DNA of 64,000 nucleotides from Streptantibioticus parmotrematis. Its GTDB lineage: Bacteria; Actinomycetota; Actinomycetes; Streptomycetales; Streptomycetaceae. Below, piece by piece: positions 1 through 64,000 of this stretch (positions are counted from its first letter, which is position 1; each line of letters starts with the position of its first letter). The stretch spans positions 124,001 to 188,000 of the forward strand of contig NZ_JAINVZ010000009.1 in the NCBI RefSeq assembly GCF_019890615.1, read 5' to 3'. A model generated the notes under the pieces. The model worked only from the letters and a program-made list of their open reading frames with translations, was not told the origin of the DNA and searched no databases. The position numbers and the translations under genes are program-made.

Positions 1-496
1 TGAACATGCCCAGGACGAACAGCAGGAAGCCGAACATCCAGTTGACCTCACGCGGCTTGCGGAACGCGCCGGTGAAGAACACTCGCATCATGTGGACGAA
101 CATGCCCGCGATGAAGACGACCGCCGACCAGTGGTGGATCTGGCGGATCAGCAGACCGCCGCGCACCTCGAAGCTGATGTTCATGGTCGAGTTGAACGCT
201 TCGGACATCCGGATGCCCTGGAGCGGCACGTACGGGCCGCTGTAGGTCACCTCGTTCATGCTCGGGTGGAAGAACAGCGTCAGGTAGACACCCGTCATGA
301 TGATGATCATGAAGCTGTACAGGCAGATCTCACCCAGCATGAAGGACCAGTGGTCCGGGAAGATCTTGCGCATGTTGGCCTTGGCCAGGCTGTAGACGCC
401 CAGCCTGCCGTCGGCCCAGTCCGCCAGCCGCTCGCCGGCCGGGGCCTTGCCCCGGGGCGCGCTCGCGTCGTCGGTGGCGTGGTTCGTGGTGCTCAT
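1..496 (-). CDS. qcrB: Cytochrome bc1 complex cytochrome b subunit (5' part; runs off the window)
   Basis: This is the membrane subunit of the menaquinol:cytochrome c reductase, which oxidises quinol and feeds electrons to the aa3 oxidase. The visible part starts MSTTNHATDD, has a short cytoplasmic tail with SLAKANMRKIFPDHWSFMLG, and then a first membrane helix (LYSFMIIIMTGVYLTLFF). The motif RQIHHWSALVFIAGMFVHM supplies paired histidines that fit the haem b ligands of the family. Its ATG overlaps the qcrA stop by four bases (ATGA), so the two are translationally coupled. The rest of the gene lies beyond base 1. The identification is firm; only about 165 residues can be seen. Confidence 0.96.
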   Translation of the reverse strand, partial: MSTTNHATDDASAPRGKAPAGERLADWADGRLGVYSLAKANMRKIFPDHWSFMLGEICLYSFMIIIMTGVYLTLFFHPSMNEVTYSGPYVPLQGIRMSEAFNSTMNISFEVRGGLLIRQIHHWSAVVFIAGMFVHMMRVFFTGAFRKPREVNWMFGFLLFVLGMF

Positions 497-1563
497 CCGC
501 GCTCCCAGAAGCTCGGGCCGACCGGCTCGGTGAAGTCACCGAGTGCTTCGAGGTAGCCCTTGTCGTTCACGCTGATCCGCAGCTGCGGCAGAGCGTGACC
601 GGCCGGACCGAAGATGACCCGGCCGCCGTCGGAAAGGTCGAACGTCGACTGGTGGCACGGGCACAGCACGTGGTGCGTCTGCTGCTCGTACAGGCTGATC
701 GGGCAGCCGACGTGGGTGCAGATCTTGGAGAACGCCACGATGCCCTCGTGGCCCCAGTCCGCCTCCCGCTTGTCCTTGATGTCCTCCGGCTTCAGGCGGA
801 CGATCATCAGCGCCGCCTTGGCGATGACGTCGTCGTAGTCGTCGGAGTTGTCGTTCAGACCCGGGGGCTGGGCGAAGGTGAGCGAACCGACGCCGACGTC
901 CTCGGGACGCAGCGGCAGGTTCGTGTTGACGTTGATCAGCTGCATGCCCTTGCGCCAGGCGGTGTGCCGCAGCGACGTGCCCGGCATCGGGCCCAGGTCG
1001 CGCAGCAGCACGACGCCGGCGAGCGGCACCATGGCCAGCGCGCCGAACATGGTGTTGCGGATCAGCTTGCGGCGGCCGAACTGGCTCTCCGAGGCGCCCT
1101 GCCGGAAGTCGGCCAGCACCTTCTGCTTGACCTCGGGCTCCGCCTCGATCGGGTGCCGCTCCTGCGGCATCTCGACGTCCGACATCAGGGTGCGGGCCCA
1201 GTGGACCGCGCCCGCGCCGATGCAGAACAGCGCCACGCCGAGCGACCAGCCCAGCGAGAAGTTCAGGGCGCTGACGTGACCGAACGGGAAGATGTAGACG
1301 ATCTTGCTCGGCGGGATCAGCGAGTACGCCGCGATGAAGCCGAGGGTGGCCACCATCGACAGCGTGAACATGAACGCGACGGCACGCTCGGAGCGCCGCG
1401 CGGCACGCTCGTCGATGTCCTGACGGCGGGGCTGGTGGGGCGGCAGGCCGGGGTCGGCGAACGGGTCCTCGGCGACGGCCACCGCGCCGTCGTGAGCGTC
1501 CGACCGCTCACTCGGCAGGTTTTCTTCTGACATGTCCTCGTGGGATCCAGGGTGGCTACTCAT
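493..1563 (-). CDS. qcrA: Cytochrome bc1 complex Rieske iron-sulfur subunit
   Basis: This is the [2Fe-2S] subunit of the bc1 complex, 356 residues. The C-terminal half has the Rieske pair CTHVGC (first Cys near residue 282) and CPCHQS, which bind the cluster through two Cys and two His. The N-terminal half has three hydrophobic segments, around residues 62-82, 98-118 and 172-190. Three membrane spans instead of one is the known actinobacterial form. The chosen ATG overlaps the qcrC stop (ATGA); an inner ATG ten codons on (MSEENLPSE) is possible. It is the middle gene of qcrC-qcrA-qcrB. Confidence 0.96.
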   Translation of the reverse strand: MSSHPGSHEDMSEENLPSERSDAHDGAVAVAEDPFADPGLPPHQPRRQDIDERAARRSERAVAFMFTLSMVATLGFIAAYSLIPPSKIVYIFPFGHVSALNFSLGWSLGVALFCIGAGAVHWARTLMSDVEMPQERHPIEAEPEVKQKVLADFRQGASESQFGRRKLIRNTMFGALAMVPLAGVVLLRDLGPMPGTSLRHTAWRKGMQLINVNTNLPLRPEDVGVGSLTFAQPPGLNDNSDDYDDVIAKAALMIVRLKPEDIKDKREADWGHEGIVAFSKICTHVGCPISLYEQQTHHVLCPCHQSTFDLSDGGRVIFGPAGHALPQLRISVNDKGYLEALGDFTEPVGPSFWERG

Positions 1564-2366
1564 GACTTCCTGGCCTTCGTGGTGTGAGCGGCGACCCAGA
1601 CGGCGACGGCGATCAGGGTGCCGAGACCGAAGATCCAGCCGAACAGGCCCTCGCTCACCGGGCCGAGGCCACCGAGTTCGAGACCGCCCTCGCTCGGCGT
1701 CTTACCGCTGTCCACCTCGCCCAGGTAGGCGATGATGTCCTTCTTGTCCTTCTCCGGCATGGTCGTGTCGGGGAAGTTCGGCATGTTCTGCGGGCCGGTC
1801 AGCATGGCCTCGTAGATGTGCTTGGGGGTCACGCCCTGCAGCGTGGGGGCGAACTTGCCGTCCGACAGCGCACCGCCCTTGCCGGACGCGTTGTGGCACT
1901 GCGAGCAGTTGGTGCGGAAGAGCTGACCGCCGTTGGCGATGTCCGCCCCGCCCGGGCTGTACTGCGCCTTGGTCGGCACGCTGGGACCGGGGCCGAGCGA
2001 GGCGATGTAGGCGGCGAGCTGGTCGATCTGCGCCTGGCTGTAGGCCACCTTCTTGGCCGGGATCTGAGCCCCCGGCTGCTGGGCCGGCATCCGGCCGGTG
2101 CCGACCTGGAAGTCCACCGCCGCGGAGCCGACGCCCACGAGGCTGGGGCCGGTCTTGGTGCCCTCCCCGGAGGTGCCGTGGCAGGTGGCGCAGCCCACGG
2201 AGTAGAGCTTCTTGCCCTCCTCGATGGCGAGGGACTGGGATGAGTCGGCCTGCGCCTTCTCAGCCGGCGCGAACGCGGCGTACAGCCCCCCGGTGGCCGC
2301 GAGCGCGAAGAGTAGGACGACGAGTGCCGCCAGCGGGTGGCGCCGTCGTACGGAGAGCTTTTTCAC
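1560..2366 (-). CDS. qcrC: Cytochrome bc1 complex dihaem cytochrome c subunit
   Basis: This is a membrane-anchored cytochrome c with two haem sites, CATCH and CSQCH, 268 residues. In actinobacteria this protein carries electrons straight from bc1 to the oxidase, because no soluble cytochrome c exists. An N-terminal signal-anchor (HPLAALVVLLFALAATGG) and a C-terminal helix (LFGWIFGLGTLIAVAVWVAA) place both haem domains outside. It sits 80 bases after ctaE and overlaps qcrA by four bases, so ctaE-qcrCAB probably forms one transcript. Confidence 0.96.
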   Translation of the reverse strand: MKKLSVRRRHPLAALVVLLFALAATGGLYAAFAPAEKAQADSSQSLAIEEGKKLYSVGCATCHGTSGEGTKTGPSLVGVGSAAVDFQVGTGRMPAQQPGAQIPAKKVAYSQAQIDQLAAYIASLGPGPSVPTKAQYSPGGADIANGGQLFRTNCSQCHNASGKGGALSDGKFAPTLQGVTPKHIYEAMLTGPQNMPNFPDTTMPEKDKKDIIAYLGEVDSGKTPSEGGLELGGLGPVSEGLFGWIFGLGTLIAVAVWVAAHTTKARKS

Positions 2367-2446
2367 GGATTACCCCGGTGTCAGGATCTTCTGCGTCGAT
2401 GCTTGGTGTGGTTCCGGTGCGGAACCGGTGTCCGGTGCTAACCGGG

Positions 2447-3067
2447 TTACTTGATCAGGTAGATCGTGGCGAAGAGGCCGATCCACACGACATCGACGAA
2501 GTGCCAGTAGTAGGACACGACGATGGCCGCGGTGGCCTGTTCGTGGGTGAACTTCTTGGCCGCGTACGTCCTGCCCAGGACCAGCAGGAAGGCGATCAGA
2601 CCGCCCGTCACGTGCAGTCCGTGGAAGCCCGTGGTCAGGTAGAACACCGAGCCGAAGGGGCTGGACTTCAGGGAGATCCCGTCGTCCCGCACCAGGTCGG
2701 TGTACTCGTAGATCTGACCGCCGATGAAGATGGCACCCATCACGAACGTGATCATGAACCACATCCGCAGGCGCTTCACGTCACCGCGCTCGGCGGCGAA
2801 GACGCCGAGCTGGCAGGTGAGCGAGGAGAGCACCAGGATCGTGGTGTTGCACGAGGCGAACGGCACGTCCAGATGCTGGTTCTGACTGTGCCAGAAGGCC
2901 GTCCCCGTCACCGATCGCAGGGTGAAGTACATCGCGAAGAGGGCCGCGAAGAACATCAGCTCGGAACTCAACCAGATGATGGTTCCCACGCTGACGAGGT
3001 TCGGCCGGTTGACCGACGGGTGCGCGTGCCCGGTTTCTACTGCTGTTGCTGTCGCCACGACCGACAT
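2447..3067 (-). CDS. ctaE: Cytochrome c oxidase subunit III
   Basis: This is subunit III of the aa3-type oxidase, 206 residues with five hydrophobic segments. Family signatures include [17 protein letters not shown] near residue 32 and [19 protein letters not shown] near residue 145, plus the ending [19 protein letters not shown]. The start [10 protein letters not shown] matches my memory of Streptomyces homologues, but no ribosome binding site precedes the ATG. The start codon lies in a perfect dyad (see the regulatory entry). It heads the qcrCAB operon, the usual actinobacterial order. Confidence 0.95.
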
Positions 3068-3078
3068 TATGTCGGTCG
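3058..3078 (-). promoter_or_regulatory. Perfect 21-bp dyad over the ctaE start codon
   Basis: Two 10-base arms (CGACCGACAT and ATGTCGGTCG) flank a single T. The ctaE start codon is inside, at 3067-3065. In RNA it could form an 8-bp stem with an AUAAU loop in which the first base of AUG is unpaired. About 50 bases upstream on the same strand is a perfect -35 hexamer TTGACA (3121-3116), but no good -10 follows it. The dyad could be an operator or a translational switch; the sequence alone does not decide. Confidence 0.6.
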
Positions 3079-3371
3079 CTTATCTCGCGCTCACTCCGGG
3101 GGGTGCCGTTCGGTGTGTCAAGGGCTTCCGGGGTACCCGCGTGGCGTAGCGCGGCTGTCCCTCGAAGGAGGGAAGTCCAGGTCGTTCGGGTGCCGTCGCC
3201 CTTGCCTCCGACCGGTACTGACGCCATGTCGGGGTCGCCCGCGGCGGGCGGCGCGGAGGATCGGCGGGACGTCCGGGGTCTCCTCGGGCGTGGCGTCGCG
3301 GGAGTAGCATCCGCGTGTCCGCGCCGCGGTCACCGGCCGCGCGGCCACCCTCAGCGAGGAGGCACCGCACC
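3079..3371. other. Divergent intergenic region between ctaE and the receiver-like gene
   Basis: This region carries outward promoters for both sides. On the minus strand there is TTGACA at 3121-3116 for ctaE. On the plus strand there is a TAGCAT hexamer (3307-3312) about 60 bases before the receiver-like gene, and AGGAGG at 3356-3361 is that gene's ribosome binding site. I see no further gene here. Confidence 0.5.
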
Positions 3372-3779
3372 ATGCAGCAGACCGCCACGGTGCTCGTCTA
3401 CAGCGACGACGCGAACACCCGCGAGCAGGTACGCCTGGCCGCCGGACGCAGGCCCGCGCCGGACGTACCGCGGATGGAGTACCTGGAGTGCGCCACGTTG
3501 CCGGCCGTCCTGTCCGCGCTGGACAAGGGCGGCGTCGACGTGTGCGTGCTGGACGGCGAGGCGGTGCCGGCCGGCGGCATGGGCGTGTGCCGGCAGCTGA
3601 AGGACGAGATCTTCCACTGCCCGCCGGTGCTGGTGCTGATCGGGCGGCCGCAGGACGCGTGGCTGGCGACCTGGAGCCGCGCGGACGCCGCCGTCACCCA
3701 TCCGGTGGACCCGATGGCCCTCGCGGAGGCCCTGGCGGGCCTGCTGCGCGAGCGCAGGCCGGTCAACTCCGGCTCGTAG
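3372..3779 (+). CDS. Stand-alone receiver-like protein, atypical
   Basis: This 135-residue protein has the layout of a response-regulator receiver domain without an output domain. An acidic pair follows strand 1 (YSDDANTRE, Asp12-Asp13) and an aspartate ends strand 3 (VCVLDGEAVPAGG, Asp61), the positions of the magnesium site and phospho-acceptor. The lysine expected before a proline near the end is replaced by histidine (THPVD, His110), so phosphorylation signalling may be altered. A start at the ATG behind AGGAGG is preferred to a longer GTG-type reading. It is convergent with the transpeptidase gene. Its role is unknown. Confidence 0.75.
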   Translation: MQQTATVLVYSDDANTREQVRLAAGRRPAPDVPRMEYLECATLPAVLSALDKGGVDVCVLDGEAVPAGGMGVCRQLKDEIFHCPPVLVLIGRPQDAWLATWSRADAAVTHPVDPMALAEALAGLLRERRPVNSGS

Positions 3780-3809
3780 CGGCGGGACCACGGGACGACG
3801 GCACGCGGA

Positions 3810-3844
3810 CGTCCCGGGGCGCGTACGGCACGCGTCCCGGGACG
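3810..3844. terminator. Bidirectional hairpin between convergent genes
   Basis: A 15-bp stem (CGTCCCGGGGCGCGT with ACGCGTCCCGGGACG, one G-T wobble) and a 5-base loop sit between the two stop codons at 3779 and 3860. No T-tract follows, as is usual for Streptomyces terminators. Confidence 0.75.
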
Positions 3845-3859
3845 CCCTGGCTCCGGGGG

Positions 3860-5134
3860 TCAGACCCGGGGCGAGAGGCGGGCCGGGTCGCCGCGGTGCG
3901 TGGTGTCGTCCGCCTGGCTGGCGGAGGCCGCCTTGGTGCCCAGCGCGCTGCCCTGGACCCACTTGTCCCACGGCACGTTCCAGTCACCGAAGCCGTTGCC
4001 GAACGGCTCCATGTCGTGGCCCTCGCTGTTGACGACCTGGACGACGTCGCCGGGCTCGACCTGGTCGAAGAACCAGTGCGCGTTCTCCGTGCTCATGCCC
4101 GTGCAGCCGTGGCTGGTGTTGGCCACCCCCTGCGATCCCACCGACCAGGGCGCCGCGTGCACGTACTCGCCGCTCCAGGTCACCCGGGTGGCCCAGTAGA
4201 CCGGCAGGTCGTAGGAGTCGGCGCTGCCCGCCGCGATGCCCACCGTGCTGGACTTCATCTGCACGAAGGACTGCTTCTCCAGCACCACCTTGATGCCGTT
4301 GCGGGTGGCGAAGCCGGGCTTGCCGGTGGTCACCGGCACCGTGCGCACCGCGTCGCCGTCGCGGTAGAGCGTCAGCTGGTGGGAGGAGGCGTCGGTGAGG
4401 GCGACGACCTTGTCGCCGATGTTCATCGTCACCGACTTGGCCGGGCCGCCGTACAGCCCCTTGCTGACCTGCACGCCGTTCAGGCCGCTGGTGACGCTGA
4501 CGGTGGCGTGCGCGGGCCAGTACTCCTTGGGACGGTAGTGCAGGGTGCGGCTGTCCACCCAGTACCAGGAGCCGGTGACCGAGGGCGTGGAGGTGACGTG
4601 CAGGGAGCGTTCCACGACGGCGCGGGCGGCCGGGTCGGTCACCGGCTTGCTGAGCGCCGCGGTGACCGGCTCGCCGACGCCGTAGGTCCCGGAGTCGGGG
4701 CCGAAGGTGACGTCGAGGAGGTTGTTGGCGGCCTTGGTGTCGAAGCCGATGGTCTGCAGCCCCGGCGCGCCGTCGTCGTTCTCGGTGCTCACCCGGACCG
4801 TGTAGTGGACGCCTGCGGCCAGCGGAGCGGTGCTGTGCCACTTGGTGCCCTTGGCGTCGAGTTCGCCCCGCACGACGCGTCCTGTGCCGTCCGTGGCGGT
4901 CACGTCGGTAATCCGGCTGCCGCCCTTGGAGGTCACCTCCAGCGGCTTGTTGGGGTCCACCTGCTTGCTGCCGTCGGTGTCGCTGAACGCGACCTGCTTG
5001 GCGGCGTCGTAGGGCGCAGAGGCCAGCGGGTTCCCCGAGCCCTCGCAGGCGGCGAGCGCGACCGCCAGGGGCGCGAGCAGCGCGAGGTACGGGAGGCGGG
5101 ATATCGCCGTTCGGCGAGGAGATGTCTGACTCAT
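3860..5134 (-). CDS. L,D-transpeptidase lipoprotein (YkuD domain with Ig-like domains)
   Basis: This 424-residue lipoprotein should make 3-3 cross-links in peptidoglycan outside the membrane. The N-terminus is a lipoprotein signal (LAPLAVALAAC, lipidated Cys30). Two Ig-like regions follow, and a YkuD domain ends with the catalytic motif HGCTGMST. This is the actinobacterial Ldt architecture. The ATG (MSQTSPRR) is chosen because it gives a normal signal peptide; a TACGTT hexamer six bases upstream suggests a leaderless transcript. It is placed between the two oxidase operons but is probably its own unit. Confidence 0.92.
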   Translation of the reverse strand: MSQTSPRRTAISRLPYLALLAPLAVALAACEGSGNPLASAPYDAAKQVAFSDTDGSKQVDPNKPLEVTSKGGSRITDVTATDGTGRVVRGELDAKGTKWHSTAPLAAGVHYTVRVSTENDDGAPGLQTIGFDTKAANNLLDVTFGPDSGTYGVGEPVTAALSKPVTDPAARAVVERSLHVTSTPSVTGSWYWVDSRTLHYRPKEYWPAHATVSVTSGLNGVQVSKGLYGGPAKSVTMNIGDKVVALTDASSHQLTLYRDGDAVRTVPVTTGKPGFATRNGIKVVLEKQSFVQMKSSTVGIAAGSADSYDLPVYWATRVTWSGEYVHAAPWSVGSQGVANTSHGCTGMSTENAHWFFDQVEPGDVVQVVNSEGHDMEPFGNGFGDWNVPWDKWVQGSALGTKAASASQADDTTHRGDPARLSPRV

Positions 5135-5275
5135 GGTCACAACGTATGAAAAGTCGCGCCGCTCGGCGCGTTGCGTTCCGGCAAATGGGGGCCACCGGGT
5201 ATAAGCGGCCTCCGCCGGGCCCTCCGTCCGGGTGCCCCGCGGGTACGGCGGTGGGACGCGGCGCGGGAACGCCGA

Positions 5276-5323
5276 AGGGCCGGGGCCCGGACACCGTGTG
5301 TGCGGTGTCCGGGCCCCGGCCCT
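5276..5323 (-). terminator. Terminator of the ctaCDF operon
   Basis: A perfect 21-bp GC-rich stem (5276-5296 with 5303-5323) and a 6-base loop lie 30 bases after the ctaF stop. This is among the strongest hairpins in the window. Confidence 0.88.
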
Positions 5324-5352
5324 GTGCGGTGCCTGCCTGCCGGGTCGGCGGG

Positions 5353-5751
5353 TCAGTAGCGCTGGTCGGCGCCCCGGTAGTACTCGAAGACCCAGCCGAA
5401 GATGGCCACCAGGATCACCGGGCTGGCGAAGTACAGCAGCCACCAGCCGAAGATGATGCCGAGGAAGGCCAGCGCGCCGCCGGAGGCCAGCATCAGCGGC
5501 TGCCAGCTGTGCGGGCTGAAGAAGCCCAGCTCACCCGCGTCGTCGGCGACGTCGGCGTCCTCCCGGTCCTGCGCGCCGGTGTCCACCCGGCGGGCGGTGA
5601 ACGACAGGTAGAAGCCGATCATGCCGCTCAGGCCGAAGGTCAGGAACAGCGCGGTGGTACCCGCCGGCTCCTTGGCCCACAGGCCGTAGACGATGGCCGT
5701 GGCCAGCAGGAACACCGCCAGGCCGAAGAACATCTTGCCCTGGAGCTTCAC
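5353..5751 (-). CDS. ctaF: Cytochrome c oxidase subunit IV (actinobacterial CtaF)
   Basis: This is the small fourth oxidase subunit found in actinobacteria, 132 residues. It has four hydrophobic segments: [20 protein letters not shown], a second near residues 30-48, and two in the C-terminal third ([20 protein letters not shown] and [15 protein letters not shown]). The GTG start ([10 protein letters not shown]) overlaps the ctaD stop as GTGA, showing coupled translation. It is the last gene of ctaC-ctaD-ctaF. Confidence 0.93.
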
Positions 5752-7478
5752 TTGCCGGCCTCCTTGCCACCGGTCAGCTGGGCACCGTGGCCGGCCTCCG
5801 CCAGCTCCATGGCCACGATCTCCGGGTGGTGGAGGTCGAACGCCGGGGATTCGGAGCGGATGCGCGGCAGGGTGAGGAAGTTGTGCCGCGGCGGCGGGCA
5901 GGAGGTCGCCCACTCCAGCGAGCGGCCGTAACCCCACGGGTCGTCGACCTCGACCTTCTTGCCGTACTTGGCGGTCTTCCACACGTTGTAGAAGAACGGC
6001 AGGATCGACATGCCGAGCAGGAACGAGCTGATCGACGAGATGGTGTTCAGCGTGGTGAAGCCGTCCGCCGCGAGGTAGTCCGCGTAACGACGCGGCATGC
6101 CCTCGGCGCCCAGCCAGTGCTGCACCAGGAACGTGCCGTGGAAGCCCACGAACAGCGTCCAGAAGGTGATCTTGCCGAGCCGCTCGTCCAGCATCTTGCC
6201 GGTCATCTTCGGCCACCAGAAGTGGAAGCCGGAGAACATCGCGAACACCACGGTGCCGAAGACCACGTAGTGGAAGTGGGCCACCACGAAGTACGAGTCG
6301 GAGACGTGGAAGTCCATCGGCGGCGAGGCCAGGATGACGCCGGTCAGACCACCGAAGGTGAAGGTGATCAGGAAGCCGATCGCCCAGAGCATCGGGGTCT
6401 CGAAACTCAGTGACCCCTTCCACATCGTTCCGATCCAGTTGAAGAACTTCACGCCTGTTGGAACGGCGATCAGGAACGTCATGAAGGAGAAGAACGGGAG
6501 CAGTACGCCACCGGTGACGTACATGTGGTGCGCCCACACGGTGACCGACAGGCCCGCGATGGCGATGGTCGCCGCGATCAGGCCCAGGTAGCCGAACATC
6601 GGCTTGCGGGAGAAGACCGGGATGACCTCACTGATGATGCCGAAGAACGGCAGCGCGATGATGTACACCTCTGGATGCCCGAAGAACCAGAACAGGTGTT
6701 GCCACAGCAACGCACCGCCGTTGGCCGCGTCGAACACATGGGCGCCGAACTTGCGGTCCGCCTCCAGCGCCAGCAGCGCGGCGGCCAGGACCGGGAAGGC
6801 CAGCAGGGCGAGCACCGAGGTCAGCAGCACGTTCCAGACGAAGATCGGCATCCGGAACATCGTCATGCCGGGGGCGCGCATGCAGATGATGGTGGTGATG
6901 AAGTTGACCGCACCGAGGATGGTGCCGAAGCCGGACAGCGCCAGACCCATGATCCACATGTCCGAGCCGACGCCCGGCGAGCGGACCGCGTCGGACAGCG
7001 GGGAGTACGCGAACCAGCCGAAGTCGGCCGCGCCCTGCGGGGTGAGGAAGCCACCGACCGCGATCAGCGAGCCGAACAGGTAGAGCCAGTAGGCGAACAT
7101 GTTCAGCCGCGGGAACGCCACGTCGGGCGCGCCGATCTGCAGCGGCATGATCCAGTTGGTGAAACCGGCGAACAGCGGCGTCGCGAACATCAGCAGCATG
7201 ATCGTGCCGTGCATCGTGAACGCCTGGTTGAACTGCTCGTTCGACATGATCTGCAGGCCCGGGCGGGCCAGCTCGGCGCGCATGAGCAGCGCCATGATGC
7301 CGCCGATGCAGAAGAACGCGAACGACGTCGACAGGTAGAGCGTGCCGATGGTCTTGTGGTCGGTGGTGCTCAGCCAGCTGACCACCACACTGCCGGGCTT
7401 ACGGCTGCGGACCGGGACCTCGTCGGCGTACGAGTCGTCCGTTTCGGCCGTGCCCTGGGGTTCGTTGAGGATACTCAC
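5748..7478 (-). CDS. ctaD: Cytochrome c oxidase subunit I
   Basis: This is the catalytic subunit of the aa3 oxidase, 576 residues and about 12 membrane helices. It binds haem a, haem a3 and CuB. Family signatures are present: [18 protein letters not shown] with the crosslinked His/Tyr region, [10 protein letters not shown] with the two CuB histidines, and [13 protein letters not shown] with the haem ligands. It overlaps ctaC (ATGA) and ctaF (GTGA) at its ends, so the three are translated in step. Confidence 0.97.
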
Positions 7479-8473
7479 TGGTTACTCCCGGTCGTGCTGG
7501 AACCCGGCTGACCGTTCGTGGTGGCGTTCTCGGTGTTACCCGTGGTCGGGATGCCCGCCGGGACGTAGCCGGTCTGGCCCGCCTTGGCGAGGTCCTTCAG
7601 GTGCTGCTGGTACTGCGCGGGGGTGACGACCTTGACGTTGAACAGCATCCGGGAGTGGTCGACACCGCACAGCTCCGCGCACTTGCCGCGGAAGGTGCCC
7701 AGCTTGTCCGGCGTGACCTGGAAGACGTTGGTGTGGCCCGGGATGACGTCCATCTTCATCAGGAACGGAATCACCCAGAAGTCGTGGATGACGTCACGCG
7801 AGGTGAGGACGAACTTCACCGACTGGCCCTCGGGCAGCCACAGCGTGGGGCCGGGGCTCGGGTTGCCCTTGGTCCACTCGCCGGGGATGCCCGTCTCGTA
7901 GACGCCGTTGGCGTCGGCCGGGGCGCCCTCCAGGGCGCTCGCCGGGATGGAGGCGAGTTCGGAGTTCTTCTGGAGGTCCACCGGGGTCGTCGGCGTGCCG
8001 GGCACGTGCTCGACGTAGTTGAAGGCCCAGCTCCACTGGTAGCCGACCACGTTGACGATGTGGTCCGGCTTCTTGGAGACCTTCAGCAGGTCGGACTCGT
8101 CGCGTGCGGTGAAGTAGAACAGCACCGCGACGATGACGAGGGGGACGACCGTGTACAGCGCCTCGATGGGCATGTTGTAACGGGTCTGCGGAGGAACCTC
8201 GACCTTCGTCCGGCTGCGCCGGTGGAAGATGACGCTCCACAGGATCAGGCCCCAGACGAGCACGCCGGTCGCCAGCGCGGCGGCCCAGGAGCCCTGCCAG
8301 AGCGAAAGGATCCGCGGTGCCTGTTCCGTGGCGGGGCTGGGCATGCCGAGGCGGGGGAAGTCCTTGTAGGAGCAACCGGTAGCGGTCACCAGGACCAGGC
8401 CCGCGGCCAACGCCTGCGGCAACCGCCGCCGCATCGGGCGCCGCGACTTGCGGTCGGAGCCGTTGGGACTCAC
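7475..8473 (-). CDS. ctaC: Cytochrome c oxidase subunit II, lipoprotein form
   Basis: This is the electron-entry subunit with the CuA centre, 332 residues. The CuA motif is [12 protein letters not shown] (two Cys, His and Met ligands). The N-terminus is a lipoprotein signal ([13 protein letters not shown], Cys34) followed by two membrane helices near residues 60-80 and 100-125. The GTG start (VSPNGSDRK) is chosen because GGAAGG lies just upstream; a start 34 codons earlier is possible but has no such site. It is first in ctaCDF. Confidence 0.93.
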
Positions 8474-8575
8474 GTAGCGCCTTCCCGAGAGTCTCGCCCG
8501 CGCGTCCGGGATCCCGGCCGTTTGCGTCGGTCGGCGCCCTGGCGCGGGCAGGGTGTGGATGTTTATGCGGACCAA

Positions 8576-8597
8576 ACCCTACTGGACGCTTTTCCAG
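8576..8597 (-). promoter_or_regulatory. Candidate ctaCDF promoter
   Basis: On the minus strand a TAGGGT hexamer (8581-8576) lies about 100 bases before the ctaC start. The bases just upstream contain a short dyad (CTGGA and TCCAG, 8582-8597) that could bind a regulator. No clear -35 is seen. Confidence 0.4.
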
Positions 8598-8650
8598 GCC
8601 ACGCGGCCAGGGGTACCAACGCGCCGGACGAGGCCGCGTATGGCCCTCGA

Positions 8651-8712
8651 AGGGGTGGAAACCCCCGGATGGCCCCCGGTTTGACGAGGGGTGGAAACCC
8701 GCCGGATAGCGT
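8651..8712 (+). promoter_or_regulatory. Promoter with 36-bp spaced direct repeats before the desulfurase gene
   Basis: The 14-mer AGGGGTGGAAACCC occurs at 8651-8664 and again at 8687-8700, each followed by CCGGAT within a few bases. Each copy is a small dyad (GGGGT, GGAA, ACCC). The second copy lies in the spacer between TTGACG (8681-8686) and TAGCGT (8707-8712). TAGCGT ends seven bases before the GTG at 8719, so the transcript is probably leaderless. The repeats look like regulator sites. Confidence 0.55.
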
Positions 8713-8718
8713 GCACGG

Positions 8719-10107
8719 GTGCCGTACTTCGACGCCGCTTCGACCGCCCCCCTCCATCCTGTCGCGCGACAGGCGTTGCTGTCCGCGCTGGACGACGGAT
8801 GGGCCGACCCCGCCCGCCTGTACCGCGAGGGCCGCCGCGCCCGGGTGTTGCTCGACGCCGCGCGGGAGGCGGCCGCCGAGGCGGTCGGCTGCCGCCCGGA
8901 CGAACTGAGTTTCACCCCTTCGGGTACCCACGCCGTCCACTCGGCGGTGGCCGGTGCGCTGGCCGGGCGGCGCCGGACGGGTCGTCATCTCGTCACCTCG
9001 GCGGTCGAACACTCCTGCGTGCTGCACGCGGCCGAGACGCACCGGGCGGCCGGGGGCACGGTCACCGAGGTGGGCGTCGACCGGGCGGGGAGGGTGACGG
9101 CCGAGGCGTACCGGGCGGCCCTGCGGCCCGACACCGCGCTGGCGTGCCTCCAGTCGGCCAACCACGAAGTCGGCACCACCCAGCCGGTCGAGGAGGTGGC
9201 GGCCGACTGCGCGCGGGCGGGCGTGCCGCTGCTGGTGGACGCCGCGCAGTCACTGGGCTGGGGCGCGGTGGACGGCGGCTGGTCGCTGCTCGCCTCGAGC
9301 GCCCACAAATGGGGCGGACCGCCCGGAGTCGGACTGCTCGTGGTCAGGAAGGGTGTCCGGTTCGCGCCCCAGGGCCCGTCCGACGAGCGGGAACGCGGCC
9401 GTGCCCCGGGCTTCGAGAACCTCCCCGCGATCGTGGCGGCGGCGGCCTCGCTGCGCGCGGTGCGTGCCGAGGCGGCGGCGGAACGGGCCCGGCTGAGCGC
9501 GCTCGTGGACCGGATCAGGGAGCGGGTGCCGATGCTGCTGGACGACGTGGAGGTGGTCGGCGACCCGGTGCGCCGCCTGCCCCACCTGGTCACGTTCTCC
9601 TGCCTGTACGTGGACGGGGAGGCGCTGCTGGGCGAGTTGGACCGGTTGGGGTTCGCCGTGTCGTCCGGATCGTCCTGTACGTCCAGCACTCTGACGCCCA
9701 GCCACGTGCTGCGGGCGATGGGCGTGCTGTCGGAGGGGAACGTCCGCGTGTCGCTGCCGCGTGGCACGACCGAGGGGGACGTGGAGGAGTTCCTGCGGGT
9801 GCTGCCCGAGGTCGTCACCCGGGTGCGCGGCTCGCTGGACGTGCCGGCCGCGCCGGTGCGCGAGGAACCCACCCTCGATGAGGCCGGTCTCGTGGTGGAC
9901 GCGCTGGGCCGCCGCTGCCCGATCCCGGTCATCGAACTGGCCAAGGTCATCGGTGACGTGCCGGTCGGCGCGACGGTCACCGTGCTGTCGGACGACGAGG
10001 CGGCCCGGCTCGACATCCCCGCGTGGTGCGGGATGCGCGGGCAGGAGTACGTCGGCGAGCGGGAGGCCGCGCGCGGTGTGGCCTACGTGGTGCGGCGGCT
10101 GTCGTAG
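8719..10107 (+). CDS. Cysteine desulfurase fused to a TusA-type sulfur carrier
   Basis: This 462-residue protein joins a PLP-dependent cysteine desulfurase to a TusA/SirA-like domain. The desulfurase takes sulfur from cysteine as a persulfide. It has the PLP lysine in SSAHKWGG (Lys197) and the active-site cysteine loop SSGSSCTSS (Cys320). From about residue 390 there is a TusA fold with the CPIP motif (Cys400), a likely sulfur acceptor in cis. Such fusions are annotated in other Streptomyces; the final sulfur target is not clear from this locus. The GTG start fits the leaderless promoter. Confidence 0.9.
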   Translation: MPYFDAASTAPLHPVARQALLSALDDGWADPARLYREGRRARVLLDAAREAAAEAVGCRPDELSFTPSGTHAVHSAVAGALAGRRRTGRHLVTSAVEHSCVLHAAETHRAAGGTVTEVGVDRAGRVTAEAYRAALRPDTALACLQSANHEVGTTQPVEEVAADCARAGVPLLVDAAQSLGWGAVDGGWSLLASSAHKWGGPPGVGLLVVRKGVRFAPQGPSDERERGRAPGFENLPAIVAAAASLRAVRAEAAAERARLSALVDRIRERVPMLLDDVEVVGDPVRRLPHLVTFSCLYVDGEALLGELDRLGFAVSSGSSCTSSTLTPSHVLRAMGVLSEGNVRVSLPRGTTEGDVEEFLRVLPEVVTRVRGSLDVPAAPVREEPTLDEAGLVVDALGRRCPIPVIELAKVIGDVPVGATVTVLSDDEAARLDIPAWCGMRGQEYVGEREAARGVAYVVRRLS

Positions 10108-10114
10108 CGGTACC

Positions 10115-10160
10115 GGACACGGCCGCCCGGGGCGCCGCGCGGGCCCGGGCGGCCGTGTCC
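10115..10160. terminator. Bidirectional terminator, 17-bp stem
   Basis: A perfect 17-bp stem (10115-10131 with 10144-10160) and a 12-base loop lie between the convergent desulfurase and kinase genes, whose stops are at 10107 and 10175. Confidence 0.88.
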
Positions 10161-10174
10161 CGGCGCGAGGGGGG

Positions 10175-11149
10175 TTACGACAGGTGGACGCGGACCTCGC
10201 CGGCCGCGTCGTCGCCGTAGGTCTTGGCGAAGCGGTCCATGAAGTTGTTGCGGCGCAGCTGGTACTCCTGGGTGCCGACGGTCTCGATGACCAGCGTCGC
10301 CAGCATGCAGCCGACCTGCGCGGCCCGCTCGTGGCCGACGCCCCACGCCAGGCCGGACAGGAAGCCCGCCCGGAAGGCGTCGCCGACGCCGGTGGGGTCG
10401 GCCTTGCGCTCCTCCTCCGGGCAGCCGACCTCGATGGCCGGCTCGCCGACCCGCTCGATGCGCACGCCGCGCGAGCCGAGGGTGGTGACCCGGGTGCCGA
10501 CCTTGGCGAGGATCTCCTCGTCGGTCCAGCCGGTCTTGGACTCGATGAGGCCCTTCTCGTACTCGTTGGAGAACAGGTAGGCCGCGTCCTCCAGCAGTAT
10601 CCGGATGTTGTCGCCGTCCATCCGGGCGATCTGCTGGGAGAAGTCCGCCGCGAACGGGAGGGAGCGCGAGCGGCACTCCTCGGTGTGGCGCAGCATCGCC
10701 TCCGGGTCGTCGGCGCCGATCAGCACCAGGTCGAGCCCGCCGACCCGCTGGGCGACCGCCTGGAGTTCGATGAGCCGGGCCTCGCTCATCGCACCGGTGT
10801 AGAAGGAGCCGATCTGGTTGTGGTCGGCGTCCGTGGTGCACACGAAGCGGGCGGTGTGCAGGACCTCGGAGATGCGCACCGACGAGGTGTCGACGCCGTG
10901 CCGGTCGAGCCAGGCGCGGTACTCGTCGAAGTCGGCTCCGGCCGCGCCCACCAGCAGCGGCCGCACCCCCAGCTGGCCCATGCCGAAGCAGATGTTGGCG
11001 GCGACGCCGCCCCGGCGCACGTCGAGGTTGTCGACGAGGAAGGAGAGCGAGACGGTGTGCAACTGGTCGGCGACCAGCTGGTCGGCGAAACGACCGGGGA
11101 AGGTCATCAGGTGGTCGGTGGCGATGGAGCCGGTGACAGCGATACGCAC
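10175..11149 (-). CDS. PfkB-family carbohydrate kinase
   Basis: This ribokinase-like sugar or nucleoside kinase has 324 residues. The N-terminus has the family glycine motif (VRRGGVAANICFGMGQLG). The C-terminal signature is DPTGVGDAFRAGFLSGL, with the catalytic aspartate in GVGDAFRAG. The GTG start (VRIAVTGSIATDH) has GGAAG ten bases upstream. The substrate cannot be told; adenosine or a sugar are both possible. It is monocistronic between two terminators. Confidence 0.88.
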   Translation of the reverse strand: MRIAVTGSIATDHLMTFPGRFADQLVADQLHTVSLSFLVDNLDVRRGGVAANICFGMGQLGVRPLLVGAAGADFDEYRAWLDRHGVDTSSVRISEVLHTARFVCTTDADHNQIGSFYTGAMSEARLIELQAVAQRVGGLDLVLIGADDPEAMLRHTEECRSRSLPFAADFSQQIARMDGDNIRILLEDAAYLFSNEYEKGLIESKTGWTDEEILAKVGTRVTTLGSRGVRIERVGEPAIEVGCPEEERKADPTGVGDAFRAGFLSGLAWGVGHERAAQVGCMLATLVIETVGTQEYQLRRNNFMDRFAKTYGDDAAGEVRVHLS

Positions 11150-11193
11150 GAGGAGTCTGCTTCCTACGGGGTCGATGGCGGTTCGGTGGCGCT

Positions 11194-11230
11194 GGCTGGT
11201 CCGGTACCGGGTACCGCTACCGGACCAGCC
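11194..11230 (-). promoter_or_regulatory. 13-bp inverted repeat upstream of the PfkB-type kinase
   Basis: Two perfect 13-base arms (GGCTGGTCCGGTA and TACCGGACCAGCC) surround 11 bases, about 45 bases before the kinase start. It could be an operator or a leader hairpin. Confidence 0.45.
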
Positions 11231-11424
11231 CACGCTACCCGCCCGGCCGCGCGGCACGACACAGTGGAGCGCGCCATCCCGCCGCCGTCCGCCGCACGGC
11301 GGGGGCGGCCGGGGCGCGACACCGCGAAATTACCGGAACGTACAGGTATCACCCGGCGCGGCGGGTGCCTAGAGTCGGCAGTGTCAGGGTCCGCCGTACG
11401 GGCCCGCACGCCCGACCGGGAGCG

Positions 11425-11706
11425 ATGATGAACACCTCAGACCGAGGGTCCGAGCACCCGCAGTCCCGCCCGCCGTCCGCCGCCGAGCCGCCGGAGTTCC
11501 CCGACTTCCCCGGCTACCCCGGTCACGACGGCACGGGTTCCGGCTCGGCGGGGGACCTGCTGGGCGACTGCCGCCGGATCGCGCCGCGTTGGGCCACGCC
11601 GCGCGCGCACCCGCACGAGCCCGTGCCGCCCTCCCGCATCCACGGCACGACGGTGCCCGAGGCGTCCCGCCACGCGGTCGCCGGAATGCCCGACTACGGC
11701 GGCTGA
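11425..11706 (+). CDS. Small Pro-rich hypothetical protein
   Basis: This protein has 93 residues and no recognised domain. It is rich in Pro, Ser and charged residues and has no membrane segment or signal peptide, so it is probably disordered and cytoplasmic. A GGGAG motif precedes the ATG pair (MMNTSDRG), and TAGAGT about 50 bases upstream could be its -10. A strong terminator follows directly, which supports a real transcript. Confidence 0.6.
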   Translation: MMNTSDRGSEHPQSRPPSAAEPPEFPDFPGYPGHDGTGSGSAGDLLGDCRRIAPRWATPRAHPHEPVPPSRIHGTTVPEASRHAVAGMPDYGG

Positions 11707-11729
11707 TCCCGGCCGGATTCCCGCCCCTC

Positions 11730-11756
11730 CGCCCCCGGCGCACGACGCCGGGGGCG
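11730..11756 (+). terminator. Terminator after the small hypothetical gene
   Basis: A perfect 11-bp stem (CGCCCCCGGCG with CGCCGGGGGCG) and a 5-base loop lie 24 bases after the stop codon. Confidence 0.8.
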
Positions 11757-11874
11757 TTGCCGTTCCACGCCCCCGGCGCGCCGGTGCGGAACCGCAATGC
11801 GCCGCGTTCCGTCCAAACCGCGTCAGCATCGGTTCGGACATCGACCGGACGAACGCCGGGCAAGGGAGCGGATC

Positions 11875-13458
11875 GTGGACGGCGAACGCGAGCGGGCGGC
11901 TGAGGACATGGCGCGCGACGAGCGGGGCGGCGGAGTGCCGCCGCGCCGCCGGCGCCGGGCGGCTCTGACGGTGGCGCTGGTGACCGGGGTGGTCCTGGCG
12001 GGCGGTGGCGGCTACTGGGCGGCGGCCTCGTCGCACGGCCCGGCCCGCCCGGCCGCGGGACCCACGCCCCGCACCGGCCCCGCGTCCGCCACCGGCGCCG
12101 CGGGCTCCGACGGGCAGGGCGACGGCGCCCCGGCGGCGCAGGCCTACCGGCTCACCGGCCGCCTGCCCGCGGGTCCCGCCTCGGCGCACGTCTACCGGCC
12201 GGGCGGCGCGGTCTCCCGCGACCAGGTGACGCGGCTGGCGGCGGCGCTGGGCGTGCCGGGCACGGTGACGGCGGCGGACGGCCTGTGGAAGGCGGGCTCC
12301 AGCGGTGCGGGGCCGACCCTCCAGGTGGCGCAGGACTCCCCCGGCGGCTGGGCGTTCGCGCGGGCGGGCGCGGGCACCGGCTGCGCGGCGGCCCGGCGCA
12401 CCGTCTCCGGCGCCGGGGTCTGCTACGGCGCCTCGGGCACCGGCGGGACCTCCGCGCCGGGCGGTCCTGCGGTCGCGCAGGACGTGGCGCGGCGGGACGC
12501 GGCCCCGGTGCTGGCGGCGCTGGGGCTCGGCGGGGCGCGGGTGGACGCCTCCGGGACCTCGGCGGCCTCCGGCGGGCTGCGCACGGTGACGGCCGATCCG
12601 GTGGTCGGCGGGCTGCCCACGTACGGGTGGCGCACGACGCTGGTGATCGGTCCTGACGGCCGGGTGGTGAGCGGTTCGGGGCGGCTGGCGCCGTTGACGC
12701 GGGGGGCCGCGTACCCGGTGACGAGCGCGGCGGTCGCGCTGGACCAGTTGCGGCGCGCGGCGGCGGCGTCCGGGCCCGGGTTGTGCGGCCGGGAGCACCC
12801 GGGCGGCGGTACGGGCACGGCGCGCTCCGGGGCGGCGCCGGGGCCGGTCGACCCGGGTGGCCCCCTGCTGCACTCGTCCACGCCGCCCGCCCGGGGCACG
12901 GCGTCCACGGCGCCGGTCCGGGGCAGCGCGCCCTGTCTCGCCTCCACGCCGCCGCTGCTGGTGCGCGGCGCGGTCTTCGGCCTGTCGGCGCGGTTCGCCT
13001 CCGGGAGCCCCGGGGCCGAGGAGCTGGTGCCGTCGTGGCTGTTCCAGGTGGCCGCGTCCGGGTCGGCGCCGGTGAGCACGGTCGCGCAGTCCGCGCTGGC
13101 GCAGGGCGGGGGCACGCCGCCGCCGGCGCCGGGCCCGTCGGCCTCGTCCAGCCCGTCGCCGGGCCCCAGCGCCCCGGCGGCGTCCGGCACGGGGGCGCCG
13201 GTGACCTCGTACACCACGGACGGGCGGGCGCTGGTGCTGCGCTTCTGGGGCGGGCTGTGCGCGGACTACGCCGGGAAGGTGACCGGGCAGAGCGGCAGCG
13301 CGGTGCGCGTGGCGGTCACGGCGACGCCGAAGCAGCCGCACCGGGTCTGCCCGATGCTGGCCCGGTCGATGAGCGTACGGGTGACCCTCGCCAGGCCGCT
13401 GGGTTCCCGCGCCGTCTACGACTCCTCGGACGGCCGCGCGGTGGCCGCCGCCCGCTGA
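11875..13458 (+). CDS. Membrane-anchored extracytoplasmic protein of unknown function
   Basis: This 527-residue protein has a basic cytoplasmic N-terminus (PPRRRRRAALT), one membrane helix near residues 32-50 (VALVTGVVLAGGGGYWAAAS) and a large outer part. The outer part is Ala/Gly/Pro-rich with a low-complexity stretch near residues 410-440 (PPPAPGPSASSSPSPGPS) and cysteines that could form disulfides. I recognise no catalytic motif. GTG is taken as the start because AAGGGAG lies at the right distance; an earlier ATG would add 26 basic residues. It is convergent with erpA. Confidence 0.72.
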   Translation: MDGERERAAEDMARDERGGGVPPRRRRRAALTVALVTGVVLAGGGGYWAAASSHGPARPAAGPTPRTGPASATGAAGSDGQGDGAPAAQAYRLTGRLPAGPASAHVYRPGGAVSRDQVTRLAAALGVPGTVTAADGLWKAGSSGAGPTLQVAQDSPGGWAFARAGAGTGCAAARRTVSGAGVCYGASGTGGTSAPGGPAVAQDVARRDAAPVLAALGLGGARVDASGTSAASGGLRTVTADPVVGGLPTYGWRTTLVIGPDGRVVSGSGRLAPLTRGAAYPVTSAAVALDQLRRAAAASGPGLCGREHPGGGTGTARSGAAPGPVDPGGPLLHSSTPPARGTASTAPVRGSAPCLASTPPLLVRGAVFGLSARFASGSPGAEELVPSWLFQVAASGSAPVSTVAQSALAQGGGTPPPAPGPSASSSPSPGPSAPAASGTGAPVTSYTTDGRALVLRFWGGLCADYAGKVTGQSGSAVRVAVTATPKQPHRVCPMLARSMSVRVTLARPLGSRAVYDSSDGRAVAAAR

Positions 13459-13476
13459 CACGACCCGGCGGAAACG

Positions 13477-13520
13477 CCCGTGGCGGCGCGCCCCGGTGAT
13501 CCGGGACGCGCCGCCACGGG
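13477..13520. terminator. Bidirectional terminator, 20-bp stem
   Basis: A 20-bp stem with one mismatch (13477-13496 with 13501-13520) and a TGAT loop lie between the convergent stops at 13458 and 13559. Confidence 0.88.
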
Positions 13521-13558
13521 GCTGACGCGCTGGGGCCCGCCGTGGCGGGCCCTCGGGC

Positions 13559-13924
13559 TCAGTGGAAGGAGTCGCCGCAGGCGCAGGAGCCGGTGGCGTT
13601 CGGGTTGTCGATGGTGAAGCCCTGCTTCTCGATGGTGTCGACGAAGTCGATGGAGGCGCCGCCCAGGTAGGGGGCGCTCATCCGGTCGGTGACGACCTTG
13701 ACGCCGCCGAAGTCCTTGACGACGTCGCCGTCGAGCGAGCGCTCGTCGAAGAAGAGCTGGTAGCGCAGACCGGAGCAGCCACCGGGCTGCACGGCGACAC
13801 GCAGCGCGAGGTCGTCGCGGCCTTCCTGGTCGAGCAGCGACTTGACCTTGGACGCGGCGGCGTCGGACAGGATGATGCCGTCGCTCGCGGTCGTGTTCGC
13901 GTTGGTCTCGTCCTGAACCGTCAT
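13559..13924 (-). CDS. erpA: Iron-sulfur cluster insertion protein (A-type carrier)
   Basis: This HesB/IscA-family protein has 121 residues and passes Fe-S clusters to target enzymes. The three cluster cysteines are present in PGGCSGLRYQ and the C-terminal CAC of GSCACGDSFH. The ATG (MTVQDETN) has GGGAG upstream. It is divergent from nadA, whose product needs a [4Fe-4S] cluster, so the neighbourhood makes sense. A 7-bp dyad at 13982-14003 (CGCCGAC and GTCGGCG) lies about 60 bases upstream and might be a regulator site. Confidence 0.93.
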   Translation of the reverse strand: MTVQDETNANTTASDGIILSDAAASKVKSLLDQEGRDDLALRVAVQPGGCSGLRYQLFFDERSLDGDVVKDFGGVKVVTDRMSAPYLGGASIDFVDTIEKQGFTIDNPNATGSCACGDSFH

Positions 13925-14203
13925 CTGCTTCACTCCCGGTGGTTTCGCGCTTCGGGTCTGCGCTGGACTTCTGCCTTGTGCCGCCGACTGAAAACCGTCG
14001 GCGCCCCGGAGATATTCCCGGGCCGGGCGGCGGGCCTGGTCCGGCTTATCCGCTTCCGTCTGACGTTCATGCTCGCACACCCGGCGCGCTACGGTCACGC
14101 GCCCGCCGCCGGGCCGGGCCGGGTCACCGGGCGACGTGCCGCCCACCGGCGGCGGCCCGGCCCCCGGGGGCAGCGGGATGCGTCACATCGACACGATGGC
14201 CAT
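13925..14203. other. Divergent spacer between erpA and nadA
   Basis: This stretch contains no gene. Seen here are the erpA ribosome binding site, a 7-bp dyad (13982-14003) on the erpA side, and GC-rich sequence up to the nadA operator pair. Confidence 0.5.
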
Positions 14204-14250
14204 CGTCAATCTGACGCGAACGGGCTATCATGAATAACGTCAATTAGACG
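14204..14250 (+). promoter_or_regulatory. Paired 13-bp operators flanking the nadA promoter
   Basis: CGTCAATCTGACG (14204-14216) and CGTCAATTAGACG (14238-14250) are near-identical dyads 34 bases apart, about three helical turns. A TATCAT hexamer (14226-14231) lies between them, so site 1 covers the -35 region and site 2 the likely start point. This layout fits a repressor that senses NAD status, such as an NrtR- or NadQ-type factor. The regulator name is inference. Confidence 0.6.
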
Positions 14251-14284
14251 AGAAGTGTGTGCAGAGAGAAAGGGCGCAACGCCC

Positions 14285-15457
14285 GTGACCACCACAGAAC
14301 CGCTGGACGTACAGCCCACGCCGCTCGCTCTGCTGCTCCTCGGTCGCGAGGCCGACCCGCGCAGCGAGCGGGGGGTGGAGTGCCCCGGCGACCTGCCCGC
14401 GCCCTCCGACCCCGACCTGGTGGAACGGGCCCGCAAGGCCAAGGCGCGGCTCGGCGACCGGGTCTTCGTCCTCGGTCACCACTACCAGCGCGACGAGGTC
14501 ATCGAGTTCGCCGACGTGACCGGTGACTCCTTCAAGCTGGCCCGGGACGCGGCGGCCCGGCCGCAGGCGGAGTACATCGTCTTCTGCGGTGTGCACTTCA
14601 TGGCGGAGAGCGCCGACATCCTCACCGGCGACGACCAGCAGGTGATCCTGCCGGACCTGGCCGCGGGCTGCTCGATGGCCGACATGGCCACCGCCGAGCA
14701 GGTCGCCGAGTGCTGGGACGTGCTGACCGACGCGGGGATCGCGGACGTGACGGTGCCCGTCTCGTACATGAACTCCTCCGCCGACATCAAGGCGTTCACC
14801 GGGCGCCACGGCGGCACCATCTGCACCTCCAGCAACGCCAAGCGCGCCCTGGAGTGGGCCTTCGAGCAGGGGACGAAGGTGCTGTTCCTGCCGGATCAGC
14901 ACCTCGGGCGCAACACCGCGGTGCGCGACATGGGCTTCTCGCTCGACGACTGCGTGGTCTACAACCCGCACAAGCCGGGCGGCGGCGTGACACCCGAGCA
15001 GCTGCGGGCGGCGCGGATGATCCTGTGGCGCGGCCACTGCTCGGTGCACGGCCGCTTCTCGCTGGAGTCGGTGGAGGACGTGCGCGCCCGCATACCCGGC
15101 GTCAACGTGCTGGTGCACCCCGAGTGCAAGCACGAGGTGGTCGCCGCCGCCGACCAGGTCGGGTCGACGGAGTACATCATCAAGGCGCTGGACGCCGCGC
15201 CCGCCGGTTCCGCCTGGGCGATCGGCACCGAGCTGAACCTGGTGCGCCGCCTGGCCAAGGCCCACCCCGACAAGCAGATCGTCTTCCTCGACAAGACCGT
15301 CTGCTTCTGCTCGACCATGAACCGCATCGACCTGCCGCACCTGGTCTGGGCGCTGGAGTCGCTCGCCGACGGCACGGTGGTCAACCGCATCGAGGTCGAC
15401 AAGGAGACCGAGCACTACGCGAAGCTGGCGCTGGAACGCATGCTGGCGCTCCCGTAG
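14285..15457 (+). CDS. nadA: Quinolinate synthase A
   Basis: This enzyme condenses iminoaspartate and dihydroxyacetone phosphate to quinolinate, the pyridine ring precursor of NAD, using a [4Fe-4S] cluster. It has 390 residues and belongs to the longer NadA type. Likely cluster cysteines are Cys101 (FCGVHFMAES), Cys180 (TICTSSNAKR) and Cys281 (HPECKHEV); Cys340 and Cys342 (CFCSTMNR) are near the end. The GTG start (VTTTEPLD) has AAAGGG ten bases upstream. The nadB and nadC genes are not in the window. Confidence 0.95.
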   Translation: MTTTEPLDVQPTPLALLLLGREADPRSERGVECPGDLPAPSDPDLVERARKAKARLGDRVFVLGHHYQRDEVIEFADVTGDSFKLARDAAARPQAEYIVFCGVHFMAESADILTGDDQQVILPDLAAGCSMADMATAEQVAECWDVLTDAGIADVTVPVSYMNSSADIKAFTGRHGGTICTSSNAKRALEWAFEQGTKVLFLPDQHLGRNTAVRDMGFSLDDCVVYNPHKPGGGVTPEQLRAARMILWRGHCSVHGRFSLESVEDVRARIPGVNVLVHPECKHEVVAAADQVGSTEYIIKALDAAPAGSAWAIGTELNLVRRLAKAHPDKQIVFLDKTVCFCSTMNRIDLPHLVWALESLADGTVVNRIEVDKETEHYAKLALERMLALP

Positions 15458-15493
15458 CCCAACACCCTCGGGCCTGCTGCCCGTCGGCCTCCG

Positions 15494-15524
15494 CGACGCC
15501 CCCGGCATGGTGCCGGGGGCGTCG
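15494..15524 (+). terminator. nadA terminator
   Basis: A perfect 14-bp stem (CGACGCCCCCGGCA with TGCCGGGGGCGTCG) with a TGG loop lies 37 bases after nadA and ends just before the next gene. Confidence 0.85.
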
Positions 15525-15544
15525 TGCGCGGCAGGATGTGCGGC

Positions 15545-16423
15545 ATGCTGCTGCGCCCGCTCCGCGACACCCTCGACGACGCGAAGGCCGTGACGCAGGT
15601 CGCCGACGAGGCGTTCGCCGCGTCGCGCGCCGACCGCGGCCGACCGCCGCGTACCGTCTCCGAGCGGGAGCGGGCGATGGGCCGGGCGCTGTTCCGGCAC
15701 CTGGCCCGCACGGACGGCGGCGGGTGCTGGACCGCCTGGGACGACGAGGGGACGCCGGTCGGCGCGGTGCTGTCCACCCGGCGCGAGGGCACCTGGGCGC
15801 TGTCCCTGATCGCGGTCGTGCCCCGGCTCCAACGGCAGGGCGTGGCACGGGAGTTGCTGGCCGCGGCGATGACGTACGGGCGGTCCTGCCTGCGCGGCAT
15901 GATCTGCGCCCCGTCGGATCCGCGTCCCGCGGCGATGTACCGCGCGGCGGGCTTCACGCTGCACCCGACGATGCGGCTGTCGGGCCCGGTCGACCGCGAC
16001 CGGCTGCCCGCCCCGGACGGCCCGGTGCACGAGGGGACGGTCAAGCACCGCGATCTGATGGACTCGGTCGACCGGCGGCTGCGCGGCGGCGCGCACGGAC
16101 CGGACCACGACGAACTGCTGCGCCACCACGGCCTGTTGGTCGTCGACGACCTGGCCGGCAGCGGCTACGTCTACCTGCACGAGTCCGGCACCGTCGAGTT
16201 GCTGGCCGCGACCTCGCGGCGGCTGGCGAGCAGGCTGCTGACGGCGGCGCTGCTGGCCGTGCCGCGCGGGACCGACGCGCGGGTCGGCTTCCTGACGGCG
16301 GATCAGCAGTGGGCGGTGGACGTCGGGCTGGCCGCGGGACTGACACCGGCCAACTCCGGCTATCTGTGCCTGCGCGGCATGCGCCCGCCGGCCCCGTACG
16401 TCCCGTCCGGCACTTTCCTGTGA
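15545..16423 (+). CDS. GNAT-family N-acetyltransferase
   Basis: This 292-residue protein has an N-terminal GNAT domain. The acetyl-CoA loop is LQRQGVAREL near residue 100, and the strand ending MYRAAGFTLHP is typical. The C-terminal third (ELLRHHGLLVVDDLAGSGYVYLHESG and on) looks like a second, degenerate GNAT half. The substrate is unknown. AGGA nine bases before this ATG favours it over the two starts just upstream. It converges with the response regulator gene. Confidence 0.82.
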   Translation: MLLRPLRDTLDDAKAVTQVADEAFAASRADRGRPPRTVSERERAMGRALFRHLARTDGGGCWTAWDDEGTPVGAVLSTRREGTWALSLIAVVPRLQRQGVARELLAAAMTYGRSCLRGMICAPSDPRPAAMYRAAGFTLHPTMRLSGPVDRDRLPAPDGPVHEGTVKHRDLMDSVDRRLRGGAHGPDHDELLRHHGLLVVDDLAGSGYVYLHESGTVELLAATSRRLASRLLTAALLAVPRGTDARVGFLTADQQWAVDVGLAAGLTPANSGYLCLRGMRPPAPYVPSGTFL

Positions 16424-16444
16424 GCCGGGTCCCTCCGGGAGTCC

Positions 16445-17149
16445 TCAGCCCGGCCGGACCAGCCCCGTCTCGTAGGCGATGACCACCAGTTGGGCGCGGT
16501 CGCGGGCGTGCAGCTTGGCCATGGCGCGGTTGACGTGGGTCTTGACGGTGAGCGGGCTGACGCCGAGGCGGTCGGCGATCTCCTCGTTGGACAGCCCCGC
16601 CGCCACCTCGCCCAGCACCTCCCGCTCGCGCGAGGTCAGCACGTCGAGCCGGGCCGCGGCCAGCGGATCGGGGCCCGCGCCGGTGCCGAGGAACCGGGTG
16701 ATCAGGGACTTGGTGGCGGCCGGTGACAGCAGCGCCTCACCGGCGGCCACCGTGCGGATCGCGTCCAGCAGCGCGCCCGGCTCGGCGCCCTTGCCGAGGA
16801 ACCCGGCGGCCCCGGCGCGCAGCGCCTCGATGACGTACTCGTCCGCCTCGAAGGTGGTCAGGATCAGCACGTGGGTGCCGGACAGGTCCGGGTCGGCGGT
16901 GATCTCGCGGGTCGCGGCGAGGCCGTCGGTGCCCGGCATGCGGATGTCCATCAGCACCACGTCGGCCCGCTCCCGCCGGGCCACCGCGACCGCCTCGGCA
17001 CCGTCGGACGCCTCGCCCACCACCGCCATGTCCGGCTCGGACTCCACCAGCACCCGGAACGCGCTGCGCAGCAGGGCCTGGTCGTCGGCGAGCACCACCC
17101 GGACCGGATAGCCCCCGGTGTCCCGCTCCCCCGTGCCGTCCCCGTTCAC
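16445..17149 (-). CDS. NarL/LuxR-family response regulator
   Basis: This 234-residue regulator has a receiver domain (VVLADDQALLRSAFR, phospho-acceptor in VVLMDIRMPGTDG) and a C-terminal LuxR helix-turn-helix (LTSREREVLGEVAAGLSNEEIADRLGVSPLTVKTHVNR). The GTG start overlaps the kinase stop as GTGA, so the pair is co-translated and the kinase is its partner. The target genes are not known. The neighbouring psp genes are candidates only by position. Confidence 0.93.
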   Translation of the reverse strand: MNGDGTGERDTGGYPVRVVLADDQALLRSAFRVLVESEPDMAVVGEASDGAEAVAVARRERADVVLMDIRMPGTDGLAATREITADPDLSGTHVLILTTFEADEYVIEALRAGAAGFLGKGAEPGALLDAIRTVAAGEALLSPAATKSLITRFLGTGAGPDPLAAARLDVLTSREREVLGEVAAGLSNEEIADRLGVSPLTVKTHVNRAMAKLHARDRAQLVVIAYETGLVRPG

Positions 17150-18393
17150 GCCGTCTCCTCCTCGCGTCCGGCAGCCGCGTACCCGGCCGACGGCAAGCGT
17201 ACGAAGACCCGGAAGCCGCCTTCGGCGCGGGGCCCGGCGTGGCAGATGCCGCCCAGCGCCGCGGCCCGCTCCCGCATGCCCATCAGCCCGTGCCCGCCGC
17301 CCGCCGGTACCGCGTCGGCGGTGCGGCCCTCGCCGGTGCCGTCGTCCTCGACGGTGACCTCCAGGCCCGTCGCGTCGCGCACGATGCGCACCTCGGCCCG
17401 CGCCCCGGCCCCGGCGTGCTTGTGGACGTTGGTCAGCGACTCCTGGATCACCCGGTACGCGGTCAGGTCGACGGTGGCGGGCAGCACGCCGGCGCCGCTC
17501 TCGTCGCGCACCACCTCGACCGCGAGTCCGGCGTGGGTGAAGCCCTCGACGAGGTGGTCGAGGTCGGCGAGCTTGGGCGCCGGTTCCATCGGCGCCTCCG
17601 GGTCGCCCGCCTGACGCAGCAGGCCGACGGTGGCGCGCAGTTCGTCCAGGGCCGAGCGGCTGGCCTCCCGGACGTGGGCGAGGGCCTGGCGGGCCTGGTC
17701 GGGACGGCGTTCCATGACGTGGGCGGCGACCCCGGCCTGCACGTTGACCAGCGCGATGTGGTGCGCGACGACGTCGTGCAGTTCGCGGGCGATGCGCATG
17801 CGCTCCTCGGCGACCCGGCGCCTGGCCTCCTCCTCCCGGGTGCGCTCGGCCCGCACCGCGCGTTCCTCCACGGCGGCCACGTACGCCCGGCGGCTGCGCA
17901 CCGCGTCACCGCAGGCGGCGGCCAGCCCGGTCCAGGCGAGGACGGCCAGGTGCTCCTGGGCGTACCAGGGCCCGGAGCCGTACCCCATGGTGACCGCGGT
18001 CAGCCCGGCGCAGGTCAGCACACCCACCCGCCAGGTCGTCGGCCGGTCGGTGTACGCGGCGAGGGTGAACAGCGCCAGCACCGCGGTCGCCACGACCGGC
18101 ACCGACCGGGCACCGCTGTCGTGGATGGTGGCGGCCACCGTCAGCGCGCAGGTGACGGCGAGCACCGCGCGCGGCGCCCGTCTGCGGGCCACCAGCGCGG
18201 CGCAGGCGGTCACCGCCAGCGCGACGTTGACGGCGGTCGGCCGGAAGGCGTCACTGGCGGGTCCCAGCGCGCCGCTGAGCAGGATCGACACCAGGACGAC
18301 CGCGGCGATCGCACAGTCCACGGCGAGCGGGGGCACCCGCGGCGCCAGCCTCGGTCCGGCAAGAGGGTTCACGCCACGACACGGTACGGGCAT
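17146..18393 (-). CDS. Two-component sensor histidine kinase (HisKA_3 type)
   Basis: This 415-residue membrane kinase has five or six N-terminal helices (about residues 25-170). A linker rich in Arg/Glu follows, then the HisKA_3 phospho-site (MRIARELHDVVAHHIALV) and an HATPase domain (NVHKHAGAGARAEV, DDGTGEG, GHGLMGMRERAAALGG). It has no large outer sensor domain, so it may sense a membrane signal as LiaS-like kinases do. The start at 18393 is uncertain; GTG at 18372 (VNPLAGPR) is an alternative. Confidence 0.92.
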   Translation of the reverse strand: MPVPCRGVNPLAGPRLAPRVPPLAVDCAIAAVVLVSILLSGALGPASDAFRPTAVNVALAVTACAALVARRRAPRAVLAVTCALTVAATIHDSGARSVPVVATAVLALFTLAAYTDRPTTWRVGVLTCAGLTAVTMGYGSGPWYAQEHLAVLAWTGLAAACGDAVRSRRAYVAAVEERAVRAERTREEEARRRVAEERMRIARELHDVVAHHIALVNVQAGVAAHVMERRPDQARQALAHVREASRSALDELRATVGLLRQAGDPEAPMEPAPKLADLDHLVEGFTHAGLAVEVVRDESGAGVLPATVDLTAYRVIQESLTNVHKHAGAGARAEVRIVRDATGLEVTVEDDGTGEGRTADAVPAGGGHGLMGMRERAAALGGICHAGPRAEGGFRVFVRLPSAGYAAAGREEETA

Positions 18394-18410
18394 TCCGCCC
18401 CGGACAGCGC

Positions 18411-18445
18411 CGAACCCCGCCTCCCGGTGCGGGGGGCGGGGTTCG
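18411..18445 (-). terminator. Terminator after pspA-pspAA
   Basis: A perfect 11-bp stem (CGAACCCCGCC with GGCGGGGTTCG) lies 63 bases after the pspAA stop and before the kinase start, separating the two units. Confidence 0.72.
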
Positions 18446-18508
18446 CGGGCCGTTGCGCGAGCGATGGACGCGGTGCGCGGTGGTGCCGTGCCTGCGGGCG
18501 ACTTCAGG

Positions 18509-18787
18509 TCAGCCGGGGATCAGGCCGTCGTCCCTGAGCATCGCCTTGACCTCCTCCAGGGAGGCCTCGTGGGACGGCAGGATCAGCTCGGACGGCTCCA
18601 GGGAGTCGTCCGGCAGCGGCTCGCCCAGCTCGCGCACGGCGTCGAGCAGCACGCCGAGCGTGGTCCTGAAGGCCGCCTCGTCGCTGGCGTGTATGGCGGC
18701 GAGCAACTCGTCGTCCAGCTCGTTCAGCCGGGGCAGCTGGCTGTCCGCCAGTCTGACCTGCCCCTCCCCCATGATCCGTACGATCAT
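18509..18787 (-). CDS. pspAA: PspA-associated protein PspAA
   Basis: This small acidic partner of PspA has 92 residues. It begins MIVRIMGEGQVRL and has LNELDDELLAAI, the family pattern. It lies 61 bases after pspA in the same direction, the usual actinobacterial order. It has no membrane segment and probably binds PspA at the inner face of the membrane during envelope stress. Confidence 0.88.
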   Translation of the reverse strand: MIVRIMGEGQVRLADSQLPRLNELDDELLAAIHASDEAAFRTTLGVLLDAVRELGEPLPDDSLEPSELILPSHEASLEEVKAMLRDDGLIPG

Positions 18788-18848
18788 GACGGTGGTCTCC
18801 CTTCGGGGTGCGAAGCGCGGATGTGAGCGGTCTCGTGCGGCGACCGGG

Positions 18849-19652
18849 TCAGCTCTTGTCGAAACGCGGCTGGTCCTGCGACTGCTGCTGGGACTGACCG
18901 TTCGCGCCCGCCTGGCCGCCCTCGATGGCCTGCCGCGAGTCGCCGCTGCCGCCCGCGAGCTCCGCCTTCATCCGCTCCAGCTCCAGTTCGACGTCGGAGC
19001 CGCCGGACACCCGGTCCAGCTCGGCCCCGATGTCGTCCTTGGCGAGCCCGCTCGGGTCGTCGAGCGCGCCGGAGGCGAGCAGCTCGTCGATCGCGCCGGC
19101 CCGGGCCTGCATCTGCTGGGTCTTGTCCTCGGCCCGCTGGATCGCGAGGCCGACGTCGCCCATCTCCTCGGAGATACCGGAGAAGGCCTCGCCGATCTTG
19201 GTCTGCGCCTGGGCGGCGGTGTAGGTGGCCTTGATGGTCTCCTTCTTGGTGCGGAAGGCGTCCACCTTGGCCTGGAGGCGCTGGGCCGCCAGGGTGAGCT
19301 TCTCCTCCTCGCCCTGGAGGGTCTGGTGCTGGGTCTCCAGGTCCGTGACCTGCTGCTGGAGCGCGGCACGGCGGGACAGCGCCTCACGGGCCAGGTCCTC
19401 ACGGCCCAGCGACAGCGCCTTGCGGCCCTGGTCCTCCAGCTTGGCCGACTGCTGCTGCAGCCCGCTCAGCTGGAGCTCCAGCCGCTTGCGGGACGTCGCC
19501 ACGTCGGCGACCCCGCGTCGCACCTTCTGCAGCAGTTCCAGCTGCTTCTGGTACGAGTAGTCGAGCGTCTCGCGCGGGTCCTCGGCCCTGTCCAGGGCCT
19601 TGTTGGCCTTCGCGCGGAAGATCATCCCCATCCGCTTCATGACACCGCTCAT
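18849..19652 (-). CDS. pspA: Phage shock protein A (PspA/IM30 family)
   Basis: This is a peripheral membrane protein that forms ESCRT-III-like assemblies on stressed membranes, 267 residues. The N-terminus has the amphipathic helix (MKRMGMIFRAKANKALD) that binds membrane. The rest is long coiled coil (residues about 25-190) with Gln-rich ends. The start MSGVMKRMG follows a GAGG motif. Upstream, the minus strand has GGAACC and TACTGT elements that could be ECF or vegetative promoters. Confidence 0.95.
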   Translation of the reverse strand: MSGVMKRMGMIFRAKANKALDRAEDPRETLDYSYQKQLELLQKVRRGVADVATSRKRLELQLSGLQQQSAKLEDQGRKALSLGREDLAREALSRRAALQQQVTDLETQHQTLQGEEEKLTLAAQRLQAKVDAFRTKKETIKATYTAAQAQTKIGEAFSGISEEMGDVGLAIQRAEDKTQQMQARAGAIDELLASGALDDPSGLAKDDIGAELDRVSGGSDVELELERMKAELAGGSGDSRQAIEGGQAGANGQSQQQSQDQPRFDKS

Positions 19653-19979
19653 GGGCCTCGCGCGCCCCCTTCATCGACTTGCTCCGGCACCTGACGTTGA
19701 CCCCTACAGTACGGGCCCAGGTTCCATTACCGCACTGTCCGGCGGCGGATGCGCTCATCCTGAGGGACGATCACGGCGGCGCGGGCTCCCGCCCAGGGAG
19801 TAGGTGATCGCCGGAGCCGCGCGACGGACCGGGCGGTTCCCCCTCTTCCACGGTACGGCGGCACGACCCCGGCGGGGGCCTCGCCAGGGGCGCCCGGGAG
19901 CCCGTCCCGCGTACCGGCCTCATAACGGCCTGCCGCCTCGGTGCCGGGTCCGCCGCCGCAGCACGTACCCTTGGGCCTT
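19653..19979. other. Divergent region between pspA and the DUF3043 gene
   Basis: No gene is seen. On the pspA side, GGAACC at 19725-19720 is followed 18 bases later by GTC, which loosely resembles an ECF sigma promoter, and TACTGT (19711-19706) could be a vegetative -10. On the other side TACCCT (19966-19971) sits just before the DUF3043 GTG, suggesting a leaderless message. Confidence 0.4.
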
Positions 19980-20573
19980 GTGTTCCGACGTCGTACCCAG
20001 GATGAGCAGCCCGCGGCCCGCACGGTGACCGTGGAGCGCGACCGCGCCCGTGACCCCCAGGCCCCCAAGGGCCGGCCCACGCCGAAGCGCAACGAGGCCC
20101 AGACCCAGCGCCGGGCCCAGGCCACCGTGCCGCGGGACCGCAAGACGGCGGCCAAGCAGGCCCGGGAGGCGCGCCGGGTCGACATGGCCAAGCAGCGCGA
20201 GGCGCTGGCCAGCGGCGACGAGCGGTACCTGCCGCCGCGGGACAAGGGTCCGGTGCGCAAGCTGAGCCGGAACTTCGTCGACTCCCGCCGCCACGTCGCG
20301 GAGCTGTTCCTGCCGCTCGCGGTGATCATCCTGGTGCTCAGCATGATCCCGAACATGCGCTTCAAGGACATCTCCCTCGTCCTGTGGCTGCTGCTGATCG
20401 TGCTGATCATCGGCCAGTCCTTCTTCACCGCGATGCGGCTGAAGAAGGCGCTGCGCGAGCGGCTGCCGAACGAGAACCACCGCGGCGCGGTCGCCTACGG
20501 GCTGATGCGCACTCTCCAGATGCGCCGGATGCGGCTGCCGAAGCCGCAGGTCAAGCGCGGGGAGAAGGTTTGA
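19980..20573 (+). CDS. DUF3043 membrane protein
   Basis: This conserved actinobacterial protein has 197 residues. The N-terminal half is highly basic and hydrophilic (KRNEAQTQRRAQ and similar). Two membrane helices follow near residues 108-125 and 135-152 (LFLPLAVIILVLSMIP, SLVLWLLLIVLIIGQSFF), with a basic tail. GTG (VFRRRTQDEQP) is chosen because TACCCT precedes it at leaderless distance. Its stop overlaps the next gene's TTG start. The function is unknown. Confidence 0.85.
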   Translation: MFRRRTQDEQPAARTVTVERDRARDPQAPKGRPTPKRNEAQTQRRAQATVPRDRKTAAKQAREARRVDMAKQREALASGDERYLPPRDKGPVRKLSRNFVDSRRHVAELFLPLAVIILVLSMIPNMRFKDISLVLWLLLIVLIIGQSFFTAMRLKKALRERLPNENHRGAVAYGLMRTLQMRRMRLPKPQVKRGEKV

Positions 20574-21421
20574 CGGCGGTCTCCGGCGAGACGGTCGGGA
20601 GCCGAACGGCGACCACCGTCCCCGGTTTCGCCGGTGCGGCGGCGGCCTGGCTCGCGAAGCTCGGCGGCCTGCGCGACACGGTCCGCCAGGAACTCGTGGC
20701 CCGCCAGGTCGACGAGCAGATCGCGGCGCGCTTCCCCGTGGGCCGCAGGCTGCGGGTGCTGGACGTCGGCCTCGGCCAGGGCACCCAGGCGCTGCGGCTG
20801 GCCCGCGGCGGCCACCAGGTCACCGGTCTGGAGAGCGACCCGGCGATGCTGGCCGCGGCGCGCGAGGAGCTGTCCGCCGAGCCCGAGGGCATACGCGAGC
20901 GGGTCCGCCTGATCGAGGGCGACGGGCGGGAGACCGGCCGCCACTTCGAGCCCGGCAGCTTCGACGTGGTGCTCTGCCACGGGGTGCTGATGTACGTGTC
21001 CGATCCCGACGCGCTGCTGGCCGGGCTGGCCAGAGTGCTGGCGCCGGGCGGACTGCTGTCGCTGCTGGTGCGCAACGCGGACGCGCTGGCGATGCGGCCG
21101 GGGCTGGCCGGCGACTTCGGCCGGGCCCTCGACGCGTTCGACACCGACGCGTACACCAACCGGCTGGGGCTGCGCGCCCGCGCCGACCACCGTGAGGTGC
21201 TCGCCGAGACGCTGACCGCGATCGGCACCCCGCTGCACGCCTGGTACGGGGTGCGGGTCTTCACCGACACGGCGGCCGACGACACGCCGGTGCCGGACGA
21301 GGCGGGGGCGCTGGAGCGGCTGCTGTCCGCGGAGGACCGCGCCGGGCGCACCGACCCGTACCGCGCGGTGGCGGCGCTGACGCACCTGTTCGGGGTGCGC
21401 GGGGCGGGTCAGCAGGCCTGA
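20570..21421 (+). CDS. Class I SAM-dependent methyltransferase
   Basis: This 283-residue protein has motif I VLDVGLGQGTQAL, an acidic residue ending strand 2 (TGLESDPAM), and SFDVVLCHGVLMYV, the Rossmann methyltransferase set. It resembles CmoM/SmtA-like enzymes, but the substrate is not shown. The start is TTG in a TTGA overlap with the DUF3043 stop, preceded by GGGGAGAAGG, so the two are coupled. No better ATG or GTG lies near. Confidence 0.85.
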   Translation: MTAVSGETVGSRTATTVPGFAGAAAAWLAKLGGLRDTVRQELVARQVDEQIAARFPVGRRLRVLDVGLGQGTQALRLARGGHQVTGLESDPAMLAAAREELSAEPEGIRERVRLIEGDGRETGRHFEPGSFDVVLCHGVLMYVSDPDALLAGLARVLAPGGLLSLLVRNADALAMRPGLAGDFGRALDAFDTDAYTNRLGLRARADHREVLAETLTAIGTPLHAWYGVRVFTDTAADDTPVPDEAGALERLLSAEDRAGRTDPYRAVAALTHLFGVRGAGQQA

Positions 21422-21492
21422 GTCGGCCGACACGCCCGGGGATCACGGTACGGGTCCTTCCCGCACTCCCCCACAAAAGGGACACTCCGGGC

Positions 21493-22602
21493 ATGGACGG
21501 AACACGTAACCGCAGATTCCGGGCCGGGCCGCTGCTGCCGGCCGTCGTCACCGTGTGCGCGGGGGCGCTGCTGGCCGGCTGCTCGGGCTCCGCTTCCAAG
21601 GACTCCCCCTCGCCCGCGCCGAGTTCGACGACCGTGACGACCGGCGCCGCGCCCTCGGTGAGCAACCAGCTCCAGGACGACTACGAGCAGGTGGTCAAGA
21701 ACGTCCTGCCCTCGGTCGTGCAGATCACCACCGACTCGGGCCTGGGCTCGGGCATCGTCTACGACACCAAGGGCGACATCGTCACCAACGCGCACGTGGT
21801 GGGCGACTCCACGACCTTCAAGGTCACCCTGGCCACCGGCAAGTCGTCCCTGGACGCCTCCCTGGTGGGCACCTACTCGGCCGACGACCTGGCGGTCATC
21901 CGGCTCAAGAACCCGCCGGACCACCTCAAGCCGGCCTCCTTCGGCGACTCCTCGAAGGTCGCGGTCGGCCAGATCACGCTGGCCATGGGCAACCCGCTCG
22001 GCCTGTCCAGCAGCGTGACGGAGGGCATCGTCTCGGCGGTCGGCCGCACCGTCAACGAGGGCGGCAGCGGCAACAACGGTGGTGGCGGGGGCGGCGCCAC
22101 GATCTCCGACATGGTGCAGACCTCGGCGTCGATCAACCCGGGCAACAGCGGCGGCGCGCTGGTCAACCTCTCCAGCCAGGTCATCGGCATCCCCACGCTC
22201 GCCGCGACCGACCCCGACCTCGGCAACAGCGCGGCGCCGGGCATCGGCTTCGCCATCCCGGTCTCCACGGTCACCGACATCGCGGGCCAGCTCATCCAGA
22301 ACGGCAAGGTGACCTCGTCCAACCGGGCGGCGCTCGGGGTGACCGTGCGGACCGTGCTGGGCAGCGACTTCCAGCCGACCGGCGTCGCGGTGGTCGCGGT
22401 GACACCCGGTCAGGCGGCGGCCGAGGCGGGCCTGAAGCCGGGCGACATCATCACGAAGCTCGACGGCACCGACGTGACCGACACCGCGTCGCTGTCCACC
22501 GCGCTGGCCTCGTTCAAGCCGGGCGACAAGACCACGGTGACGTACGAGCGCGACGGCTCGACGAAGACCGCGAACGTGACGCTGAGCCAGTTGCAGGGCT
22601 GA
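21493..22602 (+). CDS. HtrA/DegP-type serine protease, lipoprotein with PDZ domain
   Basis: This extracytoplasmic quality-control protease has 369 residues. It is a lipoprotein (GALLAGC, Cys30). The trypsin-like domain has His101 (TNAHVVGD), Asp132 (ADDLAVIRL) and Ser219 (NPGNSGGALVN). A glycine run (GGGGGG) sits in a surface loop near residue 195. A C-terminal PDZ domain starts near residue 285 (ALGVTVRTV). The ATG gives a normal signal peptide. It follows the methyltransferase in the same direction but is probably separate. Confidence 0.93.
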   Translation: MDGTRNRRFRAGPLLPAVVTVCAGALLAGCSGSASKDSPSPAPSSTTVTTGAAPSVSNQLQDDYEQVVKNVLPSVVQITTDSGLGSGIVYDTKGDIVTNAHVVGDSTTFKVTLATGKSSLDASLVGTYSADDLAVIRLKNPPDHLKPASFGDSSKVAVGQITLAMGNPLGLSSSVTEGIVSAVGRTVNEGGSGNNGGGGGGATISDMVQTSASINPGNSGGALVNLSSQVIGIPTLAATDPDLGNSAAPGIGFAIPVSTVTDIAGQLIQNGKVTSSNRAALGVTVRTVLGSDFQPTGVAVVAVTPGQAAAEAGLKPGDIITKLDGTDVTDTASLSTALASFKPGDKTTVTYERDGSTKTANVTLSQLQG

Positions 22603-22686
22603 GCCGGGACGTTCGCGCGGGGACCGGCCGTGCTCGCGCGGGCATCCGCTGTGTTCGCCTGGGAATCGGCCGTGTTCGCGCGGGCC
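22603..22686 (+). repeat. Four 21-bp imperfect tandem repeats directly after the htrA-type stop
   Basis: Four head-to-tail 21-base units start at the base after the stop codon. Units 1, 2 and 4 share TCGCGCGGG; unit 3 has drifted (TTCGCCTGGG). The last unit also forms the left arm of the hairpin entry. Confidence 0.7.
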
Positions 22687-22720
22687 GTACGGGGCCGCCC
22701 CGGGCGACCCGCGCGAACAC
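22672..22720. terminator. Hairpin between convergent genes
   Basis: A perfect 13-bp stem (GTGTTCGCGCGGG with CCCGCGCGAACAC) with a 23-base loop lies between the convergent protease gene and the small gene at 22756. Confidence 0.65.
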
Positions 22721-22755
22721 TCCGTCAAGCCACCGGCGTCAGGCCACCGGCGCGG

Positions 22756-22962
22756 TCACTCCGCCGCGCTCAGGCCCATCGGCCCGTAGATCCGCGTGTC
22801 GTCCTCGAAGAGCGTCACCTGCTCGACGCCGCCCTCCTGCAACTGCCGCCACACCTCGCCGATCCACGACTCCGCGTCGCCCTGCGTGGTGAACTCCTCG
22901 GGCTCCACCGCGGGGGCGGTCTCCGTGCCGTCGGCCTTCTCGAAACGCCACGTCCATGCCAT
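22756..22962 (-). CDS. Small conserved hypothetical protein
   Basis: This 68-residue acidic protein starts MAWTWRFEKADG and has Trp-rich ends and no signal or membrane segment. AAGGGG is placed well before the ATG. I recognise it as a type common in Streptomyces but know no function. Confidence 0.7.
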   Translation of the reverse strand: MAWTWRFEKADGTETAPAVEPEEFTTQGDAESWIGEVWRQLQEGGVEQVTLFEDDTRIYGPMGLSAAE

Positions 22963-23135
22963 GCCGAAGCCCCTTACGTCGTCTGGTCGGCGCCGCTCGC
23001 CGCGTGCCCGCCGGGTGAGGGCCGCCTGGCTGCCGTGCGCAGGCTACCGGGCCGCGGGCAGGCGCTCACGCGGATCATTTCCCGGCCAGCGGGGCGGTAC
23101 ACGCGAGGCCGCGGGCGGTAGGCCACGATGTGCTC

Positions 23136-24341
23136 ATGGAGATCACCCTGCTCGGCACCGGCGCGCCGCAGGGCCTGCCGCGCCCCGGCTGCCCCTGCGC
23201 GGCCTGTGCCGCCGCGGTCGGGCCCGCGGCTCGCGGCCAGACCTCGTTGCTGGTCGACGGGACGCTGCTGATCGACCTCACCCCGGGCCTGGCGCTGGCC
23301 GCCGCCCGGGCGGGGCGTTCGCTGAGCGGGGTGCGGCAGGTGCTGCTGTCGCACCCGCAGGCCGGTCCCGCCGTCGACCTGCCGCCGGGGTTGCCCGCGC
23401 CGGGCCGGGTGCCGGACGGCGAACGGCTGGCGCTGCTGACCGGCCACAAGGTGCGGGCGGTGGCGGCCGACTCCCCCGGCACCGGCTACGAGGTCACCGG
23501 CCCGGCCGGGGACCGGCTGCTGTACCTGCCCGCGGGCTGCGGCCCGGCGGGGCTGAACGGTTCGGGCGAGCGCGCGGTCCCCTACGACATGGTGCTGCTC
23601 GACGTGGTGGGACGGCCGGACGCGCTGGCGAGGCTGCGGGCGGCGGGCGCGGTCGGCCCGACCACCGACGTGATCGCGGTCCACCTGGGCCACGAGGCGC
23701 CCGGCGCGCCGGAGACCACGCGCAGGCTCGCGGCGGCCGGGGCGCGCGCGGTGCCGGACGGCCGGTCGCTGACCGTGGGCGCGTACGAGGCGGTGCCGGA
23801 CGTGCCGCGGCGCACGCTGGTGCTCGGCGGGGCCCGCTCGGGCAAGTCGGTGGAGGCGGAACGACGGCTCGCCTCGTTCCCCGGCGTGGTCTACGTGGCG
23901 ACCTCCGGCAGCCGGGGCGACGACGAGGAGTGGGCGCACCGGGTGCGCACGCACCGCGAGCGGCGCCCGGCGAGCTGGCGGACGGAGGAGACCCGCGACC
24001 TGGTGCCGTTGCTCGCGGCGGACGGTCCGCCGCTGCTCATCGACTGCCTGGCGCTGTGGCTGACGCACGCGATGGACGAGGTGGACGCCTGGGACGACGA
24101 GGCGTGGGGACACGGCGGCAGACGTCGACTGACCTCGCGGGTGGAGGAGTTGACGACTGCGTGGCGGGCGACCGGGCGCACGGTGGTCGCCGTCAGCAAC
24201 GAGGTCGGCTCGGGCGTGGTCCCGGCGACCGCCTCGGGGCGCCGCTTCCGCGACGAACTCGGCTCGCTCAACGCGGCGTTGGCGGCCGAGTCCGACCACG
24301 TCCTGCTGGTCGTGGCCGGGCTCGCGGTGCCGCTGCGCTGA
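23136..24341 (+). CDS. cobU: CobU (adenosylcobinamide kinase/guanylyltransferase) with an N-terminal pseudo-MBL domain
   Basis: The last ~170 residues are CobU: P-loop LVLGGARSGKS and EVGSGVVPATASGRRFRDELG, catalysing phosphorylation of adenosylcobinamide and its coupling to GMP. The first ~220 residues resemble a metallo-beta-lactamase fold (LLGTGAPQGLPRPGCPC, then LLSHPQAGPAVD). The HxHxDH metal motif is lost, so that part is likely not catalytic, though CPCAAC could bind zinc. Long CobU proteins like this occur in Streptomyces, to my knowledge. The ATG (MEITLLG) is preferred to a GTG two codons earlier. Confidence 0.9.
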   Translation: MEITLLGTGAPQGLPRPGCPCAACAAAVGPAARGQTSLLVDGTLLIDLTPGLALAAARAGRSLSGVRQVLLSHPQAGPAVDLPPGLPAPGRVPDGERLALLTGHKVRAVAADSPGTGYEVTGPAGDRLLYLPAGCGPAGLNGSGERAVPYDMVLLDVVGRPDALARLRAAGAVGPTTDVIAVHLGHEAPGAPETTRRLAAAGARAVPDGRSLTVGAYEAVPDVPRRTLVLGGARSGKSVEAERRLASFPGVVYVATSGSRGDDEEWAHRVRTHRERRPASWRTEETRDLVPLLAADGPPLLIDCLALWLTHAMDEVDAWDDEAWGHGGRRRLTSRVEELTTAWRATGRTVVAVSNEVGSGVVPATASGRRFRDELGSLNAALAAESDHVLLVVAGLAVPLR

Positions 24342-24406
24342 GGCGGCGGCGACCGGGCCGGGAAAGCGGGACCGTCCGGGGCGTCCCGTGCGCGGCGGCG
24401 CACCGG

Positions 24407-24412
24407 TAGGGT
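24407..24412 (+). promoter_or_regulatory. Leaderless -10 element before cobT
   Basis: TAGGGT ends eight bases before the GTG at 24421, the usual distance for a leaderless start. No clear -35 is seen. Confidence 0.45.
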
Positions 24413-24420
24413 TCGGACAC

Positions 24421-25473
24421 GTGACCGGTGTTGACCTTGATGAGTTCGCTGCCCTGATCGACCGCCCGGACCCGGGACTGCGCCACGACGCGAAGGAGCG
24501 TCGCAAGCGCACCGCGGCCCCCGCCGGGACCCTCGGCAGGCTGGAGGAGCTGGGCGACTGGCTGGCCTCGGTGCAGGGGCAGGTGCCGGTGCGGCCGCTG
24601 GAGCGGGCCCGGGTGGTGCTGTTCGCGGGCGACCACGGCATCGCGGAGCGGAACGTCTCGCGGCGCCCGGCCGGCTCGGCGGCCGACCTGGTCCGCTCGG
24701 TCCTGGCCGGCGCCGGCCCGGTCAACGTGCTGGCCCAGCAGTTCGGCGCGGGCATCCGCATCGTCGACATGTCGCTGGACTGCGACCCGTCGGAGCTTCC
24801 GCAGGACGTCGTACGGCACCGGGTGCGGCGCGGCTCGGGGCTGATCGACGTGGAGGACGCGCTGAGCGCCGAGGAGGCCGAGCGGGCCTTCCTGGCCGGG
24901 ATGGCCGTCGCGGACGAGGAGGCGGACTCCGGGACCGACCTGGTGCTGCTCGGCGACCTCAGCGTGGGCGGCACGACGCCGGCCGGGGTGCTGATCGCGG
25001 CGCTGTGCGGCACGGACGCCTCCGTGGTGACCGGGCGCGGCTCCGGGATCGACGACCTGGCGTGGATGCGCAAGTGCGCGGCGATCCGTGACGGACTGCG
25101 GCGGGCCCGGCCGGTGATGGGCGACCAGCTGGCGCTGCTGGCCGCGGTCGGGGGTGCCGACCTGGCGGCGGCGACCGGGTTCCTGCTGCGGTGCGCGGTG
25201 CGCAAGCTGCCGGTCGTGCTGGACGGCGTGGTCTCGGCGGCGTGCGCGCTGGTCGCGCAGCGGGTGGCGTTCCGGGCGCCGGACTGGTGGCTCGCGGGGC
25301 AGACGGCGGGCGAGCCGGGGCAGGTCAAGGCGCTGGACCGGCTGTCGATGGAACCGCTGCTCGACCACGGGGTCCGGATGGGCGAGGCGACCGGCGCACT
25401 GCTGGCGCTGCCGCTGCTGAAGGCGGCGGCAGCGCTGTCGGCCCAGCTGCCGGAGCTCGCGGAGCCGTCCTGA
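24421..25473 (+). CDS. cobT: Nicotinate-nucleotide--dimethylbenzimidazole phosphoribosyltransferase
   Basis: This enzyme activates the lower base of cobalamin by making alpha-ribazole phosphate, 350 residues. Signatures are FAGDHGIAERNVSRRPAGS, GDLSVGGTTPAGVLIAAL and the C-terminal LDHGVRMGEATGALLAL, which holds the catalytic glutamate (GEATGA). The GTG (VTGVDLDEF) fits the leaderless promoter. It follows cobU closely and cobS lies 3 kb on, forming the late cobalamin steps; no cobalamin riboswitch is visible. Confidence 0.95.
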   Translation: MTGVDLDEFAALIDRPDPGLRHDAKERRKRTAAPAGTLGRLEELGDWLASVQGQVPVRPLERARVVLFAGDHGIAERNVSRRPAGSAADLVRSVLAGAGPVNVLAQQFGAGIRIVDMSLDCDPSELPQDVVRHRVRRGSGLIDVEDALSAEEAERAFLAGMAVADEEADSGTDLVLLGDLSVGGTTPAGVLIAALCGTDASVVTGRGSGIDDLAWMRKCAAIRDGLRRARPVMGDQLALLAAVGGADLAAATGFLLRCAVRKLPVVLDGVVSAACALVAQRVAFRAPDWWLAGQTAGEPGQVKALDRLSMEPLLDHGVRMGEATGALLALPLLKAAAALSAQLPELAEPS

Positions 25474-25574
25474 CCTGCGGCGGTCCGCCCACACGGCAGG
25501 CATGCGATCAGACCGTCTTACAAATCACCCGATATCAAGTGAAACGCCTGATTCACACCATATGATCGCGTTTC
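25474..25574 (+). promoter_or_regulatory. AT-richer promoter with dyads before the LysX/MprF-like gene
   Basis: TATGAT (25561-25566) ends eight bases before the ATG, a strong leaderless -10. It is enclosed by TGAAACGC (25540-25547) and GCGTTTCA (25568-25575), an 8-bp inverted repeat with 20 bases between. GTGAA and TTCAC (25539-25556) form a second dyad inside. Both would let a repressor cover the promoter. Confidence 0.55.
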
Positions 25575-27428
25575 ATGGGACCGCTGGGACCGCTGGGACC
25601 GCCCGCACCGCCCGCCGCGCGCCGTGACGACGTACGCCCTGACGAGGCCTGCCCTGACGGCGCGAGCCGCGCGGACGTCGTGCGGCGCGGCGGTGCCGCG
25701 TTCGCCGTCGCGTACCTGCGGGCGGCCGCCTTCCTCAACCTGCTGGCGGGCGTGTGGGCGTCGTTCGGCCAGAGCGTGCGGCGGCACGACGCCGAGGTGC
25801 TCTACACCCCGTACCTGCTGACCGCGGGCTTCGCCTCCGGGCTGTTCGCCGCCTTCCTCGCGGTCACCATGCGGCGCGGCAAGCGGGCCGCGTGGATCCT
25901 CAACGTGTCGCTCAGCGGTGTCTTCGTGCTGGCGCTCGGGCTCGCGATGGCCTTCCCCGAGGTGCGCGGGCACCCGCAGAACTGGGTCTCCCTCGCCGTC
26001 TCCGCGCTCTTCCTGCTGGCGCTGCTCGCCGGCCGCGACGCCTTCCGCGCCCGGGGCGACCGCTCCAACCCGGCGCTGGCCTGCGGCGTCGCGCTGGCCG
26101 GGACCGCGGTGTGCGTGGCGGTCGGCACGGCACTGGTCACCGCCACCGGCGCCGCGCGAGGGGCGACGCTCGACGACCGGGTGGCCTACACCCTGATGCG
26201 CGTCATCTCGCTGTCCTCCGGCGAGGGCAGTTCGCCCGGCGTCACAACCCCCGGCTGGGTGAATGTCGTCATCAATGGCATGAGCGCGTTGCTGTTCCTC
26301 CTGGTGCTGTACGCGGCGTTCCGCGCGCCGCGCGGCAGGGAGCTGCTCGGGCCGCGGGACGAGACGGCGCTGCGGGCACTGCTGGAGCGGCACGGCGGGC
26401 GCGATTCGCTGGGGTACTTCGCGCTGCGGCGCGACAAGAGCGTCATGTGGTCCCCGACCGCCAAGGCGGCCATCGCGTACCGCGTGGTCGGCGGGGTCAC
26501 TCTGGCCTCCGGTGATCCGATCGGGGACCCTGAGGCGTGGCCGGGCGCGATCGAGCCGTGGCTTCGGGAGGCTCGCGAGCACGGCTGGACTCCGGCCGTG
26601 ATGGGGGCGAGCGAGGAGGGGGGAACGATCTACGCGCGACACGGTCTGGACGCGTTGGAGATCGGGGACGAGGCGGTCGTGGAGACCGCCGCGTTCCACT
26701 TGGACGGCCGGGCGATGCGCACCGTACGCCAGGCGTACCACCGGGTGCGCAGGTCCGGGTACACCGTCACGATCCGGCGTCACGAGGACATCACCGAGGA
26801 CGAGATGGCGGCCGTGCTGGAGCGGGCCGACCGCTGGCGCGGCGGGGAGGGCGAACGCGGCTTCTCCATGGCGCTCGGGCGGCTGGGCGACCCGGCGGAC
26901 GGCCGCTGCGTGCTGGTCGAGTGCCGGGACGCGCACGGCGCGCCGCGGGCGCTGCTGAGTTTCGTGCCGTGGGGCGAGGACGGCCTCTCGCTCGACCTGA
27001 TGCGGCGGGAGCGGGCCTGCGACAACGGCCTGATCGAGTTCGCCGTCATCGAACTGGTCCTGCGCTCGGGCGAGTTGGGCGTGGCGAGGCTCTCGCTGAA
27101 CTTCGCCATGTTCCGCTCGGTCTTCGAGCGCGGGGCGCGGCTGGGGGCGGGGCCGGTGCTGCGGCTGTGGCGCTCGCTGCTGACGTTCTTCTCCCGCTGG
27201 TGGCAGATCGAGTCGCTCTACCGCGCCAACGCCAAGTACCGGCCCGCGTGGCAGCCGCGCTACCTGTGCTTCCGCAAGACCAGCGACCTGCCGCGGATCG
27301 GCCTGGCCGGAGCGCGCGCCGAGGGGTTCCTCGCCACGCCCCGGCTGCCGGTGCCGCTGCGCCGCGCGGGCCGTCCCGGCGCCCGGGACCGTGACGGCGG
27401 CGCGTCGCTCCCCGTCGGCGTCCGGTGA
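25575..27428 (+). CDS. Phosphatidylglycerol lysyltransferase-like membrane protein (MprF/LysX type)
   Basis: This 617-residue protein has several N-terminal helices (about residues 40-250) and a C-terminal DUF2156 domain (dual GNAT fold). It carries GYFALRRDKSVMWSPTAKAAIAYRVVGG and the ending WQIESLYRANAKYRPAWQPRY, typical of MprF-like enzymes that move an aminoacyl group from tRNA to lipids. No lysyl-tRNA synthetase domain is attached. It may raise resistance to cationic peptides. Its stop overlaps the next gene (GTGA), so the two are coupled. Confidence 0.88.
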   Translation: MGPLGPLGPPAPPAARRDDVRPDEACPDGASRADVVRRGGAAFAVAYLRAAAFLNLLAGVWASFGQSVRRHDAEVLYTPYLLTAGFASGLFAAFLAVTMRRGKRAAWILNVSLSGVFVLALGLAMAFPEVRGHPQNWVSLAVSALFLLALLAGRDAFRARGDRSNPALACGVALAGTAVCVAVGTALVTATGAARGATLDDRVAYTLMRVISLSSGEGSSPGVTTPGWVNVVINGMSALLFLLVLYAAFRAPRGRELLGPRDETALRALLERHGGRDSLGYFALRRDKSVMWSPTAKAAIAYRVVGGVTLASGDPIGDPEAWPGAIEPWLREAREHGWTPAVMGASEEGGTIYARHGLDALEIGDEAVVETAAFHLDGRAMRTVRQAYHRVRRSGYTVTIRRHEDITEDEMAAVLERADRWRGGEGERGFSMALGRLGDPADGRCVLVECRDAHGAPRALLSFVPWGEDGLSLDLMRRERACDNGLIEFAVIELVLRSGELGVARLSLNFAMFRSVFERGARLGAGPVLRLWRSLLTFFSRWWQIESLYRANAKYRPAWQPRYLCFRKTSDLPRIGLAGARAEGFLATPRLPVPLRRAGRPGARDRDGGASLPVGVR

Positions 27429-28147
27429 GCGGCCCTGGCCTGCGGACGCGACTGCTTCGGGTCGCGTTCCGCGAGTACGGCGCGCTCGTGGCCGACCTGC
27501 GCATCGCGCTGCTGCGCGACCGCTGGCGCGCGATCCCGCTGACGCTGGTGTGCGTGACCCTCATCGCGGTGCTCCAGGCGGTCCAGCACACCGCCTGGGG
27601 TGACGCGCTGGTCAACCGCGCCGGGGTGGTCAGTGCCTCGCTGCTGTGGTGGAAGGCGCTGTTGCGGACACCGTTGTCACTGTTCGTCCCGGCGCTCGAC
27701 CTGCCGGTGTGGGGAGCGCTCGCCCAGGTGCTGCTGGTCTTCGGCATCGCCGAGATCACCCTGGGCCGGGTGCGCACGCTCACCGTCGCGTACGTCTCGA
27801 CGCTCGCCGGGACGCTGTACGCGCGCTGGGGCGTCGCGCGGGGGCCGCACGCGGTACTGGGGCTGGCGCCGATCGACGCGTTCATCCGGGACACCGGGCC
27901 CTCGGCCGCGGTCGTGGCGCTGGCGGTCTGCGTCGCCTGGCGGTACCGGGCGTGGTGGACGGCGGCGCTGGTGGCCGGCTCGATGGCGCTGGAGGCACTG
28001 CTGTGGCCGAACCTCGCGGGCTGGGAGCACCTGGCCGCGATCCTCGCCGCGTGCTGCCTGTGCCTGCTGGACGACGCGGTCCGGCGCCACCGCAAGCGCA
28101 GGACCGGCCACCGGGTGCGGCACCTGGCGCCGCGGACGCGCTTCTAG
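27425..28147 (+). CDS. Rhomboid-like membrane protein, degenerate active site
   Basis: This protein has 240 residues and six hydrophobic segments. Segment order and motifs resemble rhomboid intramembrane proteases: FGIAEITLGRVRTL, AYVSTLAGTLYARWG, DTGPSAAVVALAV in place of GxSG, and WEHLAAILAA with a histidine in the last helix. The serine (TGPSAAV) and histidine (WEHLA) are there, but the flanking glycines differ, so activity is uncertain. The GTG start overlaps the MprF-like stop, suggesting a joint membrane role. Confidence 0.72.
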   Translation: MSGPGLRTRLLRVAFREYGALVADLRIALLRDRWRAIPLTLVCVTLIAVLQAVQHTAWGDALVNRAGVVSASLLWWKALLRTPLSLFVPALDLPVWGALAQVLLVFGIAEITLGRVRTLTVAYVSTLAGTLYARWGVARGPHAVLGLAPIDAFIRDTGPSAAVVALAVCVAWRYRAWWTAALVAGSMALEALLWPNLAGWEHLAAILAACCLCLLDDAVRRHRKRRTGHRVRHLAPRTRF

Positions 28148-28260
28148 CGCCGGCGGCCCGGCCGTTGCCCGCCTCCGGCGCGCCGCGGCCGGGGGCGTGC
28201 CCTCGGCGCTGCGGTACCGTTCGGCCGCCGCCCATGACCGCCGTACGTGAGGACCCCCGC

Positions 28261-29073
28261 GTGGAACCGCCCGCCGCGACCGCCGACGTCCCGCCCCGGG
28301 CCACCGCCGCCGAGGGGCTGCGGTTCGCGTTCGGGACGCTGACCGTGCTGCCGGTGCGGGTGGAGCGCTGGGACCGGGCCGCCGGAGCCGCCGGGATGCT
28401 GTGCGCCCCGGCGGCGGGCGCGGTGGTGGGGGTGGCCGCCGGAGCACTGGGCGCGGTGGTGGCGTGGCTCGGCGGCGGGCCGCTGCTGGCGTCGGTGGCG
28501 ACCGTCGCGGTGCCGGCCGCCCTCACCCGCGGTCTGCACCTGGACGGACTCGCCGACACCGCCGACGGCCTCGGCAGCGGCAAACCGGCCGAGGACGCGC
28601 TGCGCGTCATGAAGCAGTCGGACATCGGCCCTTTCGGGGTGCTGACGCTGGTCCTCGCGCTGCTCGCGCAGGTCGCCGCGCTCACCGACGGCTACGCGCG
28701 CGGGTGGACGCACGGCGTCCTGGCCGCCGTGGTCGCGGCGCTCACCGGGCGGGCCGCGATGACGCTGGCCTGCCGCCGCGGGGTGCCGCCCGCACGCCGC
28801 GACGGGCTGGGCGCGGTGGTCGCCGACGCGGTGCCCCGGAACGCCGCCGCGACGGTGACCGCGCTGGTCGTCGTGGTCGCCGGTGCGCTGGGCGCGACCC
28901 TCTCGCCGGGCGCGGCCGTCCACCAGGCGGTGGCCGTGCTGCTGGGCCTGACGGCGGCTCACCTGCTGTGCCGCCGCTGCGTGTCCAGGCTGGGCGGGGT
29001 CACCGGTGACGTGTTCGGCGCGTTGTGCGAAACGGCGGTCACCGCGGCCCTGCTGGCGCTCGCGCTGGGCTGA
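28261..29073 (+). CDS. cobS: Adenosylcobinamide-GDP ribazoletransferase (cobalamin synthase)
   Basis: This membrane enzyme joins the activated corrin and the lower nucleotide in the last cobalamin step, about 270 residues. Signatures are LRFAFGTLTVLPV, TRGLHLDGLADTADGLG (Asp-rich metal site) and MKQSDIGPFGVL. It has several membrane helices. GTG (VEPPAATADV) is preferred because GAGGA lies seven bases before it; the ATG at 28234 would add nine residues. It is also known as cobV. Confidence 0.93.
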   Translation: MEPPAATADVPPRATAAEGLRFAFGTLTVLPVRVERWDRAAGAAGMLCAPAAGAVVGVAAGALGAVVAWLGGGPLLASVATVAVPAALTRGLHLDGLADTADGLGSGKPAEDALRVMKQSDIGPFGVLTLVLALLAQVAALTDGYARGWTHGVLAAVVAALTGRAAMTLACRRGVPPARRDGLGAVVADAVPRNAAATVTALVVVVAGALGATLSPGAAVHQAVAVLLGLTAAHLLCRRCVSRLGGVTGDVFGALCETAVTAALLALALG

Positions 29074-29261
29074 GCGCGTACCCGTACCGGCGGCCACCGG
29101 TGCGCTCCCCGGGTGGCGGTCGGGCGTAGGCTCGCAGGCGGACAACAGGGGGCGTGGCGGTGCCGCCGCACCGCGGGCCATACGATGCAGCGGGCGCGGG
29201 CGGCCCACCCATCGGCCCGACGAGCGCAACAGGACCTCGACGGAAGAGGAACTCCGTAACC

Positions 29262-30785
<1,524 letters not shown>

Positions 30786-30804
30786 GTCACCCCGCACGTC
30801 GCGA

Positions 30805-30836
30805 ACGGCCCCGGGCGGACCACCGCCCGGGGCCGT
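30805..30836 (+). terminator. pepA terminator
   Basis: A perfect 14-bp stem (ACGGCCCCGGGCGG with CCGCCCGGGGCCGT) with an ACCA loop lies 20 bases after the pepA stop. Confidence 0.88.
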
Positions 30837-31128
30837 CCCGCGTTCCCGGGCCCGCCCGGCCCGGAGGCGTCTCGCGGCTCGCACGGTGTGACGAATTTCG
30901 CCCTTGACGAAATTCCCATGAGCTACCCACGAGTAGCCCCCGGGAATCCCCGCCGCCACGTCTCACACACCGGCCCCGCGTCCCGGCAGCCGTCAACAAG
31001 TGCGAAGATGTTGTACCGGCACGACAGGGCCCCCTTTTTGAACAAACGTTTGAACAAAGCGGCCGAACCTAAAGCCGCCGCCCGGTTACGGAACCGGCTC
31101 CGGCGTATCCATGCATGGAGGACGTGAC
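30837..31128 (+). promoter_or_regulatory. AT-rich dyads upstream of lpd
   Basis: Three elements stand out from the GC-rich background. GAATTTCG and CGAAATTC (30893-30900 and 30908-30915) form a perfect dyad overlapping a TTGACG hexamer (30904-30909). GCTAC and GTAGC (30922-30937) form a smaller one. TTTGAACAAA is repeated at 31037-31046 and 31049-31058, with the palindrome CAAACGTTTG across the junction. These look like binding sites for one or more repressors of lpd-sucB. No gene is supported here. Confidence 0.5.
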
Positions 31129-32517
31129 GTGGCGAACGACGCCAGCACCGTTTTCGACCTAGTGATCCTCGGCGGTGGCAGCGGCGGCTACGCCGCGGCC
31201 CTGCGCGCGGCTCAGCTGGGCCTGGACGTCGCCCTGATCGAGAAGGACAAGCTCGGCGGCACCTGTCTGCACCGCGGCTGCATCCCCACGAAGGCTCTGC
31301 TGCACGCGGGCGAGATCGCCGACCAGGCCCGCGAGGGCTCCCAGTTCGGCGTCAAGTCCTCCTTCGAGGGCATCGACATCGCCGGGGTGCACAAGTACAA
31401 GGACGACGTGATCTCGGGCCTGTACAAGGGCCTGCAGGGTCTGGTGGCCAGCCGCAAGGTCACCTACGTCACCGGCGAGGGCCGGCTGTCCTCCCCCACC
31501 ACCGTCGACGTGAACGGCGAGCGCTACACCGGCCGCCACGTCCTGCTGGCGACCGGCTCGGTGCCCAAGTCGCTGCCGGGCCTGACCATCGACGGCGACC
31601 GCGTCATCTCCTCGGACCACGCGCTGGTCCTGGACCGCGTGCCGAAGTCCGCGGTGGTCCTGGGCGGCGGCGTCATCGGCGTCGAGTTCGCCTCCGCGTG
31701 GAAGTCCTTCGGCACCGACGTCACCATCGTCGAGGCCCTGCCGCACCTCGTGCCGGTCGAGGACGAGAACAGCTCCAAGCTGCTGGAGCGCGCCTTCCGC
31801 AAGCGCGGCATCGCCTTCTCCCTCGGCTCCCGCTTCTCCGGTGTCGAGTACACCGCGGACGGCGTGAAGGTCTCGCTGGAGAACGGCAAGACCTTCGAGG
31901 CCGAGCTGCTGCTCGTCGCCGTCGGCCGCGGCCCGGTCTCGCAGGGCCTGGGCTACGAGGAGGCCGGCGTCGCGATGGACCGCGGCTACGTGCTGGTCGA
32001 CGAGTACATGCAGACCAACGTGCCGACCGTTTCGGCCGTCGGTGACCTGGTCCCCACCCTCCAGCTCGCGCACGTCGGCTTCGCGGAGGGCATCCTGGTG
32101 GCGGAGCGCCTCGCGGGCCTCAAGCCCGTGCCGATCGACTACGACGGCGTGCCCCGGGTGACGTACTGCCACCCCGAGGTCGCCTCGGTCGGTATCTCCG
32201 AGGCCAAGGCCAAGGAGATCTACGGCGCGGACAAGGTCGTCACCCTCAAGTACAACCTCGGTGGCAACGGCAAGAGCAAGATCCTCAAGACCGCGGGCGA
32301 GATCAAGCTCGTCCAGGTCCGCGACGGTGCCGTCGTCGGCGTCCACATGGTCGGTGACCGGATGGGCGAGCAGGTCGGCGAAGCCCAGCTGATCTACAAC
32401 TGGGAGGCGCTGCCCGCCGAGGTCGCGCAGCTCATCCACGCGCACCCGACGCAGAACGAGGCGCTCGGCGAGGCCCACCTGGCCCTCGCGGGCAAGCCGC
32501 TGCACTCGCACGACTGA
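31129..32517 (+). CDS. lpd: Dihydrolipoamide dehydrogenase (E3)
   Basis: This FAD enzyme reoxidises dihydrolipoamide on 2-oxoacid dehydrogenase complexes and makes NADH, 462 residues. It has the FAD motif VILGGGSGGYAA, the redox disulfide GGTCLHRGCIPTK, an NAD motif VVLGGGVIGVEFAS, and the C-terminal HAHPTQNEALGEA with the His-Glu pair. The GTG start (VANDASTVF) has GGAGG upstream. It lies 51 bases before sucB, its direct partner. Confidence 0.96.
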   Translation: MANDASTVFDLVILGGGSGGYAAALRAAQLGLDVALIEKDKLGGTCLHRGCIPTKALLHAGEIADQAREGSQFGVKSSFEGIDIAGVHKYKDDVISGLYKGLQGLVASRKVTYVTGEGRLSSPTTVDVNGERYTGRHVLLATGSVPKSLPGLTIDGDRVISSDHALVLDRVPKSAVVLGGGVIGVEFASAWKSFGTDVTIVEALPHLVPVEDENSSKLLERAFRKRGIAFSLGSRFSGVEYTADGVKVSLENGKTFEAELLLVAVGRGPVSQGLGYEEAGVAMDRGYVLVDEYMQTNVPTVSAVGDLVPTLQLAHVGFAEGILVAERLAGLKPVPIDYDGVPRVTYCHPEVASVGISEAKAKEIYGADKVVTLKYNLGGNGKSKILKTAGEIKLVQVRDGAVVGVHMVGDRMGEQVGEAQLIYNWEALPAEVAQLIHAHPTQNEALGEAHLALAGKPLHSHD

Positions 32518-32568
32518 CCCCTCAGACACGCCCGTAATCCGCAAAGATCGTTAGGAGCAACCGAAACC

Positions 32569-34395
32569 ATGGCGGTTTCCGTAACCCTGCCGGCGCTCGG
32601 CGAGAGCGTGTCCGAGGGCACCGTCACCCGCTGGCTCAAGGCCGAGGGTGAGCGCGTCGAGGCCGACGAGCCGCTGCTCGAGGTCTCCACCGACAAGGTC
32701 GACACCGAGATCCCCTCGCCCGCGTCCGGCGTCCTGTCGTCCATCAAGGTGGCCGAGGACGAGACGGTCGAGGTCGGCGCCGAGCTGGCCGTCATCGACG
32801 ACGGCAGCGGCGCCCCGGCCGCCGAGCCGGCCCCCGCCGCCGAGGCCCAGGCCGCACCGGCCGAGCCCGCACCGGCGCAGGCCGCGCCCGCCGCCGAGAC
32901 CCCGGCTCCGGCCCAGGCCCAGGAGGCCCCGGCCGCCGAGGCCGCCCCCGCCGCCCCGTCCGGTGGCGCCGAGGGCACCGACGTCGTGCTGCCCGCGCTG
33001 GGCGAGTCGGTCACCGAGGGCACCGTGACCCGCTGGCTGAAGGCGGTCGGCGAGACCGTCGAGGCCGACGAGCCGCTGCTCGAGGTCTCCACCGACAAGG
33101 TCGACACCGAGATCCCGTCGCCCGCGGCGGGCACCCTGCTGGAGATCCTCGTCAACGAGGACGAGACCGCCGAGGTGGGCGCCAAGCTCGCCGTCATCGG
33201 CTCGGCCTCCGCCGCCCCGGCCCCGGCCGCCGCTGAGGCTCCGGCCGCCCCGGCCGCCGAGACCCCGGCCCCGGCTCCGGCTCAGGCCGAGGCGCCCGCT
33301 CCGGCCCAGGCGCCGGCTCCGGCCGCCCCGCAGGCCCCGGCCGCTCCGGCTCCCGCGCCCGCCCCGGCCGCGCCCGCCCCGCAGGCTCCGGCCACCCCGG
33401 CTCCGGCCGCTGCGGCCCCGGCGCCCGCCGCTCCGGCCCAGGCCCCGGCCGCCCCGGCCGCCGGTGGTGCCGACGCCAACGGCGCGTACGTCACACCGCT
33501 GGTGCGCAAGCTCGCCGCCGAGAACGGTGTCGACCTCGGTGCGGTCAAGGGCACCGGCGTCGGCGGCCGCGTCCGCAAGCAGGACGTCCTGGCCGCCGCC
33601 GAGGCCGCCAAGGCCGCGACCCCGGCGGCCTCCGCCGCCCCGGCCGCGTCCAAGGCCCCGGCCGCCACCTCCCCGCTGCGCGGGCAGACGGTGAAGATGA
33701 CCCGCATCCGCAAGGTCATCGCCGAGAACATGATGAAGGCGCTGCACAGCCAGGCGCAGCTGTCCACCGTGGTCGAGGTCGACGTCACGAAGATCATGCG
33801 GCTGCGCGCCCGGGCCAAGGAGTCCTTCGCGGCCCGCGAGGGCGTCAAGCTCTCCCCGATGCCGTTCTTCGTCAAGGCCGCCGCCGAGGCGCTCAAGGCG
33901 CACCCCTCGGTCAACGCCAAGATCAACGACGACGGCACCGTGACCTACCACGACGTCGAGAACATCGGCATCGCGGTCGACTCGGAGCAGGGCCTGATGG
34001 TCCCGGTCATCAAGGGCGCGGGCGACCTCAACATCGCCGGTATCGCCAAGAAGACCGCCGAGCTGGCCGGCAAGGTCCGCAACAAGAAGATCAGCCCGGA
34101 CGACCTGTCCGGCGGCACGTTCACGATCAGCAACACCGGTTCGCGCGGTGCGCTGTTCGACACGATCATCGTGAACTACCCGCAGGTCGCCGAGCTGGGC
34201 ATCGGCGCCACCGTGCGCCGCCCGGTCGTCATCGACCACCCGGAGCTGGGCGAGACCATCGCGATCCGCGACGTGGCCTACCTGACCCTCTCCTACGACC
34301 ACCAGCTGGTCGACGGCGCCGACGCCGCCCGTTACCTGGGCGACGTCAAGGCGCGCCTGGAGGCGGGCGAGTTCGAGGGCGACCTCGGCCTCTAA
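32569..34395 (+). CDS. sucB: 2-Oxoglutarate (or pyruvate) dehydrogenase E2, dihydrolipoyl acyltransferase
   Basis: This 608-residue protein starts with two lipoyl domains, each with the lipoylation lysine in [13 protein letters not shown]. Long Ala-Pro linkers and an E3-binding domain follow ([16 protein letters not shown], near residue 305). The C-terminal catalytic domain ends in [15 protein letters not shown], which carries the HxxxDG motif. Two lipoyl domains and Ala-Pro linkers are the actinobacterial pattern. AGGAG precedes the ATG. Which E1 it serves cannot be seen here; no E1 gene is in the window. LipA and LipB, encoded downstream, supply the lipoyl group. Confidence 0.94.
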
Positions 34396-34412
34396 GCGGT
34401 CCGCTTCGTGCG

Positions 34413-34458
34413 CGGGCGTGGTCCCGGTGTCCCCGCGAGGGGCCCGGGACCACGCCCG
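34413..34458 (+). terminator. lpd-sucB terminator
   Basis: A perfect 15-bp stem (CGGGCGTGGTCCCGG with CCGGGACCACGCCCG) with a 16-base loop starts 18 bases after sucB. Confidence 0.85.
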
Positions 34459-34577
34459 TTTCCGCGCCGGGACGAGGAGCCCGGACCGCACGCCGGGTTC
34501 CGGCTGCGTAACGACACGGGCGCGGACGGTCCACTCCGGGTGCAACGCGGCCCGCGAGCCAGGATCCTGGTGGCGTG

Positions 34578-35087
34578 ATGGACGAGACGGAGTTCTGGGA
34601 GATCGTCGACCGGGCACGCCAGGACGCGGACGGCGACCCGGAGGAGCACGCCGACCTGGTGGTCGAACGGCTGACCCAGCTGGACCCGGACGCCGTGCTG
34701 GACTTCGCCCGCCACTTCGACTCCCGCGTCAACCGCGCCTACACCTGGGAGCTGTGGGGCGCCGCCGCGCTGCTGCTGGGCGACCCGGGCGAGGACGCGT
34801 TCGAGGACTTCCGCTGCTGGCTGGTCGGCCAGGGGCGGCACGTGTACGAGGGCGCCGTGCACCATCCGGACGACCTCCCCTCGCTGGTGGACTTCGAGAC
34901 CGGCCCGGACGGCGACGGCGAGGAGCTGGGGTACGCCGCCGACGAGGCGTACGAGCAGCTGACCGGCGTCCGCCTGCCCGACCTCGGCATGCGGCCCCCG
35001 TCGGAGCCGGAGGGCGAGGCGCTGGACCTGACCGACGCGGACGCGATGCGCGAGCGGTACCCGACGCTTTGGGAGCGCTACGGCTGA
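34578..35087 (+). CDS. DUF4240 domain protein
   Basis: This 169-residue acidic cytoplasmic protein starts MDETEFWEIVDRARQ, the DUF4240 family opening, and has LWGAAALLLGD and GEDAFEDFRCWLVGQG in the middle. There is no signal or membrane segment. The family function is unknown, though many members sit near immunity or stress genes. The ATG is preferred to a GTG one codon before it. Confidence 0.8.
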   Translation: MDETEFWEIVDRARQDADGDPEEHADLVVERLTQLDPDAVLDFARHFDSRVNRAYTWELWGAAALLLGDPGEDAFEDFRCWLVGQGRHVYEGAVHHPDDLPSLVDFETGPDGDGEELGYAADEAYEQLTGVRLPDLGMRPPSEPEGEALDLTDADAMRERYPTLWERYG

Positions 35088-35176
35088 CGGTGGGGCGTGG
35101 CGGCACACGGCCGCCCGAGGGTCCTTCCCGGTGTCCCTCCGCCGTGATCCGAGCGCGCTGCGGGCAGGATGACCCC

Positions 35177-36061
35177 ATGCGCATCGTGGTCACCGGCTCG
35201 GCCGGTCTCATCGGCTCCGCACTCGTCCGCTCGCTGACCGCGGACGGCCACCAGGTGACCCGGCTGGTCCGCCGGGAGCCCACCGCCCCGGACGAGGCCC
35301 GCTGGGACCCGGCGCGGCGCGAGGTGGCCCCGGGCTCGCTGGAGGGCTGCGACGCGGTCGTCAACATGGCCGCCGCCGGGGTCGGCGACCAGCGCTGGAC
35401 GGACGCGTACAAGCGCGAGATCCACGACAGCCGGGTGAACGCCACCGCGACCATCGCCGAGGCGGTCGCCGCGCTGCCGCAGCCGCCCAAGGTCCTGGTC
35501 TGCGGCACCGCGATCGGCTTCTACGGCGACACCGGCGAGCGCGAGGTCGACGAGTCCGCGCCGCCCGCGGACGACTTCCTGGCGCGCGTCTGCGTGGACT
35601 GGGAGGCCGCCGCCGCGCCCGCCGCGGACGCGGGCGTCCGTACCGTCTTCGCCAGGACCGGCCTGGTCGTGGCCCGCGAGGGCGGCGCGTGGGCCAAGCT
35701 CTTCCCGGTGTTCAACGCGGGCATCGGCGGCCGGATGGGCAGCGGGCGGCAGTTCTGGAGCTTCATCGCGCTGCACGACCACATCGCCGCCCTGCGCCAC
35801 CTCATCGACACCCCCGAGCTGTCCGGCCCGGTCAACCTCACCGGCCCGCGTCCGGTCCGCAACCGCGAGGTCGCGGCGGCGATGGGCCGCGTGCTGCGCC
35901 GCCCGGCGCTGGCCGTGGTCCCGGCGCCGGTGCTGCGGCTGGCCCTCGGCGAGTTCTCGGGCAACGTGCTGGGCTCCCAGCGCGTCCTGCCCCGGCGCCT
36001 GGAGGAGACCGGCTTCCGCTTCGCGTTCCCCGGCATCGACGAGGCGATCCGCGCCGCCTGA
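35177..36061 (+). CDS. TIGR01777-type NAD-dependent epimerase/SDR protein
   Basis: This 294-residue Rossmann protein has the dinucleotide motif VVTGSAGLIGSALVRSL, then VCGTAIGFYGDTGEREVDE and WEAAAAPA, and the C-terminal DUF1731 part (VPAPVLRLALGEFSGNVLGSQ). TIGR01777 proteins relate to cell-division inhibitor SulA-like and epimerase families; the reaction is unknown. CAGGAT ends six bases before the ATG, so the message may be leaderless. Confidence 0.87.
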   Translation: MRIVVTGSAGLIGSALVRSLTADGHQVTRLVRREPTAPDEARWDPARREVAPGSLEGCDAVVNMAAAGVGDQRWTDAYKREIHDSRVNATATIAEAVAALPQPPKVLVCGTAIGFYGDTGEREVDESAPPADDFLARVCVDWEAAAAPAADAGVRTVFARTGLVVAREGGAWAKLFPVFNAGIGGRMGSGRQFWSFIALHDHIAALRHLIDTPELSGPVNLTGPRPVRNREVAAAMGRVLRRPALAVVPAPVLRLALGEFSGNVLGSQRVLPRRLEETGFRFAFPGIDEAIRAA

Positions 36062-36245
36062 CACTCCGTCACCACCTCTCCCCCGGCACCTTTCCGCACC
36101 GCATAACGGAGCGCGCGCACCGCGTAACAGGACCGCCAAGTCAGCGTGAATCAGGCGGTATCGGCGGGCGTCGATGCGGGCATGACCCTTCCAGCGCACG
36201 AGCACTCGTCAGCGGGGGAAACGAAGGACCTCGGGGAGGGGCACC

Positions 36246-37547
36246 GTGTCGTCTCACGCACGACAAGCGCACCCGCGTCACACCGACGTGGTCATCGTGG
36301 GTGCGGGGCTGGCGGGACTGTCCGCCGCCCACCATCTGATCAACGCGGGCGTCACGGTCACCGTCGTCGAAGCCGCGTCGCGGGTCGGCGGCCGCATGGT
36401 CACCGACACCGTGGAGGGCTTCCGCCTGGACCGCGGCAGCCAGCTGCTGTGCACGTCGTACCCGGAGCTGGGCCGCACCCCTGGGCTGTCCGCGCTGCGG
36501 CTGCTGCCGCTCACCCCGAGCGGCCCGGCCCCGGCGGGCGCGCGCCGCGGCCACCGGGGGGTCGATCCGCGCGCGGTGTGGGACCGGGCCCGGCTCGGCG
36601 CCGCCCTCGGCAGGCTGGCGTCGACGCCCACCGGGCGCCTGCTGGCCCGCCCGGAGACCACCACGGCCACGGCGCTCGCCACCCGCAGCTTCCCGCCCCG
36701 CGCGGTCGACTCGCTGCTGCGCCCGCTGCTGGCCTCGCTGCTGCACGACCCGGGCCTTGGCAGTTCCAGCCTCTGCGCGGACCTGGTGCTGCGCGGCTAC
36801 GCCAAGGGCCGGATCGCGGTGCCCGCGGGCGGCGCCGGGGTGCTGCCGGAGCTGCTGGCCGCCGCGCTGCCGCCGGGGACGGTACGGCTCGGGGTGCGGG
36901 CCACCTCCGTCGCGGCGAACACCGTCGGCACCGACCGGGGCGGCCCGATCCCGTGCCGCGCGGCGGTCGTGGCCACCGGGGCCCGCGACGCCTGCGCGCT
37001 GCTGCCGGGCCTGCGGCTGCCGGCCTTCCATCCGGTGACCGTCCTGCACCACGAGGCGCCGGAACCGCCGCTGCGCGAGTCGCTGCTGGTCCTCGGCGGC
37101 GACCGGGGCGAGCGGGCCCACGCCCTCCCGGCAGGCGGGCGTGGCGGCCCGGTGGCGCACACCATGGTCGCCAGCGCGGTCGACCCGTCACGCGCCCCGG
37201 CCGACCGGACACTGGTCACCTCGACGGTGCTGGGCCCCCTCACCGACCAGTTGGAGCCCCGGGTGCGCGCCCACCTCGCCGAGCTGTACGGCACCGACAC
37301 CTCGCGCTGGCGGCTGCTGGCCGCCCACCACGACCCGGACGCGGTCCCCGCGATGCCGCCGCCGCACGACGTACGACGGCGGGTGCGGGTGCTGTGGGGG
37401 CTGTACGTCTGCGGCGACCACCGCGACACCAGCACGGCACAGGGCGCGATGTTCTCCGGGCGGCGGGCGGCCCACCACGTCATGCGGGACTTCGGCATCC
37501 GCCCGGGGTACGGCGACACCGCGCGGGAGCTGCCCGCGGTGGCCTGA
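36246..37547 (+). CDS. FAD-dependent oxidoreductase (amine oxidase/protoporphyrinogen-oxidase-like)
   Basis: This 433-residue flavoprotein has the FAD motif VVIVGAGLAGLSAAHHL with the ribose-binding glutamate in VVEAASRVGGRM, and a C-terminal GLYVCGDHRDTSTAQGAMFSGR that holds FAD. It resembles phytoene desaturase/amine oxidase-like proteins; the substrate is unknown. GTG is the start, with GGGGAGGGG upstream. It is convergent with the TPR regulator, and an 18-bp duplication spans its stop codon. Confidence 0.85.
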   Translation: MSSHARQAHPRHTDVVIVGAGLAGLSAAHHLINAGVTVTVVEAASRVGGRMVTDTVEGFRLDRGSQLLCTSYPELGRTPGLSALRLLPLTPSGPAPAGARRGHRGVDPRAVWDRARLGAALGRLASTPTGRLLARPETTTATALATRSFPPRAVDSLLRPLLASLLHDPGLGSSSLCADLVLRGYAKGRIAVPAGGAGVLPELLAAALPPGTVRLGVRATSVAANTVGTDRGGPIPCRAAVVATGARDACALLPGLRLPAFHPVTVLHHEAPEPPLRESLLVLGGDRGERAHALPAGGRGGPVAHTMVASAVDPSRAPADRTLVTSTVLGPLTDQLEPRVRAHLAELYGTDTSRWRLLAAHHDPDAVPAMPPPHDVRRRVRVLWGLYVCGDHRDTSTAQGAMFSGRRAAHHVMRDFGIRPGYGDTARELPAVA

Positions 37548-37586
37548 CGCGGTGTCGGGCCAGGGCCACGCGGTGGCCTGACGCGG
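37535..37586 (+). repeat. 18-bp direct duplication spanning a stop codon
   Basis: CGCGGTGGCCTGACGCGG occurs at 37535-37552 and 37569-37586 (period 34). The first copy contains the stop codon of the FAD gene. Between them GGCCACGCGGTGGCC forms a 6-bp hairpin that may end transcription of the two convergent genes. Confidence 0.7.
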
Positions 37587-37588
37587 CG

Positions 37589-39052
37589 CTACCCCAGGGC
37601 CACCCCCACCGCCGCCGCCTTCTCGAAGAAGCCGCGCACCGCGGGCGCCTCGCGGTGGGGGTCGACTCGGCGGGCGAAGTCCCGTACGTACTCCACCGCG
37701 CGCAGCGACCGCATCTCGGAGGCCTGCTGGACCGATTCGCAGGCCAGGGCGCACGCCTGGTCCAGCTCGCCCAGGCCCAGCCGGGCGGTGGCCAGCACGA
37801 CGCGGCAGAACAGCCGGCTGCGGGCGTAGGCCGGGCCGCGCAGTTCCAGCGAGCGTTCGGCGTGCTGGGCGGCGGTCCGGTACTGCTGGAGGTCGCGGTG
37901 GCAGTGCCCGAACTCGTCGGCGAGCTGAGCCTCGTCGAAGAACTTCGCCCAGTACGGCGTCTCGTCGCCGGGCCTGGCCGCCTCCAGGGCGCGTTCGGCG
38001 CGGGCCAGCGCGGCCACGCACGGGCGGGCCTCCCCCAGTACCCCGTGGCCGCGGGCCTCCGCGGCGTGCAGGAGCGCCTGGACGACCGGCGGGGCGCCCG
38101 GGCCCACGCCCTGCTGCGCGACTCTGGCCAGCTGCACCGCCTCGCGGCCGTGGCCGAGGTAGACGGCCTGACGGCTCATGGTGACCAGGACGTAGCCGCC
38201 GTAGACCCGGTCGCCCGCCGCCTGCGACAGCCGCAGCGCCTGCACGAAGTACCGCTGGGCCAGGCCGTGGGCGCCGATGTCGTAGGAGGTCCATCCGGCC
38301 AGCCTCGTCAGGTCGGCCACCGAGGCGAAGAGCCTGCGGCCCAGCGACTCGCCGTAGGAGCCGCGCAGCATCGGTTCCGACTCGTGTTCCAGGTAGCGCA
38401 CGAGCGCCTGCCGGGCGTGGCCGCCGCCGTACGCGTTGTCCAGCGAGCGGAACAGCTCGCCGACCGAGCGCAGCGCGTGCACGTCGCCGGCGCTGACCCG
38501 GCGGCCCGGCCCGCCGCCCGGCTGCCCGGCGCCGTGCTGCCCGCCGCCCCTCCCGCGGCTCTGCGGCGGTACCCGGGGCGGTGGTTCGGGGGCCGGGCCG
38601 CGGGCCACCTGTTCGTCGGCGCGGCCGATGAGCCAGTCGCGGCTGGGCACGACCAGCCCGGCCGGGGTGAAGGCGATGCGGCGCAGTTCCGCCGTACTGC
38701 CGGTGTCCTTGCGCCACAGGCCGCCCACGATGTCCACCGCCTCCTGCGGGGTGGCCGCGAACTCCAGGCCCGCGTAGACCGGCGCGCAGGCGTCCAGGCC
38801 GACGTCCTGGGCGGACAGCCTGCGGCCGAGGCGGCGGGTGAAGACCTCGGCGATCAGGGCGGGGGTGGTGCCGCGTGGCTGCTGGCCGCGCAGCCACCGG
38901 GTGACCGAGGTCTTGTCGTACCGCAGGTCGAGGCCGTGTTCGACGCCGAGCTGGTCGACGCGGCGGGCGAGTCCCGCGTTGGAGAAGCCGGCTTCGGCGA
39001 TCAGTGAGGCGAGTTGGCGGTTGGGCGTGCGCTGCGAGGTTCGTTCCGTCAT
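37589..39052 (-). CDS. NsdA-like TPR regulatory protein with N-terminal HTH
   Basis: This 487-residue protein starts [18 protein letters not shown] and has an XRE-like helix-turn-helix early on ([15 protein letters not shown], then [13 protein letters not shown]). After about residue 190 it is helical with TPR-like repeats ([46 protein letters not shown]). This layout is shared with Streptomyces NsdA and related regulators of sporulation and antibiotics. The segment near residues 140-170 is low-complexity Pro/Gly/Arg. GGGAGGGGA precedes the ATG. Confidence 0.82.
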
Positions 39053-39396
39053 GTGTGGTGCGGTCCCCTCCCCGGGAGGGCGGCGGTCGGTGCGGGTGGC
39101 TCTGGGTCGCTCGGGAGCGGCTGTCGGCCGCTCGGGGTGGCTGGTGGGCCTCGGTGTCCGGCGGGGGTGCGTCGTGCCCGGTAGGCGGCCGGGAACGGCG
39201 CGAATGTAGTCGTAAGCTCCGCCGCGATCATCCGGTGAGACGCGCATTCGCCGGAACGGGTGAACCACCTTCCGCGCCGCGACGGAACGCCCCCTTCCGC
39301 CGGGGAGCGCGTGGTATCGCGGCGGCCGCCTCCGGAACGCGCCGGTCCGCGCCGTACAGTGGATCCGGCGTGAGAGCTGAGACCCAAGGAGCCGCC
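39053..39396. other. Divergent region between the TPR regulator and lipB
   Basis: No gene is seen in these 344 bases. TACAGT (39353-39358) is a likely lipB -10. On the other strand TACATT (39207-39202) could serve the regulator, leaving a leader of about 140 bases. No clear dyad is found. Confidence 0.4.
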
Positions 39397-40179
39397 GTGA
39401 GTGACCTGCGCTTCGTCCACCTCGGATTCGGGCCGGATGCGGTCGAGTACACGGCGGCCTGGCAGGAGCAGCGCCGGGTGCACGCCGCGCGCTTCGCCGA
39501 CGAGGTGCCGGACACCGTCCTGATGCTGGAGCACCCGCCGGTCTACACCGCGGGCCGCCGCACCGAGGACAGCGAGCGCCCGCTGGACGGCACGCCGGTC
39601 GTCGACGTGGACCGCGGCGGCAAGATCACCTGGCACGGCCCGGGCCAGCTGGTCGGCTACCCGATCCTGAAGCTGCCCCGCCCGGTGGACGTGATCGCGC
39701 ACGTGCGGCGGCTGGAGGAGGCGCTGATCCTGACCTGCGCGGAGTTCGGCCTGGAGACCACCCGGATCGAGGGCCGCAGCGGCGTGTGGGTGCTGGGCGA
39801 CCCGGTGGAGTCCCGCCCCGCGATCCCCGGCCTCACCCTGGACTTCGACCCGCGACTTCAGGACGAGGAGTTCGACCCGCGGCTGAACGGTCCCGAGTAC
39901 GCCCCGTCCAACGCGGGCCAGCGGCGCGAGGACCGCAAGCTGGCGGCGATCGGCATCCGGATCGCCAAGGGCGTCTCGATGCACGGCTTCGCGATCAACT
40001 GCGACCCGGACAACACCTGGTTCGACCGCATCGTGCCGTGCGGCATCCGCGACGCGGGCGTCACCTCGCTCTCAGGCGAGCTGGGCCGCGCCGTCGGCGT
40101 GGCGGAGGTGCTGCCGGTGGTGGAGAAGCACCTGCGGGCGGTCCTGGAGTCGACGGAGCCGCTGCCGCGCGCGGTCTGA
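39397..40179 (+). CDS. lipB: Octanoyl-ACP:protein octanoyltransferase
   Basis: This enzyme moves octanoate from acyl carrier protein to apo-lipoyl domains such as those of SucB, 260 residues. Signatures are [17 protein letters not shown], catalytic Lys181 ([11 protein letters not shown]) and Cys215 ([10 protein letters not shown]). A stretch of about 35 extra residues near 140-175 ([17 protein letters not shown] and on) is an insertion in a loop. GTG ([10 protein letters not shown]) has AAGGAG upstream. lipA follows 174 bases on. Confidence 0.94.
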
Positions 40180-40353
40180 GGCCCACCGGCCCCCGGGAGG
40201 CCGTCGTCGCGTCGCACGTCCCCCGGCTCACCCGTTCGGGGGAATGCCTCCGCGATCCGGTGGGTTGGCTCGGAGGAAGAGCACGCAAAACATCGGGCGT
40301 ACGCTGGTCTACGCCGAAGAATCGAATGCCCCGCCAAGCAAGGAGTGCCGGAC

Positions 40354-41322
40354 GTGTCCGCTGTCGCACCCGACGGCCGCAAGCTGTTGCGTCTTGAGGT
40401 CCGGAACAGCCAGACCCCCATCGAGCGCAAGCCCGAGTGGATCAAGACCAGGGCGAAGATGGGGCCCGAGTACCGCGAGCTGAGCGGACTCGTCAAGCGC
40501 GAGGGCCTGCACACCGTCTGCCAGGAAGCGGGCTGCCCCAACATCTACGAGTGCTGGGAGGACCGCGAGGCGACGTTCCTCATCGGCGGCGACCAGTGCA
40601 CCCGGCGGTGCGACTTCTGCCAGATCGACACCGGCAAGCCGGCCGCGCTCGACCGTGACGAGCCGCGCCGCGTCGGCGAGTCCGTCGTCACGATGGACCT
40701 CAACTACGCCACCATCACCGGCGTCGCCCGCGACGACCTGGAGGACGGCGGCGCCTGGCTGTACGCGGAGACGGTGCGGCAGATCCACGCGATGACGGCG
40801 GGCCGCGACGGCGGGCACACCAAGGTCGAGCTGCTCATCCCGGACTTCAACGCGGTGCCCGAGCAGCTGGCCGAGGTCTTCTCCTCGCGCCCCGAGGTGC
40901 TCGCGCACAACGTCGAGACGGTCCCGCGCATCTTCAAGCGCATCCGCCCCGGCTTCCGCTACGAGCGCTCCCTGGAGGTCATCACCCGCGCGCGCGAGGC
41001 GGGCCTGGTCACCAAGTCCAACCTGATCCTCGGCATGGGTGAGACCCGCGAGGAGATCAGCGAGGCGCTCCAGGACCTGTACGACGCGGGCTGCGAGCTG
41101 ATCACCATCACGCAGTACCTGCGCCCGAGCGTGCGGCACCACCCGGTGGAGCGCTGGGTGAAGCCGCAGGAGTTCGTCGAGCTGAAGGAAGAGGCCGAGG
41201 AGATCGGCTACGCGGGCGTCATGTCGGGCCCGCTGGTGCGCTCCTCGTACCGCGCGGGGCGGCTCTTCCAGCAGGCGGTCGAGGCCCGCGAGGCGGCCGC
41301 CGCGACGCCGCAGGCGGTCTGA
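40354..41322 (+). CDS. lipA: Lipoyl synthase
   Basis: This radical-SAM enzyme inserts two sulfurs into the octanoyl chain on lipoyl domains, 322 residues. It has both iron-sulfur motifs: [12 protein letters not shown] for the auxiliary cluster and CTRRCDFC for the SAM cluster. The C-terminal SSYRAG serine motif is also present. GTG ([10 protein letters not shown]) is chosen because AAGGAG sits eight bases before it; a GTG three codons earlier overlaps that site. Confidence 0.96.
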
Positions 41323-41368
41323 GGACGAGCCTTCGGGCGACCGGATCGCGACAGCGTTTCATCAGCGT

Positions 41369-41397
41369 TTGACCGGCCGGTCACCGACTGGTAACAC
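41369..41397 (+). promoter_or_regulatory. Vegetative-type promoter for the small gene at 41461
   Basis: TTGACC (41369-41374) and TAACAC (41392-41397) are 17 bases apart, one of the best sigma-HrdB-like matches in the window. The palindrome GACCGGCCGGTC (41371-41382) covers the -35 end and could be an operator. Confidence 0.6.
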
Positions 41398-41460
41398 AAT
41401 GTGGTGATTATGGGTATGCACACGGCTCACGCGTTCCATCCGGCCTGAGGGAGACCCGCC

Positions 41461-41721
41461 ATGCAGGCGCACCCCGCCTACGCACGCCCCGCCACCCGCA
41501 CCGCCGCCCCCGCGGGCGTCGCCGCGCCCGTCTCGGTCGGCGGCGCCCTGCGCGCGGTCGAGGCGTTCCTGATGCGCGGCGGCCAGCGCACGGCCCGCCG
41601 CAACGCCTGGAGCGCGGTCCTGGAGGACCGCAGGCGGGCGGAGGACCGTCGCGTGGCGCAGCACGTCCTGGAGACGCTGGACGACGCCCCGGCACCGGCC
41701 TGGCGGCTCCCGCGGCCGTAG
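41461..41721 (+). CDS. Small conserved hypothetical protein
   Basis: This 86-residue basic protein has Ala/Pro-rich ends and a helical, Arg-rich middle (FLMRGGQRTARRNAWSAVLEDRRRAEDRR). It has no signal or membrane segment. GGGAG is well placed before the ATG and a good promoter lies upstream, so it is probably expressed. The function is unknown. Confidence 0.68.
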   Translation: MQAHPAYARPATRTAAPAGVAAPVSVGGALRAVEAFLMRGGQRTARRNAWSAVLEDRRRAEDRRVAQHVLETLDDAPAPAWRLPRP

Positions 41722-41768
41722 CCCGCCTGGTGGAGCCCCGGCGGTCCGGGGCACGTATCCTGTGCGGC

Positions 41769-42461
41769 ATGGCGAGGAAGGAAACACCCGAGAATCCTGG
41801 ACGGCTCAAGCAGATCGTCCAGACGTACAAGATGACCCGGCAGATCGACCCCAAGGTCGGCCTCGTCGTAGCGGCAGTGGGCATCGTCACCTTCGGTGTG
41901 ATCCTCGCCATCGGTTTCGTGATCGGCCACCCCGTCTACGCGGGCATCCTCGGCCTTCTGCTGGGCTTCCTCGCGGCGGCGATCATCTTCGGCCGCAGGG
42001 CGGAGAAGGCCGCGTTCGGGCAGATGGAGGGCCAGCCGGGGGCCGCGGCGGCGGTGCTGGACAACGTGCGCGGCTGGACGGTGACGCCGGCCGTGGCGAT
42101 GACCCGCAACCAGGACGTCGTGCACCGCGCGGTCGGCAAGGCCGGCATCGTGCTGGTCGGCGAGGGCAACCCGAACCGGGTCAAGGGCCTGCTGGCCCAG
42201 GAGAAGCGGCGGATGGCCCGGGTCGCGGTGGACGCGCCGGTCACCGACATCATCGTGGGCTCCGACGAGGGCCAGGTCCCGCTGAACAAGATCCGCACCA
42301 CGCTGCTGAAGCTGCCGCGCGTGCTGGCGGGCCCGAAGGTCACCGAGGTCAACGACCGCCTCAAGGCGCTGGGCGACCTGATGAGCAACATGCCGATCCC
42401 CAAGGGCCCGATGCCGCGCAGCGCGCGGATGCCCAAGGGCGGCGGCGGCCGGACGCGCTGA
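41769..42461 (+). CDS. DUF4191 membrane protein
   Basis: This conserved actinobacterial protein has 230 residues and two membrane helices near residues 36-75 (VGLVVAAVGIVTFGVILAIGF and a second). A soluble C-terminal domain ends in a Gly/Arg-rich tail (MPKGGGGRTR). TATCCT ends six bases before the ATG (MARKETPENPG), so it is probably leaderless. It often sits near lipA. The function is unknown. Confidence 0.87.
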   Translation: MARKETPENPGRLKQIVQTYKMTRQIDPKVGLVVAAVGIVTFGVILAIGFVIGHPVYAGILGLLLGFLAAAIIFGRRAEKAAFGQMEGQPGAAAAVLDNVRGWTVTPAVAMTRNQDVVHRAVGKAGIVLVGEGNPNRVKGLLAQEKRRMARVAVDAPVTDIIVGSDEGQVPLNKIRTTLLKLPRVLAGPKVTEVNDRLKALGDLMSNMPIPKGPMPRSARMPKGGGGRTR

Positions 42462-42464
42462 GCG

Positions 42465-42506
42465 GCGTTTCCGCGTGAGCGTTTCCGCGTGAGCGTTTCC
42501 GCGTGA
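42465..42506 (+). repeat. Three perfect 14-bp tandem repeats just after a stop codon
   Basis: GCGTTTCCGCGTGA is repeated three times without change. The array starts three bases after the DUF4191 stop; each unit ends in TGA and the whole can be read as units starting at the stop codon itself. Confidence 0.85.
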
Positions 42507-42509
42507 CGC

Positions 42510-42549
42510 GAGAGGGGTGGCGGGGCCGCACGGCCCCGCCACCCCTCTC
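42510..42549. terminator. Bidirectional terminator, 19-bp stem
   Basis: A perfect 19-bp stem (42510-42528 with 42531-42549), loop-closed around CGCACG, lies between the convergent DUF4191 and RDD genes. Confidence 0.9.
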
Positions 42550-42577
42550 ACTCTTGCGCATCACACGCGGGGTGCCC

Positions 42578-43045
42578 TCACATCCGGACCTGGACCGCGC
42601 CCACCGCCTTGTCGTGCAGGCCGCGGGTGTCGCGGTCCCAGACGGCGGCGGGGACGACCAGGAGCAGCAGGACGGTGCGCACGACGACGGCGAGCGGCCC
42701 GAGGCGCTGCCCGTCCACCCGTACCAGCCGCAGCCGCATGATGCGCTTGCCGGGCGTGCAGGCCACCGTGGCGAGGGTCAGCACGCTGACCACGCCGAAG
42801 ATCGCGAAGGTCCAGTTGTTGGCCGCGGTCGTGCTGCCGTGCGACAGCAGGCCGTAGGCGATCAGCAGGCACAGCGCCCAGTCGATGAAGAGCGCGGCCA
42901 CCCGCCGCCCGACCGGGGCGACCGACCCCGGCCCCTCCTTCGGAAGGCCGAGGCGCTCACCGCGGTAACCGAAGTCGGCGCCCATCTGCTCGGCCGCCGC
43001 GCGCGGTCCGGAGATCCACGATCCCAAAGCTTCCCGTTTGTCCAC
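42578..43045 (-). CDS. RDD-family membrane protein
   Basis: This 155-residue protein has two or three membrane helices (RVAALFIDWALCLLIAYGL with the family Arg/Asp, FAIFGVVSVLTLATVA, and a C-terminal one). It has the motif CTPGKRIMRLRLVRVDG and ends in the WDRDTRGLHDKAVG segment. TACCGT lies six bases before the GTG (VDKREALGSW), so the message may be leaderless. It is divergent from glnA, the usual place in Streptomyces. The function is unknown. Confidence 0.88.
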   Translation of the reverse strand: MDKREALGSWISGPRAAAEQMGADFGYRGERLGLPKEGPGSVAPVGRRVAALFIDWALCLLIAYGLLSHGSTTAANNWTFAIFGVVSVLTLATVACTPGKRIMRLRLVRVDGQRLGPLAVVVRTVLLLLVVPAAVWDRDTRGLHDKAVGAVQVRM

Positions 43046-43123
43046 CCGACAACGGTACTGCGACGGCTCCGGGCCACTCCCCCGGCCCCCGGTCATCATT
43101 CGCACGGTCTCCCGCGTGCCCGG

Positions 43124-43177
43124 TTAACGTCTGCGAAACAAATGGGTCATGCTTGGGAAATGCCCGCTTCCTAGGGT
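43124..43177 (+). promoter_or_regulatory. Double GlnR box and glnA promoter
   Basis: Two a-b sites in register fit the Streptomyces GlnR consensus gTnAc-n6-GaAAc: TTAAC-n6-GAAAC at 43124-43139 and GTCAT-n6-GAAAT at 43146-43161, six bases apart. TAGGGT (43172-43177) is the -10 and the -35 is weak, as expected for an activated promoter. In S. coelicolor GlnR is known to activate glnA when nitrogen is scarce. Confidence 0.88.
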
Positions 43178-43255
43178 CGGCACCACAGGGCGCCACCGCA
43201 CTGGCCGCGCTGCCGAGCAACCCCGTGCCGCACGGCCCGGGCGAGGAGGAGTTGG

Positions 43256-44665
43256 ATGTTCCAGAACGCCGACGAGGCCAACAAGTTCCTGCGGGACGAG
43301 GACGTGAAGTTCGTCGACGTCCGCTTCTGCGACCTGCCGGGCGTGATGCAGCACTTCACCGTGCCGGTCGAGGCCTTCGACCCGACCGAGGACCTCGCCT
43401 TCGACGGCTCCTCGATCCGCGGCTTCCAGGCCATCCACGAGTCCGACATGGCTCTGCGCGCCGACCTGTCGACCGCCCGGGTGGACCCGTTCCGCAAGGA
43501 CAAGACGGTCAACATCAACTTCTTCATCCACGACCCGATCACCGGCGAGCAGTACAGCCGTGACCCGCGGAACGTGGCGAAGAAGGCGGAGGCCTACCTC
43601 GCCTCCACCGGCATCGCCGACACCGCGTACTTCGGCCCCGAGGCCGAGTTCTACGTCTTCGACAGCGTGCGGTTCGACACCAAGTCCAACGAGTCGTTCT
43701 ACGCCATCGACTCCGAGGCGGGCGCCTGGAACACCGGCGCGCTGGAGGACAACCGCGGCTACAAGGTCCGCTACAAGGGCGGCTACTTCCCGGCCCCGCC
43801 GGTCGACCACTTCGCCGACCTGCGCGCGGAGATCTCCCTGGAGCTGGACAAGGCCGGCCTGAAGGTCGAGCGCCAGCACCACGAGGTCGGCACCGCGGGC
43901 CAGGCGGAGATCAACTACAAGTTCAACACGCTGCTGGCCGCCGCGGACGACCTGATGCTCTTCAAGTACATCGTGAAGAACGTCGCCTGGCGCAACGGCA
44001 AGACCGCCACCTTCATGCCCAAGCCGATCTTCGGCGACAACGGCTCCGGCATGCACTGCCACCAGTCGCTGTGGCAGGGCGGCTCCCCGCTCTTCTACGA
44101 CGAGCAGGGCTACGCGGGCCTGTCCGACACCGCCCGCTTCTACATCGGCGGCATCCTCAAGCACGCCCCGTCGCTGCTGGCGTTCACCAACCCGACGGTG
44201 AACTCCTACCACCGCCTGGTCCCCGGCTTCGAGGCCCCGGTCAACCTGGTCTACTCGCAGCGCAACCGCTCGGCCGCGATCCGCATCCCGATCACCGGTG
44301 CCAACCCGAAGGCCAAGCGCATCGAGTTCCGCGCCCCGGACCCGTCCTCCAACCCGTACCTGGCCTTCTCGGCCCTGCTGCTGGCGGGTCTGGACGGCAT
44401 CAAGAACAAGATCGAGCCCGCCGAGCCGGTCGACAAGGACCTCTACGAGCTGGCCCCCGAGGAGCACGCGGGCGTCCCGCAGGTCCCGACCTCCCTCCCC
44501 GCGGTCCTCGACGCCCTCGAGGCGGACCACGAGTACCTGCTCCAGGGCGGCGTCTTCACCCAGGACCTGATCGAGACCTGGGTCGACTACAAGCGCGTCA
44601 ACGAAATCGCCCCGATGCAGCTGCGCCCGCACCCGCACGAGTTCGAGCTGTACTTCGACATCTAG
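43256..44665 (+). CDS. glnA: Glutamine synthetase, type I
   Basis: This is the main ammonium-assimilating enzyme, a dodecamer, 469 residues. Signatures are the DGSSIRGF loop, [36 protein letters not shown] (ATP site) and NRSAAIRIP. The adenylylation site is Tyr397 in DKDLYELAP. Its modifying enzyme GlnE is encoded at the other end of the window. AGGAGGAG precedes the ATG. Confidence 0.97.
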
Positions 44666-44673
44666 GATCGCCG

Positions 44674-44703
44674 CGGGTCGGAGCGGGCATCCGCTCCGAC
44701 CCG
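44674..44703 (+). terminator. glnA terminator
   Basis: A perfect 13-bp stem (CGGGTCGGAGCGG with CCGCTCCGACCCG) with a GCAT loop lies nine bases after glnA. Confidence 0.9.
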
Positions 44704-44716
44704 CCGCCGTTCGTGG

Positions 44717-44760
44717 GCCGTGGGCCGTGCTCCTCCGAGGTGGGGGGCACGGCCCACGGC
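44717..44760 (-). terminator. Second hairpin, probably ending the minus-strand remnant
   Basis: A perfect 14-bp stem (GCCGTGGGCCGTGC with GCACGGCCCACGGC) with a 16-base loop lies 16 bases beyond the stop codon of the minus-strand remnant at 44777. It may once have been that gene's terminator, back to back with the glnA one. Confidence 0.65.
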
Positions 44761-44776
44761 CGTCTCATTGCCCGGC

Positions 44777-44905
44777 TCAGCGCTTCAGTGTGGAGGTGAA
44801 GTCGCCGAAGAGCCTGCCGGTCAGCCGTACCGCCGAGACGGGCCTGCCCTCGGTGATCAGCTCACACCTGACCACGCCGCGATCAGGGCCCGCGGCGGCA
44901 GCGCT
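44777..44905 (-). pseudogene. 3' remnant of a gene, cut by the toxin-antitoxin module
   Basis: The minus-strand reading VVRCELITEGRPVSAVRL followed by TGRLFGDFTSTLKR and a stop has about 90 percent G/C at third positions, as expected for host genes. A strong hairpin follows its stop. No start with a full-length gene is found upstream, where the AT-richer yefM begins. I read it as the C-terminal end of a lost gene; I do not recognise the family. It could also be a chance reading. Confidence 0.35.
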
Positions 44906-44934
44906 TGCGGCTCGGTCACCACTTGCGCACAGTT

Positions 44935-44946
44935 TCTTGTACAAGA
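44935..44946 (+). promoter_or_regulatory. TGTACA palindrome, likely YefM operator
   Basis: The perfect 12-bp palindrome TCTTGTACAAGA has the core TGTACA, which is what E. coli YefM is known to bind. It lies 15 bases before the yefM start and would allow autoregulation. Confidence 0.7.
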
Positions 44947-44960
44947 GAGGGGGGCGCGTC

Positions 44961-45218
44961 ATGAAGACGATGACCTATTCCGAGTCCCGTGCGCGCTACG
45001 CCGAGGTACTCAACTCCGTCAATGACGACCGCGAAGAAGTCGTCATCACCAGGGCCGGACACGATCCCGTCGTCATCGTCTCGCTGGCCGACTACGAGTC
45101 CCTCAAGGAGACGGCCTACCTCCTGCGGAGCCCCGCGAACGCCCGTCGGCTGCTCGCATCCATCGAGGAGCTGGAGAACGGCGGCGGCACGGTGCGCGAC
45201 CTGGCGACCGAGGAGTGA
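44961..45218 (+). CDS. yefM: Antitoxin YefM (Phd/YefM family)
   Basis: This 85-residue antitoxin has an N-terminal DNA-binding domain (MKTMTYSESRARYAEVLNSV, VVITRAGHDPVVIVSLADYESL) and a C-terminal tail that should wrap the toxin (RRLLASIEELENG). Its codon use is less GC-rich (TAT, AAT, GAA, GTA), unlike its neighbours, suggesting transfer. It ends in GAGTGA, overlapping the yoeB GTG. A YefM/YoeB pair has been described in S. lividans. Confidence 0.93.
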   Translation: MKTMTYSESRARYAEVLNSVNDDREEVVITRAGHDPVVIVSLADYESLKETAYLLRSPANARRLLASIEELENGGGTVRDLATEE

Positions 45219-45472
45219 AGATCACGTTCGCCTCCCGGGCGTGGGAGGACTACCTGTGGTGGCAGCTCCAGGACCGCAAGGTCCTCAAGCGGATCAACAC
45301 CCTGGTCGCGGACATCGCCCGGAACGGCAACGAGGGCATCGGCAAACCGGAGCCGCTCGAGCACGGGTTCCAGGGCTATTGGTCGCGCCGCATCACTGAT
45401 GAGCACCGACTGGCCTACAAGGCCACCGAGGACACCGTTCTCATCGCGCAATGCCGCTACCACCACGAGTGA
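45215..45472 (+). CDS. yoeB: Toxin YoeB (ribosome-dependent mRNA endoribonuclease)
   Basis: This 85-residue toxin cuts mRNA at the ribosomal A site. Aligned with E. coli YoeB it keeps Glu46 (KPEPLEH), Arg65 (DEHRLAY) and His83 (RYHHE). The catalytic-region tyrosine 84 is histidine here, and an extra Glu ends the protein. WSRRITDEHRL is nearly identical to the E. coli protein. The GTG start is in a GTGA overlap with yefM, which keeps antitoxin in excess. Confidence 0.93.
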   Translation: MKITFASRAWEDYLWWQLQDRKVLKRINTLVADIARNGNEGIGKPEPLEHGFQGYWSRRITDEHRLAYKATEDTVLIAQCRYHHE

Positions 45473-45508
45473 CGGAGGGCGGACAGCGAGGCCGGGCCGA
45501 CGATCCGG

Positions 45509-45937
45509 TCAGGCGTCCTCCGGGGTCGGGAGCAACGCGTCCAGGAGTGGGATGAGTTGATGCTGGGCGGCGGGTGGGAGGGGGCTTGTCAGGGTTGCCA
45601 TGCGGGCCGCGATCGTTTCGCGGAAGGCGGCTTCGACTCTGCGGCCCTCCGGGGTGAGTTCGATGCGCGTCGCCCGCCGGTCGCCTGGGGTGGGGACCCT
45701 GCGGACCAGGCCCCTGCGTTCGGCTCGGTCGATCAGGCCCGTCAGGCTGGACTTCTCCACGCCCAGCAGCCTCGCCAGCTCCGCCATCAACGGGGTGCGG
45801 CCCTGGAGGACGCCCAGGAGTCTGGCCTGGGCGGGGGCCGTGTCGTGGTCCGCGCAGGCGCGGTCGAAGACGGACTGGATCAGGAACGACAACGGGACCA
45901 GGCGGTCGGCCAGAGCCCGGGCCTGCGAGGGCGTCAT
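45509..45937 (-). CDS. MarR-family transcriptional regulator
   Basis: This 142-residue regulator has a winged helix: helices LMAELARLLGVEKSSLTGLIDRAE and the wing RRVPTPGDRRATRIELTPEG. It is divergent from the MDR oxidoreductase, and a 15-bp operator lies between them, so it probably represses that gene and itself. The ligand is unknown. Confidence 0.9.
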   Translation of the reverse strand: MTPSQARALADRLVPLSFLIQSVFDRACADHDTAPAQARLLGVLQGRTPLMAELARLLGVEKSSLTGLIDRAERRGLVRRVPTPGDRRATRIELTPEGRRVEAAFRETIAARMATLTSPLPPAAQHQLIPLLDALLPTPEDA

Positions 45938-45977
45938 ACGTGAGGGCTCCGTTCGCGCGGGCGCACACTTGCGTAAA

Positions 45978-45992
45978 GTTCGTTACACGAAC
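45978..45992. promoter_or_regulatory. MarR-type operator
   Basis: GTTCGT and ACGAAC flank TAC in a perfect 15-bp dyad between the divergent marR and oxidoreductase genes. CAGTAT (45992-45997) next to it may be the -10 of the oxidoreductase gene. Confidence 0.65.
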
Positions 45993-46040
45993 AGTATGGG
46001 TGACGTACTAACGCGATGCAAACGCCCTAGGAGTCCCGCC

Positions 46041-46997
46041 ATGCATGCCGCCGTCGTCCACGCCTACGGGGAAGCGCCCCGTTACGAGTCCCTTCCCGAC
46101 CCCGAGGCCGCCCCCGGCGAGGTGATCGTCGACGTGGTGGCCGCGGGGCTGCATCCGCTGGTGCGGTCGGTGGCCTCGGGCAGGCACTACACCAGCGACG
46201 GCGCCCTGCCGTTGGTGCCGGGCTTCGACGGGGTCGGGCGCACCCCGGACGGCACACTCGCCTACTTCGCGGGCCGCTCCGGCGGCAACGGCAGCATGGC
46301 CGAGCGCGTCGCCGTTCCCGAACGCGCCCTCGTCCCGCTTCCGGACGGGCTCGACCCGGTCGCCGTCGCCGCGTTGATGAACCCGGCGATGTCCGCGTGG
46401 CTGGCGCTGCGCGACCGTGCGGGCCTGCGGGCAGGCGAGTCGGTCCTGGTGCTGGGCGCGACCGGCAGCGCGGGCCGCATGGCCGTCCAGCTCGCCCGGC
46501 ACCTCGGCGCCGCCGAGGTGGTCGCCGCGGGCCGCGACGCCGACGCCCTCGGCCGGCTCACCGCGATCGGCGCCGACCGCACCGTCTCCCTGTCCGCCCC
46601 CGACGACGACCTCACCGCCGCCGTGGCGAAGGCCGCCGCCGACGTCGACGTGGTCGTCGACTACGTCTGGGGCCGCCCCGCCGAACTCGCCCTCGCCGCC
46701 CTCACCTCCGCCCGCCGCGACAGCGCCCACCCCCTGCGCTGGGTGCACGTCGGCGCCACCGCGGGGCCCACCATCACGCTGCCGGCCGCGACCCTGCGCA
46801 AGACCGCCGTGGAGTTCCGGGGCAGCGGCCTCGGCTCGGTCGCACCGGACCGGATGGACGCCGCGCTGCGCGAACTGGTCGCACTGCTGCCGTCCGCCGG
46901 CCTCCACGCGGCCACCGCCACCGCGCCCCTGTCCGACGTCCAGCGCGCGTGGGACGCCGAACTGCCCAGCGGGACACGGCTCGTGCTGCTGCCCTGA
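46041..46997 (+). CDS. Zinc-independent quinone oxidoreductase-like MDR protein
   Basis: This 318-residue medium-chain reductase/dehydrogenase has a NADPH Rossmann motif VLVLGATGSAGRMAVQLARHLGA near residue 138 and lacks the structural-zinc cysteines, as in quinone reductases. The N-terminal GroES-like part has VPGFDGVGRTPDG. AGGAG precedes the ATG (MHAAVVHAYGE). Under control of the divergent MarR protein it may detoxify quinones or enones. Confidence 0.88.
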   Translation: MHAAVVHAYGEAPRYESLPDPEAAPGEVIVDVVAAGLHPLVRSVASGRHYTSDGALPLVPGFDGVGRTPDGTLAYFAGRSGGNGSMAERVAVPERALVPLPDGLDPVAVAALMNPAMSAWLALRDRAGLRAGESVLVLGATGSAGRMAVQLARHLGAAEVVAAGRDADALGRLTAIGADRTVSLSAPDDDLTAAVAKAAADVDVVVDYVWGRPAELALAALTSARRDSAHPLRWVHVGATAGPTITLPAATLRKTAVEFRGSGLGSVAPDRMDAALRELVALLPSAGLHAATATAPLSDVQRAWDAELPSGTRLVLLP

Positions 46998-47071
46998 GGG
47001 GACGCCAGGGCGCGCCCCGGACCGCGGCACGGACGGCGCCCGGCCGCCCCGACCCCCGGAGGGGCCCCGCC

Positions 47072-48322
47072 TCAGACCTCCCGGCCGTCCATGCCGTACG
47101 CCACCCCGTACTGCGCGATCACCCGCGTCGTCCCGGTCGGCGGGTGCAGCCGGGTCGGGGCCGTGGTGTGGATGGGGAACAGCACCTGCGGACGGGTGCG
47201 CTCCAGCAGGACGTGCAGGTCGTCCTGGGTGGCGTGGCCGGAGCAGCCGATCTGCCGCAGCGGGACCGACAGCGCCGCGAGCCAGTCGGTGAACGGCGCC
47301 CAGCGCGGCTCGAAGGGGCCGAGCGGTTCGCCGTTGGCGTGCACGAAGACGCTGTCCGGCCGCCCGGGGCCGACCGGCAGGTCGAGCAGCGCGGGCAGGT
47401 CGTCCGGGTCGGGCACGACCACGTAGCCGCCGGGGTCGCCCTGCGGCAGCCCTTCCGCCACGTCGGCCACCCCCAACTCCCGCAGGAACGCGGCGACTCG
47501 GGCAGGCCACAGCACCGTGCGCCCGGCGTCCTTCGCCAGCGCCAGGAACTCGTGGACGCGTTCGACGTCACGCGGGTAGAGCGAGAGCAGGACCAGCCCG
47601 GGGGTCTCTGCCAGCGCCGCGGCGAAGTCGCGTGCCACGTCGTCCTCGGTCCGTACCGGCCCGGTCATGTCCCAGCCCAGCGTGGTGCCCTCGGTCACCA
47701 GCACGTCGCACGCGGCGGCGCGGTCGGCGAACGCCCAGGAACGCTCCGGGTGCCGCCCGTGGAAGCGGATGTCGCCGGTGAACGCGAGCGTGCCGCCGCT
47801 GGTGTGCACGAGGTAGCCGGACGCGCCGGGCACGTCGTGGTCGACCGGCACGCACTCCACCCGCATCGGGCCCACGGTGACCTGCTCCCCCGCCGTCAGC
47901 CGCCGCCAGTCGGGGTCGCCGCCGGGCAGCCCCTGGCCCGAGGCGTCCAGCGCGCGCAGCACGTCCACGGCGTCGGTGTGCGCGTACACCGGGGTCTCGG
48001 GGCGCACCCAGCCCGCGAGGCCGACGTGGTCGATGTGCGGGTGGCTGACGAAGACGGAGGTGGGTTCGGCGGGCGCGGCCAGCGGGTCGCCCTCCGCCAG
48101 CACGGCGGGGTCGAAGAGTCCCGGCACGCGCGGCGCCGCCCCCATCCGCAGCCGGTCCGCCAACTCCCGTCCCGGGCGCGGCCGTACGGGCAGCCGGAAC
48201 AGGTCGGCGCCGGACGGGATGTCCATGCCGATGTCGAGCATCACCCGGTGGCCGCCGTCGCGGATGGTGATCTTGCTTCCGCCGATGACGCCGAGTCCGC
48301 CCCAGAACTCGATCAGGACCAT
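47072..48322 (-). CDS. Metallo-hydrolase with MBL and beta-CASP-like parts
   Basis: This 416-residue protein has an MBL domain with the metal motif SHPHIDHVGLAG (HxHxDH) and LAFTGDIRFHG. A middle segment (LVLLSLYPRDVERVHEFL) and the C-terminal IGCSGHATQDDLHVLLE and VLFPIHT resemble the beta-CASP/RNase J arrangement. It could be a nuclease or a phosphodiesterase; its substrate is unknown. Its ATG lies inside the end of the HAD gene (10-base overlap) with AAGGAG there, so it is the last gene of the importer operon. Confidence 0.83.
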   Translation of the reverse strand: MVLIEFWGGLGVIGGSKITIRDGGHRVMLDIGMDIPSGADLFRLPVRPRPGRELADRLRMGAAPRVPGLFDPAVLAEGDPLAAPAEPTSVFVSHPHIDHVGLAGWVRPETPVYAHTDAVDVLRALDASGQGLPGGDPDWRRLTAGEQVTVGPMRVECVPVDHDVPGASGYLVHTSGGTLAFTGDIRFHGRHPERSWAFADRAAACDVLVTEGTTLGWDMTGPVRTEDDVARDFAAALAETPGLVLLSLYPRDVERVHEFLALAKDAGRTVLWPARVAAFLRELGVADVAEGLPQGDPGGYVVVPDPDDLPALLDLPVGPGRPDSVFVHANGEPLGPFEPRWAPFTDWLAALSVPLRQIGCSGHATQDDLHVLLERTRPQVLFPIHTTAPTRLHPPTGTTRVIAQYGVAYGMDGREV

Positions 48323-49152
48323 GGGGTCAGCTCCTTCGTGGTGTTCCGCGACGCGGACGTGGTGTCCAGACCCGCCCAGGCGCGCAGTGCGGGCAGCAGG
48401 CCCTCGATGTCGGGCGCGATCGCGGTGGCCGGGCCGTCCGCGCGGCCGAAGCGGTCGATGTAGCCGGTGGGGACGTCGAGTTCGGCCGCGGGCTCGATGT
48501 CGTTGGTCCAGTGGTCGCCGACGGCGAAGAGCGCGCCGGGCTCCCGGGTGGGGTGGTTCTCGCCGACCGCGCCGGACGCGGGGCCGCCGTCGACGCCCGG
48601 GCCCAACTCGGCCCGCAGCAGCCTGCGCAGGCCCTCCGGCTTGGCGGTGGAGGAGACGACCATGCTCAGCAACGGGCGCAGTTCCAGCCGGTCGAGCAGC
48701 GTGTCCAGGCCCGCGGCCGGACTGTTGGTCGCCAGCACCACCCGCACCCCCCCGCCGCGCAGTGCGGTCAGCAGGTCGCGGTAGCCGCCGGGCACCTCGA
48801 GATCGCACGCGTCCGTCGCCATGTGGACGCGGGTGGCGTCGAACGCGGCGTTCAGCGTGTCCAACGTCAACGCGTGCACGCGCAGGCCGAGTTGGGCGAC
48901 CACGTCCCAGCCGTCGATGGCCCGGCGCAGCACGTCCGCCTCGGCCGGGTTCGCCGAACGCAGCGCGGCGGTCGGCGAACCCAGCTCCAGGTAGCGGTCG
49001 ACCGCGGCGAGCATGGCGGTGCGGGCGGTCGCCGGCAGGGCGCGGGCGGCGTGGGCCGCGTAGTGGCGGATGGGCGCGTCGCCGCGGTAGAGGGTGCCGT
49101 CGAAGTCGGTCACCAGGACGAGCGACGCGGCCTGCGGACGGGGTTCAGCCAC
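48313..49152 (-). CDS. HAD-family hydrolase
   Basis: This 279-residue phosphatase-like protein has all HAD motifs: VTDFDGTLYRGD (nucleophile Asp), VVLATNSPAAG, KPEGLRRLL and VGDHWTNDIEPAAE. A helical cap lies between the first two. The GTG start (VAEPRPQAAS) overlaps the upstream permease by eight bases. Its place after the sugar-type importer suggests it removes a phosphate from the imported compound; this is inference. Confidence 0.88.
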   Translation of the reverse strand: MAEPRPQAASLVLVTDFDGTLYRGDAPIRHYAAHAARALPATARTAMLAAVDRYLELGSPTAALRSANPAEADVLRRAIDGWDVVAQLGLRVHALTLDTLNAAFDATRVHMATDACDLEVPGGYRDLLTALRGGGVRVVLATNSPAAGLDTLLDRLELRPLLSMVVSSTAKPEGLRRLLRAELGPGVDGGPASGAVGENHPTREPGALFAVGDHWTNDIEPAAELDVPTGYIDRFGRADGPATAIAPDIEGLLPALRAWAGLDTTSASRNTTKELTPWS

Positions 49153-50140
49153 GGACGCCTCCGGCGGTGGACATGGCGCCGGTGATGAACTGGCGCTGCA
49201 GGACGAGGAAGAAGGCCAGCACCGGCACCGTGGTGAACACCACCGCCGCCGACAGACCGGTGTAGTCGGTGCCGTCGGTCCCGGCGAACGCCGCGAGGCC
49301 GACCTCCACCGGCTGCACACCGGGACTGCTGGTCATCAGGAACGGCCACAGGAAGGAGTTCCAGGTGGCGAGGAAGACGTTGATGAGGATGATCACGATC
49401 GCCGGGCGGACCAGCGGGACGCCGATCGACCAGAACATCCGCAGCCGCGAGGCGCCGTCCAGCTCGGCGGCGTCGAAGATCTCCTCGGGCAGCCCGGCGA
49501 AGAACTGCCGGACCAGGAAGATCCCGAAGACGCTCGCGCCCCACGGGACGATCTGGATCCAGTAGGTGTCCAGCCAGTGGATGTCCTTGGCGATCAGGTA
49601 GTCGGGGATGATCAGTACCGTACCGGGGATCATCAGCACCGCCATGACCAGCCCGAACAGCATGTTCCTGCCCCGGAACCGCATCAGCCCGAAGGCGAAT
49701 CCGGCCAGCAGCGAGGTGGCGAGCGCCAGCGCGGCGGTGGCGCTCGCGATCAGCAGCGTGTTGAGGAACAGCCGCATCCACGGCGCCGCGTCCCACGCCC
49801 TGCGGTAGTTGTCGAAGTGCCAGTGCGGCAGCAGGATCGCGGCGAGCGAGCCGTTGTCACTGGCCCGGTTCAGCGAGGCGACGGCCACGTAGTAGAACGG
49901 CAGCAGGAACACCAGCGAGACGACCACCACGAGCGCGCTCCGCAGGACCCGGCGGCTCCGGCGGTCTCCGGGACGCGCGGGAAAGCGGACAGGGCGGGGG
50001 GCGCGGGAGGCTCGGACGGCGCGCGGGGCGCGGACGGCGCGCGGGGCGCGGACGGCGCGGGCCGTGCTCGGGCCGGGGCGCCCGGCGGCGCGCGCGGTGG
50101 GCGCGCCGCCGCCGGATCCGCCGTTCGCCGGGGTCGTCAT
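49145..50140 (-). CDS. Carbohydrate-type ABC importer permease (MalG/UgpE class)
   Basis: This 331-residue permease has six membrane helices after a long N-terminal tail rich in Arg-Ala-Pro-Val repeats. The EAA loop that contacts the ATPase is EEIFDAAELDGASRLRMFWSIGVP. The ATG overlaps the binding-protein stop as ATGA. No ATPase gene is present; Streptomyces sugar importers commonly share the ATPase MsiK. The substrate is unknown. Confidence 0.9.
   Translation of the reverse strand: MTTPANGGSGGGAPTARAAGRPGPSTARAVRAPRAVRAPRAVRASRAPRPVRFPARPGDRRSRRVLRSALVVVVSLVFLLPFYYVAVASLNRASDNGSLAAILLPHWHFDNYRRAWDAAPWMRLFLNTLLIASATAALALATSLLAGFAFGLMRFRGRNMLFGLVMAVLMIPGTVLIIPDYLIAKDIHWLDTYWIQIVPWGASVFGIFLVRQFFAGLPEEIFDAAELDGASRLRMFWSIGVPLVRPAIVIILINVFLATWNSFLWPFLMTSSPGVQPVEVGLAAFAGTDGTDYTGLSAAVVFTTVPVLAFFLVLQRQFITGAMSTAGGVRG
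50013..50060 (-). repeat. 18-bp tandem repeat in the permease N-terminal tail
   Basis: CGGACGGCGCGCGGGGCG occurs twice in perfect tandem (50013-50030 and 50031-50048), with a partial third copy. It encodes the RAVRAP repeats of the tail, in frame (18 = 6 codons). Confidence 0.75.
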
Positions 50141-51450
50141 CCCGCCGCCTTCGCGGCCTGCGCGGTGCGCTGCGCGTCGGCCAGCGCGCTCGCCGGGTCC
50201 GCGCCCTTGTCCACCACGTCCTGGATCGCGACGGCCAGCGCGCCCTCCGACTTCTCGATCCAGCCGTACGGCGGCTCGGACTTGGCGTACTGCAACGCGC
50301 TCACGGCGCCGGTCACCCACGGGTTCTTGGACACGTACGCGGACATGTCCGGCAGCGCCTTCGCGGTGACGGGCAGGTAGCCGGTGCCCGCGGCCCACGT
50401 CGCCTGCTGGGCGGGCTCGGTGAGGTACTGCATGTACTTCCACGCGGCGTTCTGCTGCGCCTTCGACGCGCTCGCGAACATCGTCAGGTCGGTGCCGGTG
50501 AGGATGTTGGCCTTGCCCGCGGGGCCGGCCGGCAGGTCCTGGGTGCCCAGGGCGAACTTGCCGCCGACCGCCTGGCCCTCGTAGTAGTAGCCCGCGCTGG
50601 TGGACACGTCGAACGCGCCCTTCTTCGCGGCGAGCGCGGTCTCCCCCGGGTAGTCGGTGCCCAGCGCCAGCGCGCCGGACTTCTTCAGGCCCGCGAGGTA
50701 GCCGAGTGCCTTGACCATGGTCGGGGCGGTGAACTGCGGCGAGCCGTCCTTGGCGAACGGCGCCCCGCCGTACGCGTAGTCGAGCGTCTCCAGCCAGGTG
50801 GTGCCCGCGCCGGGGCCGGACGCGGTGCCCGGGTCGACGGATATCGCGGTGACACCGCCGCCGGAGACCTTCTGCGCGACGGTGGCGAACTGGTCCCACG
50901 TCGTCGGGTACGACAGCCCCTTGGCCTTCAGCAGCGCCGGGTTGTCGAACATCACCTCGACGCTCTTGTTGAACGGCCACAGCCACAGCTTGCCGTCCGG
51001 CAGGTACAGCTCGTTCTTCACGCCCGCGTAGAAGCCGGACAGCTGCGCGGGGGTGGAGCTGCCCGCGAAGGAACTGACCGGCAGGATCACCTGGCTCTTG
51101 GCGAACGTGGCGGCCCAGTCGGGGTAGACCTGCCCGATGGTGGGCGCGTTCCCGGCGGAGACGGCGGCGGTCTCCTTCGCGTAGAGCGTCGCGTAGTCCG
51201 GCTCGACCTCCAGCTTCACCTTGATCTTGGGGTTGGCCTTCTCGAAGGCGCTGGTGAGCTGTTCCAAGGTGGTCTTCTGGGTGCTGGCGGCCATCGTCTC
51301 CATGAACGTGATGGTCGTGGTGCCGTCGGCGGAGGTGCCGCCCTGGCCGGAGGAACCGCAGCCGGCCACGGTGAACGTGGCGGCCAGCGCGGTCCCCGCG
51401 GCGAGCAACGTGGTGGTGGTACGGCGGCGACGTGAGGCGTGGGAGCGCAT
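50137..51450 (-). CDS. Extracellular solute-binding lipoprotein of the importer (MalE-like)
   Basis: This 437-residue protein is a family 1 solute-binding protein. It has a lipoprotein signal (TALAATFTVAGC, Cys31) and the fold marks FEKANPKIKVKLEVEP, GQVYPDWAATFA and KYMQYLTEPAQQATWAAGTGYLPV. Trp- and Tyr-rich segments (LWLWPFN, GYYYEG) probably line a sugar site. GAGAAAGG precedes the ATG. It stands between the two permease genes, which is not the usual malE-malF-malG order. Confidence 0.9.
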   Translation of the reverse strand: MRSHASRRRRTTTTLLAAGTALAATFTVAGCGSSGQGGTSADGTTTITFMETMAASTQKTTLEQLTSAFEKANPKIKVKLEVEPDYATLYAKETAAVSAGNAPTIGQVYPDWAATFAKSQVILPVSSFAGSSTPAQLSGFYAGVKNELYLPDGKLWLWPFNKSVEVMFDNPALLKAKGLSYPTTWDQFATVAQKVSGGGVTAISVDPGTASGPGAGTTWLETLDYAYGGAPFAKDGSPQFTAPTMVKALGYLAGLKKSGALALGTDYPGETALAAKKGAFDVSTSAGYYYEGQAVGGKFALGTQDLPAGPAGKANILTGTDLTMFASASKAQQNAAWKYMQYLTEPAQQATWAAGTGYLPVTAKALPDMSAYVSKNPWVTGAVSALQYAKSEPPYGWIEKSEGALAVAIQDVVDKGADPASALADAQRTAQAAKAAG

Positions 51451-51488
51451 GGGTGGGCCTTTCTCACGGGGGACGTACGGAGGGTGGG

Positions 51489-51516
51489 CGTACGGCGAAG
51501 GGGTGGGCGCCGTACG
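51489..51516 (-). other. Hairpin between the first permease and the binding-protein gene
   Basis: A perfect 9-bp stem (CGTACGGCG with CGCCGTACG) and a 10-base loop lie in the only real gap of the operon. It could stabilise the 5' end of the binding-protein message so that more of that protein is made. Confidence 0.4.
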
Positions 51517-51560
51517 GGGATCGGGGGTGCGCGCGGGTGGCATGGGGGCCGCCCGCGCGG

Positions 51561-52769
51561 TCAGGCCGCCGCGGCGATGCGGCTGGTGGTGCGGCGTTGC
51601 AGCAGCGTGAACCCGGCGATCACCACGAACAGCACCAGCGCCAGCGCGGCCCCGTAGCCGGTGTCGAAGAAGACGAACGCCTCCTGGTAGACGAGATAGC
51701 TCAAGGTGGTCGTGGCGTAGACCGGACCGCCCTGGCTCATCTCGTAGAACTGGGTGAACGCCTGCAACGACGTGATGCTGGTGATGATCACCACGAACGC
51801 GGTGACCGGGCGCAGTTGGGGCCAGGTGACGTGCCAGAACTCCTGCCAGGCGGTCGCGCCGTCGACGCGGGCCGCCTCGCCGAGTTCGGGTGAGATGACG
51901 GCGAGTCCGCCGAGGAACAGCACGACGGTGAAGCCGACTTCGTGCCACAGGCTGTAGACGATCACCGAGGGCATCGCCCAGGACGCCGACTGGAGCCACA
52001 GCGGCTGCGGCAGGTGCGCGGCTTTCAGCACGGCGTCCGCCAGGCCGAACTGCGGGTTGAAGATCCAGACCCAGGCGAGCGAGGTGGCCACCACGGGCGT
52101 CGCGTAGGGCGCGAAGATCGCCACCCGGGACGCGCTCATCAGCCGCCCGCCGCGTTGCAGCAGCAGCGCGAGCGCCAGCGACAGGGCGGTGCCGCCGATG
52201 ACCGTGCCCGCGGTGAAGTAGAGCGAGTGCCAGGCGCCGGTCAGGAAGCTCGGGGTGCTGTGGCCGAGCAGGCTGCGGTAGTTGGCGAGCCCGATGTAGC
52301 GGGACATCGCCGCGTTGAGCGTGTTCCAGTGGAAGAAGCTGATGTAGAGGGTGTACGCGGTGGGGCCGATGGTGAACACGGCGAAGACGGCGAGCGCCGG
52401 GGCCGTGTAGAGCCACCCCATCGGACTCTCCCGCACACGACGGACGCGACGCACGCGACGCACGCGCTTGCCGCGGACCCAGGGGCTCGGGCGGTCGGGA
52501 CTGACGGCGACGTCGGCGGAGGTCCGGCTGCTCGCGGCGTCGGGGTGTTCGGACGCGTCGGCGGGGTCGGGGTGGGCGGAGCCTTCGGCAGGACCCGTGG
52601 CCTCGGCGCGTTCGGCTCCGGCCGCTCCGGCCGCTCCGTCCTCGCCGGGAGCCCCGCCCCGGCGGGCCTGCGCCGAAGCCTTCCCGGGGGGCACGGCCGC
52701 GCGGCCGTGCCCCCTCCGTTCCGGGGGCGTTGACGCTCCGGATCCGGTCGTCGTCGCTTCCTGTGACAT
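51561..52769 (-). CDS. Carbohydrate-type ABC importer permease (MalF/UgpA class)
   Basis: This 402-residue permease has a long disordered cytoplasmic N-terminus (about residues 1-110, ending in the repeated VRRVRRVRRVRE) and then six helices starting MGWLYTAPALAVFAVFTIGP. The EAA loop is LGEAARVDGATAWQEFWHVTWP. The ATG (MSQEATTTGS) has GGAG nine bases before it. It is the first gene of a five-gene operon reaching 47072. Confidence 0.9.
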   Translation of the reverse strand: MSQEATTTGSGASTPPERRGHGRAAVPPGKASAQARRGGAPGEDGAAGAAGAERAEATGPAEGSAHPDPADASEHPDAASSRTSADVAVSPDRPSPWVRGKRVRRVRRVRRVRESPMGWLYTAPALAVFAVFTIGPTAYTLYISFFHWNTLNAAMSRYIGLANYRSLLGHSTPSFLTGAWHSLYFTAGTVIGGTALSLALALLLQRGGRLMSASRVAIFAPYATPVVATSLAWVWIFNPQFGLADAVLKAAHLPQPLWLQSASWAMPSVIVYSLWHEVGFTVVLFLGGLAVISPELGEAARVDGATAWQEFWHVTWPQLRPVTAFVVIITSITSLQAFTQFYEMSQGGPVYATTTLSYLVYQEAFVFFDTGYGAALALVLFVVIAGFTLLQRRTTSRIAAAA

Positions 52770-53110
52770 GCCTGGACACTCCACACGCTGGGCTGCGCTC
52801 GCGGACGACCGCGCCTCGTGGCGGTCGCGAGTAGCTAAACGCGCGTAGATATCAGCGAGGCAACCATCCAGCTAACATTCCATGACGCGCTGGAAATTCG
52901 GTGGACTCATATGAAATCCTGAAAGGCTGCCCAACTCCCGCCCTTCTGGCGGCAGTCGGGGGCATGGCGGAAAGCGACGGACCGCGCTGGTCGGCACCGG
53001 CTCGGCGCGCGGCCCCATGCGGGCCACCCAACTGCGAACCACTGCGGGCCGCTGCGGGCCACCCAACTTCCGCATGACTAAGCGGACTTGGTCTGCCCGA
53101 CCGTGAACGC
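52770..53110 (-). promoter_or_regulatory. Upstream region of the importer operon
   Basis: This holds the operon promoter, but only weak hexamers are seen (TATCTA on the minus strand near 52845). A dyad TTCCA-n8-TGGAA (52878-52895) lies about 110 bases before the first gene and may be an operator of a LacI- or GntR-type regulator, which is not encoded nearby. TGCGGGCCACCCAACT is duplicated at 53018-53033 and 53053-53068. No gene is seen. Confidence 0.4.
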
Positions 53111-54475
53111 CTAAGCCTGCGTCCTCAGATCGACGATGCGGCGGATCTTGCCGACCGAACGCTCCAGGGACTCCGGGTCCTCCACGACGACCTCCACGCT
53201 CACCCCGACGCCGTCCTTGACCGCCCTGGCTATCTCGCGTGCCGCGTCCGCACGCCGGTCCGCGGCGCAGCCGGGCCGCGCCTCGACGCGTACGGTCAGG
53301 TGGTCCAGCCGGCCGTGCCGGATCAGCCGGAGCTGGAAGTGCGGGGCGACCCCGGGGGTGCGCAGCACGATCTCCTCGATCTGGCTGGGGAAGACGTTGA
53401 CACCGCGCAGGATGATCATGTCGTCGCTGCGGCCGGTGACCTTCTCCATCCGGCGGAACGCGGGCCGCGCCGTGCCGGGCAGCAGCCGTGTCAGATCACG
53501 GGTGCGGTAGCGGATGACGGGCATCGCCTCCTTGGTGAGCGTGGTGAGCACCAGCTCGCCGGAGTCGCCGTCCGCCAGCACCTGGTCCGTCACCGGGTCG
53601 ACCACCTCGGGCAGGAAGTGGTCCTCCCAGATGTGCAGGCCGTCCTTGGTCTCCACGCACTCCTGGGCGACGCCCGGGCCCATCACCTCGGACAGCCCGT
53701 AGATGTCGACCGCGTGCAGGCCGACACGGTCCTCCAGTTCGCGCCGCATCCGCTCGGTCCACGGCTCGGCGCCGAAGATGCCGACGCGCAGCGAACTGTC
53801 GCGCGGGTCCACGCCCTGGCGCTCGAACTCGTCCAGCAGCGTGAGCATGTAGGAGGGCGTGACCATGATGATCTCGGGCTCGAAGTCCCGGATGAGCTGC
53901 ACCTGGCGCGCGGTCATGCCGCCGGAGGCCGGGATGACCGTGCAACCCGCGCGCTCGGCGCCGTAGTGCGCGCCGAGGCCGCCGGTGAACAGGCCGTATC
54001 CGTAGGCGACATGGACCTTGTGGCCGGGGCGCCCGCCCGCCGCGCGGATGCTGCGGGCCACCAGGTCGGCCCAGCGCGACAGGTCGCCGTCGGTGTAGCC
54101 GACGACGGTGGGGCGGCCGGTGGTGCCGGAGGACGCGTGGATGCGGCGGACGTCGGCCATCGGCACGGCGAAGGTGCCGAACGGGTAGTGGTCGCGCAGG
54201 TCCGCCTTGGTGGTGAACGGGAAGCGGGCCAGGTCCTCCGGCGTCCGCAGGTCGTCGGGCGTGACCCCTGCGGCGTCGAACTTGCGCCGGTACATCTCCA
54301 CGTTGTCGTACGCGTGGCGCAACGTGGCCCGCAGGCGCTCCCGTTGGAGGGCGCGCAGCTCGTCGCGGGTGAGGCGCTCGCCGTCGTCGAGCAGGTCGGC
54401 GGGGAGGGGGTCGCCGAGCGGCCGGGGCGCGGGGGCGTCCTCGGGGGCCGCGGTCGTCGGTCCGGTGCTGGTCAT
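53111..54475 (-). CDS. paaK: Phenylacetate--CoA ligase
   Basis: This adenylate-forming enzyme makes phenylacetyl-CoA from phenylacetate, CoA and ATP, 454 residues. The phosphate-binding loop is ASSGTTGRPTVVGYT and the hinge region is TGRSDDMIILRGVNVFPSQIE. The ATG (MTSTGPTTA) overlaps the paaI stop as ATGA. The oxygenase genes (paaABCDE) are not in the window, so it may serve phenylacetate uptake into another route or work with genes elsewhere. Confidence 0.93.
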   Translation of the reverse strand: MTSTGPTTAAPEDAPAPRPLGDPLPADLLDDGERLTRDELRALQRERLRATLRHAYDNVEMYRRKFDAAGVTPDDLRTPEDLARFPFTTKADLRDHYPFGTFAVPMADVRRIHASSGTTGRPTVVGYTDGDLSRWADLVARSIRAAGGRPGHKVHVAYGYGLFTGGLGAHYGAERAGCTVIPASGGMTARQVQLIRDFEPEIIMVTPSYMLTLLDEFERQGVDPRDSSLRVGIFGAEPWTERMRRELEDRVGLHAVDIYGLSEVMGPGVAQECVETKDGLHIWEDHFLPEVVDPVTDQVLADGDSGELVLTTLTKEAMPVIRYRTRDLTRLLPGTARPAFRRMEKVTGRSDDMIILRGVNVFPSQIEEIVLRTPGVAPHFQLRLIRHGRLDHLTVRVEARPGCAADRRADAAREIARAVKDGVGVSVEVVVEDPESLERSVGKIRRIVDLRTQA

Positions 54476-54894
54476 CGTGGTTCGCCACCCCTGATCGCAC
54501 GGCTGCGGCCGCGGAACTCGGCGATCACCTCGTCGCCGCGTGTCACGCTCACGTCGTAGATGCCGCTGCGGCCGGACCGGGTGCGCTCCCGGGCGGTGGC
54601 CAGCAGCTCGTCGCCGAGTCTCGCGGGGGCGACGAAGTCGATGTCCGCGGCGGCGGCCACGGTGACCGGGCCGTGGCTGTTGCAGGCGCAGGCGAAGGCG
54701 GTGTCCGCGAGGAGGAAGAGGTAGCCGCCGTGGGCGATGCCGTGCCCGTTGACCATGGCGGGGCCTATGGTCATGCGCAGCGTGGCCTCGCCGGCCGCCG
54801 CGGTCAGCAGCTCGATCCCCAGCCCGCGCGACGCCTCGTCGGCGTCGAACATCGCCCTGACGGGCCCGGCTTCGGGGTCCACGGCTCGCGTCAT
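54472..54894 (-). CDS. paaI: Hydroxyphenylacetyl-CoA thioesterase PaaI
   Basis: This hotdog-fold thioesterase has 140 residues and frees CoA from stalled phenylacetate intermediates. It has NGHGIAHGGYLFLLADTAFA, the family signature with the catalytic Asp/Asn region. The ATG (MTRAVDPEAG) is taken; a longer reading would add 12 basic residues. It precedes paaK with an ATGA overlap. Confidence 0.92.
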   Translation of the reverse strand: MTRAVDPEAGPVRAMFDADEASRGLGIELLTAAAGEATLRMTIGPAMVNGHGIAHGGYLFLLADTAFACACNSHGPVTVAAAADIDFVAPARLGDELLATARERTRSGRSGIYDVSVTRGDEVIAEFRGRSRAIRGGEPR

Positions 54895-54931
54895 GCGTCT
54901 CACCACCCTCGCGCAGCGTGCACGGCACACC

Positions 54932-54947
54932 GACCGACCATTCGGTC
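54932..54947 (-). promoter_or_regulatory. TetR-type operator upstream of paaI
   Basis: GACCGA and TCGGTC flank CCAT in a perfect dyad about 40 bases before paaI. PaaR-type TetR repressors of paa genes use sites of the form ACCGn(n)CGGT. No such regulator gene is nearby. Confidence 0.55.
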
Positions 54948-55168
54948 TGCCTTCGCGAGATCAAGTAATCCAGCCCCGCGAGCGGCTGTCAAGGCCTGTG
55001 GACAACGCGGGTGAGCCACCCCGGAGGGGCACGACCCCAGAACGCGCCGACCGCGCGCCGCCCCCGGACATGCGTCGCCCCCGAACGCGCCGGACGGGCA
55101 CCACCCCCCGGACGTGCGCCGCCCGCGCACCCCAGTCGCATGTGCGCGGGCGGGCGGTTCGGGGGCGG
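54948..55168. other. Spacer between paaI and the SPW gene
   Basis: No gene is supported. The stretch is GC-rich with repeated CCCCxGACxTGCGxCGCCC-like motifs (near 55060-55120) that read as low complexity. Confidence 0.3.
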
Positions 55169-55618
55169 TCAGGTGCCGGTCGTGCGGCTGTTGCGCATCA
55201 CCGTCACCGCGGCGGCCATGCCCAGCAGGCAGATGACCGCGCCGATCACCACGTTGTTCCAGATGATCCCCTTGTCCGGGAACCTGGTGACCGTCCACGG
55301 CGAGATGATCAGCCAGACCCCCATCGCGGCGGTCGCCCAGCTCAGCCCTCGCATGCGATCGGGCGCCATGCTCAGGCCGACGCCGATCAGGGCCACCGCG
55401 AGGCCGATGACGAGGTTGTTGATCATGAGGTCGGGACGGGAGCTGGAGAAGTGGACCGTCCACGCCGATATGGCGCAGTACAGACCGGCCAGGACCACCA
55501 GCCCGTCGACGGCCACCTCACCCCGGCTGCTGACCACGCGGGCATACCGTTCCCGCATCTCCGACACGTCGGGATGGCTCGTGATGTCACCTGCGTGGTG
55601 CGAGACGTCGCCGGCCAT
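55169..55618 (-). CDS. SPW-repeat membrane protein
   Basis: This 149-residue protein has four membrane helices and two SPW-type repeats (AISAWTVHFSSS and LIISPWTVTRFPDKG). The N-terminal 40 residues are soluble. GGAG nine bases before this ATG (MAGDVSHHAG) favours it over a GTG six codons earlier. SPW proteins are common in actinobacteria and often stress-related; the function is unknown. Confidence 0.87.
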   Translation of the reverse strand: MAGDVSHHAGDITSHPDVSEMRERYARVVSSRGEVAVDGLVVLAGLYCAISAWTVHFSSSRPDLMINNLVIGLAVALIGVGLSMAPDRMRGLSWATAAMGVWLIISPWTVTRFPDKGIIWNNVVIGAVICLLGMAAAVTVMRNSRTTGT

Positions 55619-55707
55619 ACGACTCATCTCCTTCACATGCGCACTTGGTTGACCGCGTCACGGGGGACGCGGGGCCGCACCACCATTGTGCGCTTATCCG
55701 GTCATTA

Positions 55708-55727
55708 CGGGAATAGCTGTATTCTCC
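55708..55727 (-). promoter_or_regulatory. Palindrome upstream of the SPW gene
   Basis: GGGAATA and TATTCtCCC around GCTG form an imperfect dyad about 100 bases before the SPW gene, in an AT-richer stretch. It may be an operator. Confidence 0.4.
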
Positions 55728-55885
55728 CGTTTTTCCCGGCGCACGCCGGAGCGTGCGGGCTCAATTGGCGCGCCGAAGGGGAAAGAGGGCGCCACTACCC
55801 GCGACGTGGGGCGGGATCGGCCGTAACGTCCTGGTGTGGGAGGCAGCCAGCGCCGCGCACGGCCGAAGCCGAAGAGGGGCTCTCG

Positions 55886-56200
55886 ATGATCGTCGAGTAC
55901 ATCCGCTACCGCATACCGGACCACGAGCGCCGCATCGCCTTCGAGAAGGCGTGCGACGCGGCGGCCGAACAGCTCGACCTGGCACCGCAGTGCCTCGGCT
56001 ACGAGCTGACGCGCGGCGTCGAGGAACCGGACCGCTACACGTTGCGCGTCGGGTGGGCGTCGGTGGAGGACCACGAGCAGGGCTTCAGGGGCGGCCCGTA
56101 CTTCCGCGCGTACCTGGCGGAACTGCGCCCGTACCTCGGCGACATCGAGGACGTGGGCCAGTACGAGCCCACCTCCGTACTCTCCCGCAGACGTTTCTGA
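55886..56200 (+). CDS. Small antibiotic-biosynthesis-monooxygenase-like (dimeric alpha-beta barrel) protein
   Basis: This 104-residue protein starts MIVEYIRYRIPDHE and has LRVGWASVEDHEQGF and PYFRAYLAELRPYL, the ABM-domain pattern. These small proteins act as cofactor-free monooxygenases or ligand binders. GAGGGG precedes the ATG. The substrate is unknown. Confidence 0.78.
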   Translation: MIVEYIRYRIPDHERRIAFEKACDAAAEQLDLAPQCLGYELTRGVEEPDRYTLRVGWASVEDHEQGFRGGPYFRAYLAELRPYLGDIEDVGQYEPTSVLSRRRF

Positions 56201-56246
56201 GACATCGGCCCCGGCACCACGCCCACCGCGGCCGGTCGGGCACGGC

Positions 56247-57347
56247 TCACTCCGCCCGCACCGTCAACTGCCGCCCGTCCCTCGGGAACAGGCGGGAGGC
56301 GGCTCGGGGTTCGTCCTCGGCGGCGTAGCCCAGGTCGTAGGCGGCGAAGGGGACGCCCGCCGCCCGGGCCACCCTGGCGACCGCCTGCCAGTCGTCCAGG
56401 ACGCGGCTCACCGTGCCCAGACGGCGGCCGTCGGCGTCGAGGAACAGGACCTCCGTGTCGCGTCCCCGCCAGTGGTAGGGCGTCGGGGTGCGGGTGGCGA
56501 CCGCGTTGTGCTGCTCGTCGTACCAGACGACCTCGGCGACCGGCCGGGGCAGCGGCTCGCCCGGCAGCACGTCGTCGCGCGGCGCGACCGGCAGGCGCAC
56601 CGGATCGTGGCCCTGGTGGTGGAGCGTCAACGTCGCGCCGTTCCAGCGCAGTTCGACGCCTCGGGAGGTGGAGTCGCGACTCAGCCGCACCGAGACCGGG
56701 ATGAGGCTCGGGCCCCGGCGGCCGTCGTCCTCGCCGAGCGGTTCCGGTCGGCCCACCGCGCCCCGGTCGGGATCGAACGGCACCGGGCGCGGGTAACGGC
56801 CGGGGGACGCCAGGGCCTCGGCGGCGCGGGCGCGGCGCACCGCGTGCCGCAGCGGCGCCGGCCACAGCCGCCACACCAGCGGGTCCAGCAGCCCGGGCAG
56901 CGGCGACAGGCACAGCAGCCACACACCGGTGGTCCCGGCGTGTGACGCGTAACGGCTGTACTGCTCCCAGACGGTGAGCGGGACGTCGGAGTCCGCCTTC
57001 CAGGTGCAGTACGCGTTCGTCAGCAGCGCGAGGCAGGCGCCGAGCAGCAGCAGCGCCGACAGCCGCCAGCACACCCTGCGGTGCCTGCGCCGGAAGCGCA
57101 GCACGTCGGGCAGGCCGCGTTCCGGCGCTCGCCACAGCGACAGGGTGAGCGCCAGCCACCAGACGGGCAGCGCCGCCGCGAGCCAGAGGTTGGCGATGTC
57201 GGCGTCGAGGCTCTCGTCGGTGCCGGGGGCGAAGACCACCGCGCCGACCACCACGAGCACGATCCTGGGCAGCACGCGCAGCAGCCGCTTCCAGCCCCGA
57301 CGCGACGCCATGACGGTCACGGCCGTCGCCTGCTTCGAACCCGGCAT
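56247..57347 (-). CDS. Membrane protein of unknown function
   Basis: This 366-residue protein has four hydrophobic N-terminal segments within residues 20-160, including LLRVLPRIVLVVVGAVVF and WLAAALPVWWLALTLSL. A soluble C-terminal domain of about 190 residues follows (ELRWNGATLTLHHQGHDPVRLPV and on). GGGGGAGGGG is placed just before the ATG (MPGSKQATAV). It is divergent from the sigma-like membrane gene. No motif tells its role. Confidence 0.75.
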   Translation of the reverse strand: MPGSKQATAVTVMASRRGWKRLLRVLPRIVLVVVGAVVFAPGTDESLDADIANLWLAAALPVWWLALTLSLWRAPERGLPDVLRFRRRHRRVCWRLSALLLLGACLALLTNAYCTWKADSDVPLTVWEQYSRYASHAGTTGVWLLCLSPLPGLLDPLVWRLWPAPLRHAVRRARAAEALASPGRYPRPVPFDPDRGAVGRPEPLGEDDGRRGPSLIPVSVRLSRDSTSRGVELRWNGATLTLHHQGHDPVRLPVAPRDDVLPGEPLPRPVAEVVWYDEQHNAVATRTPTPYHWRGRDTEVLFLDADGRRLGTVSRVLDDWQAVARVARAAGVPFAAYDLGYAAEDEPRAASRLFPRDGRQLTVRAE

Positions 57348-57520
57348 CCGCCCCTCCCCCGTGGTACCGCACCGGACACGGTCGCGCCCGGGACGCCGGT
57401 GAGTATGGCAGCGGGACCCGTGTCCCGGCCCAAGGGGGCGCGTCCTCACGTGCTTCCGCGCGCCCCCGGCCGTTGTCCGGCGCGGGGTGACCATCGCATG
57501 AACCACTCGTTTGACGCGGT

Positions 57521-59473
57521 GTGGACACGCAAGCGACCTCTGCCCCCGCAGCCGACGTGACCTCGCTTCCGCCAGTGGAGGTGGACGACGCCGAGGCGGC
57601 GCTCGTCGAGCACTATCCGCGCCTGGTGCGGATCGCGTACCTGACGCTGTCCGCGCGGCTCGGACGGCACCGTCGTGTCCTGCTCGCCCACCGCGTAGCC
57701 CAGCGTTCCCTGCCGCGCGGGCGGCGGGTGCCCGAGGTGGTGGAGGCGGGCACCGACCCGGCGTACGCGGTCGTCCGGCTGGCGACGCTGCGCGGCGCGC
57801 TGGCCCGCGCGGACCGGGTCGACGGCTGGCGCCGGTGGGCCCGTTCGGCGGGCAACGCCGTGCCGGTGCCGCCACGGGTGATCGGGCTGCGGCTGTTTCC
57901 CAGGGCGGGCGGCTCGGAGGAACTGGCGCTGGACCGCGCGCTGGCCAGGCTGGACGCGCCCGCCCGCGCCGCGTTCGCGCTGCGCGGCGTCGAGGGGCTG
58001 GACGAGGAGAGCACCGCGCGGCTGCTGGCGTCGGCCGGGGTGGCGGCGCCCAGGAGGGCGGTGCGCGACGCGGCGATGTCCGGGGTGAACGCCTCGCTGC
58101 TGGTCTCCGGCGAGTTCGACCCCTGCGTGCTCCAGGCCCGGCCCACCGATCTGGTGCGCAGGCGGCAGCACGTGCGCGCGGGCGTCGGGGCCGCGCTGGC
58201 GGTGGTGGTCGCCGCCGCGCTGCTCGGGGTGCCGGGGAGCGACGGGGGCACGGAGGCCTCCGGCCCGCCCGGCTCCGCGCAGGCCGCCCTGGCGCAGGCG
58301 CTGGATCCGGCCTCGCTGCTGCGCGCCGACGCGACCGCCTGGCAGCGCGCCGACCGCCTGGACTTCGCCTCCTGGCCCGCGCGCGGCGACCGCACCGGCG
58401 ACCAGGCGCTGCTCGGCCGCGCGCTCTCCGCCTGGGGGCGGCCCGGCGCCTCGGTGCACGTCTCGGCGACCGCCGGCACCCCGAGCACGCCGCCGGCCGC
58501 CCCGCCCCGGCTGCTGTTCGCAGGCGACGTGGACGGCGCCGCGATCGTGCTGCTCTACGACGGGGTGCGCCTGGTGCGGTACGCGGAGCCGCTGGACGGC
58601 GGCAGCGGTACGGCGCTGGACTTCGCCCGGGTGGACGGCGCGCTGGGGGCGTCCGCGTCGGCGGTGGTGCTCGCCCGTTCCGACGGCAACGCCAGCTATC
58701 TGACCGCCCCTTGGATCTCCGGGGTCTCCCTGCGCGATCTGCTGTCCCCCTCGGCCGCCCCTCAGGCGATCCACCGTGCCGCCGACGGCGTGACGGACCC
58801 GGTGCCCTCGGCGCAGGCGGCGACCGACGCCAACTGCGGCACGGCGGGCGCCACTTGGCCCGCGATCCGGCTCACCCCGAGGGCCGGGGTGCCGGGACTC
58901 GCGCCGTTCGTCCTCACCGACCTCGGCGACCTCGCCCCCGCCCACCTCACGTACGCCACGGGTCGCGGCGCGGTGCCCGCCGAGGCGACGAGCGCCGACG
59001 CGACGGCCGCCTGGGCGCACTCCGCGTGCCGTCTGGCCTCGGTGCGCGGTGAGGGCGTCCGTACGGTGAACACCTGGGCCTTCGCCGACCAGCCGTTGCC
59101 GGACGGCGCGGGCACCGCGCAGTGGCTGTGCACCCGCGCCGACGACTGGTCGGGCGACGACCACGTCCTCGTGCAGTTCCTGCCGCCGGGCTCGGCGCCG
59201 GACACCCCCGCCGCGGTCTCGGCGAGCGCCCGGTCCACCGCCGCGTGCGGCCCGCTCCAGCCCGGCGTGCTGTCGGGCGTGCTGTGGAAGGCGCGCGACG
59301 GGCGCTGGTACCTGCTGGGCGCGGGCAGCCCCGAGGTCGCCTCGCTCACCGCGACCGGCGGTCCGCGCTCCACCTCGCCGACCCGTACCCTGGTCGTTCC
59401 GGCCCGGCAGACCACCCAAGCGGAGCTCACCGGGCGGCTGACGACGGGCGGCACGCTCGACGCGCTGAAGTGA
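57521..59473 (+). CDS. Sigma-like membrane protein with a large outer domain
   Basis: This 650-residue protein begins like an ECF sigma factor: ALVEHYPRLVRIAYLTLS fits region 2, and LALDRALARLDAPARAAFALRGVEGLDEES fits region 4. Key DNA contacts are poorly kept. One membrane helix follows near residues 225-245 (GVGAALAVVVAAALLGV). The last 400 residues lie outside, with no known fold and several cysteines. GTG is the start; no clear ribosome site precedes it, so the start is uncertain. The role is unknown. Confidence 0.75.
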   Translation: MDTQATSAPAADVTSLPPVEVDDAEAALVEHYPRLVRIAYLTLSARLGRHRRVLLAHRVAQRSLPRGRRVPEVVEAGTDPAYAVVRLATLRGALARADRVDGWRRWARSAGNAVPVPPRVIGLRLFPRAGGSEELALDRALARLDAPARAAFALRGVEGLDEESTARLLASAGVAAPRRAVRDAAMSGVNASLLVSGEFDPCVLQARPTDLVRRRQHVRAGVGAALAVVVAAALLGVPGSDGGTEASGPPGSAQAALAQALDPASLLRADATAWQRADRLDFASWPARGDRTGDQALLGRALSAWGRPGASVHVSATAGTPSTPPAAPPRLLFAGDVDGAAIVLLYDGVRLVRYAEPLDGGSGTALDFARVDGALGASASAVVLARSDGNASYLTAPWISGVSLRDLLSPSAAPQAIHRAADGVTDPVPSAQAATDANCGTAGATWPAIRLTPRAGVPGLAPFVLTDLGDLAPAHLTYATGRGAVPAEATSADATAAWAHSACRLASVRGEGVRTVNTWAFADQPLPDGAGTAQWLCTRADDWSGDDHVLVQFLPPGSAPDTPAAVSASARSTAACGPLQPGVLSGVLWKARDGRWYLLGAGSPEVASLTATGGPRSTSPTRTLVVPARQTTQAELTGRLTTGGTLDALK

Positions 59474-59643
59474 CGCCCGGCGCGCCGCGGTGAGGCACAG
59501 CCCGCCGGCGCGACGGGCGACGACGCCCACGGGCCGCGCCACGTCCCCGGTGACGCGGCCGCCCGCCTTCGTACTGCCACGCCACGGACCGCCCGGACAC
59601 GACAGCCGCGGCGGCCACGACGGACCACGACGGACAGGACGAC

Positions 59644-61323
59644 ATGACCGGTCACCACCTCGCCCACGTCCCCTCCCCCGCCGACCAGGAACGCGATGCC
59701 GCGCGACGCGCCGACTGGTGGCGGGACGCGGTGATCTACCAGGTCTATCCGCGCAGCTTCGCCGACTCCGACGGCGACGGCATGGGCGACCTGCCCGGCG
59801 TGCGCGACCGGCTGCCCTACCTGCGGCGGCTGGGTGTCGACGCGGTGTGGCTCTCGCCGTTCTACGCCTCGCCGCAGGCCGACGCGGGCTACGACGTGGC
59901 GGACTACCGCGCGGTGGACCCGATGTTCGGCACCCTCGCCGACGCGGACGAGCTGATCCGCGAGGCGCACGCGCTGGGGCTGCGGGTGATCGTGGACCTG
60001 GTGCCGAACCACTGCTCCGACCGGCACGAGTGGTTCCGCCGGGCGCTCGCCGAGGGCCCGGGGTCTCCGATGCGTGAGCGGTTCCACTTCCGGCCGGGCA
60101 AGGGCGCCGGGGGCGAACTGCCGCCCAACGACTGGGAGTCGCTCTTCGGCGGCCCGGCGTGGACCCGGGTGACCGAACCGGACGGCTCGGCGGGCGAGTG
60201 GTACCTGCACCTGTTCGCCGCCGAGCAGCCCGACTTCGACTGGGAGCACGAGGCGGTGCGCGAGGAGTTCCGTTCCGTCCTGCGCTTCTGGCTCGATCTG
60301 GGTGTGGACGGCTTCCGCGTCGACGTGGCGCACGGCCTGGTGAAGGCGGCCGGCCTGCCCGACATCGGGCACAGCGAGCAGCTGAAGCTGCTGGGCACCA
60401 AGCCGCTGCCGTTCTTCGACCAGGACGGGGTGCACGAGATCTACCGCGACTGGCGGCGGATCCTCGACGGTTACGAGGGCGAGCGGATCGCCGTCGCCGA
60501 GGCGTGGACGCCGACCGTCGAGCGCAGCGCCCTGTACCTGCGCCCGGACGAGCTGCACCAGGCGTTCAACTTCGCCTATCTGACCACCGATTGGGACGCG
60601 ACCGCGCTGCGCGAGGTGATCGACCACTCGCTCGGGGCGATGGCCGAGGTGGGGGCGCCCGCGACGTGGGTGCTGTCCAACCACGACGTCGTACGGCACC
60701 CCACCCGGCTCGGCGGCGGCGACCCGGCACTGGGCCTGCGGAGGGCGCGGGCGGCGACCCTGCTGATGCTGGCGCTGCCGGGGTCGGCCTACCTCTACCA
60801 GGGCGAGGAGCTGGGACTGCCCGAGGTCACCGAGCTGCCGGACGAGGCGCGGCAGGACCCGGCGTTCTTCCGCGGCGCGGGCCAGGACGGCCTGCGGGAC
60901 GGCTGCCGAGTGCCGCTGCCGTGGTCCGGCGAGCGGCCCCCGTACGGTTTCGGGCCGAGGCCGGGCGGGCCGAGCTGGCTGCCGCAGCCGGAGGGCTGGG
61001 TGAAGCTCACGGTGGCCGCGCAGAGCGGCGACCCGGATTCCACGCTGGAGTTCTACCGGGCGGCGCTGGCGCACCGGCGAGCCCACCCGGCGCTCGGCGC
61101 GGGCTCGTCGGTGACCTGGCTGGACGCCCCCGCGGGGGTGCTGGCCTTCCGCAGGGACGCGACGGACGGCTCGTTCGTCTGCGCGGTCAACGTGACGGGG
61201 GCGCCGCTGCGGGTGCCCTCGTACGGGAAGGTGCTGCTGGCCAGCGCGTACCTGGAGGAGGCGGGGGACGCCGGGGAGGGGTTCGTGCTCCCGGCGGACA
61301 CCACGGTGTGGTGGTCCGTCTGA
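59644..61323 (+). CDS. Alpha-glucosidase or related GH13 enzyme
   Basis: This cytosolic GH13 enzyme has 559 residues and hydrolyses alpha-glucosidic bonds of maltose-type sugars. Catalytic residues fit Asp227 (GFRVDVAHG), Glu286 (IAVAEAWTP) and Asp348 (LSNHDVVRHP). The early DAVIYQVYPRSFADSDGDG and VDLVPNHCSDRHEWF are oligo-1,6-glucosidase/alpha-glucosidase marks. There is no signal peptide. In S. coelicolor a similar gene lies next to malEFG; here the only sugar-type importer is 7 kb away on the other strand. Confidence 0.9.
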   Translation: MTGHHLAHVPSPADQERDAARRADWWRDAVIYQVYPRSFADSDGDGMGDLPGVRDRLPYLRRLGVDAVWLSPFYASPQADAGYDVADYRAVDPMFGTLADADELIREAHALGLRVIVDLVPNHCSDRHEWFRRALAEGPGSPMRERFHFRPGKGAGGELPPNDWESLFGGPAWTRVTEPDGSAGEWYLHLFAAEQPDFDWEHEAVREEFRSVLRFWLDLGVDGFRVDVAHGLVKAAGLPDIGHSEQLKLLGTKPLPFFDQDGVHEIYRDWRRILDGYEGERIAVAEAWTPTVERSALYLRPDELHQAFNFAYLTTDWDATALREVIDHSLGAMAEVGAPATWVLSNHDVVRHPTRLGGGDPALGLRRARAATLLMLALPGSAYLYQGEELGLPEVTELPDEARQDPAFFRGAGQDGLRDGCRVPLPWSGERPPYGFGPRPGGPSWLPQPEGWVKLTVAAQSGDPDSTLEFYRAALAHRRAHPALGAGSSVTWLDAPAGVLAFRRDATDGSFVCAVNVTGAPLRVPSYGKVLLASAYLEEAGDAGEGFVLPADTTVWWSV

Positions 61324-61325
61324 GA

Positions 61326-61393
61326 GGGTGGCCGGCCTGAGGGGGTGGCCTGCCTGAGGGGCGGTCGGCCTGAGGCGGGCCGTCGGCCTGGGA
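61326..61393 (+). repeat. Four 17-bp imperfect tandem repeats after the glucosidase stop
   Basis: Four 17-base units follow each other from 61326. The motif GGCCTGAGG is in three of the four, so the stop context (CTGAG) is copied. The rest of the gap up to 61623 shows nothing clear apart from a CAGACT hexamer near 61608 that may be the -10 of the next gene. Confidence 0.65.
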
Positions 61394-61623
61394 GGGCCGC
61401 CGATTCACCCGTTCAGCGGTACCGCTGAACTCTGCGGCCACACTCGTCTCCCGGCTGCCGTGAAGGGGCGTCCGAGGACGGCCGGGGCGCTCCCGGCCCG
61501 TCACCACCGTGCCGCGGCCTCGCCGATCCCGACCTCGAGCCGGCCTGGAGGAGTACTCGGGATGTCGAAGACCCGACCGGGGGATGATCGGGGCGGCGGG
61601 GCCATCTGGCAGACTGTTCTCCT

Positions 61624-62535
61624 ATGGGGGAACCGACGAAGATCCTGGAAGGCCGCACGACCGTCCCTCCGCGTTCGTCCGGTTCCATCGACGTCGATGG
61701 AACCGATCAGACCGAGCGTGAGGGCAGCCGCGCCGGGCAGGGACGTGTCTTCGTCTCCTGGGTCCGCAGGCCGCGCAGACCGCGCCTGTGGTTCGAGATC
61801 CTCCTGATCGGCGTCAGCTACTGGGTCTACTCCCTGGTCCGCAACGCCGTTCCCGAGCAGGCCGCCGCCGCGATGCGCCACGCGCACCAGGTGTGGAACC
61901 TGGAGACCCACCTCGGCATCAACGTCGAGGACAGCATCAACCACGCGATGAACTCGGTGACGTGGCTGATCGTGGGGATGAACTACTACTACGCCACCTT
62001 GCACTTCATCATGACGATAGGTGTGCTGGTCTGGCTGTTCCGCAAGCATCCCGGCCGGTACGCGTCGGCCCGCCTCACCATCTTCGTCACCACCGGATTC
62101 GCCCTGGTCGGCTTCTACTTCTTCCCGCTGGCCCCGCCGCGGCTGATGACCGGCGGCGACTTCGTCGACACCGTCGCCGTCCACCACACGTGGGGCTCGA
62201 TGGCGTCGGGCGACTTGTCCCACGTGTCCAACCAGTACGCGGCGATGCCGTCGATGCACATCGGCTGGTCACTGTGGTGCGGCATCACCATCGCGATGCT
62301 GGCGAAGCCGCTGTGGGCGAAGGTGCTCGGCCTGTTGTACCCGGTGGCCACCCTGGTCGTGATCATCTCCACCGCCAACCATTTCTGGCTGGACGCCTGT
62401 GGCGGCGTCGTCTGCCTCGCGGTCGGCTTCGGGGTCTCCTACCTGGTCTACGGGAGGCTGACCTACCGGCTGCCCCAGCAGGTGCCGCAGGGCGACGAAC
62501 CCCGGCGCGAGCGACGGGCCAAGGCAGCCGCGTAA
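61624..62535 (+). CDS. PAP2-family membrane phosphatase/phosphotransferase
   Basis: This 303-residue protein has six membrane helices after a soluble 50-residue N-terminus. It has the lipid-phosphatase motifs AAMPSMHIGWSLW (with Ser/His) and TANHFWLDACGG. It is of the inositolphosphotransferase (AUR1-like) class, acting on a lipid phosphate. The exact substrate is unknown. It converges with glnE. Confidence 0.87.
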   Translation: MGEPTKILEGRTTVPPRSSGSIDVDGTDQTEREGSRAGQGRVFVSWVRRPRRPRLWFEILLIGVSYWVYSLVRNAVPEQAAAAMRHAHQVWNLETHLGINVEDSINHAMNSVTWLIVGMNYYYATLHFIMTIGVLVWLFRKHPGRYASARLTIFVTTGFALVGFYFFPLAPPRLMTGGDFVDTVAVHHTWGSMASGDLSHVSNQYAAMPSMHIGWSLWCGITIAMLAKPLWAKVLGLLYPVATLVVIISTANHFWLDACGGVVCLAVGFGVSYLVYGRLTYRLPQQVPQGDEPRRERRAKAAA

Positions 62536-62584
62536 GCCCTCGCCGCGCCTCGGCAGGCAGGTCGCCACGCCTCCTCGTCGCCCC

Positions 62585-64000
62585 CTACGCCTCGTACTCG
62601 TAGAACAGCCGCTCCACGACCGCGCGTGCCCTGCGGGTGGTGCGGCGGTAGTCGTCCAGCATCTCCCCGACCCGGCCCGGGCCGTAGCCGAGGTGACGGC
62701 CGACGGCGGCCAGTTCGCGCCCGTCGCCGGGGAAGGTGTCGCCGGGGCGACCGCGCACCAGCATCACCGCGTTGCGCACCCGGGTGGCCAGCACCCACGC
62801 CTCGTCCAGCGTCGCCGCGTCCTCGGCGTCGACCAGGCCCGCCTCGTGCGCGGCGGCCAGCGCCTGGCGGGTACGGGTGGTGCGCAGGCCGGTGATCTCG
62901 CGGCCGTGCCGCATCTGGAGCAGCTGCACCGTCCACTCGACGTCGGACAGCCCGCCGCGGCCCAGCTTGGTGTGGGTGGTCGGGTCGGCGCCGCGCGGCA
63001 GCCGTTCCGCCTCCATGCGGGCCTTCAGACGGCGGATCTCACGCACCGCCTCGTCGGTGAGGCCGTCCGCCGGGTAGCGCAGCGGGTCGACCAGCTCCAG
63101 GAAGCGCGCCGCCAGCTCCTCGTCGCCCGCGGCGGGCTCGGCACGCAGCAGCGCCTGGCTCTCCCACCCCAGCGACCAGCGCCGGTAGTACGCGGCGTAG
63201 GAGGCGAGGGAACGCACCAGGGGGCCGCTCTTGCCCTCGGGGCGCAGGTCGGCGTCGATGATCAGCGGCGGGTCGGCGGTCGGGATCTGCAACAGCCTGC
63301 GCAGTTCGTTGACGACCTTCAGCGCGACCCGGGAGGCGTCGGGCTCGGCCACGCCGTCGAGCGGTTCGTGGACGAAGAGCACGTCGGCGTCGGAGCCGTA
63401 GCCCAGCTCGTGACCGCCGAAGCGGCCCATGCCGATGACCGCGATCCGGGTGGGCAGCGGATCGCCCCCGCCGACCGCGTGGACGGCCGCCTGGAGGGCT
63501 CCGGCGACGGTGGCGGTGGTCAGGTCGGACACCGCCGTCCCGACCGCGTCCACGGCCGCTCCGGGGTCCTGCTCGGGGTGGAACGCGCCGGTGAGGTCGG
63601 CTGCGGCGGTACGGAACAGCTCCCTGCGCCGCACCCCGCGCACCGCGGTCACCGCGGCCTCGGCGTCACCGGCGCGGCTGACGGCGGCGCGGACCTCCTG
63701 GCACAGCGCGGTCAGGCCGCGCGGGCGCAGGCCCTCGGGGTCGCCGAGCAGCGCGACCGCCTCGGGGGCGCGCAGCAGCAGGTCGGGGGCGAGCCGCCCG
63801 GCGGACAGCACCCGGGCCAGGTTCTCCGCGGCGGCGCCCTCGTCGCGCAGCAGCCGCAGGTACCAGGGGGTGCGGCCGAGAGCGTCGGAGACCTTGCGGA
63901 AGCCCAGCAGCCCCGCGTCGGGGTCGGCGGAGTCGGCGAACCAGCCGAGCATCACCGGCAGCAACGTGCGCTGGATGGCGGCCTTGCGGCTGACGCCGGA
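62585..64000 (-). CDS. glnE: Bifunctional glutamine synthetase adenylyltransferase/deadenylase (C-terminal half; runs off the window)
   Basis: This enzyme adds and removes AMP on the tyrosine of GlnA according to nitrogen status. The visible 472 residues are the C-terminal half with the adenylylating nucleotidyltransferase motif GRFGGHELGYGSDADVLF and FIIDADLRPEGKSGPLVRSL (as LIIDADLRPEGKSG), then a helical end. The reading continues past base 64000 without a start. It pairs functionally with glnA at 43256. Confidence 0.95.
   Translation of the reverse strand, partial: SGVSRKAAIQRTLLPVMLGWFADSADPDAGLLGFRKVSDALGRTPWYLRLLRDEGAAAENLARVLSAGRLAPDLLLRAPEAVALLGDPEGLRPRGLTALCQEVRAAVSRAGDAEAAVTAVRGVRRRELFRTAAADLTGAFHPEQDPGAAVDAVGTAVSDLTTATVAGALQAAVHAVGGGDPLPTRIAVIGMGRFGGHELGYGSDADVLFVHEPLDGVAEPDASRVALKVVNELRRLLQIPTADPPLIIDADLRPEGKSGPLVRSLASYAAYYRRWSLGWESQALLRAEPAAGDEELAARFLELVDPLRYPADGLTDEAVREIRRLKARMEAERLPRGADPTTHTKLGRGGLSDVEWTVQLLQMRHGREITGLRTTRTRQALAAAHEAGLVDAEDAATLDEAWVLATRVRNAVMLVRGRPGDTFPGDGRELAAVGRHLGYGPGRVGEMLDDYRRTTRRARAVVERLFYEYEA

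Follow-up and report, generated by a model that had tools for sequence, protein, structure and literature searches.

A conserved importer operon of Streptantibioticus parmotrematis as a candidate phosphodiester scavenging module, with short RNA as the favoured ligand

Described relatives and layout of the locus

The ugpBAECQ operon of E. coli encodes a CUT1 importer for phosphate esters together with a cytosolic phosphodiesterase, UgpQ. Beta-CASP proteins, which enter the comparison below, are mostly nucleases. A dinucleotide-binding protein of Thermus thermophilus (PDB entries 7C0F-7C1B) was crystallised with uridylyl-3'-5'-phosphoguanosine (U3G), described as "endogenously bound" from the expression host; since U3G was carried over from that host, it is perhaps not physiological for the Thermus protein. 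Chandravanshi et al. (2021, FEBS J) reportedly described these structures. For UgpB and for GPC- and U3G-binding proteins, a set of four positions that contact phosphate has been named, consisting of two Tyr and two Ser/Thr (PMC12718374). EF2904 of Enterococcus faecalis has a structure (PDB 2az4) described with MBL and beta-CASP domains, and we found no published function for it in the open-access literature. There, EF2903 appears solely in proteomics, as a surface lipoprotein (PMC3059304, PMC4501811), and the operon type is mentioned solely in surface-proteome or structure entries.

The locus analysed here lies in a window of 64,000 nucleotides, the window being the whole stretch of DNA under study. 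Its features are as follows, the five genes being read from the sequence and the domain scores taken from Pfam:

51561..52769 (-): permease 1 of an ABC importer (UgpA/MalF type, CUT1), 402 aa; BPD_transp_1, 1.3e-19
50137..51450 (-): substrate-binding lipoprotein, 437 aa, lipobox VAGC; SBP_bac_8, 1.8e-30, also SBP_bac_1
49145..50140 (-): permease 2 of an ABC importer (UgpE/MalG type), 331 aa; BPD_transp_1, 6.6e-18
48313..49152 (-): predicted HAD-superfamily phosphatase, cytosolic, helical C1-type cap, 279 aa, GTG start; PF00702, 7.2e-8
47072..48322 (-): predicted metallo-beta-lactamase (MBL)/beta-CASP hydrolase, cytosolic, 416 aa; Lactamase_B_2, 2.4e-14, and RMMBL
52839..52848 (-): 10-base upstream element CTACGCGCGT, ~70 bases before the permease 1 start

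These five genes are a real operon. Permease 1 and the lipoprotein gene are separated by a 110-base gap, and the successive overlaps after the lipoprotein start are of 4, 8 and 10 bases; when the coordinates were re-read, the gene order, strand, gap and overlaps given in the initial annotation proved exact to the base. The two BPD_transp_1 permeases and the SBP_bac_1/8 lipoprotein, all above the Pfam cut-off, have the make-up of a CUT1 importer. About 110 residues at the N-terminus of permease 1 are of low complexity. The best NCBIfam models are UgpA for permease 1 and UgpE for permease 2, both far below cut-off. No ATPase gene is present within the five-gene operon; the ATPase of the corresponding Enterococcus operon has a homologue of 46% identity elsewhere in the genome (G000:C34), outside the operon. 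In Streptomyces, a shared MsiK-type ATPase is the usual partner of such importers.

Conservation in actinobacteria and Bacillota

All 24 distinct actinobacterial loci have the order permease 1, lipoprotein, permease 2, HAD, MBL; one of them lies on a contig that stops short of permease 1. The 8-base overlap between permease 2 and HAD is seen again in many of them, with HAD identity down to about 37-60%. Since the same order and the same overlap recur across these loci, the arrangement is not a product of chance. The initial annotation had tied both enzymes to the importer, and the synteny comparison upheld this: separation in most relatives was not seen, HAD staying with the importer in all actinobacterial loci and MBL in these and in 35 of 35 Bacillota loci (59 loci in all). 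Flanking genes are not conserved around the actinobacterial loci compared, and no regulator or other gene is a constant neighbour of the operon. The operon is rare in Streptomycetaceae (23 of 395 sampled genomes). The CTACGCGCGT element is common to 17 of 23 related loci and is perhaps part of a promoter or operator. No Streptomyces PHO boxes were found upstream of 23 actinobacterial operons, where scores were near the shuffled range, and the sole match of an upstream Rfam scan was a sub-threshold trypanosome snoRNA, taken as chance.

In Bacillota (enterococci and relatives) the order is rearranged to ABC-P1-P2-MBL-SBP, and the same beta-CASP enzyme is present inside this Ugp-like importer operon in all loci examined. 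The HAD gene is absent from all 35; a gene of the 5'-nucleotidase/2',3'-cyclic-nucleotide-PDE family lies nearby in 30 of them and is apparently a functional stand-in for it. The E. faecalis locus (L017) was tied to EF2904 because it is nearly identical to the 2az4 alignment. PHO-box-like sites (TTNACA-N5-TTNACA) in the regions preceding the Bacillota operons reach a score of at least 11 in 13 of 32 cases, in loci that are partly close relatives, versus 6% in shuffles, and the signal peaks at an 11-base period. Judged from these sites, phosphate control of the Bacillota operons is possible. No cre site was found in the 32 upstream regions.

The binding lipoprotein and the two enzymes

Of the proteins with a solved structure, the Thermus dinucleotide-binding protein is nearest to the lipoprotein both in sequence and in fold. 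The sequence search matched 7c14 at 3.9e-37, versus 1.2e-18 for UgpB (6x84), and Foldseek aligned the lipoprotein with the Thermus protein at 1.4e-29 (TMt 0.86); identity is only about 35% (26% for the E. faecalis lipoprotein). In the reverse search the window lipoprotein was the best match in the genome for the Thermus protein (127 bits versus 55), for the E. faecalis lipoprotein (101 bits versus 32 for the next) and also for UgpB. The four phosphate-contact positions, in the order Tyr/Ser/Ser/Tyr, correspond to Y86, S163, T284/S285 and Y358 and are kept in 12 of 12 operon-linked lipoproteins aligned; each of the ten paralogues in the same genome has at most one. Because this lipoprotein retains the phosphate contacts of UgpB and of the dinucleotide binder and the genome's other CUT1 lipoproteins do not, a phosphodiester ligand is favoured over a plain sugar. 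Of six further lipoproteins bearing the signature, three have a different kind of phosphodiesterase (metallophosphoesterase, SpdA-type, GDPD) next to them; two lipoproteins lacking it have no phosphodiesterase alongside. On the Thermus plasmid L126, a gene next to a Ugp-like importer was considered as a phospholipase-D phosphodiesterase; it was not counted because NCBIfam assigns it as polyphosphate-kinase-like.

Pocket positions of the window lipoprotein are Y86, Y109, S163, T284, Y290 and Y358. The 7C entries include mutants of the Thermus pocket residues Y56, F79, N81, S127, Y224, T240, Y246 and Q274. In the 12 aligned lipoproteins Y56, S127 and S/T240 are kept, F79 is replaced by Tyr, position 246 is Tyr or Phe in 11, and the alignment at Y224 is ambiguous; N81 and R360 are not kept, and Q274 is retained mainly in Bacillota, with T, S or A in most actinobacterial copies. 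FNKS, aromatics at F79/Y246 and GT[DN] are common to these lipoproteins and the dinucleotide binder, rather than UgpB. UgpB is the best NCBIfam model of the lipoprotein, at a score far under the equivalog cut-off (77.7 bits versus 411), and the Glu, Arg and Trp pair by which UgpB contacts glycerol (PMC12718374) are absent from it: P110 stands at the Glu position, the Arg is replaced and there is no Trp pair.

The metallo-hydrolase is matched by 2az4 at 5.8e-43 across residues 4-404, its full length. It carries MBL motifs 1-4 and beta-CASP motifs A-C, and an alignment of 14 sequences shows no variation at D30, H94-x-H-x-D-H99, H162, D184, E211, H363 and H385. Importer-linked beta-CASPs of actinobacteria and Bacillota form one clade (support 100/99), found so far in Gram-positive carriers only. 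Five looser plasmid-borne relatives have no importer genes beside them, their neighbours being restriction, toxin-antitoxin or other genes. The enzyme misses both RNase J cut-offs of NCBIfam (41.6 and 45 bits versus 400 and 820), and Pfam detects Lactamase_B_2/RMMBL and no GDPD domain of the UgpQ type. In the HAD protein the four motifs (DFDGT, TNSP, K171, GDHxxN) are intact, as they are in relatives, and are accompanied by a C1-type cap; its AlphaFold model has a pLDDT of 85.8. The HAD fold search gave no hint of a substrate, the matches being generic C1-cap HADs only.

Proposed function and comparison with known systems

The operon may first be read as a system of the Ugp kind that handles glycerophosphodiesters (GPC, GPE, glycerophosphoglycerol), in which the beta-CASP protein would be a non-homologous replacement of UgpQ and HAD a phosphatase of glycerol phosphate or of the headgroup phosphate. 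The best NCBIfam models of the permeases and lipoprotein, the presence of UgpQ in the E. coli operon, the four phosphate contacts in common with UgpB and the PHO-box-like sites of Bacillota all agree with this; it is nevertheless unlikely, given Ugp scores far under the cut-offs, the loss of the glycerol contacts, the much better match of the dinucleotide binder and the nucleotidase family of the Bacillota partner gene. The operon might instead recycle teichoic-acid or sugar-phosphate polymer fragments from Gram-positive walls, the beta-CASP enzyme cutting imported repeat units before their dephosphorylation. We regard this as improbable: the genes around the operon include no recurrent glycosidase, GlpQ-like or teichoic-acid family (families being judged by recurrence only), and the operon's rarity in Streptomycetaceae is more in keeping with a specialised scavenger than with recycling of the wall in general, although the Gram-positive carriers, the phosphate contacts and the possible phosphate control in Bacillota are in its favour.

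CUT1 importers mostly carry sugars and sugar phosphates are common substrates of HAD phosphatases, so that a plain sugar importer can also be envisaged, with HAD as a sugar phosphatase and the beta-CASP protein, whose best NCBIfam match is RNase J, far under cut-off, either regulating at the mRNA level or acting as a hydrolase on something other than the cargo. Against this stand the phosphate-contact signature, missing from the genome's other CUT1 lipoproteins, the constant association of MBL with the importer, and the lack of cre sites in Bacillota and of any further conserved gene; we hold it to be very improbable, and sugar uptake, stated earlier for importers of this kind, is too general a description here.

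The operon probably imports and hydrolyses a phosphodiester. That the ligand is RNA or a nucleotide is an even bet, and a phosphodiester scavenging module with short RNA as its most likely ligand is, as a whole, the reading towards which we lean slightly. The lipoprotein would capture a small phosphodiester; a dinucleotide or short oligoribonucleotide freed by extracellular RNases is the most likely candidate. Import would be powered by an ATPase encoded elsewhere. The beta-CASP enzyme would split the phosphodiester, in the role of UgpQ, and HAD would remove the phosphate to give nucleosides and phosphate; in enterococci and their relatives this last step would fall to a cytosolic protein of the 5'-nucleotidase family. 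Uptake, cleavage and dephosphorylation had been proposed in the initial annotation: synteny and the phosphate-contact residues strengthen this scheme, and we infer the order MBL then HAD. Its nucleotide-fragment option is now favoured, glycerophosphodiesters and sugar-phosphate polymers being retained as lesser candidates. More tentatively, a dinucleotide or small-oligoribonucleotide importer, an RNase-J-like nuclease and a nucleotide phosphatase might together make up a pathway dedicated to importing and digesting short RNA from outside the cell, common to actinobacteria and lactic-acid-type Bacillota. If true, this would show a beta-CASP enzyme serving nutrient scavenging instead of RNA processing, and possibly a way for bacteria to obtain phosphate and nucleosides from RNA in their surroundings.

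Compared with ugpBAECQ, the locus likewise joins a CUT1 importer to a putative cytosolic phosphodiesterase and would represent another independent solution to the role of UgpQ; UgpQ, however, is a GDPD enzyme and not a beta-CASP protein, ugp has its own ATPase and no HAD, and the glycerol contacts of UgpB are changed here. Most phosphate-contact and aromatic pocket positions of the Thermus dinucleotide binder are kept in the window lipoprotein; identity is about 35%, and N81, R360 and often Q274 are changed in the operon lipoproteins. With the RNase J family the enzyme shares the MBL and beta-CASP motifs and the RMMBL match, but its 416 aa leave no room for the C-terminal domain of RNase J. 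The EF2904 operon has a beta-CASP of the same clade inside a CUT1 importer operon and a lipoprotein of the matching subfamily (EF2903); it differs by its own ATPase gene, a lipoprotein gene placed after MBL, a 5'-nucleotidase-family gene replacing HAD and an MBL identity of about 30%. The proposed module, if correct, would give a function to EF2904, a PDB structure so far filed as a hypothetical protein.

Organization and conservation of the operon

The gene content and order of the operon are as follows (window coordinates, all on the minus strand).

52769-51561, minus: permease 1
51450-50137, minus: lipoprotein
50140-49145, minus: permease 2
49152-48313, minus: HAD hydrolase, GTG start
48322-47072, minus: metallo-hydrolase

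The five genes lie where the initial annotation had placed them, and its reading of a 110-base gap followed by overlaps of 4, 8 and 10 bases was confirmed throughout. According to Pfam and NCBIfam, the permeases and the lipoprotein constitute a CUT1 ABC importer, the best models being Ugp-type, although their scores fall far short of the Ugp cut-offs; the product of the fourth gene is a HAD-superfamily member, and that of the last gene matches Lactamase_B_2 plus RMMBL. No ATPase gene is present within the operon. The ATPase of the Enterococcus operon has a homologue elsewhere in the window's genome (46% identical).

Both permeases carry low-complexity N-terminal extensions rich in Arg, Ala and Pro (52769-52430 and 50090-49990, minus strand); that of permease 1 is weakly conserved in the sister species (56%), and permease 2 contains a near-tandem VRAPRA repeat. 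Examined by eye, the translations of two small overlapping genes at 44950-45472 (plus strand) resemble a YefM-type antitoxin followed by a YoeB-type toxin. The adjoining genes at 53111-54930 (minus strand) resemble a phenylacetate-CoA-ligase-type AMP-binding enzyme and a 4HBT thioesterase, and are not kept beside the operon in relatives.

The operon occurs in both genomes of the genus, the metallo-hydrolase (E <= 1e-40) in 23 of 395 sampled Streptomycetaceae genomes, and a close copy only in the window's own genome among 396 sampled across the phylum; the distribution is thus patchy. The importer had been proposed to form one operon with the HAD and metallo-hydrolase genes, and this association held: the order permease, lipoprotein, permease, HAD, metallo-hydrolase is kept in 24/24 distinct actinobacterial loci (three second copies of the same contigs left out; one contig stops short of permease 1). 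The flanking genes vary from locus to locus, which marks the five-gene set as the unit. The 8-base overlap between permease 2 and HAD is found again in many of these loci. Catalytic motifs are intact, loose patterns for both enzymes being matched in full in 20 of the 23 loci checked. One pattern is departed from in locus L104, and the metallo-hydrolase frame is broken in two otherwise similar operons (L115 and L119), which may reflect assembly errors or decay. Upstream of permease 1, CTACGCGCGT (52839-52848, minus strand) is common to 17 of 23 actinobacterial loci; an AGCCTTTCAG element lies farther upstream in nine loci.

Relatives in Bacillota

Among solved structures, the metallo-hydrolase has its best relative in 2az4 (Enterococcus faecalis EF2904), matched over the whole length (5.8e-43). 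A near-identical EF2904 protein is encoded amid LiaFSR and KtrC genes in OL539428.1, filed as E. coli plasmid pCTX-M-55; this block is evidently E. faecalis chromosome, and the record seems mislabelled or mis-assembled. In this block the ATPase gene comes first, followed by two permease genes, the metallo-hydrolase gene, the lipoprotein gene and finally a member of the 5'-nucleotidase/2',3'-cyclic-nucleotide phosphodiesterase family, whose E. faecalis product is probably cytosolic because the sequence starts at the metallophosphatase core. A scan of genome contigs found this arrangement also in Enterococcus, Erysipelothrix, Lactococcus, Granulicatella, Carnobacterium and others. In Bacillota the metallo-hydrolase lies within the importer operon in 35/35 loci and the nucleotidase-family gene is present in 30 of them, on the opposite strand in some Erysipelothrix.

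In the tree, the importer-linked enzymes of actinobacteria and Bacillota form one clade (support 100/99), separate from the beta-CASP proteins of archaea, coriobacterial-type genomes and plasmids. None of five plasmid-borne outside relatives looked up adjoins an importer, their neighbours being restriction, toxin-antitoxin or unknown genes. In three archaeal or coriobacterial-type genomes (L061, L063, L020), which encode beta-CASP relatives of full length (25-28% identity), nothing near these genes matches the importer genes. The transporter parts agree with this kinship, as the best match of the E. faecalis lipoprotein in the window's genome is the window lipoprotein (101 bits; runner-up 32).

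Of 32 regions preceding Bacillota operons, some of them from close relatives, 13 contain tandem TTNACA repeats with the PhoP-box spacing of 11 bases, against 6% of shuffles, and five contain perfect pairs, against 0.2%; the excess is confined to this spacing. No such signal was seen upstream of the actinobacterial operons.

Lipoprotein pocket and possible ligands

The best solved match of the lipoprotein by sequence is the Thermus thermophilus 7C0F-7C1B series (3.9e-37, versus 1.2e-18 for UgpB), which the E. faecalis lipoprotein likewise puts first and which also tops a Foldseek search with the predicted model (pLDDT 81.9; E 1.4e-29). These entries are titled "dinucleotide-binding protein of ABC transporter endogenously bound to uridylyl-3'-5'-phospho-guanosine" (U3G), a ligand derived from the expression host. 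Two Tyr and two Ser holding the phosphate are common to UgpB, the GPC-binding protein and the U3G-binding protein, and are absent from glucose binders (2025 UgpB paper, PMC12718374). The four positions are present in all 12 operon-linked lipoproteins aligned, with Ser or Thr at one (Y86, S163, T284 and Y358 in the window); each of the ten other CUT1-type lipoproteins of the genome has at most one.

Most likely, the operon imports a small phosphodiester, then splits and dephosphorylates it; ligand, both reactions and purpose are what we infer. For the compound captured by the lipoprotein, a dinucleotide or a short oligoribonucleotide is the most probable candidate. Features shared with the dinucleotide binder but not with UgpB are FNKS, GT[DN] and aromatic residues at F79 and Y246 (Thermus numbering); overall identity to the former is about 35% or less, pocket residues N81 and R360 are not preserved in operon-linked lipoproteins, and Q274 is retained mainly in Bacillota. 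Glycerophosphodiesters are the main rival ligand, the phosphate signature being common to UgpB; the UgpB glycerol contacts are absent from the lipoprotein. Teichoic-acid fragments rank next, and last a plain sugar, with the beta-CASP protein in an unrelated role. For the preferred phosphodiester, import would be driven by a shared MsiK-type ATPase, as is usual for Streptomyces CUT1 importers; the beta-CASP enzyme would split the ligand, and the HAD enzyme would then dephosphorylate the product.

Comparison with known importers

Public genomes already contain this operon type, and a structure has been deposited for one of its enzymes; no functional account was found in the open-access literature searched. 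In a small, non-random sample, three of six other lipoproteins with the phosphate signature adjoin a phosphodiesterase from a different family: the Pantoea neighbour is a metallophosphoesterase, that of Sinorhizobium is of the SpdA type, and that of Agrobacterium is a glycerophosphodiester phosphodiesterase. Neither of two lipoproteins without the signature has such a neighbour. This fits a beta-CASP enzyme that is another, unrelated answer to the same need for a phosphodiesterase. We file the operon as a probable Ugp-like phosphodiester importer, in which the beta-CASP enzyme would fill the phosphodiesterase seat, held in E. coli ugp by UgpQ.
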